Assembly: GCF_009905725.1 (NCBI RefSeq)
Contig: NZ_JAAAKV010000002.1
Coordinates: forward strand, 186,001 to 250,000
Direction: 5' to 3'
Length of the DNA: 64,000 bases
DNA from: Emticicia sp. CRIBPO
Lineage (GTDB): Bacteria > Bacteroidota > Bacteroidia > Cytophagales > Spirosomataceae
Below are positions 1 to 64,000 of this stretch, piece by piece. Both the position numbers and the translations under genes were made by a program. A model generated the notes under the pieces. It worked only from the letters and a program-made list of their open reading frames with translations. It was not told the origin of the DNA and did not search any database. Numbering within the stretch: the first letter of the stretch is position 1; the number at the start of each line of letters is the position of its first letter.

Positions 1-97
1 CCCCTATTTCTTATATTGTTATGCTTGCATACTATTATTTTGAAATGTATATTTGGAAAGTCAACGCTTAAAATCAAAACATTGAATTAACTAATTT

Positions 98-1237
98 ATG
101 GATTTCACATTATCAGAAGAACACATTTCTGTACAGCAGGCGGCGAGAGACTTCGCTCAGAACGACCTTTTTCCAGGTGTTATTGAAAGAGATATTGAAA
201 CCAGATTTCCGGCAGCCCAGGTAAAGAAAATGGGTGAGCTCGGCTTTATGGGAATGATGGTTTCACCGGAATACGGTGGTGGCGGTATGGATACGCTCAG
301 CTATGTGCTGGCCATGGAAGAAATAGCCAAGGTTGATGCGTCAGCCGCCGTGGTTATGTCTGTTAACAACTCATTGGTGTGCTGGGGACTTGAGAAATAC
401 GGCACAGAAGCCCAGAAAACAAAATATCTGACGCCTCTGGCTTCAGGCGAGGTCATCGGAGCATTCTGTCTGTCAGAACCCGAAGCGGGCTCGGATGCGA
501 CATCGCAGAAAACAACCGCTGAAGACCAGGGTGACACCTATTTATTAAACGGGACAAAAAACTGGATCACCAACGGCAACAGTTCGTCCATTTACCTGGT
601 GATGGCTCAGACGCACCCTGAACTCAAACATAAAGGAATCAACTGCCTGATTGTAGAAAAAGGCTGGGAAGGCTTTTCTGTTGGAAAAAAAGAAGACAAA
701 ATGGGCATCCGGGCTTCCGATACCCACTCCCTGATGTTTTCTGACGTAAAAGTACCTAAGGAAAACAGGATCGGTGAAGATGGTTTCGGTTTCAAATTCG
801 CGATGGGTACGCTCAACGGCGGAAGAATCGGCATAGCAGCCCAGGCCCTCGGGATAGCGGCGGGAGCTTATGAACTGTCCGTCAAATATTCAAAAGAAAG
901 AAAAGCCTTCGGAAAATCTATTTCCGAGCACCAGGCCATTCAATTTAAACTGGCAGATATGCGGACGAGAATCGAAGCCGCACGATTACTGGTTTATAAG
1001 GCAGCGAGAGTAAAAGACATGGGGCATGATTATGTAGAAGCCGCCGCGATGGCCAAACTCTACGCCTCAGAAGTGGCGATGTGGGTGACCACTGAAGCCG
1101 TACAGATTCACGGAGGATACGGATATGTCCGCGAATACCATGTGGAAAGAATGATGAGGGATGCCAAAATCACCCAGATTTACGAAGGGACTTCTGAAAT
1201 TCAAAAAATGGTCATAGCCCGGGAAATATTAAAGTAA
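98..1237 (+). CDS. acyl-CoA dehydrogenase (short-chain/butyryl type)
   Basis: Flavoprotein that removes two hydrogens from C2-C3 of a fatty acyl-CoA in beta-oxidation and passes electrons to ETF. The 379-residue length is normal for the family. Visible family features are the N-terminal helical domain, the FAD/substrate segment AFCLSEPEAGSDA near residues 122-134, the WITNGN segment near 151-156, and the C-terminal EAVQIHGGYGYVREYHVERM block. The IYEGTSEIQ motif near 363-371 carries a glutamate at the usual position of the catalytic base in short-chain and butyryl-CoA dehydrogenases. It stands alone and is followed by a terminator hairpin. The chain-length preference is inferred from overall similarity and not proven. 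Confidence 0.93.
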   Translation: MDFTLSEEHISVQQAARDFAQNDLFPGVIERDIETRFPAAQVKKMGELGFMGMMVSPEYGGGGMDTLSYVLAMEEIAKVDASAAVVMSVNNSLVCWGLEKYGTEAQKTKYLTPLASGEVIGAFCLSEPEAGSDATSQKTTAEDQGDTYLLNGTKNWITNGNSSSIYLVMAQTHPELKHKGINCLIVEKGWEGFSVGKKEDKMGIRASDTHSLMFSDVKVPKENRIGEDGFGFKFAMGTLNGGRIGIAAQALGIAAGAYELSVKYSKERKAFGKSISEHQAIQFKLADMRTRIEAARLLVYKAARVKDMGHDYVEAAAMAKLYASEVAMWVTTEAVQIHGGYGYVREYHVERMMRDAKITQIYEGTSEIQKMVIAREILK

Positions 1238-1263
1238 AAACATAAAGTATTGTACTATTTTGA

Positions 1264-1288
1264 TGGGGGAGAAATCCCCTTTTTTTTG
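1264..1288 (+). terminator. rho-independent terminator after acyl-CoA dehydrogenase
   Basis: Short hairpin with arms GGGGA and TCCCC and a GAAA loop, followed by a run of T, 27 bases after the stop codon. Confidence 0.75.
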
Positions 1289-1562
1289 TTTAAAATGATT
1301 ATTTCTATGTTTTTTACTAATTTTTTTGTACCCGTTAAATAAATTTTTCAAGGTATTTATAAGACTTTTTATAGAAAAAACCGCATTTTTGATACTAAAT
1401 ATATGATTTATTAAACATCCTCCATTAATATTACACTTGCATCTTAAAAAAAATTTATTAGATTTGTACAAACTAATTTGTTTTTTCGTTGTTATTACTG
1501 TTAATACATAATATCGATAAACTACTTTACAAATAAGCCATTAATATTTAAACTCTTTATAT
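1289..1562. other. AT-rich intergenic region upstream of the AraC-type regulator
   Basis: About 275 bases of very AT-rich DNA between the acyl-CoA dehydrogenase terminator and the regulator. I see no convincing reading frame or RNA gene. A weak -7-like TACTTTAC lies at 1523-1530, about 33 bases before the regulator start, and could be its promoter. Confidence 0.4.
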
Positions 1563-2486
1563 ATGGAGGATTATAATAAAATATTAGAATCACTAGGCGT
1601 TAAGTTTGGCAAAGCCAGACATATTAACATTCTCCAGCCTATCACTATCAAAAGTTTTTATGACGTTGAAAATACCCTCCTGGTACTTTATAACGGAGAT
1701 GTAAAACTTGAAGGTGTTGACGAGAAAATTGAACCGGGAGACATGCTGTTTATTCCGGGTGGTAAAGCCGCCACAATCACTTATGGTGTGGGTGAGCCGA
1801 AACCTATCTCTTACGAAGAATTCATGACCCGTCGTGAGCACTATTTTGAGCCCATGACCGATCCATCTGAAATAGGAAAAGTAAAAAACTCCTGCGGACT
1901 GATCGCTTTTGAAGCCAAAGTTTTTGACTCTGTCAACTTCTTTACTTCTCTGGATATCCCGCCGTTTTTTATCCATAAAAATACCAAACTGGCTAACCTG
2001 ATCAAAGAAATCCTGATTGAGGACTTTACGGATGAAGCCGGACGCGGAAGGGTAATTTCCAACAAAACAGAAGAAGTTGTTATTGAAATCGTCAGATTTA
2101 TCCTGAGAAACAGGATGTTTGTGGAGCAACTGGCCACCAACAGTACCTATTTCAAAGACCCGCGTTTGATCGACATATTTACTTATATCAAAAATAACAT
2201 TGATGGTGATTTGTCAAACAAACAACTTGCGAATGTAGCCAACGTTTCTGAAGATTATGTAGGTCAGTATTTCAAAATGCTTACCGGTATCAATCCTCAG
2301 GACTACATCGAATACCAACGTATGGAAGCGGCTGTTACTTTGCTGAGAACAACGAAGAAAAGTATCAGGGCCATTGGTTCGGATGTCGGATATAAAGACA
2401 CAGCGTATTTCTGCCGCAGGTTCAAGATGATGTTCGGTATACCTGCCGGAAAAATGAGAAGAAGAGAATCATTGATGATAGGATAA
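1563..2486 (+). CDS. AraC family transcriptional regulator with N-terminal cupin-like domain
   Basis: DNA-binding regulator of 307 residues. The N-terminal half (about 15-90) looks like a small cupin sensor, with a GDMLFIPGG turn. The C-terminal 100 residues form the double helix-turn-helix of the AraC family: SNKQLANVANVSEDYVGQYF is the first HTH and the SIRAIGSDVGYKDTAYFCRRFK stretch is the second, followed by the G-x-P-A-G end motif. The ligand and targets cannot be read from the sequence. No metabolic gene is fused or tightly linked, so it may act at a distance. The next plus-strand signal is a strong terminator. Confidence 0.88.
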   Translation: MEDYNKILESLGVKFGKARHINILQPITIKSFYDVENTLLVLYNGDVKLEGVDEKIEPGDMLFIPGGKAATITYGVGEPKPISYEEFMTRREHYFEPMTDPSEIGKVKNSCGLIAFEAKVFDSVNFFTSLDIPPFFIHKNTKLANLIKEILIEDFTDEAGRGRVISNKTEEVVIEIVRFILRNRMFVEQLATNSTYFKDPRLIDIFTYIKNNIDGDLSNKQLANVANVSEDYVGQYFKMLTGINPQDYIEYQRMEAAVTLLRTTKKSIRAIGSDVGYKDTAYFCRRFKMMFGIPAGKMRRRESLMIG

Positions 2487-2490
2487 TTGA

Positions 2491-2517
2491 AAGCCGGATA
2501 TTTTCCGGCTTTTTTTA
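2491..2517 (+). terminator. rho-independent terminator after the AraC-type gene
   Basis: Eight-base arms AAGCCGGA and TCCGGCTT followed by T7. It reaches the stop codon of the convergent gene on the other strand. Confidence 0.85.
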
Positions 2518-2919
2518 TTCATGGAGAATACCGTCTTTCTCCAGCATCCGGATATGGATAATGTTTTTATCACTGATACTGTCAGGCACAAAGAGATAAC
2601 GCTTATCAAAAAGCTTATTATCGGCCTGATAACTCACCCAGTATTCATTATTGAGATGAAACACCCCCTGGTCAATGATTTCAATTTCCTGAAACCCCAG
2701 GGCAGGCACTTCCTCAAAAAAATGTCTCAGAACACTGGTCTTTTGTTCCCCTTCTTTTGTATCTCCAAAACCTGAGGAGGTAACGAGCACATTCTTCAGA
2801 TCAAAATCATTTTTATTCAGCAGGAATACCTTCCATAAATAAGTACCGTCAAAATTTTGCTCCCTGGCCACAGCCACACAAACATTTTTTACTTCCGGAA
2901 TTTCAATGTCGTTTTTCAT
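2515..2919 (-). CDS. conserved hypothetical protein
   Basis: Soluble protein of 134 residues with no signal peptide or membrane segment. I do not recognise a characterised domain. Its strand-rich pattern (NVCVAVAREQNFDGTYLWKVFLLN and EIEIIDQGVFHLNNEYWVSY) resembles an uncharacterised protein common in Bacteroidota. The start is set at the internal ATG at 2919 rather than the upstream in-frame codon at 2934, because a perfect -7 box TATTTTTG lies at 2931-2924, so the upstream codon falls before transcription could begin. The transcript would then be nearly leaderless. Confidence 0.7.
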   Translation of the reverse strand: MKNDIEIPEVKNVCVAVAREQNFDGTYLWKVFLLNKNDFDLKNVLVTSSGFGDTKEGEQKTSVLRHFFEEVPALGFQEIEIIDQGVFHLNNEYWVSYQADNKLFDKRYLFVPDSISDKNIIHIRMLEKDGILHE

Positions 2920-2923
2920 GGTG

Positions 2924-2931
2924 CAAAAATA
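2924..2931 (-). promoter_or_regulatory. -7 promoter box TATTTTTG of the small hypothetical gene
   Basis: Matches the Bacteroidota sigma-A -7 consensus TAnnTTTG and lies only 4 bases before the ATG at 2919, which implies a leaderless or nearly leaderless mRNA. No clear -33 TTTG is seen, because that area is taken up by the upstream terminator hairpin. Confidence 0.6.
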
Positions 2932-2934
2932 CAA

Positions 2935-2963
2935 AAAGCAACAATGAAAATCATCGTTGCTTT
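2935..2963 (-). terminator. terminator hairpin after alkaline phosphatase gene
   Basis: On the minus strand, 13-base arms with a single wobble pair and a 3-base loop are followed by a T-rich tract. The tract runs directly into the -7 box of the next gene. Confidence 0.75.
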
Positions 2964-3004
2964 AAAGGACTTAAACCTATTTTACGAAAATCTAATTTAA
3001 TTTT

Positions 3005-4387
3005 TCAGCTTTTAACTTCTGTTGCGGTCAACATCAGTTCGTGTAAATCAGTATTTTTAACAAAAGAATTCAGCAATTCACTTCCAGGACCGAAGGCAGC
3101 CAGTTCTACAAAATCACCGGAGTGGTCCATTGAAGCCCAACCTATGGAAGTATGCGAAGACTGGATTTTAGCCAGTTTTTCAAAGGGCAGTTTCTTCGGA
3201 TTATATATACCGTTTTCTTCCACGCCGGCATAACTTTCAAGTAAAGACCAGGCATTCTGAGGTTTGATCACTATCCCCTGGGCATATTCTATTCTTTCAA
3301 TGACCTGCGAAACAGAAGTATTCACATTAATTCCGTTCAGTATCCAGTCGTTGGTATGTTTAAATTTCTGGATTTTATCGAAGTTTTTCCCACTGAAAAG
3401 CCCCGGATTGGCATTGCCATGATCTGTAGTAATGATTACCAGCGTTTCTTTATCCGCTTCTGCAAAATCAATCGCTACTTTTATGGCTTCATCAAAGGCT
3501 ATCTGGTCATAAAGCAAGCCTCCTGTGTCATTTGAATGGGCAGCCCAGTCTACTTTGCCCCCCTCTACCTGTAGAGCAAAGCCTTTAGGATTACCCTTCA
3601 TCTGGTTGATGGCAGCCAGTGTCATCTCTGCCAGTGTGGGGATATTTTCCTTCAATCGGGCATCCTGCTGATGATCAAGTGTAAAAGGTAAGCCGCTTTC
3701 ACTGAAAACAGCCATTACCGGAGCACCCTGCTTTATTTTATTCATCTCTGCCTTTGATCTGGCTACCTGGAATCCCGCAGAAGTATATTCAGAGAACATA
3801 TCTCTTTTATCCTTGCGTTTGTCGGCACTAAAAACCTCTGTTCCTCCACCCATCATAACATCAAAACGCAGTTTCATGTATTGATCAGCAATTTCATCCA
3901 TACTGCCGCGACTCTGGCTGTTGACACAAAAACCCGCGGGGGTGGCGTGGGTGATCTGAACAGTCGTAACACAACCCACAGATTTCCCCGCGGACTTAAA
4001 TTTCTGAAGAATGGGTTTATACTCCTCTCCGTTGGGGCCAATATTGAGCGAACCGTTGTTAACCCTTTTACCTCCTCCCCAGGAAGAACTCGCTGCAGCA
4101 GAATCCGTCACCAATGAATTAGCTGACGCCGTATCCATCAAAGCCCTTTTCACCCTGTTGTCCTTGTATAACTGAATCCAGGTACTCGTTTTGCCGAATT
4201 GCTGTTGCAGTAATAAATCGGCCATATTAAGTGTTCCGGTACTCATCCCGTCACTGACCAGGAAAATCACATTTTTTGCTTTATTCTTTTTGGAAGGCTT
4301 ATCAAAAGCACTGACGTTCAAAGGGTTGACAAAAGCAGCACCTGTGGCAGCCAAAGCCCCTTTTCTAAAAAAATCTCTTCTTCTCAT
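3005..4387 (-). CDS. alkaline phosphatase, Tat-exported
   Basis: Periplasmic or surface phosphomonoesterase of the PhoA superfamily, 460 residues. It begins with a twin-arginine signal (RRRDFFRKGALAATGAAF). The mature part has the metal and nucleophile region NVIFLVSDGMS near 39-49 and VTDSAAASSSWGGG near 93-106, with the nucleophile serine in the DSAAAS motif. Further metal ligands appear in HATPAG, in VEGGKVDWAAHSND (E, D and H ligands), in the TTDHGN block near residue 321 and in the late SMDHSG. The Tat route suggests folding with metals in the cytoplasm before export. Transcribed alone and followed by a hairpin terminator. Specific activity is inferred from family motifs. Confidence 0.93.
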   Translation of the reverse strand: MRRRDFFRKGALAATGAAFVNPLNVSAFDKPSKKNKAKNVIFLVSDGMSTGTLNMADLLLQQQFGKTSTWIQLYKDNRVKRALMDTASANSLVTDSAAASSSWGGGKRVNNGSLNIGPNGEEYKPILQKFKSAGKSVGCVTTVQITHATPAGFCVNSQSRGSMDEIADQYMKLRFDVMMGGGTEVFSADKRKDKRDMFSEYTSAGFQVARSKAEMNKIKQGAPVMAVFSESGLPFTLDHQQDARLKENIPTLAEMTLAAINQMKGNPKGFALQVEGGKVDWAAHSNDTGGLLYDQIAFDEAIKVAIDFAEADKETLVIITTDHGNANPGLFSGKNFDKIQKFKHTNDWILNGINVNTSVSQVIERIEYAQGIVIKPQNAWSLLESYAGVEENGIYNPKKLPFEKLAKIQSSHTSIGWASMDHSGDFVELAAFGPGSELLNSFVKNTDLHELMLTATEVKS

Positions 4388-4618
4388 GATATCGTTAAAT
4401 CGGGTATTGAATCAGATTTGTTCCGAGGAAGAAACACAGAAGAAGGATAATATTTTTTACTTCATCGGCTTAATCACATCCGGAGAACAATAATGAGTCA
4501 AAATTACCACGATATTACAGATAAACCGGGGACAGAAATGGTTCTTAATGATATGATAATATGGATTCTCTGATCGGGACCTCCGGTCGGAAAAAGAGAA
4601 TATTAAGGAAGAGAAGGA

Positions 4619-5482
4619 TTACTCGGGCTTTCTGAAAATGCCTTTAGGGTCGGCTTTTCTGCTCAGCAGCTCTGTCAGGATATCGAGACTGACTTCTTCG
4701 GGAGCATGGTTATAGCCCTTATGGAAATTCTCCCAGGCTTCATCCAGCTTGTTTTCGACAATATTCGCAACCGTCAGCTGCATATAAGCATTGGTATATT
4801 CGGGCTGAATGGCTACGGCTTTATAAAGCAGTTCGTAGGCTTTAATGAGATCTTCAGGAGAAGATTTTTCAACAGAGCAGGAGATGTATACGGTGGCCAG
4901 GTCAACCATCAGGCTCACATTAGGCTGATCATTGATTTCAATGCCTCTTTTCATCCATTTGGCAGCTTTCTGAGCACTGCCGCTTTGGTATTCTACCACG
5001 CCGAGCCCCCAGAAGGCATCAGGGTTTTCATTGTCAAGTAACCAGGCCAGGTTAAACCGGTGAATAGCCAGGTTTTTGTTCCCCTCAGCCAGGTATTCCC
5101 AACCCATTTTAGCAAAGAAATCGCTAGCTTCTATCCTGTTTTTGAAGTTCTTGTCACAATCCGAAATAAACATCTGGTCTTCCAGCTGTTGGTTTTCAGT
5201 TTTCAGATACTCTCCGAACAAGGGCAGATAGTTAATGTCCACACCCGCAGGAGCAAGTTTGTTAACCACCACCACATCATACGATTCGGAAGTTGAGGTT
5301 CCTGTGTTGCTCTGTTTAGACTTGGGAGCAGACGGAACCGTTGCCTGTGAAGCAGAAGAAAGTGCGTTTGAAGACGGCACAAGAACAGCCTTATTCGAAA
5401 CCACACTGGACTTCAAAACGGCTTGTGAAAAACACAATACAGGGATTTGTGCTATGATGCACACATACAAAACTCTTCTCAC
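4619..5482 (-). CDS. TPR-repeat protein, secreted
   Basis: A 287-residue protein with an N-terminal Sec signal peptide (VLYVCIIAQIPVLCFSQA) and a serine/alanine-rich linker to about residue 65. An alpha-helical region of tetratricopeptide-like repeats follows, visible in NLAIHRFNLAWLLDNENPDAFWGLG, the AAKWMKRGIEIN repeat and AYELLYKAVAIQPEYTNAY. It is probably periplasmic and acts in protein-protein contacts. No catalytic domain is seen and the partner is unknown. Confidence 0.75.
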   Translation of the reverse strand: MRRVLYVCIIAQIPVLCFSQAVLKSSVVSNKAVLVPSSNALSSASQATVPSAPKSKQSNTGTSTSESYDVVVVNKLAPAGVDINYLPLFGEYLKTENQQLEDQMFISDCDKNFKNRIEASDFFAKMGWEYLAEGNKNLAIHRFNLAWLLDNENPDAFWGLGVVEYQSGSAQKAAKWMKRGIEINDQPNVSLMVDLATVYISCSVEKSSPEDLIKAYELLYKAVAIQPEYTNAYMQLTVANIVENKLDEAWENFHKGYNHAPEEVSLDILTELLSRKADPKGIFRKPE

Positions 5483-5582
5483 TGTGATCTTGCTGTTGGT
5501 TATGCAACTTTAAAACGCAGTACCTGCAAAAATATTTAAAAAAATTGAATTTTATCAAAAAAGTCAACCTGTTTTTAAAACT

Positions 5583-6884
5583 TTACTTTCTTTTTCTATG
5601 ACTTTTTGAAGTCTTCTGTTTCGGTTTCGCTCCTATTTTGTATTTCTTTTCATGAAACGCCCCTCTAAAGTCCGGATCATCCTTCTTTCTCTGGGCGTCA
5701 ATCTCCCTGAGCATCATTTGTTTTTCCTCTACAGGGGTTTCAACGACCTCCACCAAACCCGGGATCTCTTCCAACGGAATGGTGGTTCTGATGATTTTTT
5801 CGATCTTGGCCAGGTGATATTCCTCGGCAGGTGTCATAAAAGTAATGGCCTCACCTTCGTGATTGGCTCTTCCGGTCCTTCCCACCCTGTGTACATAATC
5901 TTCATAAATGACCGGCACGTCAAAATTGATGACGTGACTCACCTCGTTGATATCAATCCCCCTGGAAGCCACGTCGGTAGAAACCAGGATTTTGATCTTG
6001 CCCTCTCTGAAATCATCTATGGCATTGATCCTTGTATTCTGACCTTTATTGGCATGAATGACCCTGACCTGATCCTGGCTCAGGACCTTCCTCTCCAGAA
6101 ACTTATGTATGTTATCAGCAACAGCCTTGGTTCTGCAGAAGATAATGGCTCTCGGAATATATTCATTATCAATCAGATGCTCCAGCAAATTGATTTTTGT
6201 CCTGAAATTAGGCACTTTAAACAATCGCTGGCTCACTGTGGTGGCCGTGGTAGCCTGCGGTGTGATTTCTATTCTTAATGGGGCTTCCAGAAACTCCTCC
6301 GACAGCTTTTCTACCCTCGGTTGAAAAGTGGCTGAAAACAAAAGGTTTTTCCTTTTTCTCGGAATGATCTCGAGAATCCTCCTGATCTGCGGCATAAAGC
6401 CCATATCCATCATTTTATCAGCCTCATCCAGCACCATGTATTGCAATTGCTTGGTGATGATTTCGCTTTTAAGATAGAGGTCCATAAACCTCCCGGGCGT
6501 AGCCACGATGATATCGACTCCCTTTTGCAGGATTTCTATCTGTGTTTTAGGGCCCAGGCCACCATAAATAGCCACATGGCGGATGTCTGTGTATTTACCG
6601 AGATCAGAAATAGCCGCATCAATCTGCATAGCCAGCTCACGTGTGGGTGCCAGAATCAGACAGCGGGGATCATTGCCCTGGGCATATTTGATTTTCATCA
6701 GCAAGGGTAAAAGATAAGCCGCTGTTTTTCCCGTGCCGGTTTGTGCAATTCCCAGCACATCATGCCCTTGCATAATAAGCGGAATCGCCTTTTCCTGGAT
6801 CGGAGTAGGCTCGGTATAACCCAGCTCTTCAACAGCCGTTAAAAGTTGTTTGTTTAAATCAAAAACTGAAAATTTATTTTCCAT
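5583..6884 (-). CDS. DEAD-box ATP-dependent RNA helicase
   Basis: RNA helicase of 433 residues for RNA unwinding in ribosome assembly or decay. All core motifs are present in order: Q motif (GYTEPTPIQEKAIP), Walker A AQTGTGKT, PTRELA, DEAD (VLDEADKMMDMGF), SAT (LFSATF), STDVASRGIDI and HRVGRTGRA. The tail after about residue 385 is short, basic and lysine-rich, typical of RhlE-like Bacteroidota helicases. Its ATG directly follows the stop codon of the upstream membrane-protein gene with no gap, so the two are probably translated from one mRNA, although a functional link is not obvious. Confidence 0.93.
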   Translation of the reverse strand: MENKFSVFDLNKQLLTAVEELGYTEPTPIQEKAIPLIMQGHDVLGIAQTGTGKTAAYLLPLLMKIKYAQGNDPRCLILAPTRELAMQIDAAISDLGKYTDIRHVAIYGGLGPKTQIEILQKGVDIIVATPGRFMDLYLKSEIITKQLQYMVLDEADKMMDMGFMPQIRRILEIIPRKRKNLLFSATFQPRVEKLSEEFLEAPLRIEITPQATTATTVSQRLFKVPNFRTKINLLEHLIDNEYIPRAIIFCRTKAVADNIHKFLERKVLSQDQVRVIHANKGQNTRINAIDDFREGKIKILVSTDVASRGIDINEVSHVINFDVPVIYEDYVHRVGRTGRANHEGEAITFMTPAEEYHLAKIEKIIRTTIPLEEIPGLVEVVETPVEEKQMMLREIDAQRKKDDPDFRGAFHEKKYKIGAKPKQKTSKSHRKRK

Positions 6885-8837
6885 CTATTTTATTTCTTCT
6901 AATGATACTTTAAACTCCCGCTCAAATCCCCAAGACTGATTGGAAAAAAATCTCATACTAACAATCTCCGTATTGATAGTACCTTTATAAATATTGAATT
7001 CCGCGAATTCTTTGTTGGTGGTGACTTTACGGTTGGCCAATACGCCGCCTCTCAGGATTGAAGGGGGAATACGGTAAGTTTTATGTTGTCCGTCAGCGTA
7101 ATTAACCTCACATTTTAAATAAGGGGGCTGAAAAAACAACCGGGCCAGTTTACCCAATATACTGTATTGAACATCCGCCTTCAGGTAAATCAGTTTTGCC
7201 CTGGTCGGAATGTATAATTCTTCATTGAGATTTCCTGTTTTGGTTTTCTTTGAAAGTTCTTTTACGGCCAGGCTATCCGATTGCCTGTCAAGTCTTTCAA
7301 ATACGAACAAAGTATCCGACTGAATAGTTACAGTATCTTTGATGGCATATTTTTTAAACAGGGCCAGGTAAGCACCTTTATCCACCCAGATCGGATTCTG
7401 TTCCCTGAAATCACTGACAGAAGCGAGCACAATTTCGGGGGCACCGGCCGAGAAATATTTCTCTTCGTTTTTAAAGGCCAGCCAGTCGCTGTTGGCCTGG
7501 TAAGACTGAATAACCGGCCTGGAGTTGTATTTGAGGCGGTTAAAGAAGATATAGGACACTTCCCATGGCATGATATCCACAGACTTGCTGCCAATCCTAT
7601 TCAGTACTTCCTGAGGGAGTTTTCGTTGCTCATTGAAGTGCTCATTTTTAAAATTATTCTCATAGTCATAATTAAAGAGAGCACTGAAATAATTTACAGG
7701 ATTTTTATATTTAATGGCTTTAAAAACTGCCGAAGGGCGGGTAGCTTCTGCCGATAGAGCAGCAGGCAGCATGAATCTGTAGTATTCTTTCACGTTATAA
7801 CCTGCCATCGAAAACCTCACAAACTGGGTAGCAAGCAACTGCACCGCCAACACCGTCACAAACAATACGGCCCTCTGACGCTGATCGGTTTTAAGGGCAA
7901 AAAGATAAATCAGCAAAGCCAATGGCGGCATAAAAAGGAAGAATCCGAAAATGTTATAATGTCCTACAGCGGTATGGGCTTGCTTAAACATCAGGAACCA
8001 GCTCAGACTGATCAGCAGATACAGATAAAGGTTATCCTTGAAAGATCCGGAATTTCTGATCACAAAAACAAAGACAAAAATGACAATCAAACTCTCAAAT
8101 GCCAGGAGTATATATAGTTCAGCCGGCTTCAGCAACATGGCCGCCATGGCATCCTGGTACGCATCTATGATCTTTAAACTGGCTTGTAAATAGTGATACA
8201 GGTCCACATGAAGCAATATGCTTAATCCGAAAATCAATCCGGTCAGAGCCACGATCACTACGACCACCGTGAGTGTTGAGAAAACAGAAACGATCCTGAA
8301 ATAAGCCAGTGAAACCAGCAATAATCCTAAAGCGATCATGCTGAGGTTAACTTTGATGAAGAAGATCAGCACAACGAATATCATGCAAAGCAAAAGGGCC
8401 GCTGTCACCCTGGTTATTCTGGCATACATCAGCCAGAACAACAGGAAATAAAATAAGGTAAAGGAAATATCTGCAATAAAACCCCACGGCAGCAAGACTA
8501 CCACAGCAAACAAAGCCACCCATTTCCATTTATCCCCTGCTTGCTGCATGGCCAGCCTGATGATGAACAGGAAATTAAAAAGAACGAAAAGCTGAAACAA
8601 AAATGAAAACCACGGAGATACACTTTCAGGCAAAGCCAGGGTATTGAGGTAACCCAGTGGACCATAATTAAAAATAAAATCCTTCCCAAAAACATAGCCT
8701 TCGTTTACAGCCATCACCAGCGAAACCCACCATGAAGGGTCAATTCCGGGTTCTCCGTACAGATAAGGCATGGTAGTAGAAAAGAACAAAATCGAAAAAA
8801 AAGCTAAAAAGAGATTTTGTTGATTTTGGGGTCTCAT
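6885..8837 (-). CDS. large polytopic membrane protein, GT-C-like
   Basis: A 650-residue inner-membrane protein with around ten to twelve hydrophobic helices in the first 370 residues and a soluble C-terminal part of about 270 residues. The early loop IDPSWWVSLVMAVNEGYVFGKDFIFNYGPLGYL resembles a motif in uncharacterised GT-C-like membrane glycosyltransferases or O-antigen-ligase-like proteins. That assignment is inference. I see no defined catalytic motif beyond the acidic residues in the first periplasmic loop. It abuts the helicase gene downstream (stop codon and start codon touch). Confidence 0.6.
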   Translation of the reverse strand: MRPQNQQNLFLAFFSILFFSTTMPYLYGEPGIDPSWWVSLVMAVNEGYVFGKDFIFNYGPLGYLNTLALPESVSPWFSFLFQLFVLFNFLFIIRLAMQQAGDKWKWVALFAVVVLLPWGFIADISFTLFYFLLFWLMYARITRVTAALLLCMIFVVLIFFIKVNLSMIALGLLLVSLAYFRIVSVFSTLTVVVVIVALTGLIFGLSILLHVDLYHYLQASLKIIDAYQDAMAAMLLKPAELYILLAFESLIVIFVFVFVIRNSGSFKDNLYLYLLISLSWFLMFKQAHTAVGHYNIFGFFLFMPPLALLIYLFALKTDQRQRAVLFVTVLAVQLLATQFVRFSMAGYNVKEYYRFMLPAALSAEATRPSAVFKAIKYKNPVNYFSALFNYDYENNFKNEHFNEQRKLPQEVLNRIGSKSVDIMPWEVSYIFFNRLKYNSRPVIQSYQANSDWLAFKNEEKYFSAGAPEIVLASVSDFREQNPIWVDKGAYLALFKKYAIKDTVTIQSDTLFVFERLDRQSDSLAVKELSKKTKTGNLNEELYIPTRAKLIYLKADVQYSILGKLARLFFQPPYLKCEVNYADGQHKTYRIPPSILRGGVLANRKVTTNKEFAEFNIYKGTINTEIVSMRFFSNQSWGFEREFKVSLEEIK

Positions 8838-8879
8838 TGGGACAAGTTTTTAATTTATAAAAGCAAATTAAAATAAATA

Positions 8880-8910
8880 AACCCTGACAAAAAATAATTT
8901 CATCAGGGTT
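8880..8910 (-). terminator. terminator after lpdA
   Basis: Arms AACCCTGA and TCAGGGTT followed on the minus strand by a T-rich tail, between lpdA and the membrane-protein gene. Confidence 0.65.
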
Positions 8911-8951
8911 AAGATTATTTTCTTAAGAACAAAGTATTAAATGTCAGCCTG

Positions 8952-10343
8952 TTATAAGTGAATCACCTCACCATAAGCCGCCGCTGCTGCTTCCATAATG
9001 GCTTCAGACATGGTCGGGTGGGGATGCACAGATTTTACGATTTCCATTCCGGTTGTTTCCAGGTTTCTGGCCACCACAACTTCAGCGATCATCTCCGTTA
9101 CGTTTGATCCGATCATGTGACAACCTAACCACTCTCCGTATTTTGCATCAAAGATAACTTTCACGAAACCTTCAGGAACTCCGCCAGCTTTGGCTTTTCC
9201 GGATGCTGAGAACGGGAATTTACCTACCTTGATTTCATATCCGGCTTCTTTGGCTGCTTTTTCAGTATATCCTACTGAAGCAATTTCAGGTGAGCAGTAA
9301 GTACAGCCAGGAATGTTCTGATAGTTCAAAGGACGCGGATGGTGTCCTGCGATTTTCTCCACGCAGATGATACCCTCAGCAGAAGCTACGTGAGCCAAAG
9401 CTTGTCCCGGAACCACGTCACCGATGGCATAATAACCCGGCATGTTGGTTTCGTACCACTCATTTACCAGGATTTTACCCCTGTCAGTCGCAATACCCAC
9501 ATCTTCCAGACCGATGTTCTCGATATTGGCAGCCACTCCGGCAGCAGATAATACGATATCAGATTCGATGGTAATTTCGCCTGTCGGCGTTTTAACGGTC
9601 GACACACAACCTTTACCGCTGATATCTACTTTCTCTACACTCGAGTTGGTATAAATTTCGATTCCGAATTTCTTGTACTGTTTAGCCAGTTCTTTTGAAA
9701 CATCTTCATCTTCCACAGGGACGATGTTCGGCAAAAACTCAACGATGGTTACCTTGGTACCCATGCTTGCATAAACATAGGCAAATTCCACTCCAATCGC
9801 TCCTGAACCAATGACAACCAATGACTTAGGCTGTTTTTCAAGGCTCATGGCTTTACGGTATTCTATTACCTTTTCTCCGTCGATCGGCACATTCGGCAAC
9901 TGGCGGGCTCTGGCTCCGGTAGCAATGATAATGTATTTACCTTCCACCACCGAAGTTTTACCATCGGCAGCAGTTACTTCTACTTTTTTGCCGGGTTTCA
10001 CTTTTCCGTACCCTTCGATGACATCGATTTTGTTTTTCTTCATCAAAAACGTTACTCCTTTGCTCATTCCGTCGGCTACTCCGCGTGAACGCTGGATAAC
10101 AGCTCCGAAATCAGCTTCGGCACCCTGAACGTTAATTCCGTAATCTTTGGCGTGTTGAATATATTGAAAAACCTGGGCAGACTTCAATAATGCTTTCGTC
10201 GGGATACAACCCCAGTTCAAACAAATACCTCCCAAATTTTCTTTCTCAATTACCGCTACTTTTAATCCAAGTTGTGAAGCCCTGATTGCGGTTACGTAGC
10301 CACCAGGACCACTTCCGAGAATAACAACATCATATTGTGCCAT
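8952..10343 (-). CDS. lpdA: dihydrolipoyl dehydrogenase (E3)
   Basis: FAD- and NAD-dependent enzyme that reoxidises dihydrolipoamide in pyruvate and 2-oxoglutarate dehydrogenase complexes or the glycine cleavage system. It has the N-terminal FAD motif VVILGSGPGGYVTA, the redox disulfide CLNWGC, the NAD motif VVIGSGAIGVEFAYVY, and the C-terminal dimer segment SVHPHPTMSEAIMEAAAAA with the His-Glu active-site pair. The start is ATG 10343 (MAQYDVV), 463 residues. The longer in-frame start at 10379 is a TTG that overlaps a -7 promoter box and would lie upstream of the transcript. No E1 or E2 gene is adjacent. Confidence 0.95.
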   Translation of the reverse strand: MAQYDVVILGSGPGGYVTAIRASQLGLKVAVIEKENLGGICLNWGCIPTKALLKSAQVFQYIQHAKDYGINVQGAEADFGAVIQRSRGVADGMSKGVTFLMKKNKIDVIEGYGKVKPGKKVEVTAADGKTSVVEGKYIIIATGARARQLPNVPIDGEKVIEYRKAMSLEKQPKSLVVIGSGAIGVEFAYVYASMGTKVTIVEFLPNIVPVEDEDVSKELAKQYKKFGIEIYTNSSVEKVDISGKGCVSTVKTPTGEITIESDIVLSAAGVAANIENIGLEDVGIATDRGKILVNEWYETNMPGYYAIGDVVPGQALAHVASAEGIICVEKIAGHHPRPLNYQNIPGCTYCSPEIASVGYTEKAAKEAGYEIKVGKFPFSASGKAKAGGVPEGFVKVIFDAKYGEWLGCHMIGSNVTEMIAEVVVARNLETTGMEIVKSVHPHPTMSEAIMEAAAAAYGEVIHL

Positions 10344-10376
10344 ATCAAAATAAGTTTTACTTGAAAAAATCTGGTG

Positions 10377-10384
10377 CAAAACTA
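10377..10384 (-). promoter_or_regulatory. -7 promoter box TAGTTTTG of lpdA
   Basis: Perfect TAnnTTTG match 33 bases before the lpdA ATG. No clear -33 TTG is seen. Confidence 0.55.
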
Positions 10385-10507
10385 GTCAATTTTTAGTAAT
10401 TATTTAAATCCCGTATAAATTAATAGCCCCTGCCGTACAATATCAACCACGAAAAATACCGGATCAAAAATCAACCTTAAATCAGAATATTTTTATCACA
10501 TTTTTTC

Positions 10508-10537
10508 TTTGAAAAATGAAACATTTATTTAATTTTG
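10508..10537 (+). promoter_or_regulatory. sigma-A promoter of the phenylalanine hydroxylase gene
   Basis: TTTG at 10508-10511, an 18-base spacer, and TAATTTTG at 10530-10537. This is a full match to the Bacteroidota TTTG-N17-23-TAnnTTTG promoter, 62 bases before the ATG. Confidence 0.75.
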
Positions 10538-10541
10538 CCAT

Positions 10542-10576
10542 ATAATTGTCATAACAATATTTATTATAACAATTAT
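10542..10576 (+). promoter_or_regulatory. inverted repeat at the phhA transcription start, possible operator
   Basis: Arms ATAATTGT (10542-10549) and ACAATTAT (10569-10576) are perfectly complementary. The left arm begins 4 bases after the -7 box, where transcription should start. A repressor site is inferred; the arms are AT-rich, so chance cannot be excluded. Confidence 0.4.
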
Positions 10577-10599
10577 ATCATTGATTAAATTCTAAGGCG

Positions 10600-11337
10600 A
10601 TGACACAATCCTATGATACTTACACCAGCCATGACCATGCGGTATGGAAGACGCTTTTCGACCGTCAGGTTGATCAGTTGAAAACCCTTGCCTGCAAAAG
10701 TTACCTGGAGGGTTTAAAGAGAATCGGGTTTAAGTCTGAAACTATTCCGGATTTTGAAAAAGAAACTTCCCCGGTTCTCAAAGCAAGTACGGGCTGGCAG
10801 GTGGTGGTGGTCAAAGGCCTGGTATCTGAAGCAGAATTTTTCCAGCTCATGTCCCGGAAACTCTTTCCTTCATCCCGCTGGCTTCGCCGCATGGACCAGC
10901 TTGATTACCTGGAAGAACCTGACATGTTTCATGATACTTTCGGGCATTTACCTTTGCTGACCAATGCCGATTTCTGCAGCTTTCTCTTAAAATTAAGTGA
11001 TATAGCATTAATATATATTGAAAGTCCTGAAGCCATAGAACTTGTCAAAAGGTTGTACTGGTTCACGGTAGAATTCGGCCTGATCAAAGAAGACCATCAG
11101 ATCAAAGCCTACGGTGGCGGATTGATTTCTTCTATCGGTGAATGTGACTATGCTATCCACAGCCATTTGCCGGAAAGAATTGATTTTAACCTGTTTAAGA
11201 TCCTCGACACCCCTGTCAAAATAGATGAATACCAGAAACAATATTTTGTCATTGATTCTTTTGAGCAATTGTTTCAGTCGCTCGGAGACTTTGAGTCCAT
11301 CTTATCCGAAAGAACAGGCGTCGGGGCCCTCAATTAA
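10600..11337 (+). CDS. phhA: phenylalanine 4-monooxygenase
   Basis: Pterin-dependent, iron-containing aromatic amino acid hydroxylase converting phenylalanine to tyrosine, 245 residues and without the regulatory ACT domain found in animals. The iron ligands are visible: His111 and His116 in the HDTFGH motif and Glu158 in WFTVEFGL. The EEPDMFHDTFGHLPLL block is diagnostic. It has a good sigma-A promoter and an inverted repeat at the expected transcription start, which suggests control by a local or amino-acid-responsive regulator. No pterin recycling gene is adjacent. Confidence 0.93.
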   Translation: MTQSYDTYTSHDHAVWKTLFDRQVDQLKTLACKSYLEGLKRIGFKSETIPDFEKETSPVLKASTGWQVVVVKGLVSEAEFFQLMSRKLFPSSRWLRRMDQLDYLEEPDMFHDTFGHLPLLTNADFCSFLLKLSDIALIYIESPEAIELVKRLYWFTVEFGLIKEDHQIKAYGGGLISSIGECDYAIHSHLPERIDFNLFKILDTPVKIDEYQKQYFVIDSFEQLFQSLGDFESILSERTGVGALN

Positions 11338-11374
11338 TCAGGACTCAAAGAACTGGCGTTTCAAAGTTATTTGA

Positions 11375-11382
11375 TATTTTTG
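11375..11382 (+). promoter_or_regulatory. -7 promoter box TATTTTTG of the GH92 gene
   Basis: Perfect TAnnTTTG match 41 bases before the ATG at 11423. Confidence 0.55.
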
Positions 11383-11422
11383 TGCGTTTCAATCTTACGA
11401 ACTGTACAAAAACACTCTTCAA

Positions 11423-13690
11423 ATGTTCAAAAAATATTTTTTACTGGCAGCAATAGTACTTCCTCTCTATGCCTCGTCTCAAAGCACCCATCCTGTCGAT
11501 TACGTCAACACCCTCATGGGTACGGCTTCCAAGCACAGTTTATCTACAGGCAATACCTATCCGGCGATAGCCCTGCCCTGGGGAATGAACTTCTGGATGC
11601 CTCAAACCGGCAAAATGGGTGACGGCTGGGCTTACACTTATGATGCAGACAAAATCAGGGGCTTCAAACAAACCCATCAACCCAGCCCGTGGATCAATGA
11701 TTACGGTCAGTTTGTGATCATGCCGATAACCGGCAAGGCCCGTTTTAAAGAAGACGAAAGATCAAGCTGGTTTTCGCATAAATCTGAAACTGCCAAGCCT
11801 CATTATTACAGTGTTTACCTGGCAGACCATGACGTGACCACGGAAATCACTCCAACAGAAAGAGCCGCAGCCATGCGGATCACTTTCCCGCAAACAGATG
11901 ATTCTTATGTGGTGATTGATGCCCTCGACAAAGGGTCCTACATCAAAGTGATCCCGGGTGAAAACAAAATCATAGGCTACACCACCAAAAACAGCGGCGG
12001 TGTTCCGGCCAATTTCAAAAACTATTTTGTTATCCAGTTTGATAAAAAATTCAAGACTACCCAGATCTGGGACGGAAAAGGCCTGACCGGCAAAATATCT
12101 GAATTATCAGACAACCACGTGGGTGCCCTGGTAGGATTCAGCACCAAAAAAGGAGAAAAAGTAAACATCAGGGTGGCTTCTTCATTCATCAGCTTTGAAC
12201 AGGCTGAACTGAATCTTAAAGAACTCGGCAACGACAATTTCGACACAGTCAAAAACAAAGCTGAAAAAATCTGGAACGAGAACCTTAACAGGGTAAAAGC
12301 CGAAGGTGGCAGTATTGACCAAACCCGTACTTTTTATTCCTGTTTATACAGGACCATGTTGTTTCCAAGGAAGTTCTATGAAATCAACAAAGAGGGCAAA
12401 GTGGTTCACTACAGTCCTTACAACGGCGAAGTCTTACCGGGTTATATGTTTACCGACAACGGTTTCTGGGATACTTTCAGAGCGGTTTTCCCTTTCTTCA
12501 ACCTGATGTATCCTTCGCTGAATGCCGAAATCATGGAAGGCCTGGCCAATGCCTATAAAGAAAGCGGCTTTTTGCCGGAGTGGGCCAGCCCGGGACACAG
12601 GGACTGTATGATCGGATCCAATTCCGCTTCACTGATTGCCGATGCCTACCTGAAAAGAACCAAAGATTTTGACATTACCACCCTTTATGAAGCACTGCTT
12701 AAAAACAGTGAGAATGAAGGCCCGCTGAGCTCAGTCGGCAGAAAGGGAGTGAAATATTACAATGAGCTGGGTTATGTGCCTTATGATGTTAAAATCAACG
12801 AAAACGCCGCCAGAACCCTGGAATATGCCTACAATGATTTCTGTTTATACCAACTAGCTACTGCTTTAAAGCGTCCGCAGGCAGAGATTGACCGTTTTGC
12901 CAGACGCTCCCAGAACTACAGGAACCTGTTTGACCCTTCTACCAAACTGATGAGAGGCAAAAACCAGGACGGCACTTTCCAGTCTCCGTTTAATCCATTC
13001 AAATGGGGCGATGCCTTTACAGAAGGAAACAGCTGGCACTATACCTGGAGTGTTTTTCATGACATCAAAGGCTTGTCAGGTTTAATGGGTGGTCCAAAAG
13101 GATTTGTCAGTATGCTGGACTCTGTATTTGTCGTTCCGCCGGTTTTTGATGATTCTTATTACGGTTTTGTGATCCACGAAATCAAAGAAATGCAGATCAT
13201 GAACATGGGTAACTATGCCCACGGAAATCAGCCGATCCAACACATGATTTACCTGTACAACTATGCAGGCGAGCCATGGAAAGCCCAATACTGGTTAAGA
13301 GAAGTAATGAACAGGATGTACAGCCCGACTCCGGACGGCTATTGCGGCGATGAAGACAACGGACAGACCTCCGCCTGGTATGTTTTCTCTGCGATGGGTT
13401 TTTATCCGGTAACACCAGGTACAGATCAATATGTTCTGGGATCTCCCCTGTTTAAGAAAGTGACCCTAAGCCTCGAAAACGGCAAGAAAGTCACCATCAA
13501 TGCCTCGAACACGAGCGACAAAAATAAGTATATCAGGGACCTGAAAATCAATGGTGCGGTGTCTACCAAAAACTGGCTGAGCCACCAGAACCTGATGAAA
13601 GGAGCAGTGATTGACTTTAACATGTCACTTGTACCTGTTAAGACCAGGGGCGTTAAAGAAGCGGATTATCCTTATTCATTTTCGAAGTAA
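11423..13690 (+). CDS. GH92 family alpha-mannosidase, secreted
   Basis: Exo-acting alpha-mannosidase (755 residues) of the calcium-dependent inverting GH92 family, which trims mannose from N-glycans or yeast mannan. A Sec signal peptide (KYFLLAAIVLPLYASSQS) directs export. The N-terminal beta-sandwich begins VDYVNTLMGTASKHSLSTGNTYPAIALPWGM. The alpha6/alpha6 catalytic domain contains PGHRDCMIGSNSAS and GYCGDEDNGQTSAWYVFSAMGFYP, the latter holding the acidic residues of the catalytic centre. No SusC/SusD pair lies beside it, so it is not in a classical utilisation locus here. Linkage preference (1,2 or other) cannot be decided by eye. Confidence 0.92.
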   Translation: MFKKYFLLAAIVLPLYASSQSTHPVDYVNTLMGTASKHSLSTGNTYPAIALPWGMNFWMPQTGKMGDGWAYTYDADKIRGFKQTHQPSPWINDYGQFVIMPITGKARFKEDERSSWFSHKSETAKPHYYSVYLADHDVTTEITPTERAAAMRITFPQTDDSYVVIDALDKGSYIKVIPGENKIIGYTTKNSGGVPANFKNYFVIQFDKKFKTTQIWDGKGLTGKISELSDNHVGALVGFSTKKGEKVNIRVASSFISFEQAELNLKELGNDNFDTVKNKAEKIWNENLNRVKAEGGSIDQTRTFYSCLYRTMLFPRKFYEINKEGKVVHYSPYNGEVLPGYMFTDNGFWDTFRAVFPFFNLMYPSLNAEIMEGLANAYKESGFLPEWASPGHRDCMIGSNSASLIADAYLKRTKDFDITTLYEALLKNSENEGPLSSVGRKGVKYYNELGYVPYDVKINENAARTLEYAYNDFCLYQLATALKRPQAEIDRFARRSQNYRNLFDPSTKLMRGKNQDGTFQSPFNPFKWGDAFTEGNSWHYTWSVFHDIKGLSGLMGGPKGFVSMLDSVFVVPPVFDDSYYGFVIHEIKEMQIMNMGNYAHGNQPIQHMIYLYNYAGEPWKAQYWLREVMNRMYSPTPDGYCGDEDNGQTSAWYVFSAMGFYPVTPGTDQYVLGSPLFKKVTLSLENGKKVTINASNTSDKNKYIRDLKINGAVSTKNWLSHQNLMKGAVIDFNMSLVPVKTRGVKEADYPYSFSK

Positions 13691-13716
13691 AGAAAAAAAG
13701 CACTTTTGCAGAACAA

Positions 13717-13748
13717 AAAAAGAGAGACCTTGACGGGTCTCTCTTTTT
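13717..13748. terminator. bidirectional terminator between GH92 and msrC
   Basis: Thirteen-base perfect arms (AAAAAGAGAGACC and complement) around a short loop, with T-rich ends on both strands. It serves both convergent genes. Confidence 0.85.
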
Positions 13749-13762
13749 GCTATAATTGTACA

Positions 13763-14242
13763 TTACTTAGACAACAACCCAACCACCTTCTCCAGCCACT
13801 CTGCATCCACTTCAGAGAAATCGTTCAGGGTGTCGCTGTCCACATCCAGCACAGCAATGATATTCTGATCTGTATCGAAAACCGGAACAACAATTTCAGA
13901 TTTTGAAGCCGATGAGCAGGCAATGTGGCCCGGGAAAGCCTCCACGTCGGGTACGATGACCGTTGCTCCTGTGGTATAGCAATGTCCGCACACACCCCTG
14001 TTAAAATTAATCCTCGTACAGGCAATGGGCCCCTGAAACGGCCCGAGCACTAACTGATCCTCCTTAACAACATAAAACCCTACCCAAAAGAAACCAAAAG
14101 CTTCTTTTAAAGCTGCAGCCACGTTGGCCATGTTGGCTATCCTATCCTTCTCTCCATCCAGAAGAGACCGGACCTGAGGCAATATGGCTTCATAAATTTC
14201 CTTTCTTTCACTCGTCTGAGGCACCCACAAAGTTTCTGACAT
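13763..14242 (-). CDS. msrC: free methionine-(R)-sulfoxide reductase, GAF-domain
   Basis: Small GAF-fold enzyme (159 residues) that reduces free Met-R-sulfoxide, an oxidative-stress repair and methionine-recovery function. The family signature LVLGPFQGPIAC...RGVCG...FPGHIAC is present with cysteines at 75, 85 and 109, matching the three conserved catalytic and resolving cysteines of the YebR/fRMsr family. An extra Cys88 lies nearby. The domain covers the whole protein. It is transcribed divergently from the PfkB kinase gene from a back-to-back promoter enclosed by an inverted repeat. Confidence 0.9.
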   Translation of the reverse strand: MSETLWVPQTSERKEIYEAILPQVRSLLDGEKDRIANMANVAAALKEAFGFFWVGFYVVKEDQLVLGPFQGPIACTRINFNRGVCGHCYTTGATVIVPDVEAFPGHIACSSASKSEIVVPVFDTDQNIIAVLDVDSDTLNDFSEVDAEWLEKVVGLLSK

Positions 14243-14269
14243 GTTGATAATTTTGAAGTAATTTGAAAA

Positions 14270-14312
14270 CAGGATTCAAAAATAGTTATAAATTTGATGT
14301 CTCTGAATCCTG
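14270..14312. promoter_or_regulatory. divergent msrC/PfkB promoter enclosed by a 9-base inverted repeat
   Basis: A minus-strand -7 box TATTTTTG at 14284-14277 serves msrC, and a plus-strand -7 box TAAATTTG at 14289-14296 serves the kinase, with TTTG at 14262-14265 as its -33. The perfect arms CAGGATTCA (14270-14278) and TGAATCCTG (14304-14312) fall near the two expected transcription starts. A shared operator is inferred. Confidence 0.5.
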
Positions 14313-14347
14313 CCTTATAAATTACCGGATACTTTAACCTTAAAAGC

Positions 14348-15283
14348 ATGAACGACCGCAAATATGCCCTCCTCGCCGTAGGAGAGCTCCTCGCAGATTT
14401 TATCGGCACGGAAATCACCGAAAACATAGGAACAACAAATATATTTGAACGTTTCCAGGGCGGAAGTCCCGCCAACCTGGCCTACAATATGTCCAGGCTG
14501 GGAGCAAAAACTGCGGTTGTAAGTTGTGTCGGGAATGACAACCTGGGAAAATTCCTCGTCAGTGAAGTTTCCAAATCAGGCCTTGAAACCCGCCATATCA
14601 TTTTTTCAGACGAAGTACCCAGCAGCCTGGTATTGGTTTCGCGGACTACAGGCACCCCGGACTTTATACCTTACCGGATGGCAGACAGGATGCTTTATCC
14701 GCACCATATTCCTGACGAATTGTTAAGCCAGTCAGCCATTTTTCATACGACCTGCTGGCCGCTGAGTATGCAACCATCACAAAATACCGTTCTGGATGCG
14801 GCAGCAAGGGCTAAAAAAGCCGGATGCCTTCTGAGTGCCGACTTAAATTATGCAGAAAAAGTGTGGCCTGACAGAGCCGAGGCCCATAAGGTGATCAAAC
14901 AATATTTATCCTACGGGGCTATCATCAAACTGAGTGAAGATGATGCAGAAAGGTTTTATGGAGAAAAGGTGAGCACTGACCGGATTTTTGAAGATTTTCA
15001 CGATTGGGGAGCCACATTGGTTTGCCTCACGCTGGGCTCAAAAGGCAGCCTGGTTTCTGCTTCCGGAGGCGAAACACCTGTCAGAACACCGGCTAAGCCG
15101 CTTCAGGTAGTCGACGCCACCGGTGCGGGCGATTCCTATTGGTCGGGTTTCCTGATGGCTTATATTGATCATCAAAACCTGGAAACCTGTGCTGTGGCCG
15201 GAGCCAATATGGCCGCCATCAAATTATGCACCCTTGGGCCGGTTAAAGATGCTGTGGACAAAAAACTGCTTTATGTTAAATAA
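14348..15283 (+). CDS. PfkB-family carbohydrate kinase (fructokinase-like)
   Basis: ATP-dependent sugar kinase of the ribokinase/PfkB family, 311 residues. It shows the N-terminal GELLADFIGT, the first PfkB signature FQGGSPANLAYNMSRLGAKTAVVSCVGND, and the second signature VDATGAGDSYWSGFL near 255-270 with the catalytic aspartate in GAGD. The substrate is likely fructose or a related ketose, inferred from similarity to fructokinases. It is monocistronic and divergent from msrC. Confidence 0.87.
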   Translation: MNDRKYALLAVGELLADFIGTEITENIGTTNIFERFQGGSPANLAYNMSRLGAKTAVVSCVGNDNLGKFLVSEVSKSGLETRHIIFSDEVPSSLVLVSRTTGTPDFIPYRMADRMLYPHHIPDELLSQSAIFHTTCWPLSMQPSQNTVLDAAARAKKAGCLLSADLNYAEKVWPDRAEAHKVIKQYLSYGAIIKLSEDDAERFYGEKVSTDRIFEDFHDWGATLVCLTLGSKGSLVSASGGETPVRTPAKPLQVVDATGAGDSYWSGFLMAYIDHQNLETCAVAGANMAAIKLCTLGPVKDAVDKKLLYVK

Positions 15284-15392
15284 TCTTTATTGTTTGAGGG
15301 GCAATTCCAAATATTTGTTTGAATAAATATGATTTACCCCTACATTTGTTCGGTTTTTAGGTACTCTTTTTATTCGTCTATTTCAATTTGTA

Positions 15393-16337
15393 ATGAAACA
15401 CTTTATTTCACCGGATGACATTTCGGATGTGCAGGAATTAATCAGGGAGGGGTTAGCTCAAAAAGAAAATCCATTCAAAGATCAGCAACTCGGCCATCAG
15501 AAAACCATAGGACTTCTGTTTTTTAATTCCAGCCTCAGAACAAGACTGAGCACACAAAAAGCCGCCTCAAACCTCGGAATGAACGTCATGGTCATGAATG
15601 TAGGTTCCGATTCGTGGCAACTTGAAATGGAAGACGGGGTGATCATGGACGCGGGAAAAGCCGAGCACATCAAAGAAGCTGCCGCCGTCATCGGACAATA
15701 TTGCGATATTATCGGCGTAAGGGCTTTTGCCGAACTGAAAGACCGGGAATACGACTACCGTGAGGTGGTGATGGAGAAATTCAGACAATATGCTGGAGTG
15801 CCCATCGTAAATCTTGAATCAGCTACCAGGCACCCTTGCCAGTCGCTTGCTGACCTTATCACTATAGAAGAACTCAAGACCAAAGCCAGACCAAAAGTCG
15901 TTCTGACCTGGGCACCTCATTTTAAACCGCTTCCCCAGGCCGTAGCCAATTCATTTGCCGAATGGGTCAATCTCACAGACTATGAATTTGTGATCGCGAA
16001 TCCCGAAGGCTATGACCTGTCAAAAGATTTCGTCAAAAATGCCACTATAGTACATAACCAGGAAGAGGCCTTCGCCGGGGCTGATTTTATTTATGCCAAA
16101 AACTGGTCTTCTTATGAACAATACGGCCAGGTGCTTACCCAGGACCCTGCATGGAAAATTACCACTGAAAAAATGGCGTTGACCGACAATGGTAAGTTTA
16201 TGCACTGCCTTCCGGTCAGAAGAGGCCTGAAAGTCGACGATGCTGTGCTGGACAGCCCGGCTTCTGTCGTGATTCAGCAGGCAGGCAACCGCGTCTGGTC
16301 TGTACAGGCTGCTCTGAAAAAGATATTGGAAGGCTGA
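15393..16337 (+). CDS. argF': N-acyl-L-ornithine carbamoyltransferase (N-succinylornithine type), arginine biosynthesis
   Basis: Transfers carbamoyl phosphate to an N-acylated ornithine in the Bacteroidota arginine pathway. The carbamoyl-phosphate motif SLRTRLST (residues 47-54) replaces the STRTR of ordinary ornithine transcarbamylases. HPCQSLADL, TWAPHFKPLPQAV and the HCLPVRR motif near 270-276 also match the Bacteroides fragilis succinylornithine enzyme. Residue 90, the published specificity position, is alanine (the B. fragilis enzyme has Pro; the Xanthomonas acetylornithine enzyme has Glu). This points to N-succinylornithine as substrate. No other arg gene is adjacent. Confidence 0.88.
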   Translation: MKHFISPDDISDVQELIREGLAQKENPFKDQQLGHQKTIGLLFFNSSLRTRLSTQKAASNLGMNVMVMNVGSDSWQLEMEDGVIMDAGKAEHIKEAAAVIGQYCDIIGVRAFAELKDREYDYREVVMEKFRQYAGVPIVNLESATRHPCQSLADLITIEELKTKARPKVVLTWAPHFKPLPQAVANSFAEWVNLTDYEFVIANPEGYDLSKDFVKNATIVHNQEEAFAGADFIYAKNWSSYEQYGQVLTQDPAWKITTEKMALTDNGKFMHCLPVRRGLKVDDAVLDSPASVVIQQAGNRVWSVQAALKKILEG

Positions 16338-16366
16338 GATCAGCCACTGAATTGATATTAAAAGAT

Positions 16367-16397
16367 AAAGCCCTTCCGAAATTTCCGAAAGGGCTTT
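16367..16397. terminator. bidirectional terminator between argF' and pyc
   Basis: Arms AAAGCCCTT and AAGGGCTTT with an inner stem, between convergent stop codons. Confidence 0.75.
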
Positions 16398-16418
16398 ACT
16401 GTTTTATAGAGGTAAAAA

Positions 16419-19400
16419 TTATTTCTTCTCCACTTCGATGACAAAGTCATCCTGTTCTACAACTACTCCTTCCTGAAGCACTATTGCCACCACGGTTCCT
16501 TCAAAAGGTGCAGCCACAATCGATTCCATTTTCATGGCTTCTATCACAAAAAGAGGCGTATTTTTAGTGATAATGTCTCCCTTCTTAACCAGGATTCTCG
16601 AAATCCTTCCCTGAAGCGGTGCACCGATCTCTGAGTCTTTGCTTACTTTCTGATTTCTCGGACGGGTCACCTGCTGTGATTTATCCCTCACCTTGATCTT
16701 CCTGGTCTGACCATTCAGCTCAAAACTCACAATCCTGTTACCTTCCTCATCAGGATCGGTCTGGAACAAATAACGAACCAGGATCGTCTTTCCTTCATCA
16801 ATATGGATCAGGATTTCTTCGTTTGAGTTCAATCCGTACCAGAAAGCTTTGGTCGGGATGATGCTTACATCGCCGTATTCTTCCCTGGCGTTATAGAAAT
16901 CCTCATATACTTTCGGATACATTTTATAGCTCAGGTAATCCAGGAAGCCCTCGTTATTCGGGAACTGCTTGTCAAAAGCGGTAAAATCAGCATCAAAATC
17001 AATTGGTTCCAGATGAGCGTTCGGTCTTTCGGTATAAGCCTTCTCTCCTTTCAGAATGATCTGCTGAAGCTCTTTCGGCAGCCCACCATAAGGCTGACCC
17101 AGGTCTCCTCTGAAAAATCCTTTAACAGACTCAGGAAACGACAAGGCCTCTCCTCTTTTGAATACATCTTCTGCATCGAGGTTATTCGAAGTCATAAACA
17201 AAGCCATGTCACCCACTACTTTCGACGAAGGCGTTACTTTGACGATGTCTCCGAACATATCATTCACTACACGGTAATTATGCTTCAGTTCTTCAAATTT
17301 ATCGCTCAATCCAAGAGAAATCGCCTGAGGCTTCAGGTTGGAATATTGTCCGCCCGGAATCTCATGATCATACACCTCAGCTGTTCCGGCTTTCAATCCT
17401 GATTCAAAAGGATAATATATTTCCCTGACATCCTCCCAATAGTTCGAGTAGGCGTTCAGTTTTTCAAGATTCATTTCCCCTGCCCTTTCATGTCCCTGCA
17501 TCATAGCCACCACAGAGTTGAAGTTAGGCTGTGAAGTAAGACCTGACAGGCCACCCAACGCACAGTCTACCACATCCACTCCGGCTTCGATCGCCTTCAG
17601 ATAAGTAGAAGATTGTATCGAAGAAGTATCATGGGTATGCAGGTGGATCGGAAGATCAACGGCTTTCTTCAGTTCTCTGACCAGTTGTTCAGCCGAATAC
17701 GGCTTAAGCAAACCGGCCATGTCTTTGATCGCAATCATGTGAGCTCCCGCATCTTCCAGCTGACGTGCCATGTCAATGTAATACTGAAGGGTATATTTCT
17801 GCTGCTTAGGATCAAGCATTTCGCCTGTATAGCAAATGGCTGCCTCAGCAATAGCGTTTGTTCTTTCTTTGACGGCCTTGATACTCACTTTCATGGCATC
17901 CACCCAGTTGAGTGAGTCGAAAATCCTGAAAACATCAATACCGTTTTCCCACGATTTTTCTACAAATTTCTCAATCAGGTTATCCGGATAGGCTGAATAA
18001 CCCACGGCATTGGAACCCCTGAACAGCATCTGAAGCAGCATATTCGGCATCGCTTCTCTGAAACTCTGCAGTCTTTTCCACGGACTTTCAGTAAGAAAAC
18101 GCATCGCCACATCAAAAGTAGCCCCACCCCATACTTCCATAGAAAACAACTGCGGGAAGTCTTTGGCAAAACCTTCCGCCACAGCCATCATGTCCTTGGT
18201 TCTGACACGGGTAGCCAGTAATGACTGGTGTCCGTCTCTGAAGGTAGTATCGGTATAAAGGATCTGCTTTTCGTTTTTAACCCACTGGGCAAACTTATCA
18301 GGCCCCAGTTCAGTAAGCAGCTGTTTTCTGCCTTTAGGGTATTCCTGGAAAACATCAAAAGCGGGCACTTTCGGTGTTCTGAAGTTTTTCTCTTTATTAC
18401 CTCCGACATCCGGATTACCGTTCACAATCACGTCACCAAGGTATTTCATGGCACGGGTTGACCTGTCTTTGGCTACTTTCAATCTCAAAAGTTCAGGGTG
18501 GCTCTCAATAAAAGAAACCCTGGCTTTTCCCTGTGCAAATTCAGGGTGATTGATCACATTGACCAGAAACGAAATATTACTTTTCACCCCCCTGATCCTG
18601 AACTCAATCAAAGCCCGTGACAAACGCTCACAAGCTCCTTTCAAAGTCCGGCCTCTTGAGGTTACTTTAACGATCATCGAGTCAAAGTAGGGTGAGATTT
18701 TCATACCCGGATACGCAGAACCTTCATCCAGACGGATCCCGAAACCTGCGGCGTTACGATAAGCAATCATCGTTCCGAAATCAGGTTTGAACCCATTTGA
18801 AGGATCTTCCGTCGTGATACGGCACTGGATGGCGTACCCTCTCAAAGGCACTTCATCCTGGTTATTGATATAAATACCGTTATCAGACAATTTATAACCC
18901 ATCGCTATCAAAAGCTGGGTTCTTACAATGTCAATACCTGTTACTTCTTCTGTGATGGTATGCTCAACCTGGATCCTCGGGTTAACCTCAATGAAGAACA
19001 CATTCTCCTGACGATCTACCAGGAACTCAACGGTTCCGGCATTGGAGTAGCTCACTTCATTACCTATTCTGAGGGCATACTCATACAATTTCTGCCTGGT
19101 AGATTGCTGCAGCCCGAAAGAAGGAGCTACCTCAACCACTTTCTGGAAACGGCGTTGTACGGAGCAATCACGCTCATACAAGTGAACCAGGTTTCCGTGG
19201 GTATCACCCAAAAGCTGCACTTCAAGGTGCTTGGGCTCTTCCACAAATTTCTCAAGGAATATGGTATCATTACCAAATGCATTTTTAGCCTCGTTCTTCG
19301 CTTCTGAAAACGCCTTCTGGAAATCATCTTCAGTTCTGACCACTCTCATACCTCTTCCTCCACCGCCGGCCACAGCCTTGATCATGATCGGGAATCCGAT

Positions 19401-19871
19401 TTCCTTTGCCTTCTCCAGGGCAAATTCATAACTGGTCAGTTCGCCTCTGAAATCAGGAATCATCGGAACACCCGCTTTTAAAGCGAGGTTTTTTGCGGCT
19501 ACTTTATCTCCCAGTGCATCCATGGCCTCAGGGGTAGGTCCAACGAAAATGATGCCTTCTTCACGGCAGCGACGGGCCAGGGTTACGTTCTCAGAAAGGA
19601 AACCATAACCAGGATGTATGGCATCAACCTTTTTGATTTTAGCCAAAAGGATAATACCCTCAACATCCAGATAAGGCTTAAGCGGATCTTCGTCTTTTCC
19701 TATCTGGTAAGCTTCATCTGCCTTGTAGCGGTGCAGTGAATAACGGTCTTCGTAAGTATACACAGCGACAGTGGTAATACCCAGTTCTGTGGCTGCCCGC
19801 ATGATACGGATGGCGATTTCACCCCGATTGGCTACTAATAGTCTTTTTATTGGTTTGATGTACTCCTTCAT
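16419..19871 (-). CDS. pyc: pyruvate carboxylase
   Basis: Biotin enzyme making oxaloacetate from pyruvate, bicarbonate and ATP (anaplerosis, gluconeogenesis). The single 1150-residue chain holds all domains: biotin carboxylase about 8-460 (VANRGEIAIRIMRA, the glycine-rich ATP loop AVAGGGGRGMRVV, EVNPRIQVEHT), carboxyltransferase about 535-1000 (TTFRDGHQSLLATR, with HLHTHDTS), and a C-terminal biotinyl domain with the target lysine in EAMKMES. Full-length alpha4 type. Transcribed alone, with no linked repressor. Confidence 0.96.
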   Translation of the reverse strand: MKEYIKPIKRLLVANRGEIAIRIMRAATELGITTVAVYTYEDRYSLHRYKADEAYQIGKDEDPLKPYLDVEGIILLAKIKKVDAIHPGYGFLSENVTLARRCREEGIIFVGPTPEAMDALGDKVAAKNLALKAGVPMIPDFRGELTSYEFALEKAKEIGFPIMIKAVAGGGGRGMRVVRTEDDFQKAFSEAKNEAKNAFGNDTIFLEKFVEEPKHLEVQLLGDTHGNLVHLYERDCSVQRRFQKVVEVAPSFGLQQSTRQKLYEYALRIGNEVSYSNAGTVEFLVDRQENVFFIEVNPRIQVEHTITEEVTGIDIVRTQLLIAMGYKLSDNGIYINNQDEVPLRGYAIQCRITTEDPSNGFKPDFGTMIAYRNAAGFGIRLDEGSAYPGMKISPYFDSMIVKVTSRGRTLKGACERLSRALIEFRIRGVKSNISFLVNVINHPEFAQGKARVSFIESHPELLRLKVAKDRSTRAMKYLGDVIVNGNPDVGGNKEKNFRTPKVPAFDVFQEYPKGRKQLLTELGPDKFAQWVKNEKQILYTDTTFRDGHQSLLATRVRTKDMMAVAEGFAKDFPQLFSMEVWGGATFDVAMRFLTESPWKRLQSFREAMPNMLLQMLFRGSNAVGYSAYPDNLIEKFVEKSWENGIDVFRIFDSLNWVDAMKVSIKAVKERTNAIAEAAICYTGEMLDPKQQKYTLQYYIDMARQLEDAGAHMIAIKDMAGLLKPYSAEQLVRELKKAVDLPIHLHTHDTSSIQSSTYLKAIEAGVDVVDCALGGLSGLTSQPNFNSVVAMMQGHERAGEMNLEKLNAYSNYWEDVREIYYPFESGLKAGTAEVYDHEIPGGQYSNLKPQAISLGLSDKFEELKHNYRVVNDMFGDIVKVTPSSKVVGDMALFMTSNNLDAEDVFKRGEALSFPESVKGFFRGDLGQPYGGLPKELQQIILKGEKAYTERPNAHLEPIDFDADFTAFDKQFPNNEGFLDYLSYKMYPKVYEDFYNAREEYGDVSIIPTKAFWYGLNSNEEILIHIDEGKTILVRYLFQTDPDEEGNRIVSFELNGQTRKIKVRDKSQQVTRPRNQKVSKDSEIGAPLQGRISRILVKKGDIITKNTPLFVIEAMKMESIVAAPFEGTVVAIVLQEGVVVEQDDFVIEVEKK

Positions 19872-20091
19872 TTACTTAAAATTAATGAATGAATTTTGGG
19901 AAAAAGGTTAAGAAAACGCCTGAAAAGGGCCTCACGAAAAACCCTCCAAGTTATAAAGAATATAAAAGTAGTTTTATCAAATTGTAAAATAATATTTTGT
20001 ATTTCTTAGAATAATTAAATTTTAGTTCGGAAAATCAAAATTATTACCCAATTAATAAAAAAAACTTATTTAGCAATGATACCCCATTAAA

Positions 20092-20739
20092 TCAATCTTT
20101 CTTCGCCTTGATGGCCACAGCAGGATTCCCGAAAACCGTTTCTCCGTCACCTACATTTTCTATGACCACAGAACCAGCCCCGATTCTGACATTTTTCCCT
20201 ACTTTTATGCCTGAAACGATCACCGCTCCCGATCCTACAAAAACCCCTTCCCCGATTTTCACTTCTGTATTGATAATTGCACCCGCTCCGATCTCCGAGA
20301 AATCCCCGATTTCGGCAAAGGCATCGACAATGGCCCCCGCATGGACTACCGTGTGGCTTTTGATTTTAGCTCCCGGTCCGATAAAAGTTCTGGCAGCAAT
20401 AAGGTTGCCGTGACCGATTTCCGAGTCTTCAGCCACCGAGGCTTTCGGGTGCACAGCATTAACCGGCATGGTCTTTCTCCGCTCATTCAGCATTTCTACC
20501 AGCTTCTGTTTTTTACGCTTATGATCTATCGCCACAAAAGCCTCAGTCTTATTGCCTATGATCTTCAGAAAACCATCATCATCAGGACTTCCCAACACCA
20601 TCACATCACTGATTTCTGTGTTATGAAGCTCTTTATTTTCATCCAGGAAACCATACACCAGCACATTATTACTATTAAAAATATCCAGAGCTATCTTCCC
20701 TAATGTACCTGCTCCAAAAATTACGACCGGATTTTCCAT
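20092..20739 (-). CDS. NeuD/PglD-like sugar O-acyltransferase family protein
   Basis: A 215-residue protein with an N-terminal Rossmann-like PglD_N domain (VVIFGAGTLGKIALDIF) and a C-terminal left-handed beta helix of hexapeptide repeats (IGPGAKI, IGDFSEIGAGAII, IGEGVFVGSGAVI, VGKNVRIGAGSVV). Such proteins usually acetylate nucleotide-activated amino sugars. At the site where PglD/NeuD enzymes carry the catalytic His (E/D-H-D), this protein reads Asp139-Ala140-Phe141, so the activity may be lost or changed. It starts 2 bases after the upstream BatD-like gene and is probably its operon partner. Confidence 0.75.
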   Translation of the reverse strand: MENPVVIFGAGTLGKIALDIFNSNNVLVYGFLDENKELHNTEISDVMVLGSPDDDGFLKIIGNKTEAFVAIDHKRKKQKLVEMLNERRKTMPVNAVHPKASVAEDSEIGHGNLIAARTFIGPGAKIKSHTVVHAGAIVDAFAEIGDFSEIGAGAIINTEVKIGEGVFVGSGAVIVSGIKVGKNVRIGAGSVVIENVGDGETVFGNPAVAIKAKKD

Positions 20740-20741
20740 TA

Positions 20742-21641
20742 CTATTTGTTTAATTTTTCTTTAAAAATACTTCTTTGCTTTTTGAATATATCCGAGGCCA
20801 CATCAAACATGATGTGGAATGCAAACGGAATCTGTGTGGAAATCACCCCGCCGTAAATCGCCGAATCAACTTCTTTCAAAGCATCTTCAAGTCTTTCGTT
20901 GGGCATTTGTTTTAATATCTCCTGTGTGGTCAGGGAGGTAAACGGCTTTTGTTCCAGCCACTCAATATGTTTTTTCCAGGATATGACGGCCTGGCTGATT
21001 CCTGCCACATCTGCCGGATTCCTGGTAGATTTTTTAAAACTCACGACAAACTCTCTGTGCTTACGGTTAAAAAGCCAGAGACGGTACTGAATTGAAATAA
21101 AATTACCGAAAAGAAAGAGAAACCCTCCGGCGATCAGCAGCACAATCAGGAGGTAATATAAAATCTTCGGATAATCAATATCTTCATTGACTTCTGAGTA
21201 GCGGAGATTGGCCCTCAGGTTTTCATTTTCAAGGTCTTTGTCTTTTACCATTTCCTTAAAAAACACAGAATCAGCTTCGCCGAAAAGTTTCAGGCTGTCA
21301 CCGTCACCCAGGATATAAACCGGCAGCCGGAGCCGCTGAATACTGTCAATCTCATAGGATACCAGGGAATACACCACACTATCGAGACTTTTCCCTCCCT
21401 GGGTTTTGGTCGTAATGAAGGTTTCGCTGACAAACCTGAACGGCGAAAAATCATACGTTGAGTCCGGGAAAAAAACGTCCTGGGAAGGATGGTGCAGGTA
21501 GCTCAGAGAAAAATTGATGGGCTTACCCACACTCAGGCTGTCCTGCAGAAAAACACCTTTCGGTTTTTGAGCATAGGCCGTCAGCCCTGTTATGAAAAAC
21601 AAGGCTGTCAATATCCGGCATGTCAATTCCCGTTTTTTCAT
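20742..21641 (-). CDS. BatD/DUF4381-like membrane protein
   Basis: A 299-residue protein with a signal peptide (about 1-24), an extracytoplasmic beta-rich domain to about 155, one transmembrane helix (ILYYLLIVLLIAGGFLFLFGNF, split here by its middle glycines) and a helical cytoplasmic tail. This is the layout of Bat/DUF4381 proteins encoded with MoxR ATPases and DUF58 proteins. It directly follows the DUF58 gene with a 1-base gap. A role in envelope protein assembly or stress tolerance is inferred from that context only. Confidence 0.62.
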   Translation of the reverse strand: MKKRELTCRILTALFFITGLTAYAQKPKGVFLQDSLSVGKPINFSLSYLHHPSQDVFFPDSTYDFSPFRFVSETFITTKTQGGKSLDSVVYSLVSYEIDSIQRLRLPVYILGDGDSLKLFGEADSVFFKEMVKDKDLENENLRANLRYSEVNEDIDYPKILYYLLIVLLIAGGFLFLFGNFISIQYRLWLFNRKHREFVVSFKKSTRNPADVAGISQAVISWKKHIEWLEQKPFTSLTTQEILKQMPNERLEDALKEVDSAIYGGVISTQIPFAFHIMFDVASDIFKKQRSIFKEKLNK

Positions 21642-21642
21642 A

Positions 21643-22503
21643 TTATTTTCTGACCCTGAACAACTGGATTAAACTGGCTACATAATCTTCGCCCGATTCG
21701 ATGGCAAGATAATTGGCATTATGTTGTTTGCAAAGCTTCTCCAGGCGACTTTGATTGTTATCAAAGACTTCCTTCATTTCTCTTTTGAAAAACCTGGAAG
21801 AAGTATTGAGCCAGACCGTTTGCTTGGATTCTTTGTCATACACCGGGATGATCCCCAGGTTAGGCAACTTGATTTCCCGTTTGTCAAAGATATGCAACAC
21901 CACCAGGTCATGTTTTCTGGCCAGGGCTTTCAGGTTGTGCTCATAATCCGTATCCAGGAAATCAGAAATCAAAATGATCACGCTTTTTCTTTTAAGCATG
22001 TTCAGGGTAAAGTAAATCGCGTTGGAAAGACTTGTTTTAACTGAAACGGGCGTCAACCTGAAGAGTTTCATAATAAACTCGTAGGCATGCTTCATCCCGT
22101 TTTCGGGCTTGATATACAATTCCTTCTGATCTGAAAAACAATATAAGCCAACGTGACTCGACTCTTTGATGGCTGATAAAGCCAGCACTCCGCAGATTTC
22201 TTTGGCTGTATCGATTTTCAGCTTCCCGGCTTTCCCGATGTCCTGAGAACCGCTCACATCCAGCATAAAAAACACCGTCTGCTCTTTCTCTTCCTTAAAA
22301 ATCTTCACATAAGCCCCGTGTCCTTTGGCCGTTGTGATCCAGTCGATCGCCCTCACATCATCTCCATACTGATAGGTACGAAGATCGCTGAACTCCAGTC
22401 CTGTCCCCTTAAAAACAGAGCTGAAATTCCCTCTCATCTGGGAATTAACCGCCTTCCGGATCTTGATTTCGTACTTATTTAATTTCGATATAATATCCCT
22501 CAC
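21643..22503 (-). CDS. DUF58 domain-containing protein (Bat operon type)
   Basis: A 286-residue soluble protein with the DUF58 signature GTGLEFSDLRTYQYGDDVRAIDW near 35-56 and a following vWA-like fold (VFFMLDVSGSQDIG carries a DxSxS MIDAS-like motif). Partner of MoxR AAA ATPases in many bacteria. First gene of a three-gene minus-strand operon with the BatD-like and acyltransferase genes. The usual moxR gene is not next to it, because the upstream neighbour is divergent. Confidence 0.88.
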   Translation of the reverse strand: MRDIISKLNKYEIKIRKAVNSQMRGNFSSVFKGTGLEFSDLRTYQYGDDVRAIDWITTAKGHGAYVKIFKEEKEQTVFFMLDVSGSQDIGKAGKLKIDTAKEICGVLALSAIKESSHVGLYCFSDQKELYIKPENGMKHAYEFIMKLFRLTPVSVKTSLSNAIYFTLNMLKRKSVIILISDFLDTDYEHNLKALARKHDLVVLHIFDKREIKLPNLGIIPVYDKESKQTVWLNTSSRFFKREMKEVFDNNQSRLEKLCKQHNANYLAIESGEDYVASLIQLFRVRK

Positions 22504-22574
22504 AACTGTGTTTTTCGTTTGACCGAATTAAGGTTTTTTAATAACAATAATAGAAAAACTATTCATTTTTCGCG

Positions 22575-22582
22575 TACATTTG
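22575..22582 (+). promoter_or_regulatory. -7 promoter box TACATTTG upstream of the DUF4296 gene
   Basis: Perfect TAnnTTTG, 35 bases before the TTG start at 22618. Confidence 0.5.
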
Positions 22583-22617
22583 TGCAATAATCTTAGTCCT
22601 TTAAGAAAAAACACAAA

Positions 22618-22971
22618 TTGAAAATTCGAGGCTTAAAATTACTAATTATTTCTTTGTTTCTGGTCAGTTGTGGTAAAAGTCCTCAGAACTCTTCCAAACA
22701 GATTGACAAAAAAACCATGGCTAATATCATCGCGGAACTTCAGATCGTCGAGGCGAAGGTCAGCAGGTTAAATTTCCAGGGCGTTGATTCAGCCAAAGTC
22801 GCCTTCAATCATTATCAGGAAAAGATTTTCAAAAAGTACAAGATTGATTCTGTCACCTACGGCAATAACTACCGGTATTATTCTGAAAAGCCTGCCCTGT
22901 TTATAGAGGTTTATGACGATGTAGTTAAAATACTAGAAAGCAAAAGGGATACCGTCAAAACCAAAAAATAA
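22618..22971 (+). CDS. DUF4296 lipoprotein
   Basis: A 117-residue lipoprotein with signal LLIISLFLVSCG (lipobox cysteine near residue 18). The rest matches the DUF4296 pattern TMANIIAELQIVEAKV...FKKYKIDSVTYGNNYRYY, found in Bacteroidota and of unknown function. The start is the TTG at 22618: it gives the natural signal peptide, and no ATG precedes the lipobox in frame. It is followed after 6 bases by the glycosyltransferase gene, so they are co-transcribed. Confidence 0.8.
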   Translation: MKIRGLKLLIISLFLVSCGKSPQNSSKQIDKKTMANIIAELQIVEAKVSRLNFQGVDSAKVAFNHYQEKIFKKYKIDSVTYGNNYRYYSEKPALFIEVYDDVVKILESKRDTVKTKK

Positions 22972-22977
22972 CGATCA

Positions 22978-23706
22978 ATGGACAATCTGGTTATCATACC
23001 TACCTACAATGAAATAGAAAACATAGAAGCCATTATCCGCAAAGTTTTGAGCCTTCAGGAGCCTTTTCATGTCCTGATCGTAGACGACGGCTCACCCGAC
23101 GGTACAGGATCAAAAGTAAAAGAACTTCAGGAAGAATTTAAAGGACAACTGTTCATAGAAGAACGGGAAGGCAAACTGGGCCTGGGTACCGCCTATATTC
23201 ATGGATTCAACTGGGCCCTGGAGCGTAATTACAATTACATCTACGAAATGGATGCCGATTTTTCCCACAACCCTGAGGATCTCGTTCGCTTATACCATGC
23301 CTGTAAACATGACGGTTACGAGGTAGCCATCGGTTCAAGATATATCAAAGGGGTCAATGTCGTCAACTGGCCTATGGGCCGGGTGCTGATGTCTTATTTT
23401 GCCGGTGTATATGTCAGATTCATTACGCGTATGCCCATCATGGATCCTACAGGAGGTTTCATCTGTTATTCGAAACATGTGCTTCAGACCATCCCGCTTT
23501 CCAAGATCGCTTTTGTAGGCTATGCCTTTCAGATCGAAATGAAATTCAATGCTTTTCTATATAAATTCAGGATCATAGAGGTACCTATTATTTTCACAGA
23601 CCGTACCAAAGGAGTCTCCAAAATGTCTTCCAAGATATTCAGGGAAGCCATTTTCGGTGTTATTATCATGAAAATCTGGAGCTTTTTTAAAGATTTCAAA
23701 AGATAA
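22978..23706 (+). CDS. polyprenol monophosphomannose synthase-like GT2 glycosyltransferase
   Basis: Transfers mannose (or another sugar) from a nucleotide sugar to a polyprenyl phosphate on the cytoplasmic face. At 242 residues it has the dolichyl-phosphate mannosyltransferase layout: VIIPTYNEIENIEAII, the VDDGSPDGT motif near 38-46, the MDADFSHNPEDL motif with the metal-binding DAD, and GSRYIKG. It lacks the C-terminal membrane helices of some relatives, as in Mycobacterium-type and yeast-type enzymes. Context with the DUF4296 lipoprotein gives no further clue. The donor sugar is inferred. Confidence 0.85.
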   Translation: MDNLVIIPTYNEIENIEAIIRKVLSLQEPFHVLIVDDGSPDGTGSKVKELQEEFKGQLFIEEREGKLGLGTAYIHGFNWALERNYNYIYEMDADFSHNPEDLVRLYHACKHDGYEVAIGSRYIKGVNVVNWPMGRVLMSYFAGVYVRFITRMPIMDPTGGFICYSKHVLQTIPLSKIAFVGYAFQIEMKFNAFLYKFRIIEVPIIFTDRTKGVSKMSSKIFREAIFGVIIMKIWSFFKDFKR

Positions 23707-23783
23707 TATTATTCAGAAACCACTCCTTTTGACTTCAGGATATTTATTCGTAATTTCAGGAATTATTTATTCAACTGAAAACT

Positions 23784-24872
23784 ATGAATACTGAAAGAAG
23801 AAATTTTCTTAAGACAGCGGGATTACTGGCCACTTCAGCCGTTTTTTCTCCCAACACCCTTTTACATGCCACCAAAGCCCCGAAAACCAAACTGGGTGTG
23901 GCCCTCGTTGGGCTTGGCTATTACAGTACCGACCTGATCGCCCCGTCACTGCTCAAAACGGAGCATTGCGAGCTCAAAGGTATCGTAACCGGCACCCCTT
24001 CAAAAATTGAAACCTGGCAAAAGAAATACGGCCTAAAGGATTCCAATATCTATAATTATCAGAATTACGATAAAATAGCTGATAACCCCGAAATCGATGT
24101 CATTTATGTCATCCTTCCGCCTTCCATGCACAGGGAGTATACCGTAAGAGGAGCCAATACCGGCAAACATATCTGGTGTGAAAAACCAATGGCCCCTTCT
24201 GTGAAAGATTGCCAGGCGATGATCGAAGCCTGCGAGAAAAACAAGGTAAAGCTGGCCATCGGATATCGTTGCCAGCACGACCCGAACATCCAGGAAGTAA
24301 TGAAAGTAGCGAAAGAAAGACCTTTCGGGAAGGTAAAACTGATTAACTCGGCCGCCGGGTATTTTGATGCCCGAACCAACCACTGGAAACAAAACAAAGC
24401 CTTGGGTGGCGGTGTGATGGGTGATATGGGCGTTTATGCCCTGCAGGGAGCAAGACTGGCCGCCGGCGAAGAACCTATCAGTGTGCTGGCAAGGGCTTCT
24501 ACCACAAGACCGGACATTTATCATGAAGTAGAAGAAACCATGATGTTTGAGCTCGAATTTCCGGGTGGGGCATTGGCTGCCTGCCAGTCCAGTTTCGGTA
24601 TCAACATGAACCATCTCCAGGTCAACTATGAAAAAGGATGGTTAAAAATGGAACCTCAATCCGGCTATGGCAACAATAAAGGAAGTATATCAAACGGCAC
24701 GATCATCAATTATCCGCTGGCAAGCCAGCAGCCGAAGCAAATGGATGAAGATGCCCTGTCTATCCTCAACAACAAGCCCATGCTGGTGCCTGGTGAAGAA
24801 GGATTAAGAGACATCAAAGTAGTGGAAGCCATCTATAAATCGGCCAGAACCAATTCACTGGTTAAAATCTGA
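23784..24872 (+). CDS. Gfo/Idh/MocA family oxidoreductase, Tat-exported
   Basis: NAD(P)-dependent sugar oxidoreductase of 362 residues that begins with a twin-arginine signal (RRNFLKTAGLLATSA). The Rossmann motif GVALVGLGYYSTDLIAP follows near residue 37, then VIYVILPPSMHREYTV and the signature CEKPMAP containing the conserved lysine of EKP. Periplasmic relatives such as glucose-fructose oxidoreductase keep a tightly bound cofactor, which explains Tat export. It lies convergent to the fucosidase gene. The sugar is unknown. Confidence 0.88.
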   Translation: MNTERRNFLKTAGLLATSAVFSPNTLLHATKAPKTKLGVALVGLGYYSTDLIAPSLLKTEHCELKGIVTGTPSKIETWQKKYGLKDSNIYNYQNYDKIADNPEIDVIYVILPPSMHREYTVRGANTGKHIWCEKPMAPSVKDCQAMIEACEKNKVKLAIGYRCQHDPNIQEVMKVAKERPFGKVKLINSAAGYFDARTNHWKQNKALGGGVMGDMGVYALQGARLAAGEEPISVLARASTTRPDIYHEVEETMMFELEFPGGALAACQSSFGINMNHLQVNYEKGWLKMEPQSGYGNNKGSISNGTIINYPLASQQPKQMDEDALSILNNKPMLVPGEEGLRDIKVVEAIYKSARTNSLVKI

Positions 24873-24880
24873 TCTATAAT

Positions 24881-24912
24881 AAAGGGAGGCTCTGAAAACC
24901 AGACCTCCCTTT
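24881..24912. terminator. terminator after the oxidoreductase gene
   Basis: Arms AAAGGGAGG and CCTCCCTTT with an inner 3-base pairing, just after the stop codon. Confidence 0.75.
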
Positions 24913-24979
24913 ATTGAATTATTTATAGCTATTTTACCTTCAAAAATACCCCTTTTTCCTTTCATCCTTTTCTCCTCAT

Positions 24980-26434
24980 CTAAAACAAAGCAATCTCAGA
25001 CAAGACCGGACAGGCTTTCGAATCAAGTATTTTGATTCTCACGGATTCCGTTTCAACAGAATCTATTTTCACAATCCTTTTGTACCCGATCGTTGTTTCC
25101 CTGGCGACCTCCTTCCAGGACCCGCCTTGTTGCACTTCAACAGAAAAAGATTTAATACGCTGACCAAGTCTGATGTATTCCTGCAATGTAACATAACTGA
25201 TCTTACGGACAGATGGTAAAGTAATCACCAGTTCAGCTCTTTTTACATCATCCGGTGCCGCCCAGTAAGTTCCTGTCTTACCATCGGTCAGATTACCGGC
25301 CTTAAAGGCTTTATTCTTGCCTCTTACAGCATTGGCGTACACTTTTGAACCCTTTGCCAGGTTGACTTTAAATGCCTCGTCCATGAGCTTCTTCCAGCCC
25401 TGTAATGAAGCCACATCATTTTCATGAATCAAGCCTCTCCTGTCCGGCGGAATATTCAGTAACAAATTCGATCCGCGACCTACCGATGACAGGTAGATTT
25501 CAAAAAGTTTCTCAGGAGATTTTACTTTGGCGTCTTCTTCCGCATGATAAAACCATCCCGGGCGGATCGAAACATCGACTTCAGCCGGTATCCAGTTTTT
25601 ACCGTTCTCATGCCCGGTGTTCAGCAGATTTTCTATTCCTGCTTTTCCGGCGTACAGTGTATCGCTTGTAATATTATTCCAGTTGGTTCTTCCGGCTACA
25701 CCCCTTTCATTACCTACCCACCTGATATCCGGACCGGCATCGCTGAAAAAGATGATTTTAGGTTCAATATCCCTTACAATTTCGAGGGTCCTGGGCCAGT
25801 CATAGTAGGTAGCTCCCCTGATACTTCTTTTCTCACGCTTTCCTCCATAGTATCCGTCTCCTCCATTAGCACCGTCAAACCACATTTCAAAAACAGGGCC
25901 GTAAGCCGTAAAGAGTTCTTTTAACTGGTTTCTGTAATATTCCACATAAGCCGGTTTACCATAGTCAGGATGGTTACGGTCCCATGGAGATAAATATATC
26001 CCGAATTTCAATCCATATTTTTTACAGGCCTGCGACACTTCTTTGACCAGGTCCCCGTTCCCGTTTTTATAGGGACTTGCCTTAATGCTGTGTTCTGTAA
26101 ATTTACTTGGCCACAATGTAAAACCATCGTGGTGCTTACAGGTCAGAATCACAGCCTTTAAACCCGCGTCTTTAATCACTTTCACCCATTGATCGGCGTC
26201 CAGAGCCGTAGGATTAAATATCGAAGGGTTCTCATCTCCATAACCCCATTCTTTGCCGGTAAAAGTATTGGTGGTAAAATGAATAAAAGCATATTGCTCC
26301 ATTTCATGCCAGGCGATTTGTTTTTCGGTTGGAACAGGCAAGATAGCCGCCGGTGCACTGGTCTTTGTTGTCTTACAGGCATTTAAAAACAGTAAAAAAC
26401 AAAGGGATGAAATAAAAATGAAAGGTTTCATCAT
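24980..26434 (-). CDS. GH29 alpha-L-fucosidase, lipoprotein
   Basis: Retaining fucosidase of 484 residues that removes terminal L-fucose. It has a lipoprotein signal (SLCFLLFLNACK) placing it at the outer membrane. The catalytic barrel shows WHEMEQYAFIHFTTNTFTG, CKHHDGFTLW near 98-107, and EMWFDGANG, where the aspartate is the nucleophile. The C-terminal 130 residues resemble an F5/8-type carbohydrate-binding domain. Together with the GH92 mannosidase it suggests growth on glycoprotein or algal glycans. Two adjacent ATGs (26434, 26431) are possible starts. Confidence 0.92.
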   Translation of the reverse strand: MMKPFIFISSLCFLLFLNACKTTKTSAPAAILPVPTEKQIAWHEMEQYAFIHFTTNTFTGKEWGYGDENPSIFNPTALDADQWVKVIKDAGLKAVILTCKHHDGFTLWPSKFTEHSIKASPYKNGNGDLVKEVSQACKKYGLKFGIYLSPWDRNHPDYGKPAYVEYYRNQLKELFTAYGPVFEMWFDGANGGDGYYGGKREKRSIRGATYYDWPRTLEIVRDIEPKIIFFSDAGPDIRWVGNERGVAGRTNWNNITSDTLYAGKAGIENLLNTGHENGKNWIPAEVDVSIRPGWFYHAEEDAKVKSPEKLFEIYLSSVGRGSNLLLNIPPDRRGLIHENDVASLQGWKKLMDEAFKVNLAKGSKVYANAVRGKNKAFKAGNLTDGKTGTYWAAPDDVKRAELVITLPSVRKISYVTLQEYIRLGQRIKSFSVEVQQGGSWKEVARETTIGYKRIVKIDSVETESVRIKILDSKACPVLSEIALF

Positions 26435-26740
26435 GATAAAATCCGGAGTTTAAGGTGAATAATGAGTCGGCAAATTAAACAGAATAAATGATTTCTGGCA
26501 CAATCGGAGAAGGGAAAGAGGAAGAAGCCAGCCCGGCGTGACCTTCAGAGCCAGGCCCAGGTAACGGCGTCGGACGGAGAGAAAGAATCGTGCGGCTAAC
26601 TCTTACTACACGGAAGGCTTACGGGGCTATTGAAATGCTTTTACGGATATACAAAAGAAGAAGAATATAATCCACGCAAATTCATTCAGCCATTCAAAAC
26701 CCACTCATTCAAAATTACAAAAAAACAGGATGGGCTAAAA
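26435..26740. other. gene-free region with a GC-rich block
   Basis: About 300 bases upstream of the fucosidase. The outer parts are AT-rich, but about 26521-26634 is much richer in G and C (about two thirds of bases 26521-26580) and purine-rich on the plus strand. I see no convincing reading frame, tRNA or terminator in it. It may be a decayed gene or an RNA; the nature is unknown. Confidence 0.4.
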
Positions 26741-26745
26741 AAGAA

Positions 26746-26772
26746 AAAACCTCCGAAACTACGGAGGCATTT
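26746..26772 (-). terminator. terminator of the atp gene cluster after atpH
   Basis: CCTCCG and CGGAGG arms, with A-rich DNA on the plus strand giving a T tract on the minus strand, 33 or more bases after the atpH stop. Confidence 0.8.
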
Positions 26773-26804
26773 CTCAACTTTATAGCCATGAAAACTAATA
26801 TTTT

Positions 26805-27338
26805 TTAATTTAACGAAAGTTTTAATTCATTTATTCTTTTTCTCACTGATGTATCAATTTGCTTGTCACCAACTTTCAAAAGATACCCTCCGATTAAGTT
26901 CTCGTCAATTTTTTCTTCTAATTCAACTTTTTTATCAATCGCATCTGAAACCAATTTTACAAATGCATCTTTCTGTTCTTTTGTCAATTCACTGACAGTA
27001 GTCACAGAAACTTTCTGAATACCCTTCTGTTCATTATAAATATTATGAAACTCCTTGGCAATCGAATAGATCAGTTTTTCTCTGTTCTTTTTAGTTAAGA
27101 CGTGAAAAATTGAATAAGTCACATTATTTACACGATTTTCGAAAATATTTTTCAATATTCCTAATTTTTTATCATGTCTTACAATAGGATTACCCATAAC
27201 CGTCAAAAAAGCACGGTTTTCCTCACACACTTTTACAAAAAAAGCCATGTCTTCATTAACCTCGTTAACTACTCCCCTTTCGTTTGCCAGGTCAATCAAG
27301 GCCTTGGCATATCGGTACGCAACAATTGAATCTGACAT
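26805..27338 (-). CDS. atpH: ATP synthase F1 subunit delta
   Basis: Peripheral-stalk subunit joining the b subunit to the alpha3beta3 head. It is 177 residues from the ATG at 27338 (SDSIVAYRYAKALIDLANE), which fits the conserved N-terminus; the ATGs 5 codons upstream add an atypical extension. The C-terminal IDENLIGGYLLKVGDKQIDTSVRKRI is the family signature. It is the last gene before a terminator; atpA and atpG, which usually follow, are absent. Confidence 0.93.
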   Translation of the reverse strand: MSDSIVAYRYAKALIDLANERGVVNEVNEDMAFFVKVCEENRAFLTVMGNPIVRHDKKLGILKNIFENRVNNVTYSIFHVLTKKNREKLIYSIAKEFHNIYNEQKGIQKVSVTTVSELTKEQKDAFVKLVSDAIDKKVELEEKIDENLIGGYLLKVGDKQIDTSVRKRINELKLSLN

Positions 27339-27394
27339 AATTATATTCATCATGCCGGATAACCTGGGTTGTCCGGCTTATAAGTAATTTTAAA

Positions 27395-27889
27395 TTAGTT
27401 AAGTTTAGCGTCTGACATTAATTCAGAAACCAGAGACTGTTGAGATTTTTTATCTGAAAGCTCTTTACGCAAAACTTTCTCTGCGATTTCGATAGACAAT
27501 ACAGCCACATCACTTTTAACCTGTGCAATCATCGCCGCACGCTCCTGCTTCAATGCCTCACGCGAATCGTTAAGGATTTTAGCACTTTCTGAAGATGCTT
27601 TATCTTTAGCTTCTACGAGCATTCTGTCAGCAGCTTCTTTGGCTTCTTTGATGATCTTATCACGTTCTATTCTGGCTTCAGCGATCAATTTCTCATTGTC
27701 AGCTTTCAGTTTAGCCATTTCGGCACGTGTTTCTTCGGCCATTCTTAAAGCAGAGTCAATCTCTCCTTCACGCTCTTGTAAAGCCCCGATGATTCCTTTC
27801 CAGGCATATTTTTTAAGAATAAGAAACAAACTTAAAAAGACTACGATTTGCCAAAGTAATAAACCAGGACTTGGTAACAGTAATTCCAT
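27395..27889 (-). CDS. atpF: ATP synthase F0 subunit b
   Basis: A 164-residue membrane-anchored stator: one N-terminal transmembrane helix (PGLLLWQIVVFLSLFLILKKY), then a long charged coiled coil rich in Ala, Glu and Lys (about 45-150) that contacts delta. Standard length. It sits between atpE and atpH in the usual order. Confidence 0.94.
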   Translation of the reverse strand: MELLLPSPGLLLWQIVVFLSLFLILKKYAWKGIIGALQEREGEIDSALRMAEETRAEMAKLKADNEKLIAEARIERDKIIKEAKEAADRMLVEAKDKASSESAKILNDSREALKQERAAMIAQVKSDVAVLSIEIAEKVLRKELSDKKSQQSLVSELMSDAKLN

Positions 27890-27984
27890 TATTTTAGATG
27901 TATATTATGAATTTGATCAATTTTAAAAACTGAAAAACCGCTCCGACACCTAATGTGAACGGAGCGTTTTTTTTCTGTAAGATC

Positions 27985-28290
<306 letters not shown>

Positions 28291-28325
28291 TTATATCGTC
28301 CGCCCCTGGGGGAGGGAGGTTTGTA

Positions 28326-29375
28326 TTAATGTCCGTGATCTGCTTCGTGGTGTTCTTCAATGGCACTACCGATGTACATTGAAGTCAGCAAAGTAAATAT
28401 AAACGCCTGGATAAAGGCAACCATGATTTCGATTCCACTCATAAACAAAGTAAAAACACCCACACCGGCACCGATAACGAAGCTCTTGAAAACAAAGATC
28501 AGTCCCAATAAACTCAGGATAATGATGTGACCACCCGTGATGTTGGCGAATAACCGGATACACAATGAAGCAGGCTTCATCAGGACACCGATAAATTCAA
28601 TGATCCAGAATAAAGGATACATCACCGGTGGTACTCCTGTCGGAGCCACAAGGTGTAACCAGTAATGTTTGTTGGCACTGAAGTGTACAATGATGAATGT
28701 CAGGAATGCCAGCACGAGAGTAACGGTAATGTTACCCGTAAGGTTGGCAGCACCCGGTAACAGACCCATCAGGTTATTGACCAGGATAAAAAAGAACAAT
28801 GTAAGTAAGTAAGGAAGGTATCTCTGGTACTTGGGACCGACGTTCGGCTTAACTACCTCATCTTTGATAAATACAATAACCGGCTCAAAGAAAGACTGGA
28901 TACCTTTCGGTGCTTTTCCTTTGTTCGTAGTGTAGCCTTTCGCCACAGCAAAGAAAATCGAAAGAAGAATAACGGTGCTCAGTAATAACGAAGCTACGTT
29001 TTTAGTGATCGACAAATCCCACACTTTGGTATGGTGATCCACTTCACCGGCTTCATTTACTTTATAAATATGATGATGATCAAGCTTGAAGCCATTGTAA
29101 ACACCTTTATTTTCGTCAAATCTTGCAGAAGAGAAAACAGCCAGTTTACCTTCAGAAATCAAAATTACCGGAAGAGGTAGTTTAAGGCTATGTGTAAATT
29201 CCCATCCATGTTCATCGGTGATGTGGTGCATGATCATCTCACCCATGTTAAATTTCTCCTCAACGTGCTCTTCTGTCTTGGCACCATGATTTTCATGAGA
29301 TTCATCGTGCTGAGAATAAGCCGTGAAAATAGAAAGTACTGATAATGAAAGGATAAGTAAAATATGTTTGAACAT
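28326..29375 (-). CDS. atpB: ATP synthase F0 subunit a
   Basis: Proton-channel subunit of 349 residues with the long N-terminal extension typical of Bacteroidota: signal-like helix, then a His/Glu-rich stretch (HDESHENHGAKTEEHVEE) and a soluble domain before the membrane helices. The conserved arginine essential for proton translocation is in MKPASLCIRLFANITGGH, and the late helix ends in EHHEADHGH. First of the core structural genes after atpZ and the AtpI-like gene. Confidence 0.94.
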   Translation of the reverse strand: MFKHILLILSLSVLSIFTAYSQHDESHENHGAKTEEHVEEKFNMGEMIMHHITDEHGWEFTHSLKLPLPVILISEGKLAVFSSARFDENKGVYNGFKLDHHHIYKVNEAGEVDHHTKVWDLSITKNVASLLLSTVILLSIFFAVAKGYTTNKGKAPKGIQSFFEPVIVFIKDEVVKPNVGPKYQRYLPYLLTLFFFILVNNLMGLLPGAANLTGNITVTLVLAFLTFIIVHFSANKHYWLHLVAPTGVPPVMYPLFWIIEFIGVLMKPASLCIRLFANITGGHIIILSLLGLIFVFKSFVIGAGVGVFTLFMSGIEIMVAFIQAFIFTLLTSMYIGSAIEEHHEADHGH

Positions 29376-29414
29376 GTTCTTTAAAATTGTAATGCGTATA
29401 AATTGTCCTCTTCT

Positions 29415-29774
29415 TTAAAAACGCCGCAATTTACGATATAAATTTGAAATTTCAAAGATTGTAAAACATAAATAAAGTGCAAAAAAATTACCTACGAAAA
29501 GAAACGGCTTTTCAACCTTAAAATAAAGTTCCAGGGCGATAAAAACGATGGTGAGCACAAACCGGATTATGACGGTAGAAAGATAAAATTCAATAAATTT
29601 TTCCCGATTATTCTTCATTCCCTGCTCTGTCAACAAATTAAACAAATAATCTATGGCCACAAAAAAGGCCAGAATTATCCATTTCTGAGGATGCAAAATT
29701 TTAGAAAACCCAGCAACTTCAGCTAAGAAAAATACAATTATAAGTATTAGCGGTAAAATTATCTTTTTTATCAT
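29415..29774 (-). CDS. small four-helix membrane protein, AtpI-like
   Basis: A 119-residue protein with about four hydrophobic helices and no soluble domain. The position between atpZ and atpB is that of AtpI, a proposed assembly factor for the c ring, but sequence similarity is not obvious by eye. The start codon overlaps the atpZ stop by 1 base (TAATG), so they are translationally coupled. Confidence 0.65.
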   Translation of the reverse strand: MIKKIILPLILIIVFFLAEVAGFSKILHPQKWIILAFFVAIDYLFNLLTEQGMKNNREKFIEFYLSTVIIRFVLTIVFIALELYFKVEKPFLFVGNFFALYLCFTIFEISNLYRKLRRF

Positions 29775-29989
29775 TATTGTTTCGGCAATTGCCTGATCAC
29801 ATTATAAATACTTGCAAAAATAAACAACAGGGAAAATAAAATTGTGAACAACGGAAAATCCCACCCGGTTTTTTTGTCAATCCAGATTCCCAGCCAGATT
29901 CCCAAACCGATGGTAAAAAGCATCTGGAATCCTATCTGGGTATATTTTAATCCATTGTTTTTCTGATTATCTTCCATCTCCTTTGGCAT
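29774..29989 (-). CDS. atpZ: AtpZ/AtpI family protein
   Basis: A 71-residue protein with two transmembrane helices around the motif GLGIWLGIWIDKKTGWDFPLFT, characteristic of AtpZ, a proposed ATP-synthase-associated magnesium or assembly factor. First gene of the atp cluster. An alternative start lies at the internal ATG 29977. Confidence 0.82.
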   Translation of the reverse strand: MPKEMEDNQKNNGLKYTQIGFQMLFTIGLGIWLGIWIDKKTGWDFPLFTILFSLLFIFASIYNVIRQLPKQ

Positions 29990-30082
29990 TTTTACGGCAA
30001 ATGAGACCGTTAAATAAATATTTCGGAACTCCTCAAAATACCTGCATAGAACTTTTCGGTGTGTCGTCTTTTAATTTAAGAG

Positions 30083-30090
30083 CAAAATTA
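30083..30090 (-). promoter_or_regulatory. -7 promoter box TAATTTTG of the atp cluster
   Basis: Perfect TAnnTTTG on the minus strand about 90 bases before atpZ. No clear -33 TTG at the right distance. Confidence 0.45.
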
Positions 30091-30165
30091 GCTCATTTAG
30101 TTGGATTAAATCTAGGTCACCGGAAATGATTAATTTTTGCTCCGCAAAATCAGAAAATTTTTACA

Positions 30166-30195
30166 TTGCAGGGGACTTTTTTTTTCTTAGTTTTG
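30166..30195 (+). promoter_or_regulatory. dnaA promoter
   Basis: TTG at 30166-30168, a 19-base spacer and a perfect -7 TAGTTTTG at 30188-30195, 59 bases before the GTG start. A DnaA-box cluster is not visible in 29990-30254. Confidence 0.7.
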
Positions 30196-30254
30196 TAGCC
30201 CCTTAAAAAAAGGCATTGTTTTTTTACTGAAGAATTTGACTAAAATATCATCCG

Positions 30255-31679
30255 GTGATTTCTAAAGAGGCAGAAATAGTTTGGCAAAATTGCCTGAAGG
30301 TAATTCGCGAAAATATCACTGACCAAGGTTACAAAACTTGGTTTGAGCCTATTATTCCGTACAAGCTGGTCGACAAAAAACTGATCATCCAGGTGCCGAG
30401 TCAGTTCTTTTACGAATGGTTGGAAGATAACTATGTTAAAATCCTCAGAAAAGCCCTCGACTTTGCCATCGGGCAGGACGGACAGCTGGAATACTCAATC
30501 ATCATAGACCGCGGGAATGTTAAAAATAACCAGCCGGCACTTTCTATTGATGTTCAGAAAAATAACCAGAGAAGACCGGATCATAACAACCAGGTAGCCT
30601 CCGCTACTATCAAGAACCCGTTTGACCTCAAGGGCCTTAATTCTACCCAGCAGGATTCTTTCCTGAACGGAAATTATACTTTTGATAATTTTGTAGAAGG
30701 AGATTGCAACAGACTGGCCAGGGCGGCGAGTTTTGCGGTGGCACAAAAGCCCAGCACTACCTCATTTAACCCCCTGATGATCTACGGAGGGGTAGGATTA
30801 GGTAAAACGCACCTCGTTCAGGCCATCGGAAATTACATCTCAAGGAACTCTGTCGAACAAAGATTCGTGCTTTATGTTTCATCAGAAAAATTCACCAGCC
30901 AGTTCATCAACTCCATCAGGGAAAACAGCCTGCAGGATTTCATGTCCTTTTACATGCAGGTGGATGTACTGATCCTTGATGACGTTCAGTTCTTATCCGG
31001 AAAAGAAAAAACACAGGAAACATTCTTCCATATATTCAATCACCTTCACCAGTCGGGCAAACAGATCGTGATGACCTCAGACCGGCCGCCAAGAGAACTT
31101 GCCGGCATGGAAGACCGTCTTCTTTCCAGGTTTAAGTGGGGCTTAACTGCTGATTTACAGACACCTGACCTCGAAACCCGCATTGCCATTATTCAGAACA
31201 TCGTAGAAGAAGAGAATGCTCATATAGATGATGAAGTTATTGAATACCTGGCTCATTATATTGATACCAATGTACGTGAACTGGAAGGCGTGGTGATCTC
31301 CCTGATCGCCAATGCTTCACTGACCCGTTCTAAAATAGACCTGGACCTCGCCAAAAATACAGTTAAGAATATTGTGGAAGAAACTGAGAAAGTCGTCTCA
31401 ATGGATACCATCATTGATGCCATCACGGATCAATATAATGTTAAGGTAGCAGACCTCAAAGGCAAGACCAGGCTGAGGGATGTGGTTCTTCCCAGGCAAA
31501 TCGCCATGTACCTGGCCAAGGAAATGACCAATTTGTCATTAAAAGCAATTGGCTACCACTTTGGAGGCAGAGATCACAGCACGGTTATTCACGCCATTCA
31601 AACCATCAATGACCTGATCGATACCGACAGGGAAATTGCCAAGTCTGTTAAAGAACTCAAAATGAAGTTCAAGAAATAA
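30255..31679 (+). CDS. dnaA: chromosomal replication initiator DnaA
   Basis: AAA+ initiator that binds DnaA boxes and melts the origin; 474 residues. Domain I is 1-90, followed by a linker. Domain III has Walker A GGVGLGKTHL near 177-186 and Walker B VLILDDVQF. The domain IV HTH ends with the box-contacting signature GRDHSTVIHA. The start is GTG (ISKEAEIVWQNC), because there is no upstream ATG and the promoter sits 59 bases before. The neighbours are not dnaN, gyrB or recF; the gene stands between the atp cluster and a convergent gene that begins at the very next base after its stop. Confidence 0.96.
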   Translation: MISKEAEIVWQNCLKVIRENITDQGYKTWFEPIIPYKLVDKKLIIQVPSQFFYEWLEDNYVKILRKALDFAIGQDGQLEYSIIIDRGNVKNNQPALSIDVQKNNQRRPDHNNQVASATIKNPFDLKGLNSTQQDSFLNGNYTFDNFVEGDCNRLARAASFAVAQKPSTTSFNPLMIYGGVGLGKTHLVQAIGNYISRNSVEQRFVLYVSSEKFTSQFINSIRENSLQDFMSFYMQVDVLILDDVQFLSGKEKTQETFFHIFNHLHQSGKQIVMTSDRPPRELAGMEDRLLSRFKWGLTADLQTPDLETRIAIIQNIVEEENAHIDDEVIEYLAHYIDTNVRELEGVVISLIANASLTRSKIDLDLAKNTVKNIVEETEKVVSMDTIIDAITDQYNVKVADLKGKTRLRDVVLPRQIAMYLAKEMTNLSLKAIGYHFGGRDHSTVIHAIQTINDLIDTDREIAKSVKELKMKFKK

Positions 31680-32675
31680 TCACATTTCGAAAAACAACTG
31701 CAGTGCCTGCTGGTTATCCCATTTTTTTTCTATCCTGTGCAGACTGTAAGTGAAAAGGCAATTGACTTTGCTTTTTCTGAAGAACCTGATCTTAAAATCC
31801 GAACGGTTGTATTTCCTGGAACGATAAAATTTATCGCCGTAAATCTGGTTGAAACCGTCACCCGCATAGAAAGTATTCTTAAAAATAAACCATTTCTTTT
31901 CAACCAGCAGCTCATTGATAAAGCCGTCCGGGGTTTCCAGTTGATTCAGTGCCCTGGCCCGCTGATAGCCCGATGCCCATCCAAAACCCACCATCAGTTT
32001 ATCGAGTTTTAAAAACTTTTCCTTTTCAAATCCGATTTTCAGGATATTGGCCCCGTTGTCATGTAAAACATCATTAGGAGTTCTTACAGAGGCAAAGGCA
32101 TCATGCAGCATACTGAACTGATTTTCAGCAAAGACCGGCCCAAGCTGGTATCGTGCTGCCAGGCCGAACAGAAACTGCTCCTTGTTTTTTTCTGTCTGCC
32201 GGCTCACCCAATCCAGCCAGAACTTCAGACTCACCCTGCTTTTTTTGTACTTAGCCATAAGGCCCTGCACCGTCGGGCGGAAATACAAAAGCGTATCTGT
32301 AAGCAACAGCAAAGAATAATCGGCCATGTCGTCTCTTCTTGAAAAAGATCCGAACTTAAAGTCGATGGTTTTCCCTCTGTAATTGTAATAGATTTCAGGA
32401 GTAAAGTTTTTTGAGGTAATTGTCCCTCCAAATTCATACAAGGTATTGATCCCTGCCCGGAAATAATGAACGGAATCGATGGTTTTTGATAAATAAGGAG
32501 TAAACCTGAAACCGAATATGGTTTGCGGATACTGGTATTGATATTGGTATTCCCGGTTATCGGCAAACGCGTGGAAATGAATCCCGCCTTTAACCTGTGA
32601 GAACCCGGCCTGCGTCATCAGCAACTGAATAAAGAGGGAAATTCCGACACAAAAAATGATGCTTTTCCCTGACAT
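31680..32675 (-). CDS. conserved hypothetical exported protein, probable outer-membrane beta barrel
   Basis: A 331-residue protein with a signal peptide (ISLFIQLLMTQAGFSQ) and many amphipathic, aromatic-rich strands (REYQYQYQYPQTIFGFRF, HYFRAGINTLYEFGG, SRVSLKFWLDWVS) typical of an outer-membrane barrel. Function unknown. Last gene of a minus-strand run from ybaB; it starts 1 base after coaE. Confidence 0.62.
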   Translation of the reverse strand: MSGKSIIFCVGISLFIQLLMTQAGFSQVKGGIHFHAFADNREYQYQYQYPQTIFGFRFTPYLSKTIDSVHYFRAGINTLYEFGGTITSKNFTPEIYYNYRGKTIDFKFGSFSRRDDMADYSLLLLTDTLLYFRPTVQGLMAKYKKSRVSLKFWLDWVSRQTEKNKEQFLFGLAARYQLGPVFAENQFSMLHDAFASVRTPNDVLHDNGANILKIGFEKEKFLKLDKLMVGFGWASGYQRARALNQLETPDGFINELLVEKKWFIFKNTFYAGDGFNQIYGDKFYRSRKYNRSDFKIRFFRKSKVNCLFTYSLHRIEKKWDNQQALQLFFEM

Positions 32676-32676
32676 T

Positions 32677-33267
32677 TCAGATTTGATTAAGGATTTGGCG
32701 ATGAATGTCCAGTATCTGGGGTATCATTAACGTCACCTCGTCATTATAGACGATATAATCAGCGATGGCATTAAATTCTTTTTCGGATTTTTGATTTTTA
32801 ATGATGGCCTCAATCTCACTCAGCGACCGCTGGGGGTCTCTTTGTTGTATTCTCTGAATCCTGAGAGCATCCGGAGCAGTTACCACAATCACCTTATCCA
32901 GGCCATTCTGCTCGCTGGCAGCATTCATGAGAGCGGCTTCTTTAATTACATACGGAGACGGAGCGGATTTTTCCACCCAGTTTTCGAAATCTTTTCCGAC
33001 AGCCGGATGAACGATCTGATTGAGCTGCGAAAGCAATGATTTGTCTTTAAAAACCTGTGAGGAAATGAATTTCCGGTTGTATTTACCATCCTGATAAGCT
33101 TCTTCACCGAAAACCAAGGTGATCTGCCGGACAATGTCCGGATCGTTTTCAATCAAAAACCTGGCCCGGGAGTCGGCATCATAGACCGGCACACCAAAGG
33201 ACGAAAAAATCTTACAGGCTATGCTCTTGCCACTTCCTATTCCTCCGGTAATACCCACTTTCAGCAT
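32677..33267 (-). CDS. coaE: dephospho-CoA kinase
   Basis: Last step of coenzyme A synthesis: ATP-dependent 3'-phosphorylation of dephospho-CoA. The 196-residue protein has Walker A GITGGIGSGKS at the N-terminus, the DADSRAR segment near 30-36 and the lid residues of QRIQQRDPQRS. Second-to-last in an apparent operon; 4 bases after the glycosyltransferase stop. Confidence 0.95.
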   Translation of the reverse strand: MLKVGITGGIGSGKSIACKIFSSFGVPVYDADSRARFLIENDPDIVRQITLVFGEEAYQDGKYNRKFISSQVFKDKSLLSQLNQIVHPAVGKDFENWVEKSAPSPYVIKEAALMNAASEQNGLDKVIVVTAPDALRIQRIQQRDPQRSLSEIEAIIKNQKSEKEFNAIADYIVYNDEVTLMIPQILDIHRQILNQI

Positions 33268-33271
33268 TTCA

Positions 33272-34270
33272 TTAGGGGATTAGTTCTGAAAATTTCCTGA
33301 TTTTTTTATAAAAATAAAGCCAGATGATCGATTTCGGAAACAATTCCTCATAGGCGAGAAATCTTTTACTCCTGTTTTTCATCAGATAGGGAATCATGGC
33401 ATAGAAAGCAAAATGTGCTTTAATCACTGCCCAGATGTCTTTAACAGTTCCTTCTTTCAGATACCTTAAACTTGAAACGCCATCCAGTATCAGCCTGAAG
33501 AAAATAATCGGAAATAAAACGCCGGCAGGCACATTTTTAAAGATCATGGCCAGGTTATTCCTGTAATTTAAGAAGGTTTTGTACGGATTACTCTTCTGCA
33601 GAGTGCCCCCGCCTACATGATAAACCACAGATTGAGGAAAACAATATACTTTATGACCTTCGTTCTTTATTCTCCAGCATAGGTCCACCTCTTCCATATG
33701 GGCAAAGAAACGGGCATCAAAACCACCAAAAGATTTGTAGACGTCAGCCCTGATAAACAAGCAGGCCCCTGTTGCCCAGAAAATCTCCATCTCCCGGTCA
33801 TACTGCCCGGTGTCTTCCTCACAGCTGTAAAAAATCCTGCCTCTGCAAAACGGATATAGCAGAAAATCAAGAAAACCACCGGAAGCTCCGGCATATTCAA
33901 AATGATTTTTGTTTTTGTAATCGAGGATTTTAGGCTGGGCCGCAGCTATTGCCGGGTCGTTGTCCAGTTTAGTGATAACCGATTCAAGCCAGTTTTCGGT
34001 GACCTCCACATCTGAATTCAGCAGGACAAAATAAGTAGCGTCAATTTGTTTTAAAGCTTCGTTATAGCCCCCTGCAAATCCATAATTCTTTGCCAGCTTT
34101 ATAACATTTACCTCAGGAAAGCTATTTTTCAGGAAGTCAATTGAGTCGTCTGTGGAAGCATTATCAGCCACAAAGACATCCGCGTTTTTAGAATGGGTAA
34201 TAACAGAAGGTAAAAAAAGCTCTAAAAAAGCTTTTCCGTTAAAATTGAGAATAACGACTGCTGTTTTCAA
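33272..34270 (-). CDS. glycosyltransferase family 2
   Basis: Inverting GT-A transferase of 332 residues. It has VVILNFNGKAFLE, FVADNASTDDS near 33-43, the central DxD-like region (YFVLLNSDVEVTENWLES), and the catalytic-base segment EEVDLCWRIKNEG near 212. Resembles rhamnosyl or galactofuranosyl transferases of surface polysaccharides. It ends with a weakly hydrophobic C-terminal tail. In a run with ybaB and coaE, so it is probably housekeeping rather than part of a polysaccharide cluster. Confidence 0.87.
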   Translation of the reverse strand: MKTAVVILNFNGKAFLELFLPSVITHSKNADVFVADNASTDDSIDFLKNSFPEVNVIKLAKNYGFAGGYNEALKQIDATYFVLLNSDVEVTENWLESVITKLDNDPAIAAAQPKILDYKNKNHFEYAGASGGFLDFLLYPFCRGRIFYSCEEDTGQYDREMEIFWATGACLFIRADVYKSFGGFDARFFAHMEEVDLCWRIKNEGHKVYCFPQSVVYHVGGGTLQKSNPYKTFLNYRNNLAMIFKNVPAGVLFPIIFFRLILDGVSSLRYLKEGTVKDIWAVIKAHFAFYAMIPYLMKNRSKRFLAYEELFPKSIIWLYFYKKIRKFSELIP

Positions 34271-34277
34271 TCGGTCA

Positions 34278-34616
34278 TTATTTATTAAAGAGATTTCCTA
34301 AATCCATACCGGGAATAGAAGGTAACATCCCCTCGGTCATTTTTTGCATTTCGGCTTTTGATTTTTGCTCTACTTCTTCCAATGCCTTATTAACCGCCGC
34401 AACGATCAGGTCCTGTAAAATGGCTACTTCTGAAGCATTTACAATGTCAGGTTCGATTTCAAGTTTCAGGACCTTCTTCTTACCATTCACCGTAGCTTTT
34501 ACCATACCGGCACCGGCCTCTCCTTCCGCAATAATATCTTCAAGTTTATCCTGGGCTTCCTGCATTTTGGCTTGCATCTCCTTCACCTTACCCATCATGC
34601 CCATCATATCAAACAT
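34278..34616 (-). CDS. ybaB: YbaB/EbfC family nucleoid-associated protein
   Basis: Small DNA-binding protein; 112 residues from the ATG at 34616 (FDMMGMMGKVKEMQAKMQEAQ). The N-terminal Met-rich helix, the central ITVT-like strand (GMVKATVNGKKKVLKLEIE) and the C-terminal helix match the family. An in-frame ATG at 34634 adds MTFVMG and cannot be excluded. A -7 TATTTTTG lies at 34657-34650. Confidence 0.9.
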   Translation of the reverse strand: MFDMMGMMGKVKEMQAKMQEAQDKLEDIIAEGEAGAGMVKATVNGKKKVLKLEIEPDIVNASEVAILQDLIVAAVNKALEEVEQKSKAEMQKMTEGMLPSIPGMDLGNLFNK

Positions 34617-34649
34617 TCCCATAACAAAAGTCATTTATTATTTAATCCA

Positions 34650-34657
34650 CAAAAATA
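34650..34657 (-). promoter_or_regulatory. -7 promoter box TATTTTTG of ybaB
   Basis: Perfect consensus; its predicted transcript would begin about 10 bases before the first ATG. Confidence 0.55.
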
Positions 34658-34705
34658 AAGCTAAGAATCCGTAAAAAGAATTTTTATGATAGAATTAAAA
34701 TACCT

Positions 34706-34713
34706 TACCTTTG
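34706..34713 (+). promoter_or_regulatory. -7 promoter box TACCTTTG of the M28 peptidase
   Basis: Perfect TAnnTTTG, 33 bases before the ATG at 34746 and divergent from the ybaB promoter. Confidence 0.5.
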
Positions 34714-34745
34714 TGTAGAATCATTATAAATAAGCAAACGGCAAT

Positions 34746-35969
34746 ATGAAAAAAATATGGACTCTGGCTCTCCTTGTTTTTGTTATCCAAGGGGCGTATT
34801 CTCAAAAATTTGATGCTTCTCAGGTTAAAAATCATATCGTTTACCTGGCCTCAGACAAACTGGAAGGGCGAGGTACGGGTTCGAAAGGAGAAAAACTTGC
34901 GGCAGAATATATCATCAAACAATTCAAAAGTCTCGGACTTAAACCGGCGGGAGATAAAAACGGCTTTTTACAGGAATTCCCGGCAAAAAAAGGCCTTCCT
35001 CCAAAGCAATCATACGTTCAGGCGGCCAATGTCATAGCTTATCTTGACAACGGAGCAGATAATACCATCATCATCGGTGCTCACTACGACCACCTCGGCA
35101 CAGGCGACCAGGGAAGTTCATTAAAGGCTAACTCGGGCGGGGAAATCCACAATGGTGCAGATGACAACGCCTCAGGCGTGGCCGGGATGCTGGAGCTTGC
35201 CAGGTATTATGTAAAAAATGAAATAAAAGAAAAGAACAATTTTCTTTTCATAGGGTTCTCAGGTGAAGAGTTGGGACTTGTAGGTTCCAAGTTCTTTGTC
35301 GACAATCCGACCATTGATCTCAAAAAAGTAAATGCAATGATCAATCTTGATATGATCGGCCGCTACAGAACAGACAAAGGGGTTTCAGTGGGTGGCTATG
35401 GTACTACCAGTTTCTGGGGCACGATTGTTCCTGAAATCACCAAAAACCTCAACATTCATCATACGGTTGATTCTTCGGGTATAGGGCCGTCAGACCATTC
35501 ATCATTTTATCTGAAGGATATCCCGGTATTGTTCCTCTTCACAGGCGGTCACCAGGAATATCACAAACCGACTGATGATTCGGACCTTATTAATTATGAA
35601 GGTGAGGTTTTGATGCTGAATTTCCTGACAGAAGTGATCGCGAAACTGGATGCTTCCCCGAAAATTGATTTCAAGAAGGTAGCGACTCCGCATTCGGGTT
35701 CTACTCAAACCTCGTTTAAAGTAACATTGGGCGTGATGCCTGATTATTCATTCAGCGGAGACGGATTAAAAATAGACGGTGTAACAGAAGGAAGACCGGC
35801 TTCAAAAGCGGGATTTGAATCCGGAGATGTTCTTCTTGAGCTGGGCGATTTTAAGATAAAAGATGTTTACGGATATATGGACGCTCTTTCAAAACATGAA
35901 AAAGGACAGACTGTAAAAGCAAAAATCAAAAGAAAGGATGAAATTCTGACCAAAGAGGTGACTTTCTGA
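34746..35969 (+). CDS. M28 family metallopeptidase with PDZ domain, secreted
   Basis: Zinc aminopeptidase-like enzyme of 407 residues with a signal peptide (ALLVFVIQGAYSQ). The catalytic domain (about 20-300) has the co-catalytic metal ligands in IIGAHYDHLG, the bridging Asp in GADDNASG and the Glu pair in GFSGEELGLVGS, with later HSSFY and HKPTDD segments. The last 90 residues form a PDZ fold (VTEGRPASKAGFESGDVLLELG). This is the usual layout of Bacteroidota M28-PDZ proteins. Followed by a strong terminator. Confidence 0.92.
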   Translation: MKKIWTLALLVFVIQGAYSQKFDASQVKNHIVYLASDKLEGRGTGSKGEKLAAEYIIKQFKSLGLKPAGDKNGFLQEFPAKKGLPPKQSYVQAANVIAYLDNGADNTIIIGAHYDHLGTGDQGSSLKANSGGEIHNGADDNASGVAGMLELARYYVKNEIKEKNNFLFIGFSGEELGLVGSKFFVDNPTIDLKKVNAMINLDMIGRYRTDKGVSVGGYGTTSFWGTIVPEITKNLNIHHTVDSSGIGPSDHSSFYLKDIPVLFLFTGGHQEYHKPTDDSDLINYEGEVLMLNFLTEVIAKLDASPKIDFKKVATPHSGSTQTSFKVTLGVMPDYSFSGDGLKIDGVTEGRPASKAGFESGDVLLELGDFKIKDVYGYMDALSKHEKGQTVKAKIKRKDEILTKEVTF

Positions 35970-36013
35970 TAAAAATCCCCTTTTATCGTTCACAGGTATT
36001 TAAACTATTCATA

Positions 36014-36053
36014 AAAAGAAACTGTTTGTAAATTATCAACAGTTTCTTTTTTT
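36014..36053 (+). terminator. terminator after the M28 peptidase
   Basis: Perfect 13-base arms (AAAAGAAACTGTT and complement) with an 11-base loop and T tract. Confidence 0.85.
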
Positions 36054-36075
36054 AATTTATAGCAGCCATTATTTT

Positions 36076-36459
36076 ATGAACGGTACGAACGAAAAACACA
36101 ATCTTAAAACATTAATCTTAGGTGCTTCCATTAAACCGGGCCGGTATGCCCTTCTTGCCGCCAACAGTCTCCACAGGCATGGTCATGAAACGGAGCTGGT
36201 AGGCAGAGACTGCGGTGAAATCAACGGGGTAAAAATCAAACAGAATACATTGGGGATTAACAAAATCGATACCGTCACCCTTTACCTTAACCCCGCCAAC
36301 CAGGAGCCCTATAAAAACTTCATTTTTGACCTCAAACCGAGAAGGGTGATTTTTAATCCGGGAACAGAAAATCCTGAATTTGAGAAAGAACTCATCGAAA
36401 AAGGAATTGAGGCTACCGAGGCCTGTACACTCGTTTTGCTTTCGACCAACCAGTATTGA
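36076..36459 (+). CDS. CoA-binding domain protein (YccU type)
   Basis: A 127-residue Rossmann-like protein that binds coenzyme A; exact role unknown. Family features are LILGASIKPGRYALLAANSLHRHGHE at the N-terminus and the late RVIFNPGTENPEFEKELIEKGIEATEACTLVLL. It may share the transcript with mutS2, which begins about 90 bases later. Confidence 0.85.
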   Translation: MNGTNEKHNLKTLILGASIKPGRYALLAANSLHRHGHETELVGRDCGEINGVKIKQNTLGINKIDTVTLYLNPANQEPYKNFIFDLKPRRVIFNPGTENPEFEKELIEKGIEATEACTLVLLSTNQY

Positions 36460-36550
36460 GCATTAAATCTTTTGGCTTTGAGGAACTTAGTTTAACTAAA
36501 TCCCGAAACAAAAGCTTAATTTTGCTATGTATTTACCTTTATAAAGTCAG

Positions 36551-38977
36551 ATGCTTTATCCAAAAAATATTGAACAAAAACTCGGTTTTGATAAAATCAG
36601 GGAACACATTGCCAATGAATGCGTCAGCCTGCTGGGCAGATCTTTCGTTGACAAAGTCAGGTTTTCCGACAATTTCGAACAGGTTAAAAAACTTATAGAT
36701 CAGACGGCAGAATTCAGGCTTATCATTCAGCTGGAGAATTCTTTCCCGACTCAAAATTATCTTGACGTCAGTGATTCGTTAAAAAGAGCGGCTATTCCGG
36801 GGACATTCCTGGATGAGGAGCAATTCTATGATATCAAGCTCTCACTGACCACTATTCAGAAGATCATTCATTTCTTTAAGAACAAAGAGGATGAGATTTA
36901 CCCCAACCTCAAGGCATTGAGTAAAAACTCGATCCCTGAAAGCAATCCGGAGGGCTGGGGCTGGCTCATTTCTGAAATCGACAGGATCATTGACGAAAGA
37001 GGCAAAGTCAGAGACAATGCTTCTCCTGAGTTATATGAGATAAGGAGAAAACTGGCCGCTGAACAGCAATCTGTCAGAAGAAGCCTCGAAAGGATATTCA
37101 GAACCGCCAGAAACAGCGGGTGGATCGGTGATGAAATGTCTTTAACAGTCCGTAACGGCAGACTGGTTATTCCTGTACTGGCAGAACATAAACGCAAACT
37201 GGGCGGATTTGTTCATGACGAATCTTCTACCGGGCAAATGGCCTTTGTAGAACCTGCAGAAGTGCTGGAAGCCAATAACGAGATCAGAGACCTGGAAATC
37301 AGGGAACGGAGAGAAGTCATCAAGATACTTGAAAAACTTACGGCTTTTATACAACCTCATGTGCCCGAATTACAGAAAGCTTATTTCTTTCTTGGTCTGA
37401 TGGACTTTATCAGGGCCAAAGCCAAGTTTGGAGAAAAAATAGAGGCCACCTCTCCCCTGCTGGTAGATGAACAACTCATTGACTGGACAAGAGCCAGACA
37501 TCCTTTATTATACCTTGCTCACAAAAAACTGAACAAGGGCATTACCCCGTTAAATGTCAGGCTTGATCATGAAAACAGGATCCTGATTGTATCCGGGCCC
37601 AATGCCGGGGGAAAATCAGTAATGCTGAAAACCATAGGGCTGATTCAGTATATGACGCAATGCGGACTGCTGGTGCCCGTATCACCGGATTCTAAAATCG
37701 GGATTTTCAGAAATCTTTTCATAGATATCGGGGATGAGCAGAGCATAGAAAATGATCTGAGTACCTACAGTTCTCACCTCACCAATATGAAGCAGTTTCT
37801 TAACTTTTCGAACAGGCAGACTTTGTTCCTGATTGATGAGTTCGGAACAGGTACTGAGCCCACTCTCGGAGGAGCCATTGCAGAATCGATTCTTGAGCAA
37901 CTTCAGAAATCAAAAGCCCTGGGCGTGATCAACACACACTACACCAATCTGAAGGTGTTTGCTGATAAAAATCCGGGACTGATCAACGGAGCCATGAAGT
38001 TTGACGGCGAAAACCTGGAGGCTTTGTATGAACTGGAGATGGGCAAGCCCGGTAGTTCATTTGCCCTCGAAGTAGCCCAGAAAATAGGCCTTCCTGATTT
38101 TGTGATCAAAAATGCCAAGAAAAAACTGGGTAGTCAGCAGGTGGATTTCGAGAAACTGCTGAAAGAACTGGAAATAGAGAAAAAGGTCTTCTCAGAAAGG
38201 AATCTTGAATATGCCGTTGAAAACCAGAAGCTGAAACAGAAGATCGAACAATACAACGGTCTGAAAGATTTCCTGGATACAGAGAAGAAAAGGATCATTA
38301 ATGACGCCAAGGATCAGGCCAAGAATATCCTCAAAGAGACCAACAAGAAGATTGAGAATACGATCAGGGAGATCAAAGAAAATAAAGCCGAAAAAGAACT
38401 GACCAAACTGATCCGCGAAGAACTGGTCAGTTTTGAGAAAACTGAACTGAAAGCGGAAAAGCCGAAACCTGAAAAAGTAAAGAAAGAGGAAGAGTGGAAG
38501 AAGTCAGAAGGGGAAATCGATAAAGGCAGCTTTGTCAAAATAAAAGGTCAGGCTACCATTGGCCATGTGCTGGCTATGAAAGGTAAGGATGTAGAAGTGG
38601 CGATAGGTGAACTAAAAACGACCATCAAACTTAACCGTCTTGAAAAAGTAAGCAAGAAAGAATATAAAGATGCCGTCAAAGAATCTCCCAAAGCCAACCT
38701 GGCCGGCCTCGACATGAATGAGAAGATGTCGAACTTCAGCTTTAACCTGGATATCCGTGGCAGAAGAGGTGAAGAAGCCCTGGGTCTGGTCGATGACCTG
38801 ATGGACGATGCCATCCTCCTGGGATACCCGGAAGTGCGGATTGTCCATGGAAAAGGTGACGGTATTCTCAGAAATCTGATCAGAACACACCTCAAAACCT
38901 ACAAACAGGTAGGCAAAATGACCGACGAACATGCCGACAGAGGTGGTCCGGGTGTTACTATAGTGGAAATGAAGTGA
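36551..38977 (+). CDS. mutS2: MutS2 endonuclease, Smr domain
   Basis: MutS-like ATPase of 808 residues that resolves collided ribosomes and/or suppresses recombination, depending on species. It lacks the mismatch-recognition domain of MutS. Walker A VSGPNAGGKSVMLKT is near 346-359, the Walker B region is TLFLIDEFGTGTEP, and the NTHYTNLK motif is present. A lysine-rich coiled coil runs about 530-640, and the C-terminal Smr domain has LDIRGRRGEEA and VRIVHGKGDGILRN. The stop codon lies inside the terminator hairpin. Confidence 0.94.
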   Translation: MLYPKNIEQKLGFDKIREHIANECVSLLGRSFVDKVRFSDNFEQVKKLIDQTAEFRLIIQLENSFPTQNYLDVSDSLKRAAIPGTFLDEEQFYDIKLSLTTIQKIIHFFKNKEDEIYPNLKALSKNSIPESNPEGWGWLISEIDRIIDERGKVRDNASPELYEIRRKLAAEQQSVRRSLERIFRTARNSGWIGDEMSLTVRNGRLVIPVLAEHKRKLGGFVHDESSTGQMAFVEPAEVLEANNEIRDLEIRERREVIKILEKLTAFIQPHVPELQKAYFFLGLMDFIRAKAKFGEKIEATSPLLVDEQLIDWTRARHPLLYLAHKKLNKGITPLNVRLDHENRILIVSGPNAGGKSVMLKTIGLIQYMTQCGLLVPVSPDSKIGIFRNLFIDIGDEQSIENDLSTYSSHLTNMKQFLNFSNRQTLFLIDEFGTGTEPTLGGAIAESILEQLQKSKALGVINTHYTNLKVFADKNPGLINGAMKFDGENLEALYELEMGKPGSSFALEVAQKIGLPDFVIKNAKKKLGSQQVDFEKLLKELEIEKKVFSERNLEYAVENQKLKQKIEQYNGLKDFLDTEKKRIINDAKDQAKNILKETNKKIENTIREIKENKAEKELTKLIREELVSFEKTELKAEKPKPEKVKKEEEWKKSEGEIDKGSFVKIKGQATIGHVLAMKGKDVEVAIGELKTTIKLNRLEKVSKKEYKDAVKESPKANLAGLDMNEKMSNFSFNLDIRGRRGEEALGLVDDLMDDAILLGYPEVRIVHGKGDGILRNLIRTHLKTYKQVGKMTDEHADRGGPGVTIVEMK

Positions 38978-39010
38978 CTTTAACGACCTGAAAGTCACTT
39001 TCTTTTTTTG
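38972..39010 (+). terminator. terminator overlapping the mutS2 stop codon
   Basis: Arms AAGTGACTTT and AAAGTCACTT, whose left arm contains the TGA stop, followed by a T-rich tract. Confidence 0.8.
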
Positions 39011-39152
39011 TGCTCCATAAAAACAACCATTCTTCAATAATTCTCACCACTCATGTACTTTGCATTGCATAGTACCTTCTATTCTTTGTAGTTTTGAATC
39101 ATCAATCTGACAGACAGATTGCTTAGATTAAAAAAAATAAACAAATAATAAA

Positions 39153-39365
39153 ATGAAAAAGCTATTTAGAATCAAAGGTACAGAATCAATGTTGGGTGGT
39201 GTTGCAGCCGGTTTGGCCGACTACTTCGGAATTGACGTTACACTGGTAAGGGTTTTACTGGTAGGTGCGTTTTTCACCCCGATGCCGATTGTTCTCATTT
39301 ACCTGATCCTGTGGGCGGTAATGCCTTCACGTTCAGCTTCTGAAACAGTGATCATTCCTTCGTAA
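39153..39365 (+). CDS. PspC domain protein
   Basis: A 70-residue inner-membrane protein with the PspC fold: LFRIKGTESMLGGVAAGLADYFGIDVTLVRVL followed by one transmembrane stretch (VLIYLILWAVMP). Envelope-stress associated in other bacteria. A second copy of the family is at 44108-44302. Followed by a terminator. Confidence 0.88.
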   Translation: MKKLFRIKGTESMLGGVAAGLADYFGIDVTLVRVLLVGAFFTPMPIVLIYLILWAVMPSRSASETVIIPS

Positions 39366-39387
39366 GACATTACATTCTGAAATATTC

Positions 39388-39420
39388 AAAGCCTTTCGTC
39401 ATTATGGCGAAGGGCTTTTA
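39388..39420 (+). terminator. terminator after the first pspC
   Basis: Eleven-base arms (one wobble) with a 9-base loop and a T tract. The ATG in its loop is therefore not a start codon. Confidence 0.7.
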
Positions 39421-39438
39421 TTTTTTGAAGCAATCCCT

Positions 39439-39446
39439 TAGCTTTG
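39439..39446 (+). promoter_or_regulatory. -7 promoter box TAGCTTTG of the GNAT-like gene
   Basis: Perfect TAnnTTTG lying just before the open frame of the next gene; a TTTG sits only 11 bases upstream, so the -33 is unclear. Confidence 0.5.
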
Positions 39447-39465
39447 AATTCAAAATACCAGAGCT

Positions 39466-40506
39466 ATAGAAATTCAAAGCCGTAATCACCGGAAACTTAT
39501 CCTCGAGAAATTCCTCAGCCCTGAGGTCAGAAACTTTCTGAATACGATCCATTGGGGCAGCAAAGGAACCGTCTACATCCGGCCTGTCAGTGAAAATACC
39601 GCTGGTCTGTTATATCAGCCTCATGTGTTTGTGCTGAAACAGGACCGGGAAATTCTCGCAACAGTACTTGCCAATCTTTATCCGGTCACATGTGATGAGC
39701 TCAAGGCTGAGGCTTTTTATTTCCGGTATTTTGCTTCATCCCCTCAGTACAGGGGTAATGTGTTTGTAGCCAGAACCAGTACTTTGGTCATTGACTGGAT
39801 GAAGAAGAATTCTTCAGGGAAAACACTGTTTTATGCCTACCTGGAAAAGAAAAACTTCCAATCCTCCAAACTGGTAGCCAGCCTGGGATTTGAAGTAATA
39901 AGAAATACCTCTACATATGGATTCAGCCGCTTTTTCCCTAAAAAAGACACGAGAGTACAGAAAGTTTTGCAAGCCGGGGAAAAAGAATCTGTTATTGATT
40001 TGCTGAGAGACTTTTACAGGCACCACAGCATGGTCAATTTCAGCAGTATTCATAACAACGATAATTACTTTGTGATCAGGGAACACGGGGAGATCGTCGC
40101 CGGTGTCCAGGCCGTTAAATCAAGATGGATTGTTCAGCAAATGGAGGGCTGGTCCGGACAACTGATCATGAAAGCTGCTCCTCATATTCCTTTTATCAAC
40201 CGCCTGTTCAACCCTTCCGATTTCAATTTTGTGGGTTTTGAAGGCATTTATTTTAAAGCAGGCAGAGAAAAAGACCTGATGCGGCTTTTCGAACATATCC
40301 TGGCCGAATTCCAGGTCAATGCCGGTCTTTTCTGGCAGGATGTGGCTTGTCCCTACAATTTAAAAAATGAAGCACTGGGCCTTATTAATAAATTTGTGGA
40401 AGGCACAGGTTCTTCTTTAATGGTCCATTTTAATGAGACCGGTGACCAGGAAAAGGAGCTTATAAAATCCCTCCCCGTTTACATCAGTTGCTTTGATTTT
40501 GTTTAA
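39466..40506 (+). CDS. GNAT-like acyltransferase protein with non-canonical start
   Basis: The frame is open from 39448 and reads as protein (IEIQSRNHRKLILEKFLSP) from the codons right after a -7 box, long before the first in-frame GTG at 39625. No ATG, GTG or TTG lies in frame in between, so ATA at 39466 or ATT at 39472 is a likely start (about 346 residues). The first half has GNAT features, including KNFQSSKLVASLGFE near residue 127. The second half looks like another acyltransferase-type fold without a clear motif. Function unknown. The start is the uncertain part. Confidence 0.6.
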   Translation: MEIQSRNHRKLILEKFLSPEVRNFLNTIHWGSKGTVYIRPVSENTAGLLYQPHVFVLKQDREILATVLANLYPVTCDELKAEAFYFRYFASSPQYRGNVFVARTSTLVIDWMKKNSSGKTLFYAYLEKKNFQSSKLVASLGFEVIRNTSTYGFSRFFPKKDTRVQKVLQAGEKESVIDLLRDFYRHHSMVNFSSIHNNDNYFVIREHGEIVAGVQAVKSRWIVQQMEGWSGQLIMKAAPHIPFINRLFNPSDFNFVGFEGIYFKAGREKDLMRLFEHILAEFQVNAGLFWQDVACPYNLKNEALGLINKFVEGTGSSLMVHFNETGDQEKELIKSLPVYISCFDFV

Positions 40507-40834
40507 AGCTCGCCAAATATTCTTCAATTCTCTGGTGATTCAGGGATGCTTTCATTATATTCGCAATATCTAAATGCATCATACATTGTTTAAAGATCTA
40601 AATTTCTTCCTTGCACGACTCGCCTACCTTCGTAGTGCCTGTTCGTTTGTTCCTGATACCCTGCTCTGAATTCATCTGACTCAGCTTAAAGCTGATTAAG
40701 AATCTGTTTTATTAAATTTCTATCATCGTTCTTTTGAACAGAGCGGGATTTTTTGTGTGTGCCTGAGTTTGCAGCACAACGGATTATATTTCAAAATCGC
40801 AGCTCACAGGGGCTGTCAATAACATTAATTAAAC
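40507..40834. other. gene-free leader region of the saccharopine/DUF1338 operon
   Basis: 328 bases without a reading frame. It holds a 15-base perfect palindrome (TCAGCTTAAAGCTGA, 40681-40695) and a possible long-range stem, CCCTGCTCTG at 40659-40668 with CAGAGCGGG at 40739-40747, followed by a T tract. This may be a terminator, an attenuator or a structured leader for the lysine-catabolism genes. Confidence 0.4.
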
Positions 40835-41932
40835 ATGGACAAGCATAAATTTAAAGAAGGAGATCAGGTTTTAGTCATAGGAATGGGCAAGGTAGGCTCA
40901 TTGGTCGGTGTGTTGCTGAGCAAGAGATTTAAAGTGACGGGACTGGATAAAAACAAACCGCACTATACTTTCCCCTTGCCTTTCGAAATCGTACAGGGGG
41001 ATGTTTCAGATCTGAGTTTTATGGAAAACCTGCTGGGCGATTTTGCCGCTGTGGTTTCCTGCATGCCTTATTACCTTAATCTTCCGATAGCACAGATCGC
41101 CCACAAAAAAGGTATTCATTATTTTGACCTGACAGAAGATGTGCCTACGACACAAGCCATCCGCGAATTGGCAGAAACGGCAGAATCAGTGATGGCCCCT
41201 CAGTGTGGGCTCGCTCCCGGGCTTATTGGAATTGTGGGGGCAGACCTTTGCAAAAGATTCGACAAAATCAGGGATATTGAATTGAGGGTCGGGGCATTGC
41301 CGCAGTTTCCCAACGGACTTTTGGGTTATTCCTTTACCTGGTCACCTGCCGGGGTGATCAATGAGTACATCAACGACTGTGAGGTCATTCACAATGGTGT
41401 CAAGAAAATGGTGCCTGCTCTTGACGGTGTTGAAAAAATATACATCGGTGGTGAAGAATTCGAAGCTTTCAGTACCTCGGGAGGTCTGGGAACCATGTGT
41501 GAGACCTTTGAAGGCAAGGTAGACACCCTGAACTACAAGACCATGAGATATCCCGGTCACGCCAAACTTATGCGGTTCCTGATCTATGAACTGATCATGA
41601 AAAACCGCAGAGAGCAACTGGAAGAAATACTGACAGAAGCCAAGCCTCCGGTTCAAGAAGATGTGGTGTATGTGTACGCCGTGGTAGAAGGCTGGAAAGA
41701 CGAAAGGATTAACAGGGAAGAATATTACAGGGCATTCAAGCCGGTCGAGATCGATGGTATCAAATGGAGGGCCATCTCCTGGACGACAGCGACTTCCCTT
41801 GCAGCCGTGATTGAGATGGTGGCGGACGGTACGCTTCCTCAAAAAGGTTTCCTGAAGCAGGAAGAGATATCTTTTGACGCTTTCCTTGAAACCTCCAACG
41901 GCCAGTTTTTTGTTGAAGATCAAACCAATTAA
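40835..41932 (+). CDS. saccharopine dehydrogenase family protein
   Basis: NAD(P)-dependent enzyme of 365 residues resembling the saccharopine dehydrogenase (glutamate-forming, LYS9-like) family that splits saccharopine to 2-aminoadipate semialdehyde and glutamate, or the reverse. It shows the N-terminal Rossmann motif VLVIGMGKVGSLVG, VSCMPYYLNLPIAQIA, the ligand region MAPQCGLAPGLIGIVGADL and the SFTWSPAGVINEYIN block. Three bases separate it from the DUF1338 gene. Co-occurrence with a 2-oxoadipate enzyme supports lysine catabolism. Confidence 0.83.
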   Translation: MDKHKFKEGDQVLVIGMGKVGSLVGVLLSKRFKVTGLDKNKPHYTFPLPFEIVQGDVSDLSFMENLLGDFAAVVSCMPYYLNLPIAQIAHKKGIHYFDLTEDVPTTQAIRELAETAESVMAPQCGLAPGLIGIVGADLCKRFDKIRDIELRVGALPQFPNGLLGYSFTWSPAGVINEYINDCEVIHNGVKKMVPALDGVEKIYIGGEEFEAFSTSGGLGTMCETFEGKVDTLNYKTMRYPGHAKLMRFLIYELIMKNRREQLEEILTEAKPPVQEDVVYVYAVVEGWKDERINREEYYRAFKPVEIDGIKWRAISWTTATSLAAVIEMVADGTLPQKGFLKQEEISFDAFLETSNGQFFVEDQTN

Positions 41933-41935
41933 AAT

Positions 41936-42835
41936 ATGAAAACAGAAGCCTTAAAAATTGTCATGGACGGATTGATGCGTCGGTACACCGAACGTGTGCC
42001 TGACGTCAAAAAAATAACTTCTGCGATGGTAGAAGCCGGATTTATCAATTCCCCTGAAGACATAGAAAATGACCATGTGGCTTTCAGAACCATGGGCGTA
42101 GAACATCTGGGAATCCAATCTTTTGAAAAAATATTCTCCTATTACGGCTATGAAAAGCGGGATTACTTTCATTTTGAAGGGAAGAAGCTGAATGCTTACT
42201 GGTATGCTCCTCCACAGCCACATTTCCCGAGGATATTTGTGAGTGAATTAAGAGTAGACGATCTCTCTGAAAAGGCACAGAAAATTATCAGGAGTTACAC
42301 GGATGAAGTCAAATCTGACCCTGCCGATGCCCTGGATCTGGACGATGCCTTATCTGTAGATGTTTTTCTCCATCATCCGCTCTGGCGTACACCCACCTGG
42401 GATGACTATGAAGCACTTCAGCAGGAAAGTGAATATGCTGCCTGGGTGATTTACAACCGTTATTACCTGAACCATTACACGATCAGTGTGCATAACCTGC
42501 CTGCAGGGCACGGGGACATTTACAGGTTTAACGCGTTTCTGGAGTCTATCGGAATAAAACTGAACGACTCGGGAGGAAAAGTAAAAGTAAGTCCGGATGG
42601 TGGATTACTGCAGAGCTCTACGGTAGCCGAAATGATAGAAGCTGAATTTTCCGACGGATCAACACATGAGATATCAGGCAGTTATGTAGAATTTGCAGAA
42701 AGGAAAGTGCTGCCTCAGTTTCATGATTTACCCACTGGTGAGATAAAAAGAGAACACAGGCGGGATGGTTTTGAAACCGGTAACGCAGATAAGATATTCG
42801 AAAGCACGTTTTCGACGCAGACGGGGAAGAATTAA
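41936..42835 (+). CDS. DUF1338 family 2-oxoadipate dioxygenase/decarboxylase-like protein
   Basis: Non-haem iron enzyme of the HglS/YdcJ family; characterised members convert 2-oxoadipate to 2-hydroxyglutarate with release of CO2 in lysine breakdown. At 299 residues it is the short form. The metal ligands of HglS match His47 (in NDHVAFRT), His180 (in YYLNHYTI) and Glu252 (in YVEFAER), and the substrate arginine is Arg51. It directly follows the saccharopine dehydrogenase gene. Substrate is inferred from family and partner. Confidence 0.83.
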   Translation: MKTEALKIVMDGLMRRYTERVPDVKKITSAMVEAGFINSPEDIENDHVAFRTMGVEHLGIQSFEKIFSYYGYEKRDYFHFEGKKLNAYWYAPPQPHFPRIFVSELRVDDLSEKAQKIIRSYTDEVKSDPADALDLDDALSVDVFLHHPLWRTPTWDDYEALQQESEYAAWVIYNRYYLNHYTISVHNLPAGHGDIYRFNAFLESIGIKLNDSGGKVKVSPDGGLLQSSTVAEMIEAEFSDGSTHEISGSYVEFAERKVLPQFHDLPTGEIKREHRRDGFETGNADKIFESTFSTQTGKN

Positions 42836-42836
42836 A

Positions 42837-42872
42837 TTTTAAGGTGTCTGGTTTTCCCAGACACCTTAAAAC
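42837..42872 (+). terminator. strong terminator after the DUF1338 gene
   Basis: TTTTAAGGTGTCTGG and its complement form a 15-base stem around a short loop. Confidence 0.85.
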
Positions 42873-42981
42873 ATATTGACCAATCCTTCATTATTGTATT
42901 TTTCTAAATATCATCCTATATTTAGACTCAGGAAATCATACACTTTTGACTTTCTTCCACAAACTTAACTGATCGATACAC

Positions 42982-44103
42982 ATGACAAATTCTACGACAC
43001 CGGAACAGGATGTTTTTCATCAAATTGTTTTGCTGATAGAACAATCCAGAAACCGCACATTTAACAAAATCAATGAAGAACTCATTTTGCTCTATTATCA
43101 GGTTGGTGAAATAGTTTCAAACAAAGTAGCTGAAGGCAACTGGGGCGATCAGACTGTCAATAGCTTAGTGGAATTCATAGGCAAAAAATTACCCAGGCAA
43201 AACGGCTTCAACCGAAGAGGATTATACAGAATGAAGCAGTTCTTTGAGACTTACTCGCTACAAGGCTTTATGTTACCTTTAACCCCTCTGATACAGAGTT
43301 ATTTCAATGAAAATAAGAACCTTACAATTGTGTCGGCAGTGCCGACACAATTAATGTATACAACAGAACTCCATCAAAAATTCATACTTGGGATTTTGAC
43401 TCAAATTACCTGGACAAATCATCTTGAAATTTTATCTTCCACTAGCTCTTCTGAAGAAAAATTCTTTTATCTCGTACAATGTATAAAAGAAAAATGGTCA
43501 ATGAGAGAACTAAGACGACAACTTTCAAGCAGCTATTTTGAAAGAACATTTCTCGCCAAAGAATTTGTGTCGGCACTGCCGACACAAATTCATCATAACT
43601 TTTTAAAAGATCCTTACATTTTTGAATTCCTTAATTTACCTCAGCATCACTCTGAAACAGACCTTGAGAAGGCTCTTGTATTAAATCTTCAAATGTTTAT
43701 TCTCGAAATAGGAAAAGGGTTCAGTTACATGGGCAGTCAATATAGATTACAAGTGGGTAATAAAGATTACTATTCCGACTTACTCTTCTACCACCGGGAT
43801 TTACAATGCCTCGTATTGTTTGAATTAAAAGTCCGGGAGTTTGAGCCCGAGTTTTTAGGTAAGCTAAATTTCTACCTGGAGGCTCTTGACCGGAATGTCA
43901 AAAGAAAACATGAAAATCCCAGTATAGGAATTTTACTGTGTAAAGGAAAAGATAATGAGGTAGTGGAATATGCCATGGCAAGAAACAACTCTCCTACTTT
44001 AATAGCTGATTATCAAACCCAGCTCATTGACAAGAGGGTATTGGCAAACAAACTACACGAATGGACAGAACAGCTTTCAAGATTGCATAAAACTGATATC
44101 TGA
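42982..44103 (+). CDS. DUF1016 (YhcG-like) PDDEXK nuclease
   Basis: Predicted nuclease of 373 residues. The N-terminal DUF1016 helical domain (LLYYQVGEIVSNKVAEGNWG, then the FNRRGLYRMKQFFETY block) is followed by a PDDEXK-type C-terminal domain with SDLLFYH and LFELK near 262-283 giving the D...ExK site. YhcG proteins are often linked to restriction-modification or phage genes, but here it stands alone. The frame contains two perfect palindromes that encode SAVPTQL (about 115-124) and SALPTQI (about 194-203). The second falls where relatives have a LPAPQ-type segment. Confidence 0.87.
   Translation: MTNSTTPEQDVFHQIVLLIEQSRNRTFNKINEELILLYYQVGEIVSNKVAEGNWGDQTVNSLVEFIGKKLPRQNGFNRRGLYRMKQFFETYSLQGFMLPLTPLIQSYFNENKNLTIVSAVPTQLMYTTELHQKFILGILTQITWTNHLEILSSTSSSEEKFFYLVQCIKEKWSMRELRRQLSSSYFERTFLAKEFVSALPTQIHHNFLKDPYIFEFLNLPQHHSETDLEKALVLNLQMFILEIGKGFSYMGSQYRLQVGNKDYYSDLLFYHRDLQCLVLFELKVREFEPEFLGKLNFYLEALDRNVKRKHENPSIGILLCKGKDNEVVEYAMARNNSPTLIADYQTQLIDKRVLANKLHEWTEQLSRLHKTDI
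43326..43352. repeat. perfect palindrome, copy 1, inside the DUF1016 frame
   Basis: Arms AATTGTGTCGGCA and TGCCGACACAATT (13 bases each) around a single G. Shares the core TTGTGTCGGCA-N-TGCCGACACAA with copy 2. Confidence 0.85.
43561..43591. repeat. perfect palindrome, copy 2, inside the DUF1016 frame
   Basis: Arms GAATTTGTGTCGGCA and its complement (15 bases each) around a single C. In frame in both copies and not seen elsewhere in the window as a palindrome. Confidence 0.85.
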
Positions 44104-44107
44104 AGCA

Positions 44108-44302
44108 TTAAACCTCCTCTTTGGGCATCACAAAAACCATCAGGATATAAACAAGAATAGGAGAACCTACACCTAAAATTGTAGCAATAACCACCAGAAT
44201 CCGGATCAGTGTGGGGTCCAGAGAAAAGTATTTAGCCAAACCTCCGCAGACACCGAAAAACATTTTATCAGAGCCGACCACTCTTGTCAGTTTCTTTTCC
44301 AT
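44108..44302 (-). CDS. PspC domain protein (second copy)
   Basis: A 64-residue PspC-fold membrane protein starting at ATG 44302 (EKKLTRVVGSDKMFFGVCGGLAKYFSLD), with hydrophobic helices ILVVIATILGVGSP and LVYILMVFVMP. An upstream in-frame codon would add 8 residues without conservation. It is convergent to the DUF1016 gene, 4 bases apart. Confidence 0.85.
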   Translation of the reverse strand: MEKKLTRVVGSDKMFFGVCGGLAKYFSLDPTLIRILVVIATILGVGSPILVYILMVFVMPKEEV

Positions 44303-44377
44303 GCGTTTTTTTAAGACAAGATACAAAAAAAACGTGCCGGTCAGGTACGCTCTTAAAAAAATCTTTATGTAAAGTTA

Positions 44378-44704
44378 TTAAACGGCAAAACTCTCTCCGC
44401 AACCGCAGGTACGCGAAGCATTCGGGTTTCTGAATTGAAATCCTTTTCCGTTTAATCCGTCAGAAAAATCAAGCTCGGTTCCCAGAAGATATAACAGACT
44501 CTTTTTATCAACAAAGATCTTAATTCCCTTATCTTCAAAGATATGGTCTGTTGAGCGTTCTTCTCCGTCAAACTGAAGGTCATACATCAGTCCCGAACAG
44601 CCTCCACCTTCTACAGCTACCCTGATGCCATGGTTTTCTGTTTTACCTTCCTTGAGTTTAAGCTCAATAATTTTATCTTTCGCCTGTTCTGTTACCGTTA
44701 CCAT
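44378..44704 (-). CDS. IscA/ErpA-type iron-sulfur assembly protein
   Basis: A-type carrier of 108 residues that passes iron-sulfur clusters to target proteins. The three family cysteines are present: CSG in GGGCSGLMY near residue 36, and CGCG in SRTCGCGESF near the C-terminus. Single gene; no other suf or isc gene adjacent. Confidence 0.93.
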   Translation of the reverse strand: MVTVTEQAKDKIIELKLKEGKTENHGIRVAVEGGGCSGLMYDLQFDGEERSTDHIFEDKGIKIFVDKKSLLYLLGTELDFSDGLNGKGFQFRNPNASRTCGCGESFAV

Positions 44705-44788
44705 AATTGATGTTAATGCTGTTTGTTAATTTATATAGCTTTAATAAATTTACATCTTAATAAACGACCATTCCTGTCCAAAAGTTTC

Positions 44789-45412
44789 ATGGCAGAAGCA
44801 TTAAAGACAAAACGAACGCTGGACTTACAATATCCCAGAAATCCGAAGGGCAATAATCTGCGTTTTTATGAAGCCATGAGGGAGCAGTTTAAAACCGGAG
44901 ACCTGTTATTTTTTTCAGGAGAACACTGGCTGTCACGCCTGATCAGGTGGAGATCGAAGTCTGCCTGGAGTCACGTGGGGCTGGTCATCAGGATTGAAGA
45001 AATCGACAGGGTCTTTTTACTTGAAAGTATCCTTGAAACGGGAGTAAGAATGGTACCCCTTTCGTTTGTAATGAAAAACTATGGCGGCGATTATGAACCT
45101 TATAAAGGCCGCGTAGCCTGGGCAAGGCATTTTATCATGGCCAATGACCTGGTCAGACAAAAAGGAATCAAGGAGTTCTGCCTGGATAACCTTACCAAAC
45201 AATATGACCGAGACGAGTATTTCAGAATCCTGTGGCGATCCCTTACCGGAAGAAAAAAACTATTTGAAGATGATAAATTCACTTGTGCCGAGTATATTTA
45301 TGAAGCTTATAAATATGCCGGCTTAAAACTCCCCAGAGAGAAAGGTGTATTTATCAGCCCCGGAGCCTTCTGGAGGCAGGATGGAGTAGAATTAAAAGCC
45401 ATATTGATTTAA
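44789..45412 (+). CDS. YiiX-like permuted NlpC/P60 papain-fold protein
   Basis: A 207-residue probable amidase or peptidase. [18 protein letters not shown] is followed by the histidine motif WSHVGLV, and the cysteine motif is [16 protein letters not shown] near 167-182. This His-before-Cys order is that of permuted NlpC/P60 (YiiX/YaeF) proteins acting on lipid or peptide amides. The start is ATG 44789 ([12 protein letters not shown]); the longer frame from TTG 44723 reads through AT-rich promoter-like DNA. No signal peptide. Overlaps little with the next gene. Confidence 0.8.
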
Positions 45413-45413
45413 A

Positions 45414-45656
45414 ATGACCGATAAAGAACCGAATAAAACCCAACCCAATAATCCGCTTCACGGAGTGCGGCTCGATACTATTTTAGAAGAACTTGTGGCC
45501 GAGTTCGGCTGGGATGAAATGGGTTACCAGGTGAATCTTAATTGCTTTAAAAATAATCCGACCATAAAATCCAGCCTGAATTTTCTCCGCAAGACGCCAT
45601 GGGCCAGAAAAAAAGTGGAAGACTACTACATCTGGATGATAGAACGGAAGAAGTAA
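45414..45656 (+). CDS. VF530 family DNA-binding protein (DUF2132)
   Basis: An 80-residue protein whose whole sequence is the VF530 fold: [26 protein letters not shown] and [21 protein letters not shown]. One member (Vibrio VF0530) was studied structurally; the cellular role is uncertain. Starts 1 base after the YiiX-like stop, so they are co-transcribed. Confidence 0.88.
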
Positions 45657-45836
45657 TCGTTACCAGCCGCCTGAAAGATTAGACTATTTTTATGATATTT
45701 TGGCTTTTTAGCTGAATTCCTAAAGCCGGATAAATTTAACTTTCAAATCTCTTCATAAATCCCTAGCTTCGGATTACTAAATGCTTATGGATTAATTCAT
45801 TATGCATAGTCCATTCATGATATAACCAGAAAAGCC

Positions 45837-46562
45837 ATGGTGAAAAACTTAATAACGCAGATCACAATTCTGCTGCTTTTGTCTTGTCCGGTTTTCGGAA
45901 CAGTCAAAGACAGTACCATGCTGAAGCTGTATAACAGATCATCAGCCGGTATCCGGTTCTCGACATTTGGCTACGGGATAAACCTGCATTCTTCTCTTTC
46001 TCAAAAATCTAAATTTGCTTTTGGCCTTGACTATACCTTTCTAAGGGTTGACAAAAACAGGACACTTAATTTCAGCGAAAAATCGAGTATCGATATTTTA
46101 CCTGATGTAAAGCACAGCATGGTTTCAGCTTATGCAAGTTATTACCCATGGAAAAAATCAAGGTTTGGAGGGAAAGCCGGAATCGGCTATAATTTCGGGC
46201 AAAAATATGAGGCCGTCATTACCTCCACCACAGGCGTTGAACTTGGGGGTGTCGAAATTTCCGGAGAAGATTTTGGAGTGGTTGATGTAGGCATTAAATG
46301 GAACAAACTTATGCCTTATCTCGGTATCACTTACCTGAAACCTATGAGAAAAAGCCGGTTCCTGTTCGGATTTGATGTAGGTTGCCTATACATGGGAAGC
46401 CCGGTTTTAAGATCTGAATATGAAGGATTCCTTGAATCCACGACTCTTGATACTGATATAAAAAAAATCCAGCACAATATGAAAAACTACAGTTTCTATC
46501 CTTACCTGTCTTTTCACTTCAATTATTCTATTTTTAAAGATACAAGGCCAAAGAAACCATGA
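45837..46562 (+). CDS. exported outer-membrane beta-barrel-like protein
   Basis: A 241-residue protein with signal peptide (ITILLLLSCPVFG) and repeated amphipathic strands (SAGIRFSTFGYGINLHS, KFAFGLDYTFLRV, SRFLFGFDVGCLYMG) fitting a small barrel. Function unknown. Its last 4 bases overlap the next gene (ATGA), so it is coupled with the lipoprotein and probably works with it. Confidence 0.65.
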   Translation: MVKNLITQITILLLLSCPVFGTVKDSTMLKLYNRSSAGIRFSTFGYGINLHSSLSQKSKFAFGLDYTFLRVDKNRTLNFSEKSSIDILPDVKHSMVSAYASYYPWKKSRFGGKAGIGYNFGQKYEAVITSTTGVELGGVEISGEDFGVVDVGIKWNKLMPYLGITYLKPMRKSRFLFGFDVGCLYMGSPVLRSEYEGFLESTTLDTDIKKIQHNMKNYSFYPYLSFHFNYSIFKDTRPKKP

Positions 46563-48148
46563 AAAATCTTATTAAAATATCTGTTCTGATCAGCCTTTCA
46601 ATACTCCTTTTTTCAGGCTGTAAAAATCCCATGGAAGATTTTACGCTGGGGTTTAAAGATCCGATTCAAAAGTCAAGACTCGAAATAAGGGCCTACAGTC
46701 CTTCCGGAGCATTGCCTGAACTTGTGGAAATATTTTTTGCCGGACCTGGTGCCGGTAAAATTGTGACAGTGTTAAACACAAAAAAATTCAAGCTTAATAA
46801 AGAAGGAAACCTTTTTGTAGCTGTTGACACCACTGTCAAACCATCCGTTGCAGAGCCTGTTGAATTCACTCTTGCAACTCAACCCACGGGTTTTACAAAA
46901 GCCATCAGATCCTTTAAGTTTACAAACAGCAATAGCCAATACTATAGTCTCAGCTTATTCAATCAGTCCGCTCCTCCTGCCGGGGTTTCAGCTTCACAAT
47001 TCGAGACCAGTTCCGGTGGCAACTCCTACCAGTTTAAGACCTCCGGGCCAAAGAAACAGGAAGAAGTAACTATTGATATTCCTGCTAATCTTCAATATCT
47101 CGATAATAAAAATAATGTAATAAGCGGCAAAATGGACCTGGTAGTTCATCATTTTGACAACCGACAGGCGAGAGTTTTTTTGCCAACGGGAGGGGTAGCA
47201 AGTAATGCCATTGACCAAAACGACAAACCCTTACCTGACCCGTTCGACTTACCACAGTTTGCCGGGTTTGCAAACATCCAGGCAAGTTCCGATAAGCATG
47301 AGCTTGCCATGACATTTTCCAGTCCCATTACACTAACTTTTGAGCTCAATACAGAAACCATCAATTATCAGACTAAAGCAAAGATCAAAGAAGGCGACGT
47401 TATTCCGCTGATGAGTTTTGATGATTACAAAAATCAATGGAAAATTGAGGGTACTGTAAAAGTCGAAAAAAGTGGTAATACATTAATAGCAAAAGCATCT
47501 GCCGGCAAAGCGGGTTACTGGATCATCGGCTGGCCGAGATCACTTTGCAGGCAAGGTCCGAAATTTACCTTAAAAAGTAATTTTACGGACGTTGACCTAA
47601 GCTATTTTTGCCAGATCATCGGCGTAACCTCAGGGAATGTCCTCAGAACGACTTATATCAGCTTTAATAACCAAAGCAGTTTCAGTATCAACAATTTTCC
47701 GAAGGATACAGAAAAGATCAAAATCAAGGTATTCAATTTCAACAACATTTACGGAGGTGATCAGAAAACTGCCGTTTATGAATCTCCACCTATGGATGTG
47801 TGTGAAAACAAAAACAGCGAGGTCAATGTATCCTCTCTTCCCGTGCCTCCTTTTGTGACGGTTACTTACAAAGTGGTTTGTGAGCAAGGCAAAATATTGG
47901 ATGAATCCACCCTGCCGGCTGAAACCAGGACCCAGTTTTCAGAATCAGGTAAAAATCAATGGCGGGACCTGGTGATTGTCACCCGGAAACAAAGAAGTGC
48001 AAAGTCTTATAAGCTTCAGGTTGGAAAAACCTACGATTTGAAAGCGAGCATTGATGGCGGAGCCTCCTGGCCTTACAAGCAAAACAACTTCCTGGTTAAT
48101 AAAAAGACCTGGTTTTTCGAATTCAGTGATCTGAACAATTGCAAATAA
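46559..48148 (+). CDS. large exported lipoprotein of unknown function
   Basis: A 529-residue protein with a lipoprotein signal (SLSILLFSGCKNP, cysteine near residue 21) and a mostly beta-sandwich composition. An N-terminal carboxypeptidase-like/Ig-like part is likely, but no catalytic motif is seen. Three further cysteines in the C-terminal half (SLCRQG, DVCENK, YKVVCEQG) could pair. Translation is coupled to the barrel protein by a 4-base overlap, suggesting one surface complex. Confidence 0.65.
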   Translation: MKNLIKISVLISLSILLFSGCKNPMEDFTLGFKDPIQKSRLEIRAYSPSGALPELVEIFFAGPGAGKIVTVLNTKKFKLNKEGNLFVAVDTTVKPSVAEPVEFTLATQPTGFTKAIRSFKFTNSNSQYYSLSLFNQSAPPAGVSASQFETSSGGNSYQFKTSGPKKQEEVTIDIPANLQYLDNKNNVISGKMDLVVHHFDNRQARVFLPTGGVASNAIDQNDKPLPDPFDLPQFAGFANIQASSDKHELAMTFSSPITLTFELNTETINYQTKAKIKEGDVIPLMSFDDYKNQWKIEGTVKVEKSGNTLIAKASAGKAGYWIIGWPRSLCRQGPKFTLKSNFTDVDLSYFCQIIGVTSGNVLRTTYISFNNQSSFSINNFPKDTEKIKIKVFNFNNIYGGDQKTAVYESPPMDVCENKNSEVNVSSLPVPPFVTVTYKVVCEQGKILDESTLPAETRTQFSESGKNQWRDLVIVTRKQRSAKSYKLQVGKTYDLKASIDGGASWPYKQNNFLVNKKTWFFEFSDLNNCK

Positions 48149-48183
48149 TAAGAAAAGGGTCCCGGCGGGACCCTTTTCTTATT
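48147..48183. terminator. bidirectional terminator overlapping both stop codons
   Basis: Perfect 17-base arms around GGC, overlapping the stops of the lipoprotein gene and the convergent M14 gene. Confidence 0.88.
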
Positions 48184-49933
48184 AAATCGTTTTAGATACT
48201 ACGCCGCCTTTCATACTGTCGACTTCTATCGCAGCCTTGTCAGATTTGCCTTTAATGACCCACCTTACTTTTACTGCCCCCATACCCGGGATATTCCTGA
48301 TCTCGAGTTTCTCAGGCCTGTTTTTCTGTTCTTTAGTCAGGTTGAAATCTTCATTTTCCACAATCATGCCGGCAATCACCTCCGCATTTTTAATCGTAAT
48401 GTAATCAGGTCTTTCGATTTTGTACTTCACATCATGCGAAGAATGGGTGGGCATGATCCTCCGGTTGATAACTGTGGCCGTCACTTCCGTTAAACCGCCG
48501 CCAAGGTCCTTATTATTTACCTCTATCACCTCAAGCTTAGGCATTTGCTGGGCATGAAGAATCGTAAAGGCCATATTCCTGTGAGCATCTTCCATCAGCA
48601 AAAAACCCGGGTGGTTACGAAGATAGTTTTTCTTAGGCCCTCCGATTTCAATGTCTCCGTATTGCGGGTGCTTGAAAGGTTTCCACTGAACGTAACCATC
48701 TCCGAACAGCAGGTATTTATCAAATTCCTCAAATTCCTGGTTAGAACCTCTCTCTGCCGCAGCTTTGTCATTAAACAACTTATAGGAAGTCATCAGCTCA
48801 TTACTGAAGGTAAACACGCCCCTGTTCAGGGCCAGCCAGTCAATTTCCCCTCCATAGACGGTATAAAGGTCTTTGTGAATGACAAAGTATTTATATCCGG
48901 GCACCATGCGTTCGCCGAGTTTACCAATGAAATTATAAACGTCAACATCGGCCCTGTCATAAAACGGGTCATCTTCAGCAGCCCCGGGACCTCTCAAGAA
49001 CATCCCCCCGTTGTTGTGATAACTTTGTGCCCCGGCAATGTTCGGATGTTTTTTGATAAATGCTTTAATGGCCTGGGTCTCAGGAAGTGTGCCAGGATAA
49101 AACAAGGCTCCCCTCTGCACATAATCAGGCTGCCAGTTCCAGGCCCAGTCACGGTTAGGGTCATAAGTTCCTGTTGCGTCTTCATTAACCAGCCCATCGC
49201 CATCATTATCAATTCCTTCATAACCCAGCATTTCGTATTCTCCCGGCTCGTCCTGTTTTGCCGGAATCATTCTCTGCGGATTGTCACAGTCTATTTTCCA
49301 ACGCCCTGTGGCAGACTTCCTACGCATCATCACGATGTTGCCGTCGCCGTCAAGGTCATCCAGTTTATCTTCGTCTGTCAAACCGTCTCCATCCTCATCA
49401 AAAGCCCTTCTGCCTGTTCTTGAAGAATGTGGATTATTGGCACTTTTAATGAAATACTCCCTCGAATCTGGGTTAATGGTAGGAATAACATAGAAAACTT
49501 TATCCTTCAATAATTGTTTGATAAAATCAACCGTCTGAAAACTCTCAGCCAGGTACCATGCTGTATACAGAGCTACTTCGGTTCCCTGAAGTTCATTGGC
49601 ATGGATGTTTCCATCAATATAAAAGCCGGGTTTCCTGTCAGCATTACCAGACTTGAAATCAGAAATACTCATTACCCAAAGGTCGCGGCCCTCAACAGAC
49701 TTTCCGATAGATTCCAGTTTAACCAGCTCAGGGTAAGCCTTGGCCAGGTCCTGGCAAATTCTTGTGATCTCAGCCTGATCGCTGTATTTATTCCAGTAAA
49801 CCTTTACCTTAGGATTAGCCGGTGATCCGATTGCCCTGATACCGTTCAGGTCTTCAGGAGAAATAACCGGGTCTTTCTGGGCAATGGCCGTTAAACTCAC
49901 CAGCCCCATCAATAGTAAAATATATTTTTTCAT
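48182..49933 (-). CDS. M14 zinc carboxypeptidase, secreted (active copy)
   Basis: A 583-residue exported metallocarboxypeptidase. Signal peptide at 1-18. The zinc ligands His111 and Glu114 (GNIHANELQGTE) and His306 (SYHNNGG) are present, as are substrate residues Asn260-Arg261 (DPNRDW) and the catalytic Glu379 (TFSNELMT). Acidic calcium-loop-like motifs (DEDGDGLTDED and DLDGDGN) are inserted near 179-200 and again near 242. The C-terminal 150 residues are beta-rich. Starts right after the degenerate paralogue, probably in one operon. Confidence 0.9.
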   Translation of the reverse strand: MKKYILLLMGLVSLTAIAQKDPVISPEDLNGIRAIGSPANPKVKVYWNKYSDQAEITRICQDLAKAYPELVKLESIGKSVEGRDLWVMSISDFKSGNADRKPGFYIDGNIHANELQGTEVALYTAWYLAESFQTVDFIKQLLKDKVFYVIPTINPDSREYFIKSANNPHSSRTGRRAFDEDGDGLTDEDKLDDLDGDGNIVMMRRKSATGRWKIDCDNPQRMIPAKQDEPGEYEMLGYEGIDNDGDGLVNEDATGTYDPNRDWAWNWQPDYVQRGALFYPGTLPETQAIKAFIKKHPNIAGAQSYHNNGGMFLRGPGAAEDDPFYDRADVDVYNFIGKLGERMVPGYKYFVIHKDLYTVYGGEIDWLALNRGVFTFSNELMTSYKLFNDKAAAERGSNQEFEEFDKYLLFGDGYVQWKPFKHPQYGDIEIGGPKKNYLRNHPGFLLMEDAHRNMAFTILHAQQMPKLEVIEVNNKDLGGGLTEVTATVINRRIMPTHSSHDVKYKIERPDYITIKNAEVIAGMIVENEDFNLTKEQKNRPEKLEIRNIPGMGAVKVRWVIKGKSDKAAIEVDSMKGGVVSKTI

Positions 49934-49939
49934 GTGATA

Positions 49940-51595
49940 TTACTTTATATTCAGTTCAATAGTTTGTATTCCGGCAGTCGGGCAACCGGCTTCAACAGTC
50001 AGTTTACCTTTTCCATTGACCAGCCAGCTGTATTCAATGACCTCACCCGCGTCAAGTGCCCCTCTGTAATTGGTTTTTTTACCGGAAATCAATGATTGCC
50101 CGTTCGCCAGTTTCACTTCGGTTTTTACTTTATAGACAAATCTCACCCTGTCGCCCATCTCAGCATAGGTAGGCAAAAGTCCGCGGTTAAGCACCTGCAC
50201 CGTTACACGGCTTACACCATTCTGTAAACTCTCAACTTTAGGATTAACAATCTGAACTTCAGGCATGGCTTTTAACAGTTCTGCCAGGAATCGCTGATGT
50301 TTTACAGCTGCTGAGTCAAGGTATTTTACCGGGGGATTCTGCATCAGGTAAGGAGCAATGCCTCCTACCTCAGCTTTTTTACCTTCAAAACCCGGGTGTT
50401 TTATGCTTGTCCAGTTAACAAAAGCGTCAATCTTCTCTTTGTCGGCCCATTTCAGGAAATCAGCCTCGGGACTTGAGTCTTCTTTTTTAGCCACCACCGG
50501 CTTGGGAGCTTCTTTTTTTGTTGAATCTTTAACTTCCTCTACTTTCGGCACCCACCAGCCCGGTGTCGTAAAACTGAACCTTCCGGCATGATAATAGGCA
50601 GTCTGGGTTAAATTTCCTTTGGTTTGCGGCATCGCCGGAGCATCCTTAAGCCCTGTTTTTGAATTGTACATTTTTGAGACAAAATCCCCGATCAAGGCAT
50701 CTTTTTCCAATATTCCGGTAACGATCCTCTTATTGGTCTTCATCCTGTCAAATTTTGGAGCTTCAGATAAATTGTTTGAAAGTCCGAAAGTTAAAACAGT
50801 ATGGATGTTTATGCTTTTATAGAGAAAATCAAGGATTGCTCTGGTTTCAGGTTCTGAAGCCTGGTACTCTCCTGCCCCCTTTTCGAAAATGGGATAATCA
50901 AAAGTAAAGTTCTGATCAATGTTCACACCACCTTCTCCATCTTCGTTAAACTCTCCGTCGTTGTCATTGTCCACACCCTCTGAAATCAAAAGGTATTTAC
51001 CTTTCTCTCCTTTTGAAGGATCTGCTTTTACCAACAAACGAGACTCTTTTTTATTCAGGATGTAATTACCGGTCGGGTCTTCAATCCTCACCTGCGTGAT
51101 CAGGCCGTCGCCGTTTAAATCCTCAAAAGGGTCCTCATTTAATTGTCCGTCCCTATCGTCATCCGTCGAAGTGGCGTTTCCACTTCTGGCATATTTGATC
51201 TTGTTCACCACCTGTTCCAGGGCATCAGGGTTTAAAGCAGGCACAAAATAAAGGGTCTTTGAACTCAGTACAGAAGAAAGTGAATCAGCCGGAAGACTGA
51301 GAAGCTTTTCCAGCAGGAGCAGATTAATCTCCGTACCGGCAGGATGTTTTCCGTCGGCTCCGGCTACCACCAACACTCCGGGTTTCTTTGCAGCCTCCCC
51401 TTTAGAAAGGGTAAACAGCCAGATGTCTTTGCCTCCGCTGCTTTTACCGATGGATTGTACGGAACCCGAAGCATTGTTTTTAGTGGCCAGATTTTTTAGC
51501 CGTGAAGTGATCGCAGCATGGGAATTGTAGGTATTCTGGGCGTAAAGGCATGAAAAAAACATAGAAAAGCCCAAAATCAGTAGTTTTGTTCGCAT
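49940..51595 (-). CDS. M14-like paralogue lacking the catalytic residues (pseudopeptidase)
   Basis: A 551-residue exported paralogue from ATG 51595; the in-frame upstream TTG at 51604 adds 3 residues. It keeps the fold and the acidic loops (DDDRDGQLNED, DLNGDGL, DNDNDGEFNED). At the zinc motif it reads KHPAGTE, so Glu is Gly90. The third ligand position is Ser276 (GLSNN), the Arg is Gln231 (NIDQNF), and the catalytic Glu is replaced in RFSFTTPGWW. Peptidase activity should be absent. It precedes the active copy by 7 bases and may act as a binding or regulatory partner. Confidence 0.82.
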   Translation of the reverse strand: MRTKLLILGFSMFFSCLYAQNTYNSHAAITSRLKNLATKNNASGSVQSIGKSSGGKDIWLFTLSKGEAAKKPGVLVVAGADGKHPAGTEINLLLLEKLLSLPADSLSSVLSSKTLYFVPALNPDALEQVVNKIKYARSGNATSTDDDRDGQLNEDPFEDLNGDGLITQVRIEDPTGNYILNKKESRLLVKADPSKGEKGKYLLISEGVDNDNDGEFNEDGEGGVNIDQNFTFDYPIFEKGAGEYQASEPETRAILDFLYKSINIHTVLTFGLSNNLSEAPKFDRMKTNKRIVTGILEKDALIGDFVSKMYNSKTGLKDAPAMPQTKGNLTQTAYYHAGRFSFTTPGWWVPKVEEVKDSTKKEAPKPVVAKKEDSSPEADFLKWADKEKIDAFVNWTSIKHPGFEGKKAEVGGIAPYLMQNPPVKYLDSAAVKHQRFLAELLKAMPEVQIVNPKVESLQNGVSRVTVQVLNRGLLPTYAEMGDRVRFVYKVKTEVKLANGQSLISGKKTNYRGALDAGEVIEYSWLVNGKGKLTVEAGCPTAGIQTIELNIK

Positions 51596-51675
51596 ATAAA
51601 TCAAGGGTTTGTTGAAGAATAGATGATTCGCTGCAAAAATCGCAATTAAGTATAGAAAAACAAATCTATTTTATT

Positions 51676-51683
51676 TACATTTG
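51676..51683 (+). promoter_or_regulatory. -7 promoter box TACATTTG upstream of the His-rich lipoprotein
   Basis: Perfect TAnnTTTG 118 bases before the gene. The leader contains a 13-codon frame starting at 51689. Confidence 0.45.
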
Positions 51684-51800
51684 CAACAATGATGCATTTA
51701 AGTCGCTACTTGAATGACCAAACAGATTAATTTCGAATACTAAAAGTAGAATATTATAGATCAATCCTTATTTTGCCGATAGCCTTAACCTTTTGTTTCT

Positions 51801-52217
51801 ATGAAAAAGTCAATCTTCATTTGCATACTTATTACCGGACTCTCTGCCTGTCAGAATAATCAGAAAGAACAGTTGCTTAAAGAAGCTTTCGGTTATTATT
51901 CAGAAAGCGACAGGATTCATGTCGCAGTGGAAACGAAACTTGATTCTCTGGACCAGGTCATCATTGCCCGGAAAGTACCATCCACAGACTCTCTCCACCT
52001 GAAAGTAGCTGCTTTAAAATCCGAATTCAGGACCTGGCAGGAGACCTTTTTTGAGGTTCCGGGGTATGAACACCAACACACTGCCGGAGAACATGAACAC
52101 CACCATCATGAACACAAAACGGCTCCCGATCTTACCCCGGAGCAAATGGTCTCTGTACAAAAAGAAATTCTCGACCATATTCAAAAGATAAGTATAAAGA
52201 TTTCCGGTCTTAACTGA
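51801..52217 (+). CDS. His-rich lipoprotein of unknown function
   Basis: A 138-residue lipoprotein (ICILITGLSACQNN, cysteine 17). The middle is helical. Residues 91-105 hold eight histidines in a GEHEHHHHEHK-type cluster, which may bind Zn, Cu or Ni. No known domain is recognised. Single gene with a promoter-like box far upstream. Confidence 0.7.
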   Translation: MKKSIFICILITGLSACQNNQKEQLLKEAFGYYSESDRIHVAVETKLDSLDQVIIARKVPSTDSLHLKVAALKSEFRTWQETFFEVPGYEHQHTAGEHEHHHHEHKTAPDLTPEQMVSVQKEILDHIQKISIKISGLN

Positions 52218-52543
52218 TTTCTTCTTTTAAGAGACTCAACAAAGTCCTGTTTTCTTCGGCTACTGTTCAAAATATGTGACTTTCTGCGTTTTGCACGTCT
52301 AAATGATAGTGCAACATACTTGACATATACTTAAAATTATCATTATCAAATAGTTACACTCCTATTTGTCTTACCTGTGTTTATCCGTAGGTAAACAAAC
52401 CAGCATTTCTATTCACACTTGTAAAAAAGACGGGCTGCCTTGTTAAAGTACCTTTAATGTCATTAAAAAGAAGAGGGTATCGAGCAGTGTAAGTCCTGAG
52501 CATTTAATCCGGAAAATTAAAAAAAACTCAAAAAGTAAAAAAG
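52218..52543. other. gene-free region upstream of the T9SS protein
   Basis: 326 bases with no plausible gene, RNA or terminator that I can recognise; likely the promoter and leader of the following secreted protein. Confidence 0.4.
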
Positions 52544-53617
52544 ATGAAACTACTAGCAAAAACCCTTGCTCTGCAATTGGTATTACCTATTGCTTTTGCA
52601 CAAACGCCCTCTTTCTGCCTTATCGATGAGACAAGCCCTTTTGGAGTCTCTGTCAATGTAAGCAGCACCGGTACTCATTCGCCCAACTGGTCAAATGAAT
52701 CAAAAGCCATTGATAACAATTCCTCAACGCCTGCAGTGGCCTCTTTCTCCAATCCCAATTCAGGTTTAAGAACGGCCACGATAACCTTTAGCTTTAGCAG
52801 CCCCATTCCTGCGGGTTGTAATATCCGGTTTAAGATGGCGAGTACATTAAACGACCCCTCCGGGCTTACGCTCAACATCAACACCAGCTCAGGTCAGAAC
52901 TTTAGTATTTCAGGCTCCCAGATTTCCGGTTCTCCCGGTGATTTTGTCGGGGACACGGGCCCTTCTGACCCGAACGGCTTTGTCCTTTCAGCTTCTGCCA
53001 GCTCCATTACACTTACTTTCTCAGCAGTATCAGGTGCAGGGGCCATCCATGTGAATGATATAGAAAAAAGCTGTGAATGTACGATCCTGCCCGTTTCGCT
53101 GGTATCATTTACAGCTGTTAAGAATAATCATGTCAACCAGCTGAAATGGTCAACCGCCTCTGAAACCAACAACAAAGGATTCGAAATACAGAGAAGCTCA
53201 GATGCAGCCAACTGGGATATTATAGGATTCACAGCCAGTGAAACAACGAACAGCACAAACCTGATTACTTATCATTACACAGACGAGGCTCCATTAGCCG
53301 GAATCAATTATTACAGGTTAAAACAACTGGATATTGACGGTGGATTTAGTTTCAGCCCGAAAAGAGCAGTCAAAACAGATGAACAAAATACCCCTGTTAC
53401 TTACGGAGCCAATCCTGCCTCAGATATGTTGAACTTAGGTGGCGATCTCAGTAAAATCCGGATGATCAGGATTATCGATAACTTCGGTCGCGTGATCGAT
53501 GGAAATGTACCTGTCAAGAGCAATATTGACCTCCGCGACCTCCAAAAGGGAGTTTACATACTGCAGATAGAAATGCTGAACGGCAAAAGAGTCAGCAAAA
53601 GATTTGTGAAAGAATAA
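52544..53617 (+). CDS. T9SS type A sorting domain-containing secreted protein
   Basis: A 357-residue cargo of the type IX secretion system. Signal peptide at about 1-19, a Ser/Thr/Asn-rich beta-sandwich to about 185 (with SLVSFTAVKNN as linker), a fibronectin-like domain, and the C-terminal sorting domain (about 280-357) ending in GVYILQIEMLNGKRVSKRFVKE, where the usual G-x-Y-x-(L/V) and the basic end are visible. No enzyme motif; likely a surface or adhesion protein. Confidence 0.87.
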   Translation: MKLLAKTLALQLVLPIAFAQTPSFCLIDETSPFGVSVNVSSTGTHSPNWSNESKAIDNNSSTPAVASFSNPNSGLRTATITFSFSSPIPAGCNIRFKMASTLNDPSGLTLNINTSSGQNFSISGSQISGSPGDFVGDTGPSDPNGFVLSASASSITLTFSAVSGAGAIHVNDIEKSCECTILPVSLVSFTAVKNNHVNQLKWSTASETNNKGFEIQRSSDAANWDIIGFTASETTNSTNLITYHYTDEAPLAGINYYRLKQLDIDGGFSFSPKRAVKTDEQNTPVTYGANPASDMLNLGGDLSKIRMIRIIDNFGRVIDGNVPVKSNIDLRDLQKGVYILQIEMLNGKRVSKRFVKE

Positions 53618-53686
53618 ATGGCAGGAACAACAAAAGAGATAAAGCAACGGCTTTTAGTTATTTCAAAAAAATAAAAACAAAATCAT

Positions 53687-53737
53687 GTAACTCTAAAGTT
53701 ACTTATTATATTTGCGTAACTCAAAAGTTACGCAAAT
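53687..53737. promoter_or_regulatory. two palindromic operators around the AHSA1/ArsR promoter
   Basis: Site 1 is GTAACTCTAAAGTTAC at 53687-53702. Site 2 is GTAACTCAAAAGTTAC at 53716-53731 and extends to perfect 12-base arms at 53710-53737. The -7 box TATATTTG (53707-53714) lies between them. Site 2 ends directly before the ATG. Fits autoregulation by the ArsR-type protein of this operon (inferred). Confidence 0.75.
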
Positions 53738-54190
53738 ATGAAACGAGATATCCAACTTAAGTGGTTTTATGCCTATGCCCCCGAGATAATCTGGGAGTGT
53801 CTTACCAATCCTGAAATACTGAAGCAATGGAACCTGAGTTCCGGAGACTTCAAGGCAGAAGTGGGTTTTAAATGGATGGAAATACAAAAACCCAGGCCTA
53901 AAATGGATTGGGACGGGAAAATTTATTTTGAAATCCTGGAAGTTATCCCTTTGAAAAAGCTGGCTTACTCTTTTAAAGGAGGAAAGTCAGCCACAGAAAT
54001 AAACCTCGACACTGTGGTTACCTGGACCCTGATTCCTAAAGATGGCGGCACTGAACTTCATTTAAGCCAGACCGGGTTTAATGGACCGAAAAACTATATT
54101 TCAAGTTTTATCATGGAGCTGGGCTGGAGAAATAATGTCACCAAACGGTTCAAAAAAGCCTTATCTGCCCATGTCAGCATTAATAAATAA
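53738..54190 (+). CDS. SRPBCC/AHSA1 domain protein
   Basis: A 150-residue START-like protein that should bind a small hydrophobic ligand. Features are IQLKWFYAYAPEIIWECLTNPEILKQW at the start, the central LEVIPLKKLAYSFKGG and the final long helix. Encoded upstream of and overlapping an ArsR repressor by 20 bases, an arrangement common for AHSA1 proteins. The ligand is unknown. Confidence 0.88.
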   Translation: MKRDIQLKWFYAYAPEIIWECLTNPEILKQWNLSSGDFKAEVGFKWMEIQKPRPKMDWDGKIYFEILEVIPLKKLAYSFKGGKSATEINLDTVVTWTLIPKDGGTELHLSQTGFNGPKNYISSFIMELGWRNNVTKRFKKALSAHVSINK

Positions 54191-54494
54191 CATTGACGCC
54201 TTCTATGCCTTGTCAGATCCAAGCAGAAGGGAAATACTCAGGCTGCTTTCTGAAGATAAGAAGTCGATCAATTCCATCGCAAAAAACTTTGACATCAGCC
54301 GGCCGGCTGTTTCTAAACATATCAAAGTATTGACCCAGACCGGCTTTATTACCATAGAAGAATTGGGCAGAGAGCGTTATTGTATCCTTAACCAGCAGGG
54401 ATTTTATGAATTGGAACAGTGGCTGGGGTATTTTGAAAACTGCTGGACCAAAAGATTAAAAAATCTGGAGACTTTCCTGGCAAAAAACAAATAA
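54171..54494 (+). CDS. ArsR family winged-helix repressor
   Basis: A 107-residue repressor. The winged helix is plain: DAFYALSDPSRREILRLLSED, then the recognition helix ISRPAVSKHIKVL and the wing GFITIEELGRERYCILN. The start is ATG 54171 (SALINNIDAFYALS); the longer frame would begin inside the AHSA1 gene. No metal-binding CXC motif, so a non-metal signal is likely. It probably represses its own operon through the two palindromes upstream. Confidence 0.88.
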   Translation: MSALINNIDAFYALSDPSRREILRLLSEDKKSINSIAKNFDISRPAVSKHIKVLTQTGFITIEELGRERYCILNQQGFYELEQWLGYFENCWTKRLKNLETFLAKNK

Positions 54495-54716
54495 AACCTG
54501 CTTAAAGGACTCTGCCTTAACCTTAATCCCCGGAGCGGAGTCCTTTATTTTCTTTCTTCCCCTCTTTAAAACGCTTGCCGTAAAACTGTTCCGGCATATT
54601 TAAAACTGCCATTTGCTGCTGAAAAAAAAAAATATTTAGTTATCAGTGACTTATGAACCTTTTGTACGTCTTAAATAACAAAACGTTTTATAAACTTTAT
54701 CAGCAACACATGATTT

Positions 54717-55175
54717 ATGGAAAGGAGATTATTTAAAAATGCTTTAGCCATGTTAGCCATCTTCCTCGTTCTGAAAGGATTGAGCGGGTTCGAATCTCAT
54801 TTCAAAGCCAGGAAAGAATTCATCGCCTCTTCTGCCGGTCGGTTTTACCCGGTCTTTTCGGATGCAGACCAAAAGCATGTTCAATTTCTGATTCCTGAGA
54901 ACGGTTCACCAAAAATCATTTCAGCCGACCTTCAGCAGGAAATCATAACACTGTCACTGAGAAAAGGCTGGAAAATCGACAACAACAAGGTGGTCATTGC
55001 GGAGTATCAGGAAAACTGGAAAGCTTTCTTTTCCTTCCTGGTTTTGTGCAGCGGGGTATTACTCGGGGGAATGTTATTGATCAGCCTCATAAAAACGCCA
55101 CGTTATTCAGGAATAGCTGTTTATAACCACCTTAAAACCATCCGTTTAAATAAAAAATTATTACATCCGGCGTGA
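54717..55175 (+). CDS. hypothetical two-helix membrane protein
   Basis: A 152-residue protein with an N-terminal hydrophobic helix (FKNALAMLAIFLVLKGL), an extracytoplasmic loop of about 90 residues, and a second helix (FFSFLVLCSGVLLGGMLLISL). A short basic cytoplasmic tail follows. No recognised domain; convergent to the DUF5686 gene. Confidence 0.55.
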   Translation: MERRLFKNALAMLAIFLVLKGLSGFESHFKARKEFIASSAGRFYPVFSDADQKHVQFLIPENGSPKIISADLQQEIITLSLRKGWKIDNNKVVIAEYQENWKAFFSFLVLCSGVLLGGMLLISLIKTPRYSGIAVYNHLKTIRLNKKLLHPA

Positions 55176-55178
55176 AGC

Positions 55179-57623
55179 TTATAAGATAGCAGGAGAAATA
55201 ACAGGGGCAAACCTGAATTGTGAGGATTCTATTTTGCCTCTGCTGTAACTGTAAATGGCTGTGCCTCCTATACCAATGTAGGTACCCAGTAATTTTATCC
55301 TGAAAAGGTTTTTGACCGTAAGATTGGCCTCGTAGAATCCATCTCCGAAATCACTTACGATTTCGTGGTTGATGACATATGGTTTTTGAGTCAGGCGGCT
55401 CCAGGCCACCTTGTTGCCGATGGAGAATTCGGGCTGAAACCATTTTTTATTGGACCTCAAAAGTGTCTTTCCAAAATTATGATTAAGGGCTACTGAAACA
55501 TAATGATTGTAGGCATAAGAAGTGAGGTCCATGGATTGAAAATCTCCAATGGTATTTTTCCCGAAAATCCTTGAGGGAACAGAGAGGTTATTAAATAGGT
55601 AGGAGAACGGAATGTTGCCGTCAGCCATCCCTCCGGATAGCACAAGGTAAGTACTCCCTATCTTTTTTGTCCTGATTTGCTGGATGACGTCTACACTGCT
55701 CTTCCAGAAGTTGTTTGTTTCAAAGGATCCCTTTACCGGCAAACCCTTGACGATCTGAAATCGAAGAATAGGATAAAACCTGTTCTGAACATTCTCCATG
55801 AGTTCATACCTTGTCATCGTTTCTTTCCTGGCATACCTGAAGTTGATACCTATCTGATTGCTGTTCACCTGGTAGTCGGGCAGGTCGTTTAACTGGTACT
55901 GAACCGGGGAGCGGTATTCCTTTTGGGCAAAAACCTGAACCTGCGACCAGCTGAAAGGTCTGAAATAAACTGAAACACCCATTTTTTTGTAGTGATCCAG
56001 CAGATACTCTTCTTTCCCGATAAGGAGCGGGTTTTCTCCCGGAATCATAAAGTTAGGCTTTAAGAAGGTTGTTTTGCCGGGTCGTTCAATATCGTCTTTA
56101 TAAAATACTTCAAACCTGTTAAGCCTGTCTTTGGTAATGTGGTAAGCTATACTTCCTGCATACTTAAAGGTCTTGTCTTTAACACCATATCCCACGTTAC
56201 CATACCATCTCCAGCGGGGATTTTTACTCAGATTATTCTGCACGCCGACGGCCAGCCTGAGCCATTCGTGATAGTTAAAAGTATTTTCCTTAAAAAGCCA
56301 TTGAAAATTATCTGTTTCATAAGCTCCCGACATAAAAATCTTGACAGGCACCACCAGGGCGTCAAAGACCTTTTTGAGTTTGGGCTTACTCTTCATTTCT
56401 GCATTATTATAAATGTTCAGATACTTTTCACTGATGTCAACCGGTCTGAATTTTTGAAAAGCCAGGTAACTTATCGTATCTGATTTGGGCAAAATCACCC
56501 GGGTGGCCCCATCAAAAATCACTGAAGGATTTACATAATCAGGCTGAATATCAGAAAGTACGTTCTCTAAAATATAGTTGACATTCCCGTCGTATCTCTT
56601 ATTGGTGAGGCGGTATGACAGGTGGCTTTTCCGCTCGACAGGAAACCACCTGTGGTTTACTTTCTCATATCTCTGGTATATCTTAAAATCAAAAACCTGG
56701 AAAGAATCGACATTGGCAGCTTCCAGTTCCTGTATGGCGAAACCATCAGAATTAATTTTCATATAGCCTTTCAAGCCATCAAAAGTCTTGGGAATATAGG
56801 GCTTAAAGCTGATCCTGAAAGTGGTATCCGTTTTACTTCTGACCGTCTCCTCCAGAGAAAAATCATATTGCCTGAAGGTATCGGGGTTTATAGGATTGAG
56901 ATAAAACCTTTCATTTTTCAGCTGATTTGGATTGATGCCCTGCGATTCACCAAAAACCCTGAGCTGAAAAAAGGGAGCATAAAAGCCAAAAGGGTTTATG
57001 CCTTGCGTAACCAGGAGATTGGCCGGATAAAACCTGGGGAAATTGGAGACTGTATGTTTGACGACTTCCTTCTGATTGGGATATTTCTGATACAAATCCC
57101 CGGCGTTTTCCATGATAAACAAGGTACGGTCTCGCAGATGCCGTGATGAGTCTTTCAGTAATTTATAATTAAGCCCTTCATAATCTATAGTCACTTTGGA
57201 ATAACTTGAACTCTGAAATTTGCTGTATTTCTGCGGGTCATTTTTTGACCTGTTGGCCAGCACTTTGCGGATAATATCCCAGGCCGGATTCTCGGCAGGT
57301 TTGACAATGATTTCGGTCAGGCTATTCTCCAGGGGGGCCAACCTGACTACTGCAAAGCCCCCGGCTTCGACAATCAATACCGCAGATTCATAACCGACGC
57401 ATGTGACCATGATACTCTCCCACTCCTGGTCAGGCTTGAGCGTAAACCTGCCCAGTGAATCACTGAAAGTACCTTTAAGCGAATTTTTAACAAAAATAGT
57501 AGCAGAAGGCACCGGCTGGGCGTCTTTTTGGGAAATGACAATTCCTTCAATGGCTTTTAGTTGTGCTGTCACATCAAAGCAGAGAATTACCAAAAAGAAA
57601 AATGTATAAATGTACCTTGTCAC
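55179..57623 (-). CDS. DUF5686 protein with carboxypeptidase-like regulatory domain
   Basis: An 814-residue outer-membrane protein. Signal peptide, then a CarboxypepD_reg-like domain (AIEGIVISQKDAQPVPSATIFVKNSLKGT), followed by the DUF5686 region (PAWDIIRKVLANRSKNDP, AYSYSRGKI at the end) and a predicted C-terminal barrel of long amphipathic strands. Such proteins are common in Bacteroidota; the substrate is unknown. It stands alone. Confidence 0.85.
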   Translation of the reverse strand: MTRYIYTFFFLVILCFDVTAQLKAIEGIVISQKDAQPVPSATIFVKNSLKGTFSDSLGRFTLKPDQEWESIMVTCVGYESAVLIVEAGGFAVVRLAPLENSLTEIIVKPAENPAWDIIRKVLANRSKNDPQKYSKFQSSSYSKVTIDYEGLNYKLLKDSSRHLRDRTLFIMENAGDLYQKYPNQKEVVKHTVSNFPRFYPANLLVTQGINPFGFYAPFFQLRVFGESQGINPNQLKNERFYLNPINPDTFRQYDFSLEETVRSKTDTTFRISFKPYIPKTFDGLKGYMKINSDGFAIQELEAANVDSFQVFDFKIYQRYEKVNHRWFPVERKSHLSYRLTNKRYDGNVNYILENVLSDIQPDYVNPSVIFDGATRVILPKSDTISYLAFQKFRPVDISEKYLNIYNNAEMKSKPKLKKVFDALVVPVKIFMSGAYETDNFQWLFKENTFNYHEWLRLAVGVQNNLSKNPRWRWYGNVGYGVKDKTFKYAGSIAYHITKDRLNRFEVFYKDDIERPGKTTFLKPNFMIPGENPLLIGKEEYLLDHYKKMGVSVYFRPFSWSQVQVFAQKEYRSPVQYQLNDLPDYQVNSNQIGINFRYARKETMTRYELMENVQNRFYPILRFQIVKGLPVKGSFETNNFWKSSVDVIQQIRTKKIGSTYLVLSGGMADGNIPFSYLFNNLSVPSRIFGKNTIGDFQSMDLTSYAYNHYVSVALNHNFGKTLLRSNKKWFQPEFSIGNKVAWSRLTQKPYVINHEIVSDFGDGFYEANLTVKNLFRIKLLGTYIGIGGTAIYSYSRGKIESSQFRFAPVISPAIL

Positions 57624-57680
57624 ATTGATGGTTTATCAAAAACAGGGGTATGGTTTAAAACATGGCTATAGGGTAAACTA

Positions 57681-58703
57681 CTAAAGGTTCTGATTATTAT
57701 GCCGCACCTGCATTAATTTATCAGCGATTTTAAAGCATTCCCTGAACAATTTCCTGTCTCTGCTTATCGCCTCACAGAAAGAGCTTATACGTGCCCTGAT
57801 GACTATTTTCTGAGAATATGGCCGGTTTTCAGAAAACGGATCCCTGACAAACATCATGATTTTTTTACCGAGATAGTTAAACCACCAGTGTTTCCTGAGG
57901 AAAAAACTGAGGCTTTTACCTTTATAGTATTTGTCGTAAGTGATAGAAAACGGGAGGATGAGAGCATCTGCAGACCCAAACCCGTGGGTCATTTTTACAA
58001 GCCTGTCCCAGGTGAGCCTTTCGTTCATGATGTAATGCCCCAGGCTGATGAGGTTGGTATAGAAAATCTTATACCCCATAAGTCTTGCTGCCTGGCAGAG
58101 TTCAGAATCTTCACCCCCGGCTTGTTTATTGCCGATTCTGCCGCTCAACGCAGGTTGCCAGCCCGATGAAAACAAATCCTGAAAAATCGACTTCCGGAGT
58201 GTCATTCCGGCACCAAAAACGGCACCATCGTGGGTGATGTCCAGAAAATCTTCTTCATAAAGCTTCCCGGTAGCAAAAGCATATTTATTACTCTCATACC
58301 ACTCCGGCGGCGGGCTGTCAAACACCCCGACAGAATTACAACCTAAAATGCCAATTTCCTTGTTATCGAAAATACCGGCCTGAAAACTGATCCAGTTATC
58401 AGGTACCAGGTTGTCGTCATCTATAAAAGAAATCACATCATATGCAGTGGTTTCGACGCCTTTTATCCTGGCATTGGCCAAACCGGGCTTCGGCTCCCTG
58501 ACGACCCTGAGGGGTATGCTAATGGCTTCACGATTCCAGCAGGCCGCAGCGATGGAAGCTGTTTCATCATCAGAATTATTATCTACGAGGACTATCTCCC
58601 ATTCTATTCCTTCAAATCGCTGTTTTTTAAGATGTTCCAGCGTATTCTCAATAACCCTGGAACTGTTATAACAACAAATGATAACTGAAATATTCGATGG
58701 CAT
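57681..58703 (-). CDS. glycosyltransferase family 2
   Basis: A 340-residue GT-A transferase with SVIICCYNSSRVIENTLEHL, VDNNSDDETASIA, FIDDDNLVPDNWI (metal site) and AGGEDSELCQAARLMGYKIFY. First (distal) gene of the polysaccharide-type cluster on this strand. Donor unknown. Confidence 0.86.
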   Translation of the reverse strand: MPSNISVIICCYNSSRVIENTLEHLKKQRFEGIEWEIVLVDNNSDDETASIAAACWNREAISIPLRVVREPKPGLANARIKGVETTAYDVISFIDDDNLVPDNWISFQAGIFDNKEIGILGCNSVGVFDSPPPEWYESNKYAFATGKLYEEDFLDITHDGAVFGAGMTLRKSIFQDLFSSGWQPALSGRIGNKQAGGEDSELCQAARLMGYKIFYTNLISLGHYIMNERLTWDRLVKMTHGFGSADALILPFSITYDKYYKGKSLSFFLRKHWWFNYLGKKIMMFVRDPFSENRPYSQKIVIRARISSFCEAISRDRKLFRECFKIADKLMQVRHNNQNL

Positions 58704-58799
58704 CTAAAACAAGAATTAATGATTTATTCTTCCCAAAAGTAAGTTTTTTTGTTCAGATTAGTGTGTGTAAACCAAACAAAAGCAGGTACACGGACCCAG

Positions 58800-59687
58800 C
58801 TATTTAAAATACAATTTTAACAAAGGTGTAAAAAGAGACCAGAAGCGGCCTTCTCCCGGAAGGTACTTATAGAAGTTGTTTTTATCCGGCAAATCACTTT
58901 GAGAAATTTTCAGGGCCCAGTAAAGAATGATTTTCTGACGGGCAAAGAACCCCGGAGGATAATGCTCCAATATATAGTTCACCACCTTCAGTCCTTCAGC
59001 AAACTGAAGACCTTCCCGCTCCGATTTAAACGAGACATTATTGTTATGTCTTCTGTAATAGTTCAGCCTTTGATCAAGACGGGTAAGACTGGTCTGTTCC
59101 AAAAGCTTAGTCCAGAAAAACCAGTCTCCGGTGTACCTGAACTTTGTCAGTTCTTTAAAACTTACACTTAAGGTCAGTGCTTTCTTAAATACGACTGTGC
59201 TTGCATTATAAATCAGACATCCTCTCGTAAACTCCGACTTAATGACTTCTATACCGGGTTGCGTGAATCCTTCAGCCTCGTGGTCGGGTCTGTGAATTTC
59301 TTTCCCGTCCTCGTCAATCCATATCGAAGGGGTGTAAACAACGCCTACCTCAGGGTGCTGATCAAAAGCATCCATAAAACACCGGAGAAAATCCGGATCA
59401 GACAGATCGTCACTTTCTGCAAACCAGATGTATTCACCTTTCGCCAGCTTCAGTCCTTTTTCCCATTGAATGAACGTAGAACCGCTGTTTTCTTTATTGA
59501 TAACGATGTGCGAAACCTTTGGATGGCCTTGATAAGAACGGATTATGTCCGCACTGTGATCAACAGAGGCGTCATCCAGCATAATCAGTTCAAAATCCTG
59601 AAAAGTCTGGTTAAGCACACTTTCGATCCTGTCTCTGAGAAACCGGCTGTGATTAAAATTAGGTAATATGACGGATATTTTCGGCAC
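58800..59687 (-). CDS. glycosyltransferase family 2
   Basis: A 295-residue GT-A transferase starting with a GTG that overlaps the upstream WbsX stop by 1 base (TAGTG). It has ISVILPNFNHSRFLRDRIESVLNQTFQDFE, LDDASVDHSADI and the WFAESDDLSDPDFL segment holding the metal-binding DD. Translationally coupled to the WbsX gene upstream. Confidence 0.88.
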   Translation of the reverse strand: MPKISVILPNFNHSRFLRDRIESVLNQTFQDFELIMLDDASVDHSADIIRSYQGHPKVSHIVINKENSGSTFIQWEKGLKLAKGEYIWFAESDDLSDPDFLRCFMDAFDQHPEVGVVYTPSIWIDEDGKEIHRPDHEAEGFTQPGIEVIKSEFTRGCLIYNASTVVFKKALTLSVSFKELTKFRYTGDWFFWTKLLEQTSLTRLDQRLNYYRRHNNNVSFKSEREGLQFAEGLKVVNYILEHYPPGFFARQKIILYWALKISQSDLPDKNNFYKYLPGEGRFWSLFTPLLKLYFK

Positions 59688-60760
59688 TATTGCTGATCTA
59701 CTATTTTTTGTGTGGTTTCAAGATAAGCCCTCCCCCATTTTTTATCGGGTTCAAGGTGGTTGCCCTCGGCCCACTCATTCCAGGCATTGATAAAAATAAA
59801 GTTTTCCTCTTTGGAAAACGGCTTGAACCTGCTGAGTATTGATTTCAGCCACCGGCCATAAAGCTCAGGGGTTGACCCTTTCAGAATCACCGCATTTTTT
59901 TTTCTCCTGGCAGAGTTATCCCAGGAGGGCGTTACGCCTGGGAACTGCTTGTAAGAAGGTAAAGGGCGGCTGGTTTCGGTGTTTACCAGTTCCTCATAAT
60001 CACGGATATTGTCGTGAGAAACTTCAATTCCGATTTTGTTAAGCAGTCTTTTCCAGAAAGGTGGCGGTGCGTTCACGGCATTCCAGTTGGGTTGAAATTC
60101 AATAGCCGCATCGAAACCCAACTCTTCAGGATTCAGGTAGTTATCACCGATCGCCTGGATTCCACATAAATACAGGCCCTTGAAACCTGCTTTAACGGCC
60201 TCCGCTCTCCAGATCTGAAGTGTTTTTTGAATATTGGGGATCAAATGGTGCTTATATACTACAAAAACCGGGTTATCCTCTATCCTGATGTATCTCGGGT
60301 CAGAAAAAACGGTTTTACACAACCACTGCATGTGTTCAAGATCATCCTTTTCGGAATAATCCTGCCTGATCAGCACCTGTTGTTCTTCTCCGTCCCATCT
60401 TCTGCTCCAGTTTTCGTTGGCCCAGCAAAACATAAACGGGAAATCCGGTTTTTTATCATTCAAAATGGCGTCTAGCGGTTCATGCATCAGGCGTTTGCCG
60501 TTAAACCAGTAATGATAGTAACAGAATCCGTAAATGCCGTAGGCTTTGGCCAATTCAGCCTGCTCCAGCCTGGTCTTTTCCAGCCGGAGATCATAAAATC
60601 CAAGATCTGAAGGAATATGAGGTTGATAATGCCCTGTAAACCGGGGTTGAGCCTGGCTGACATTCGTCCATTCTGTGAACCCTTTCCCCCACCATTCGTC
60701 GTTTTCGGCGAAAGGATGAAACTGGGGAAGATGTATAGCAATGGGCCGGACTTTGGTCAT
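59687..60760 (-). CDS. WbsX-like GH99-type protein, copy A
   Basis: A 357-residue protein of the WbsX (GH99-like) family found in O-antigen and capsule clusters. Features are AIHLPQFHPFAENDEWWGKGFTEWTNV, then YGFCYYHYWFNGKRLM, WANENWSRRWDG and the end INAWNEWAEGNHLEPD. Role probably polysaccharide processing or glycosyl transfer. Tandem to copy B with about 45 bases between; likely a duplication. Confidence 0.87.
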   Translation of the reverse strand: MTKVRPIAIHLPQFHPFAENDEWWGKGFTEWTNVSQAQPRFTGHYQPHIPSDLGFYDLRLEKTRLEQAELAKAYGIYGFCYYHYWFNGKRLMHEPLDAILNDKKPDFPFMFCWANENWSRRWDGEEQQVLIRQDYSEKDDLEHMQWLCKTVFSDPRYIRIEDNPVFVVYKHHLIPNIQKTLQIWRAEAVKAGFKGLYLCGIQAIGDNYLNPEELGFDAAIEFQPNWNAVNAPPPFWKRLLNKIGIEVSHDNIRDYEELVNTETSRPLPSYKQFPGVTPSWDNSARRKKNAVILKGSTPELYGRWLKSILSRFKPFSKEENFIFINAWNEWAEGNHLEPDKKWGRAYLETTQKIVDQQ

Positions 60761-60804
60761 AAAACCGTTTTAAATAATTGAAATAAAACAAAACTAAGTG
60801 AAAT

Positions 60805-61887
60805 TCAGGATTTCCTGTCAAAAACTTCTTTCACAGCTTCCAGGTAAGAAAGCCCGTCACGCTTGCACGGCTCAAGGTGATTGCCCTCGGCCCATTCGTT
60901 CCAGGCATTGATAAAGATGATTTTCTCTTCATCCGGAAAATCCTTCACTTCTTCTTTGGCTTCAACCAGGGATTGTTTAAAATCACCCACGTTCTGATTG
61001 GTGATGACAATGGCCTGATCGCCCCTTCTGGCGGTGTTATCGAATCCGACCATCACGCAAGGGAAACCCTTATAGGAGAATTTCAGCCTCCGGATCCTGT
61101 CTTTGTATTCTTTATAATCGTAAATTTTCAGGCTTGGACTGACGATACCCTGAAGCAGATTCCTGATAAATTTCTTGACTGTCGGGCCGTCTTTCAAAAA
61201 CTCAGACAACAAATGATGCCGGGTTTGAAAATGGACAGCGTGATCAAACCCTAATTCGTAGGGATTACTGTCCATGTTATGCGAATTCGATGCTACGAAA
61301 AACGGTCTTTCAATTCCGTGTTCTTTACAAACCTCCCCGAAAATCTCGATGGTTCTTTTGGGATCAGGCAGGTCAAAAGGCTTATAGATAATGAATAACG
61401 GCCTGTTATTCACTTTGATATAACGTTCATCTTTGAAGGCAGTAACCAGCCATTCCGCATGCTTTCTGTCATCTTCAAAGCTATATTCCTGTTTGATCAG
61501 CACTTCTTTCTCTTCCCCGACCCATCTTCTTGACCACGATTCGTTGGCCCAGAAAAAGCAGAAAGGAAAATCAGGCTTTTTAGATTCGAGAATGGCATCT
61601 ATAGGCTCTTTCATTAGACGGGTTCCTGAAAACCAGTAGTGATAGTAACAAAAACCGTCAATGTTGTAATCCTGAGCCAATTGAGCCTGTTGTTCCCTGG
61701 TCTGAGGAAGTCTCAGGTCATAGAATCCGAGGTCTGCCGGAATATGAGGCTGATAATGTCCTTTAAATAACCTCTTTGCGGCTACGACATTCGTCCATTC
61801 CGTAAATCCTTTCCCCCACCATTCATCATTTTGCTCGAAAGGGTGGAATTGTGGAAGGTGGATAGCTAAAACTTTAGGCTGACTCAT
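60805..61887 (-). CDS. WbsX-like GH99-type protein, copy B
   Basis: A 360-residue paralogue of copy A from ATG 61887, with the same signature segments: VLAIHLPQFHPFEQNDEWWGKGFTEWTNV, FCYYHYWFSGTRLM, WANESWSRRWVGEE and INAWNEWAEGNHLEP. Differences between copies lie mainly in the middle, so they may act on different sugars. Confidence 0.87.
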   Translation of the reverse strand: MSQPKVLAIHLPQFHPFEQNDEWWGKGFTEWTNVVAAKRLFKGHYQPHIPADLGFYDLRLPQTREQQAQLAQDYNIDGFCYYHYWFSGTRLMKEPIDAILESKKPDFPFCFFWANESWSRRWVGEEKEVLIKQEYSFEDDRKHAEWLVTAFKDERYIKVNNRPLFIIYKPFDLPDPKRTIEIFGEVCKEHGIERPFFVASNSHNMDSNPYELGFDHAVHFQTRHHLLSEFLKDGPTVKKFIRNLLQGIVSPSLKIYDYKEYKDRIRRLKFSYKGFPCVMVGFDNTARRGDQAIVITNQNVGDFKQSLVEAKEEVKDFPDEEKIIFINAWNEWAEGNHLEPCKRDGLSYLEAVKEVFDRKS

Positions 61888-61910
61888 CAAACTCTGTGAA
61901 TAATTATAAA

Positions 61911-62135
61911 TTAAAGATTATATAGGGGTAATACATGGCATTTTACCGTCAACAAGGTGCTCAGGCGAGTACCGCTTTTTTCAGACACCGGAACATCATT
62001 CCCGGCACGATCCAAAAGCCCGTGATTCATTAATTTATCAAAATACAGAGCAGTAAAATGATGGGCAGTATTGAAATTTTTAAAATATCCGTCTGCTTTT
62101 CGTATGACTTGTTTTATATCAAAATATCGTTTCAC
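61911..62135 (-). CDS. small hypothetical protein or gene fragment
   Basis: A 74-codon frame from GTG 62135. The sequence (KRYFDIKQVIRKADGYFKNF...) has no domain I recognise. A TATCTTTA-like -7 about 30 bases upstream hints at transcription. It may instead be a remnant in a cluster that has changed; the low-complexity end (LLTVKCHVLPLYNL) does not look well folded. Confidence 0.3.
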   Translation of the reverse strand: MKRYFDIKQVIRKADGYFKNFNTAHHFTALYFDKLMNHGLLDRAGNDVPVSEKSGTRLSTLLTVKCHVLPLYNL

Positions 62136-62216
62136 GTATTTTTCTTTTTGGATTCTGAGTTGTAAAGATAATGAATTTATGATTATCGGATAATTTCTGC
62201 CTGATTTTTAACCTTT

Positions 62217-63461
62217 TCAGCACTTCTGCAAAATGTCCAGATAGAGTTCTTCACGGATTTGCCCGCAATATTCTTTTGAGAACTTTTCAGAAATCAGTTC
62301 TTCCGAGTTTTTAATGAGTTTTTGCTGAAGGTCCGGCTCAGAAATGATCCTTTCCACTTCCTTCATAAACTGTTCGGCAGAGTCGCCTATGAGGCAATTC
62401 TCTTTATGTACCATCGGCAACCCTTCCGCTCCTAAAGTGGTGGTTACTACGGGTACGTTCCATGAAGCTGCCTCAAGAATTTTCATCCGCATACCACTCA
62501 CAATCCTGAGTGGAACAATCATCACAGCCCCCTCCATTACCTCCTCAAGGTGCTGAACAAAACCTTTGAAAATGACATTTTTCTGATGGCTATGCCTTGC
62601 TTTGAATGCTTCAGACCACTTTCCGACCACCCAAAACTCAATTTTGGGGTTTCTCCTGCTGATCTCATCCCAGCAATATTGCAGAAACCAGTCAACGGCG
62701 TCGAGATTAGGGTAATGCTGCTCAGGTCCCAAGTAAATGATCCTGTTCCTGAAAACAAAGGGCTGATTAATGAGCGATTTTTTGAATTCTACCGGCAGAG
62801 GAGAAACACTTATTTTAGACTCCTCAACTCCGTCTTCAACCAGGTATTCCTTGTCCTGATCAGACAGGGTGAGCACACTGTCATAGGCATTCAGAATACT
62901 TATTTCCAGCTTCTTGGTAGACTCGAGCCTCCACCGCAATATGTCGGTTTTATCAGCAAGCGTATCAAATTCGTGCTTCATCCTCCGGTGTCTGATTTCA
63001 TGATGCACAAATACTTTCGGGATATTTTCGGGCAGGAAATAGACTATGGGAGCAAATTCGATAAACTCGACCTGGATAAGATCAAATTTCTGTGATGATG
63101 TCAGCTTTTTAACCGAACTGATCAAACCGGGAAAATGACAATTGACAAGATCAGTGTTAAAAAGAACCATGTTCTTCCTGCTTGTTTCTTCAAACGCCGG
63201 CTCTCCGTTGTTTTTTATAAAATTATATACCTTCCTTAATAAGGTCGGTCTCGAATCGTCAAAATTGGTTTCAAAAGTAGCCAGCTTCACCTCCGGCCAG
63301 AGAGCTTTCAGTTCACTGTAGTATTCTTCCCTGGAAGGATGCGGGCAAACCAGGGTTATATCATTAAACTTTCTTGAATAATCAATCAATTTAAAGGTAC
63401 CTGCACTACCTCCGGCATCAATCGGATAGGGAAAAACTACAGATACTAATAAAATCTTCAT
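62217..63461 (-). CDS. glycosyltransferase family 4 (group 1)
   Basis: A 414-residue GT-B transferase. The N-terminal domain has FPYPIDAGGSAGTFKLIDY, the C-terminal domain has VKFKGFVQ-type IFKGFVQHLEEV, MIVPLRIVSGMRMKILEAASWNVPVVTTTLGAEGLP, the family's donor-binding E-x7-E-type region. It transfers a sugar in surface polysaccharide synthesis; the donor is unknown. Confidence 0.88.
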   Translation of the reverse strand: MKILLVSVVFPYPIDAGGSAGTFKLIDYSRKFNDITLVCPHPSREEYYSELKALWPEVKLATFETNFDDSRPTLLRKVYNFIKNNGEPAFEETSRKNMVLFNTDLVNCHFPGLISSVKKLTSSQKFDLIQVEFIEFAPIVYFLPENIPKVFVHHEIRHRRMKHEFDTLADKTDILRWRLESTKKLEISILNAYDSVLTLSDQDKEYLVEDGVEESKISVSPLPVEFKKSLINQPFVFRNRIIYLGPEQHYPNLDAVDWFLQYCWDEISRRNPKIEFWVVGKWSEAFKARHSHQKNVIFKGFVQHLEEVMEGAVMIVPLRIVSGMRMKILEAASWNVPVVTTTLGAEGLPMVHKENCLIGDSAEQFMKEVERIISEPDLQQKLIKNSEELISEKFSKEYCGQIREELYLDILQKC

Positions 63462-63479
63462 GGCTTCAACGATAATGGA

Positions 63480-64000
63480 TTAAATAGGCAGTGTATCAAA
63501 AAAATGGTAAATCCTGAACGACACCGAAGTCAGCACCTTTTTAACAAAGCTCTTCTTAGGGGGTTGAGGTGTTTCTTTTTGATAGTAGCATTTAATCGAT
63601 TTGAAATAACTGTTTTCAAAGGTTTTCAGCGTAGCACGGTAATTATCAAAGATAGAAACCAGGTCTTTGCGGTTCGTGAGATCAAATCTGTCCTGCCACC
63701 TGGATATGTTCAAAGGATCTCCGATGTTAATGCCACTATAATGATAAAAAATCAGGGGTTGTCCGTTTGAAAAATACTTACCGTCTTTATAAGTCAGCTG
63801 TCGTTCATGGAGGTTCCAGTACGAAATATTGTAACCAGGATTTTTATCAATTTTCACGCCTTCAAAATAAAGCGGAACCATGTTACACCACAACTGATCC
63901 ACAAACATCCCTCTCTGAATATCCATGTAGCACTCTGTCCTGAGCTTGGTTTTCCACCAGAACAGGAAGTCTTCTACCGGCTTTGATCTTTTAACCGCCA
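63480..64000 (-). CDS. glycosyltransferase-like protein, C-terminal part (runs off the window)
   Basis: The frame is open from the window end (no start needed at 63926) to the stop at 63480, at least 173 residues. It has FLFWWKTKLRTECYMDIQRGMFVDQLWCNMVPLYFEGVK and the NISYWNLHERQL segment, typical of the C-terminal half of Bacteroidota and proteobacterial nucleotide-sugar-type transferases in surface clusters. N-terminus and donor lie outside the window. Confidence 0.7.
   Translation of the reverse strand, partial: AVKRSKPVEDFLFWWKTKLRTECYMDIQRGMFVDQLWCNMVPLYFEGVKIDKNPGYNISYWNLHERQLTYKDGKYFSNGQPLIFYHYSGINIGDPLNISRWQDRFDLTNRKDLVSIFDNYRATLKTFENSYFKSIKCYYQKETPQPPKKSFVKKVLTSVSFRIYHFFDTLPI

Follow-up and report, generated by a model that had tools for sequence, protein, structure and literature searches.

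The window, the whole 64,000-nt stretch of Emticicia sp. CRIBPO DNA analysed here, carries on its forward strand a gene of the DUF1016/YhcG family with two palindromes inside its reading frame. The features concerned are the following.

42982..44103, + strand: DUF1016/YhcG family PD-(D/E)XK nuclease gene, 373 aa (open reading frame with PF17761 and PF06250 matches)
43024..43545, + strand: DUF1016_N domain, aa 15-188, helical in the model (PF17761, 1.7e-28)
43597..44049, + strand: YhcG_C nuclease domain, aa 206-356 (PF06250, 4.1e-58; closest in structure to EndoMS/NucS, with Hjc also among the matches)
43326..43352: palindrome copy 1, arms of 13, centre G (43339), in a DUF1016_N loop, encoding IVSAVPTQL (from the sequence)
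43561..43591: palindrome copy 2, arms of 15, centre C (43576), in the interdomain linker, encoding FVSALPTQI (from the sequence)

Both palindromes that the earlier note had described are present, with arms of 13 and 15 and different central bases, and both are in frame with the gene: copy 1 reads AATTGTGTCGGCA-G-TGCCGACACAATT with 13 perfect pairs, and copy 2 has 15 perfect pairs around TTGTGTCGGCA-C-TGCCGACACAA. With up to three mismatches allowed, the 17-mer core occurs in the whole window at these two places only, and shuffled versions of the window contained a mean of 0.15 core matches, two matches being reached in 1 of 100. Across the 6.06 Mb of the organism's own genome, TTGTGTC-N9-GACACAA with at most one mismatch is confined to the same two palindromes, and the 17-mer core with two mismatches allowed has five more places, each with two mismatches. 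The genome has a second DUF1016 gene, from another subfamily, which carries at the site defined below as native a perfect palindrome of other sequence, TTGCGAATACA-C-TGTATTCGCAA, and that word has no other place in the genome. In the predicted window protein, pLDDT falls below 50 at residues 117-121 and 195-212, and both palindromes overlap these low-confidence loops; since, moreover, copy number varies among relatives, it is fair to regard copy 1 as extra and copy 2 as lying at a variable segment, as the earlier note suggested. In this protein Pfam finds the two DUF1016 domains and nothing else, with no DUF285-type 25-residue repeats, and the PADLOC profile PDC-S02, a candidate phage defence family, is matched at 2.2e-117.

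Genes for comparison came from several sources. An exact 23-mer scan of GTDB genomes gave 19 loci in Bacteroidota, Clostridia and Betaproteobacteria, 16 of them with a DUF1016 match (15 reading frames, and L013 as a broken gene) and three without one (L018, plus L019 and L024, two contig ends that overlap). A homology-only collection was built on 198 Bacteroidota genomes, 68 of which have a PF06250 match; 111 of the 147 matches listed were used (30 returned loci, 80 fetched stretches and the window gene), and most of the 36 left out were fragments or had short frames. To these were added records of plasmids, phages, viruses and E. coli. Homology-found and palindrome-found loci were pooled into 160 distinct frames of at least 120 aa, and the homology-only test sets comprise frames of at least 230 aa, namely 110 from Bacteroidota and 26 from elsewhere (shorter frames dropped: 5/115 and 1/27), the latter set spanning Proteobacteria, Actinomycetota, phages and E. 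coli yhcG, whose alleles are not independent of one another.

Nearly every DUF1016 gene examined carries an internal palindrome, the letters of which differ from gene to gene. The palindromes are about 27 nt long and number one to several per gene, with ends that are mostly AATT, a variable middle and a centre that is mostly CA-N-TG. Under a strict criterion, by which an odd-centred palindrome must form 10 or 11 of 11 pairs and have its central base at codon position 1, 102 of the 160 genes hold 125 copies, against a mean of 1.9 copies and a maximum of 6 in 200 synonymous shuffles; the five other centre/phase classes together give 8 copies in these genes, and 572 other frames at the same loci (514 kb) give 8 in the strict class and 35 over all six classes. 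The homology-only sets behave alike, with strict copies in 65 of the 110 Bacteroidota genes (73 copies; shuffle mean 0.92 genes, maximum 3) and in 19 of the 26 genes from elsewhere (22 copies; shuffle mean 0.34, maximum 2). When the definition is relaxed to an in-frame odd palindrome, the counts rise to 104/110 (synonymous-shuffle mean 15.1, maximum 23) and 23/26 (mean 4.0, maximum 11), with 11/110 and 12/110 in the other two codon phases. Nine of the 136 genes miss the relaxed criterion (L134, L137, L078, L143, L095, L059, L169, L177 and L168); among them are the sole cyanobacterial gene (L169), a gene whose palindrome lies in another codon phase with 12 of 13 pairs and a mismatch adjoining the centre (L143), and one with an even-centred palindrome of 14-bp arms (L177). 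Partial genes with DUF1016_N are evenly divided, 6/12 having a palindrome and 6/12 none, and none was found in the three weak nuclease-domain relatives that lack DUF1016_N. The earlier note would have given up its reading had palindromes been absent from close relatives and elsewhere; relatives do have them. One further frame is recorded here, of 433 aa, with two DUF1016_N domains, no nuclease domain by profile and no palindrome by criterion (L335, G122:C87:95000-97400).

The constraint acts on nucleic acid, not on peptide. A peptide-level explanation is ruled out by the synonymous shuffles, by the other-phase (L143) and even-centre (L177) cases, and by copies outside the gene body. At L052, L076 and L183/L200, the gene's own word stands, exactly or nearly so, before the likely start, for which the first ATG was taken as a guess. 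The copies upstream of the start, those downstream of yhcG and the one in another codon phase identify the DNA palindrome, rather than the peptide, as the selected object. The earlier note would likewise have yielded had the same protein segments stood in other codons that break the palindrome; the reverse is seen, in that relatives with different codons and different residues keep it. The earlier note's idea that the gene maintains an internal palindromic site as DNA is strongly supported, and it holds across the DUF1016 family.

Most palindromes lie in the part of the gene that encodes DUF1016_N, immediately ahead of the conserved LSWSH/PWGH segment or in nearby loops. At the native site, where the centre lies six codons before the W of this motif, the mean score is 6.63 of 11 over 154 genes, 66 of which score at least 9; sites one to four codons off this position average 2.2-3.7, with only 0 to 3 scoring at least 9. 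Native-site scores are bimodal, many genes having no palindrome there and copies instead in an inserted upstream loop. The 125 strict copies fall mainly in the loop region (70) and at the native site (46), while the linker between the domains has 4 and the remaining 5 lie in other places, and in many genes tandem units stand 36-57 nt apart.

The two arms covary. The 84 native sites chosen for a score of at least 7 contain 66 different words, and their own arms are 0.915 complementary against 0.405 for swapped arms (maximum 0.467 of 1000), the corresponding values for 144 unchosen native sites being 0.646 and 0.319 (maximum 0.371); neither these swaps nor the copy-to-copy counts given below are corrected for relatedness between genes. 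In the 84 sites variation is greatest at pairs 3-7, whose complementarity is 0.93, with 0.96-1.00 at pairs 5, 7 and 8 and 0.70 at pair 1, and in score-selected sites complementarity extends to 13 pairs and then lies at about 0.2-0.3. Because choice by score biases the per-pair rates at pairs 2-8, unselected anchored sites were used instead; in these, pairs 2-9 lie above the expectation from column letters alone, and pairs 1, 10, 11 and 13 are close to what fixed letters alone give. Comparison of copies within one gene shows, at pairs 5-9, 136 cases changed on both arms with pairing kept, 27 one-sided and 27 not both paired; at pairs 1-4, 83 with pairing kept and 75 one-sided; and at pairs 10-13, an excess of one-sided changes (136) over those with pairing kept (50). 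Given this excess and the near-fixed-letter level of pairs 1, 10, 11 and 13, the covariation rests mainly on pairs 2-9. The process can be seen between L106 and L096, whose proteins are 90% identical and which differ by two compensated double changes, altering the protein from S to N and from T to S.

Complementary changes and drifting words are also what symmetric mutation without function would yield, if template-switching correction of quasi-palindromes copied one arm onto the other. This process is improbable as the explanation, for it leaves unaccounted for the restriction to one family, the homologous place across phyla, the mostly AATT ends, the CA-N-TG centre and the amino-acid changes in both arms, and the 572 other reading frames hold just 8 palindromes in the same phase. 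A separate idea, that words are kept distinct between paralogues of one genome, was dropped for lack of signal: 1 of 63 such pairs agrees at 7/8 or more, against 120 of 3853 pairs between genomes, and the paralogues' words are clearly neither distinct nor shared.

The element keeps to the DUF1016 locus in the 198 genomes, although the exact 23-mer in GTDB genomes also stands at the three loci without a DUF1016 match named above. A consensus pattern, AATTG-N6-CA-N-TG-N6-CAATT, scanned over the 198 genomes, matched at 27 places, at 22 of which the free middle is complementary in 5 or 6 of its 6 pairs. Of these 22, 20 fall within a DUF1016_N match by Pfam, another immediately precedes a DUF1016_N gene (L183), and the last is at a 40-residue DUF1016 fragment detected with a purpose-made profile at 5e-5 (L197/L203). 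The other five matches have 0-2 of 6 pairs complementary, with no DUF1016 match at the four examined, and a reverse-pattern control scan gave one match (G010). In viral contigs, the same pattern at 80 loci among the matches listed has random arms, with none at 6/6, one at 5/6 and none at a DUF1016 match. A shorter 19-mer was found in nine viral stretches, none of the nine with a DUF1016 match; these are judged unrelated to the element because their contexts are other ones and the AATT ends are missing.

These results bear on the proposal of a mobile palindromic unit. A selfish unit comparable to RPE or REP, inserting in frame and spreading, would be in keeping with the tandem and scattered copies within one gene and with gene remnants whose palindromes are intact, though these remnants were found via the palindrome. 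It would nevertheless be expected to disperse, whereas complementary-arm matches to the consensus occur only at DUF1016 loci in the 198 genomes, and the native position is common across phyla. Units do duplicate within a gene, but the confinement to one locus and the homologous position make mobility a very improbable main explanation, and in that role this part of the earlier note is not supported.

Several stretches met in these scans are recorded as observations in their own right. Five viral contigs (L029, L031, L032, L034 and L035) have in common GTGTCGGCATTGCCGACAC, whose arms form 11 pairs, within or next to a small frame and with no DUF1016 match. The two Oscillospiraceae contig ends L019 and L024, which share sequence, hold a perfect 23-mer beside a frame that by eye resembles a DUF3800 protein, and the Curtobacterium DUF1016 gene likewise has an annotated DUF3800 gene in its vicinity. 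At L201 (G117:C2:206200-209400), a truncated DUF1016 gene with its palindrome lies between frames resembling, by eye, type I restriction hsdM and hsdS, and at L204 (G002:C1:1945500-1949800) a DUF1016 gene is split by frames that by eye resemble an insertion sequence, both palindromes of its N part being perfect.

The yhcG gene of E. coli offers a view of the element within one species. Three copies are present in K-12 yhcG, forming 10, 9 and 10 of 11 pairs and each with one or two mismatches, the O157 gene has one (11 pairs), and that of strain 103 has two (11 and 10); a further copy is centred 27 nt past the yhcG stop in the 5 E. coli alleles tested. Among the copies, the inner CAGAC is constant and the outer bases differ, remaining mostly paired. 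Some yhcG alleles are disrupted: a D72-type match (L151; 8/50 among the matches listed) stops at gene base 406, at the third palindrome, and SC516 yhcG (L152; 2 of the matches listed) breaks at 385, beside IS1, again at the third palindrome. Breaks at that palindrome were thus seen in 2 of the 4 disrupted alleles viewed, possibly by chance.

A further question is whether the selected form is DNA or RNA. Type III antitoxins consist of RNA repeats, and the tandem units spaced 36-57 nt apart resemble them; almost all copies, whether coding, near a start or near a stop, sit in probably transcribed places. On these grounds the nuclease mRNA could form stem-loops that the nuclease itself or a host RNase binds or cuts, providing autoregulation or an RNA antitoxin inside the toxin message. 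An RNA stem, however, predicts many G-U steps, and at pairs 2-9 of the 84 sites (672 cells) G-T mismatches (16) are no commoner than A-C mismatches (18), with 23 of other kinds; score-selected sites follow the same trend, with no excess of G-T over A-C. Rfam gives no match for the window and for yhcG a single match at E 0.5, far under the gathering score. The pair beside the centre, impossible in an RNA loop, is complementary at 70% of sites, a weak argument given that its letters are mostly fixed. The RNA reading is consequently regarded as unlikely, and DNA is favoured as the selected form on the pattern of mismatches. Since copies within a gene vary in their middle yet remain paired, folded DNA, as a hairpin or cruciform, is favoured over a duplex operator read as sequence, and the differing middles of the E. 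coli copies are a poor fit to simple sequence-specific dimer binding. Reading as sequence may nonetheless apply to the AATT ends and to the CA-N-TG centre.

What reads the site is a further matter. A word that varies would suit a reader of structure, and such a reader could be some other protein of the host, recognising the palindromic DNA and thereby silencing or protecting the gene. That protein would have to ignore other loci, and the palindrome goes with DUF1016_N (0/3 weak nuclease-only relatives against 6/12 partial genes containing the N domain, both small numbers), so that a host factor seems a poor prospect. The simplest reader would be the DUF1016 protein itself, and among the ideas of the earlier note self-recognition appears to fit best. 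Models built from 20-row alignments (pTM 0.42 and 0.50) and searched whole returned mainly the nuclease domain, which is matched to EndoMS/NucS at Z 8.6 over 97 residues at 3.1 A and more weakly to Hjc resolvases at Z 6.1, a likeness that may reflect only a common arrangement.

On the evidence of sequence and predicted fold, we infer, at a little under an even chance, that the palindrome acts in cis as a symmetric or hairpin/cruciform DNA site and that the nuclease encoded by the gene probably recognises it to control itself. The palindrome would be read as symmetric or folded DNA by the encoded protein, whose C-terminal domain resembles nucleases of DNA structures and mismatches. The weakest step is the passage from binding or cutting of its own gene to self-control, which could take the form of autorepression or of a roadblock on a dangerous nuclease. 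Branched foreign DNA could lift this control, which would fit the defence operons that hold some members. Among 11 plasmid records, three place the gene in an operon for type I restriction or BREX-1 (L167, L169; L166), two have an integrase nearby (L164, L165), and the remaining six show neither beside it. It is reasonable, though unproven, to see the protein as a defence nuclease that tightly controls itself.

More tentatively, and with less expectation of being right, these genes may form a new class of self-marking nuclease genes, in which the coding sequence would hold the hairpin or cruciform substrate of its own structure-specific nuclease, substrate and enzyme would co-evolve with shape kept over sequence, and self-binding or self-cutting would set the activity of a phage-defence nuclease. 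Altogether, a widespread uncharacterised nuclease family that includes E. coli K-12 yhcG has a conserved cis element hidden from protein-level annotation; the element gives direct access to the question of what DUF1016 proteins recognise, and it is a clear example of covariation that lies within coding sequence and seemingly acts on DNA.

Among known systems, integron attC sites, the IntI recombination sites between cassettes, are folded DNA of varying sequence, recognised by its shape; the likeness would lie in recognition by shape, and the difference in that attC sites are recombination sites and do not lie inside a nuclease gene. The DUF1016/YhcG family (PF17761, PF06250, COG4804), to which both domains assign the window gene as a typical member, is described in the covered part of PMC1189080 as a predicted DNA nuclease with an uncharacterised N-terminal domain, and that part makes no mention of a palindrome in the gene. 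Nor was a palindrome in DUF1016 genes mentioned in the literature covered, which included few subscription papers, no bioRxiv preprints, and portions of PMC1189080, PMC4316617, PMC11341870, PMC2996958, PMC3733652 and PMC8649781; an earlier description is possible. PARCEL elements (DUF285) are likewise symmetric repeats in coding sequence, and the available portion of their description gives them as probably spread by transfer, found mainly in unassigned and membrane-targeted proteins, and leaves selection on palindromicity open (PMC2996958). They differ in forming 75-nt tandem DUF285 units of imperfect symmetry, repeats of a type that the window protein does not have. Rickettsia palindromic elements also lie within reading frames without disrupting them, but, going by the section of the source covered, they measure about 100-150 nt and occur in intergenic regions, RNAs and genes (PMC4316617), whereas the present element is about 27 nt long, belongs to one gene family rather than to many unrelated genes and has covarying arms. 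The REP/RAYT system, in the extract covered, combines palindromes of 20-40 bp, some of them intragenic, with a DNA-cutting protein, as may the DUF1016 genes (PMC3733652). REP units are nonetheless dispersed, present in high copy number and marked by a GTAG/CGTC tag, in contrast to the two copies of the word in the present genome, which lie in one gene and whose consensus has no such tag, and the REP-associated protein is a Y1 tyrosine transposase, whereas the gene described here encodes DUF1016_N together with a PD-(D/E)XK domain.
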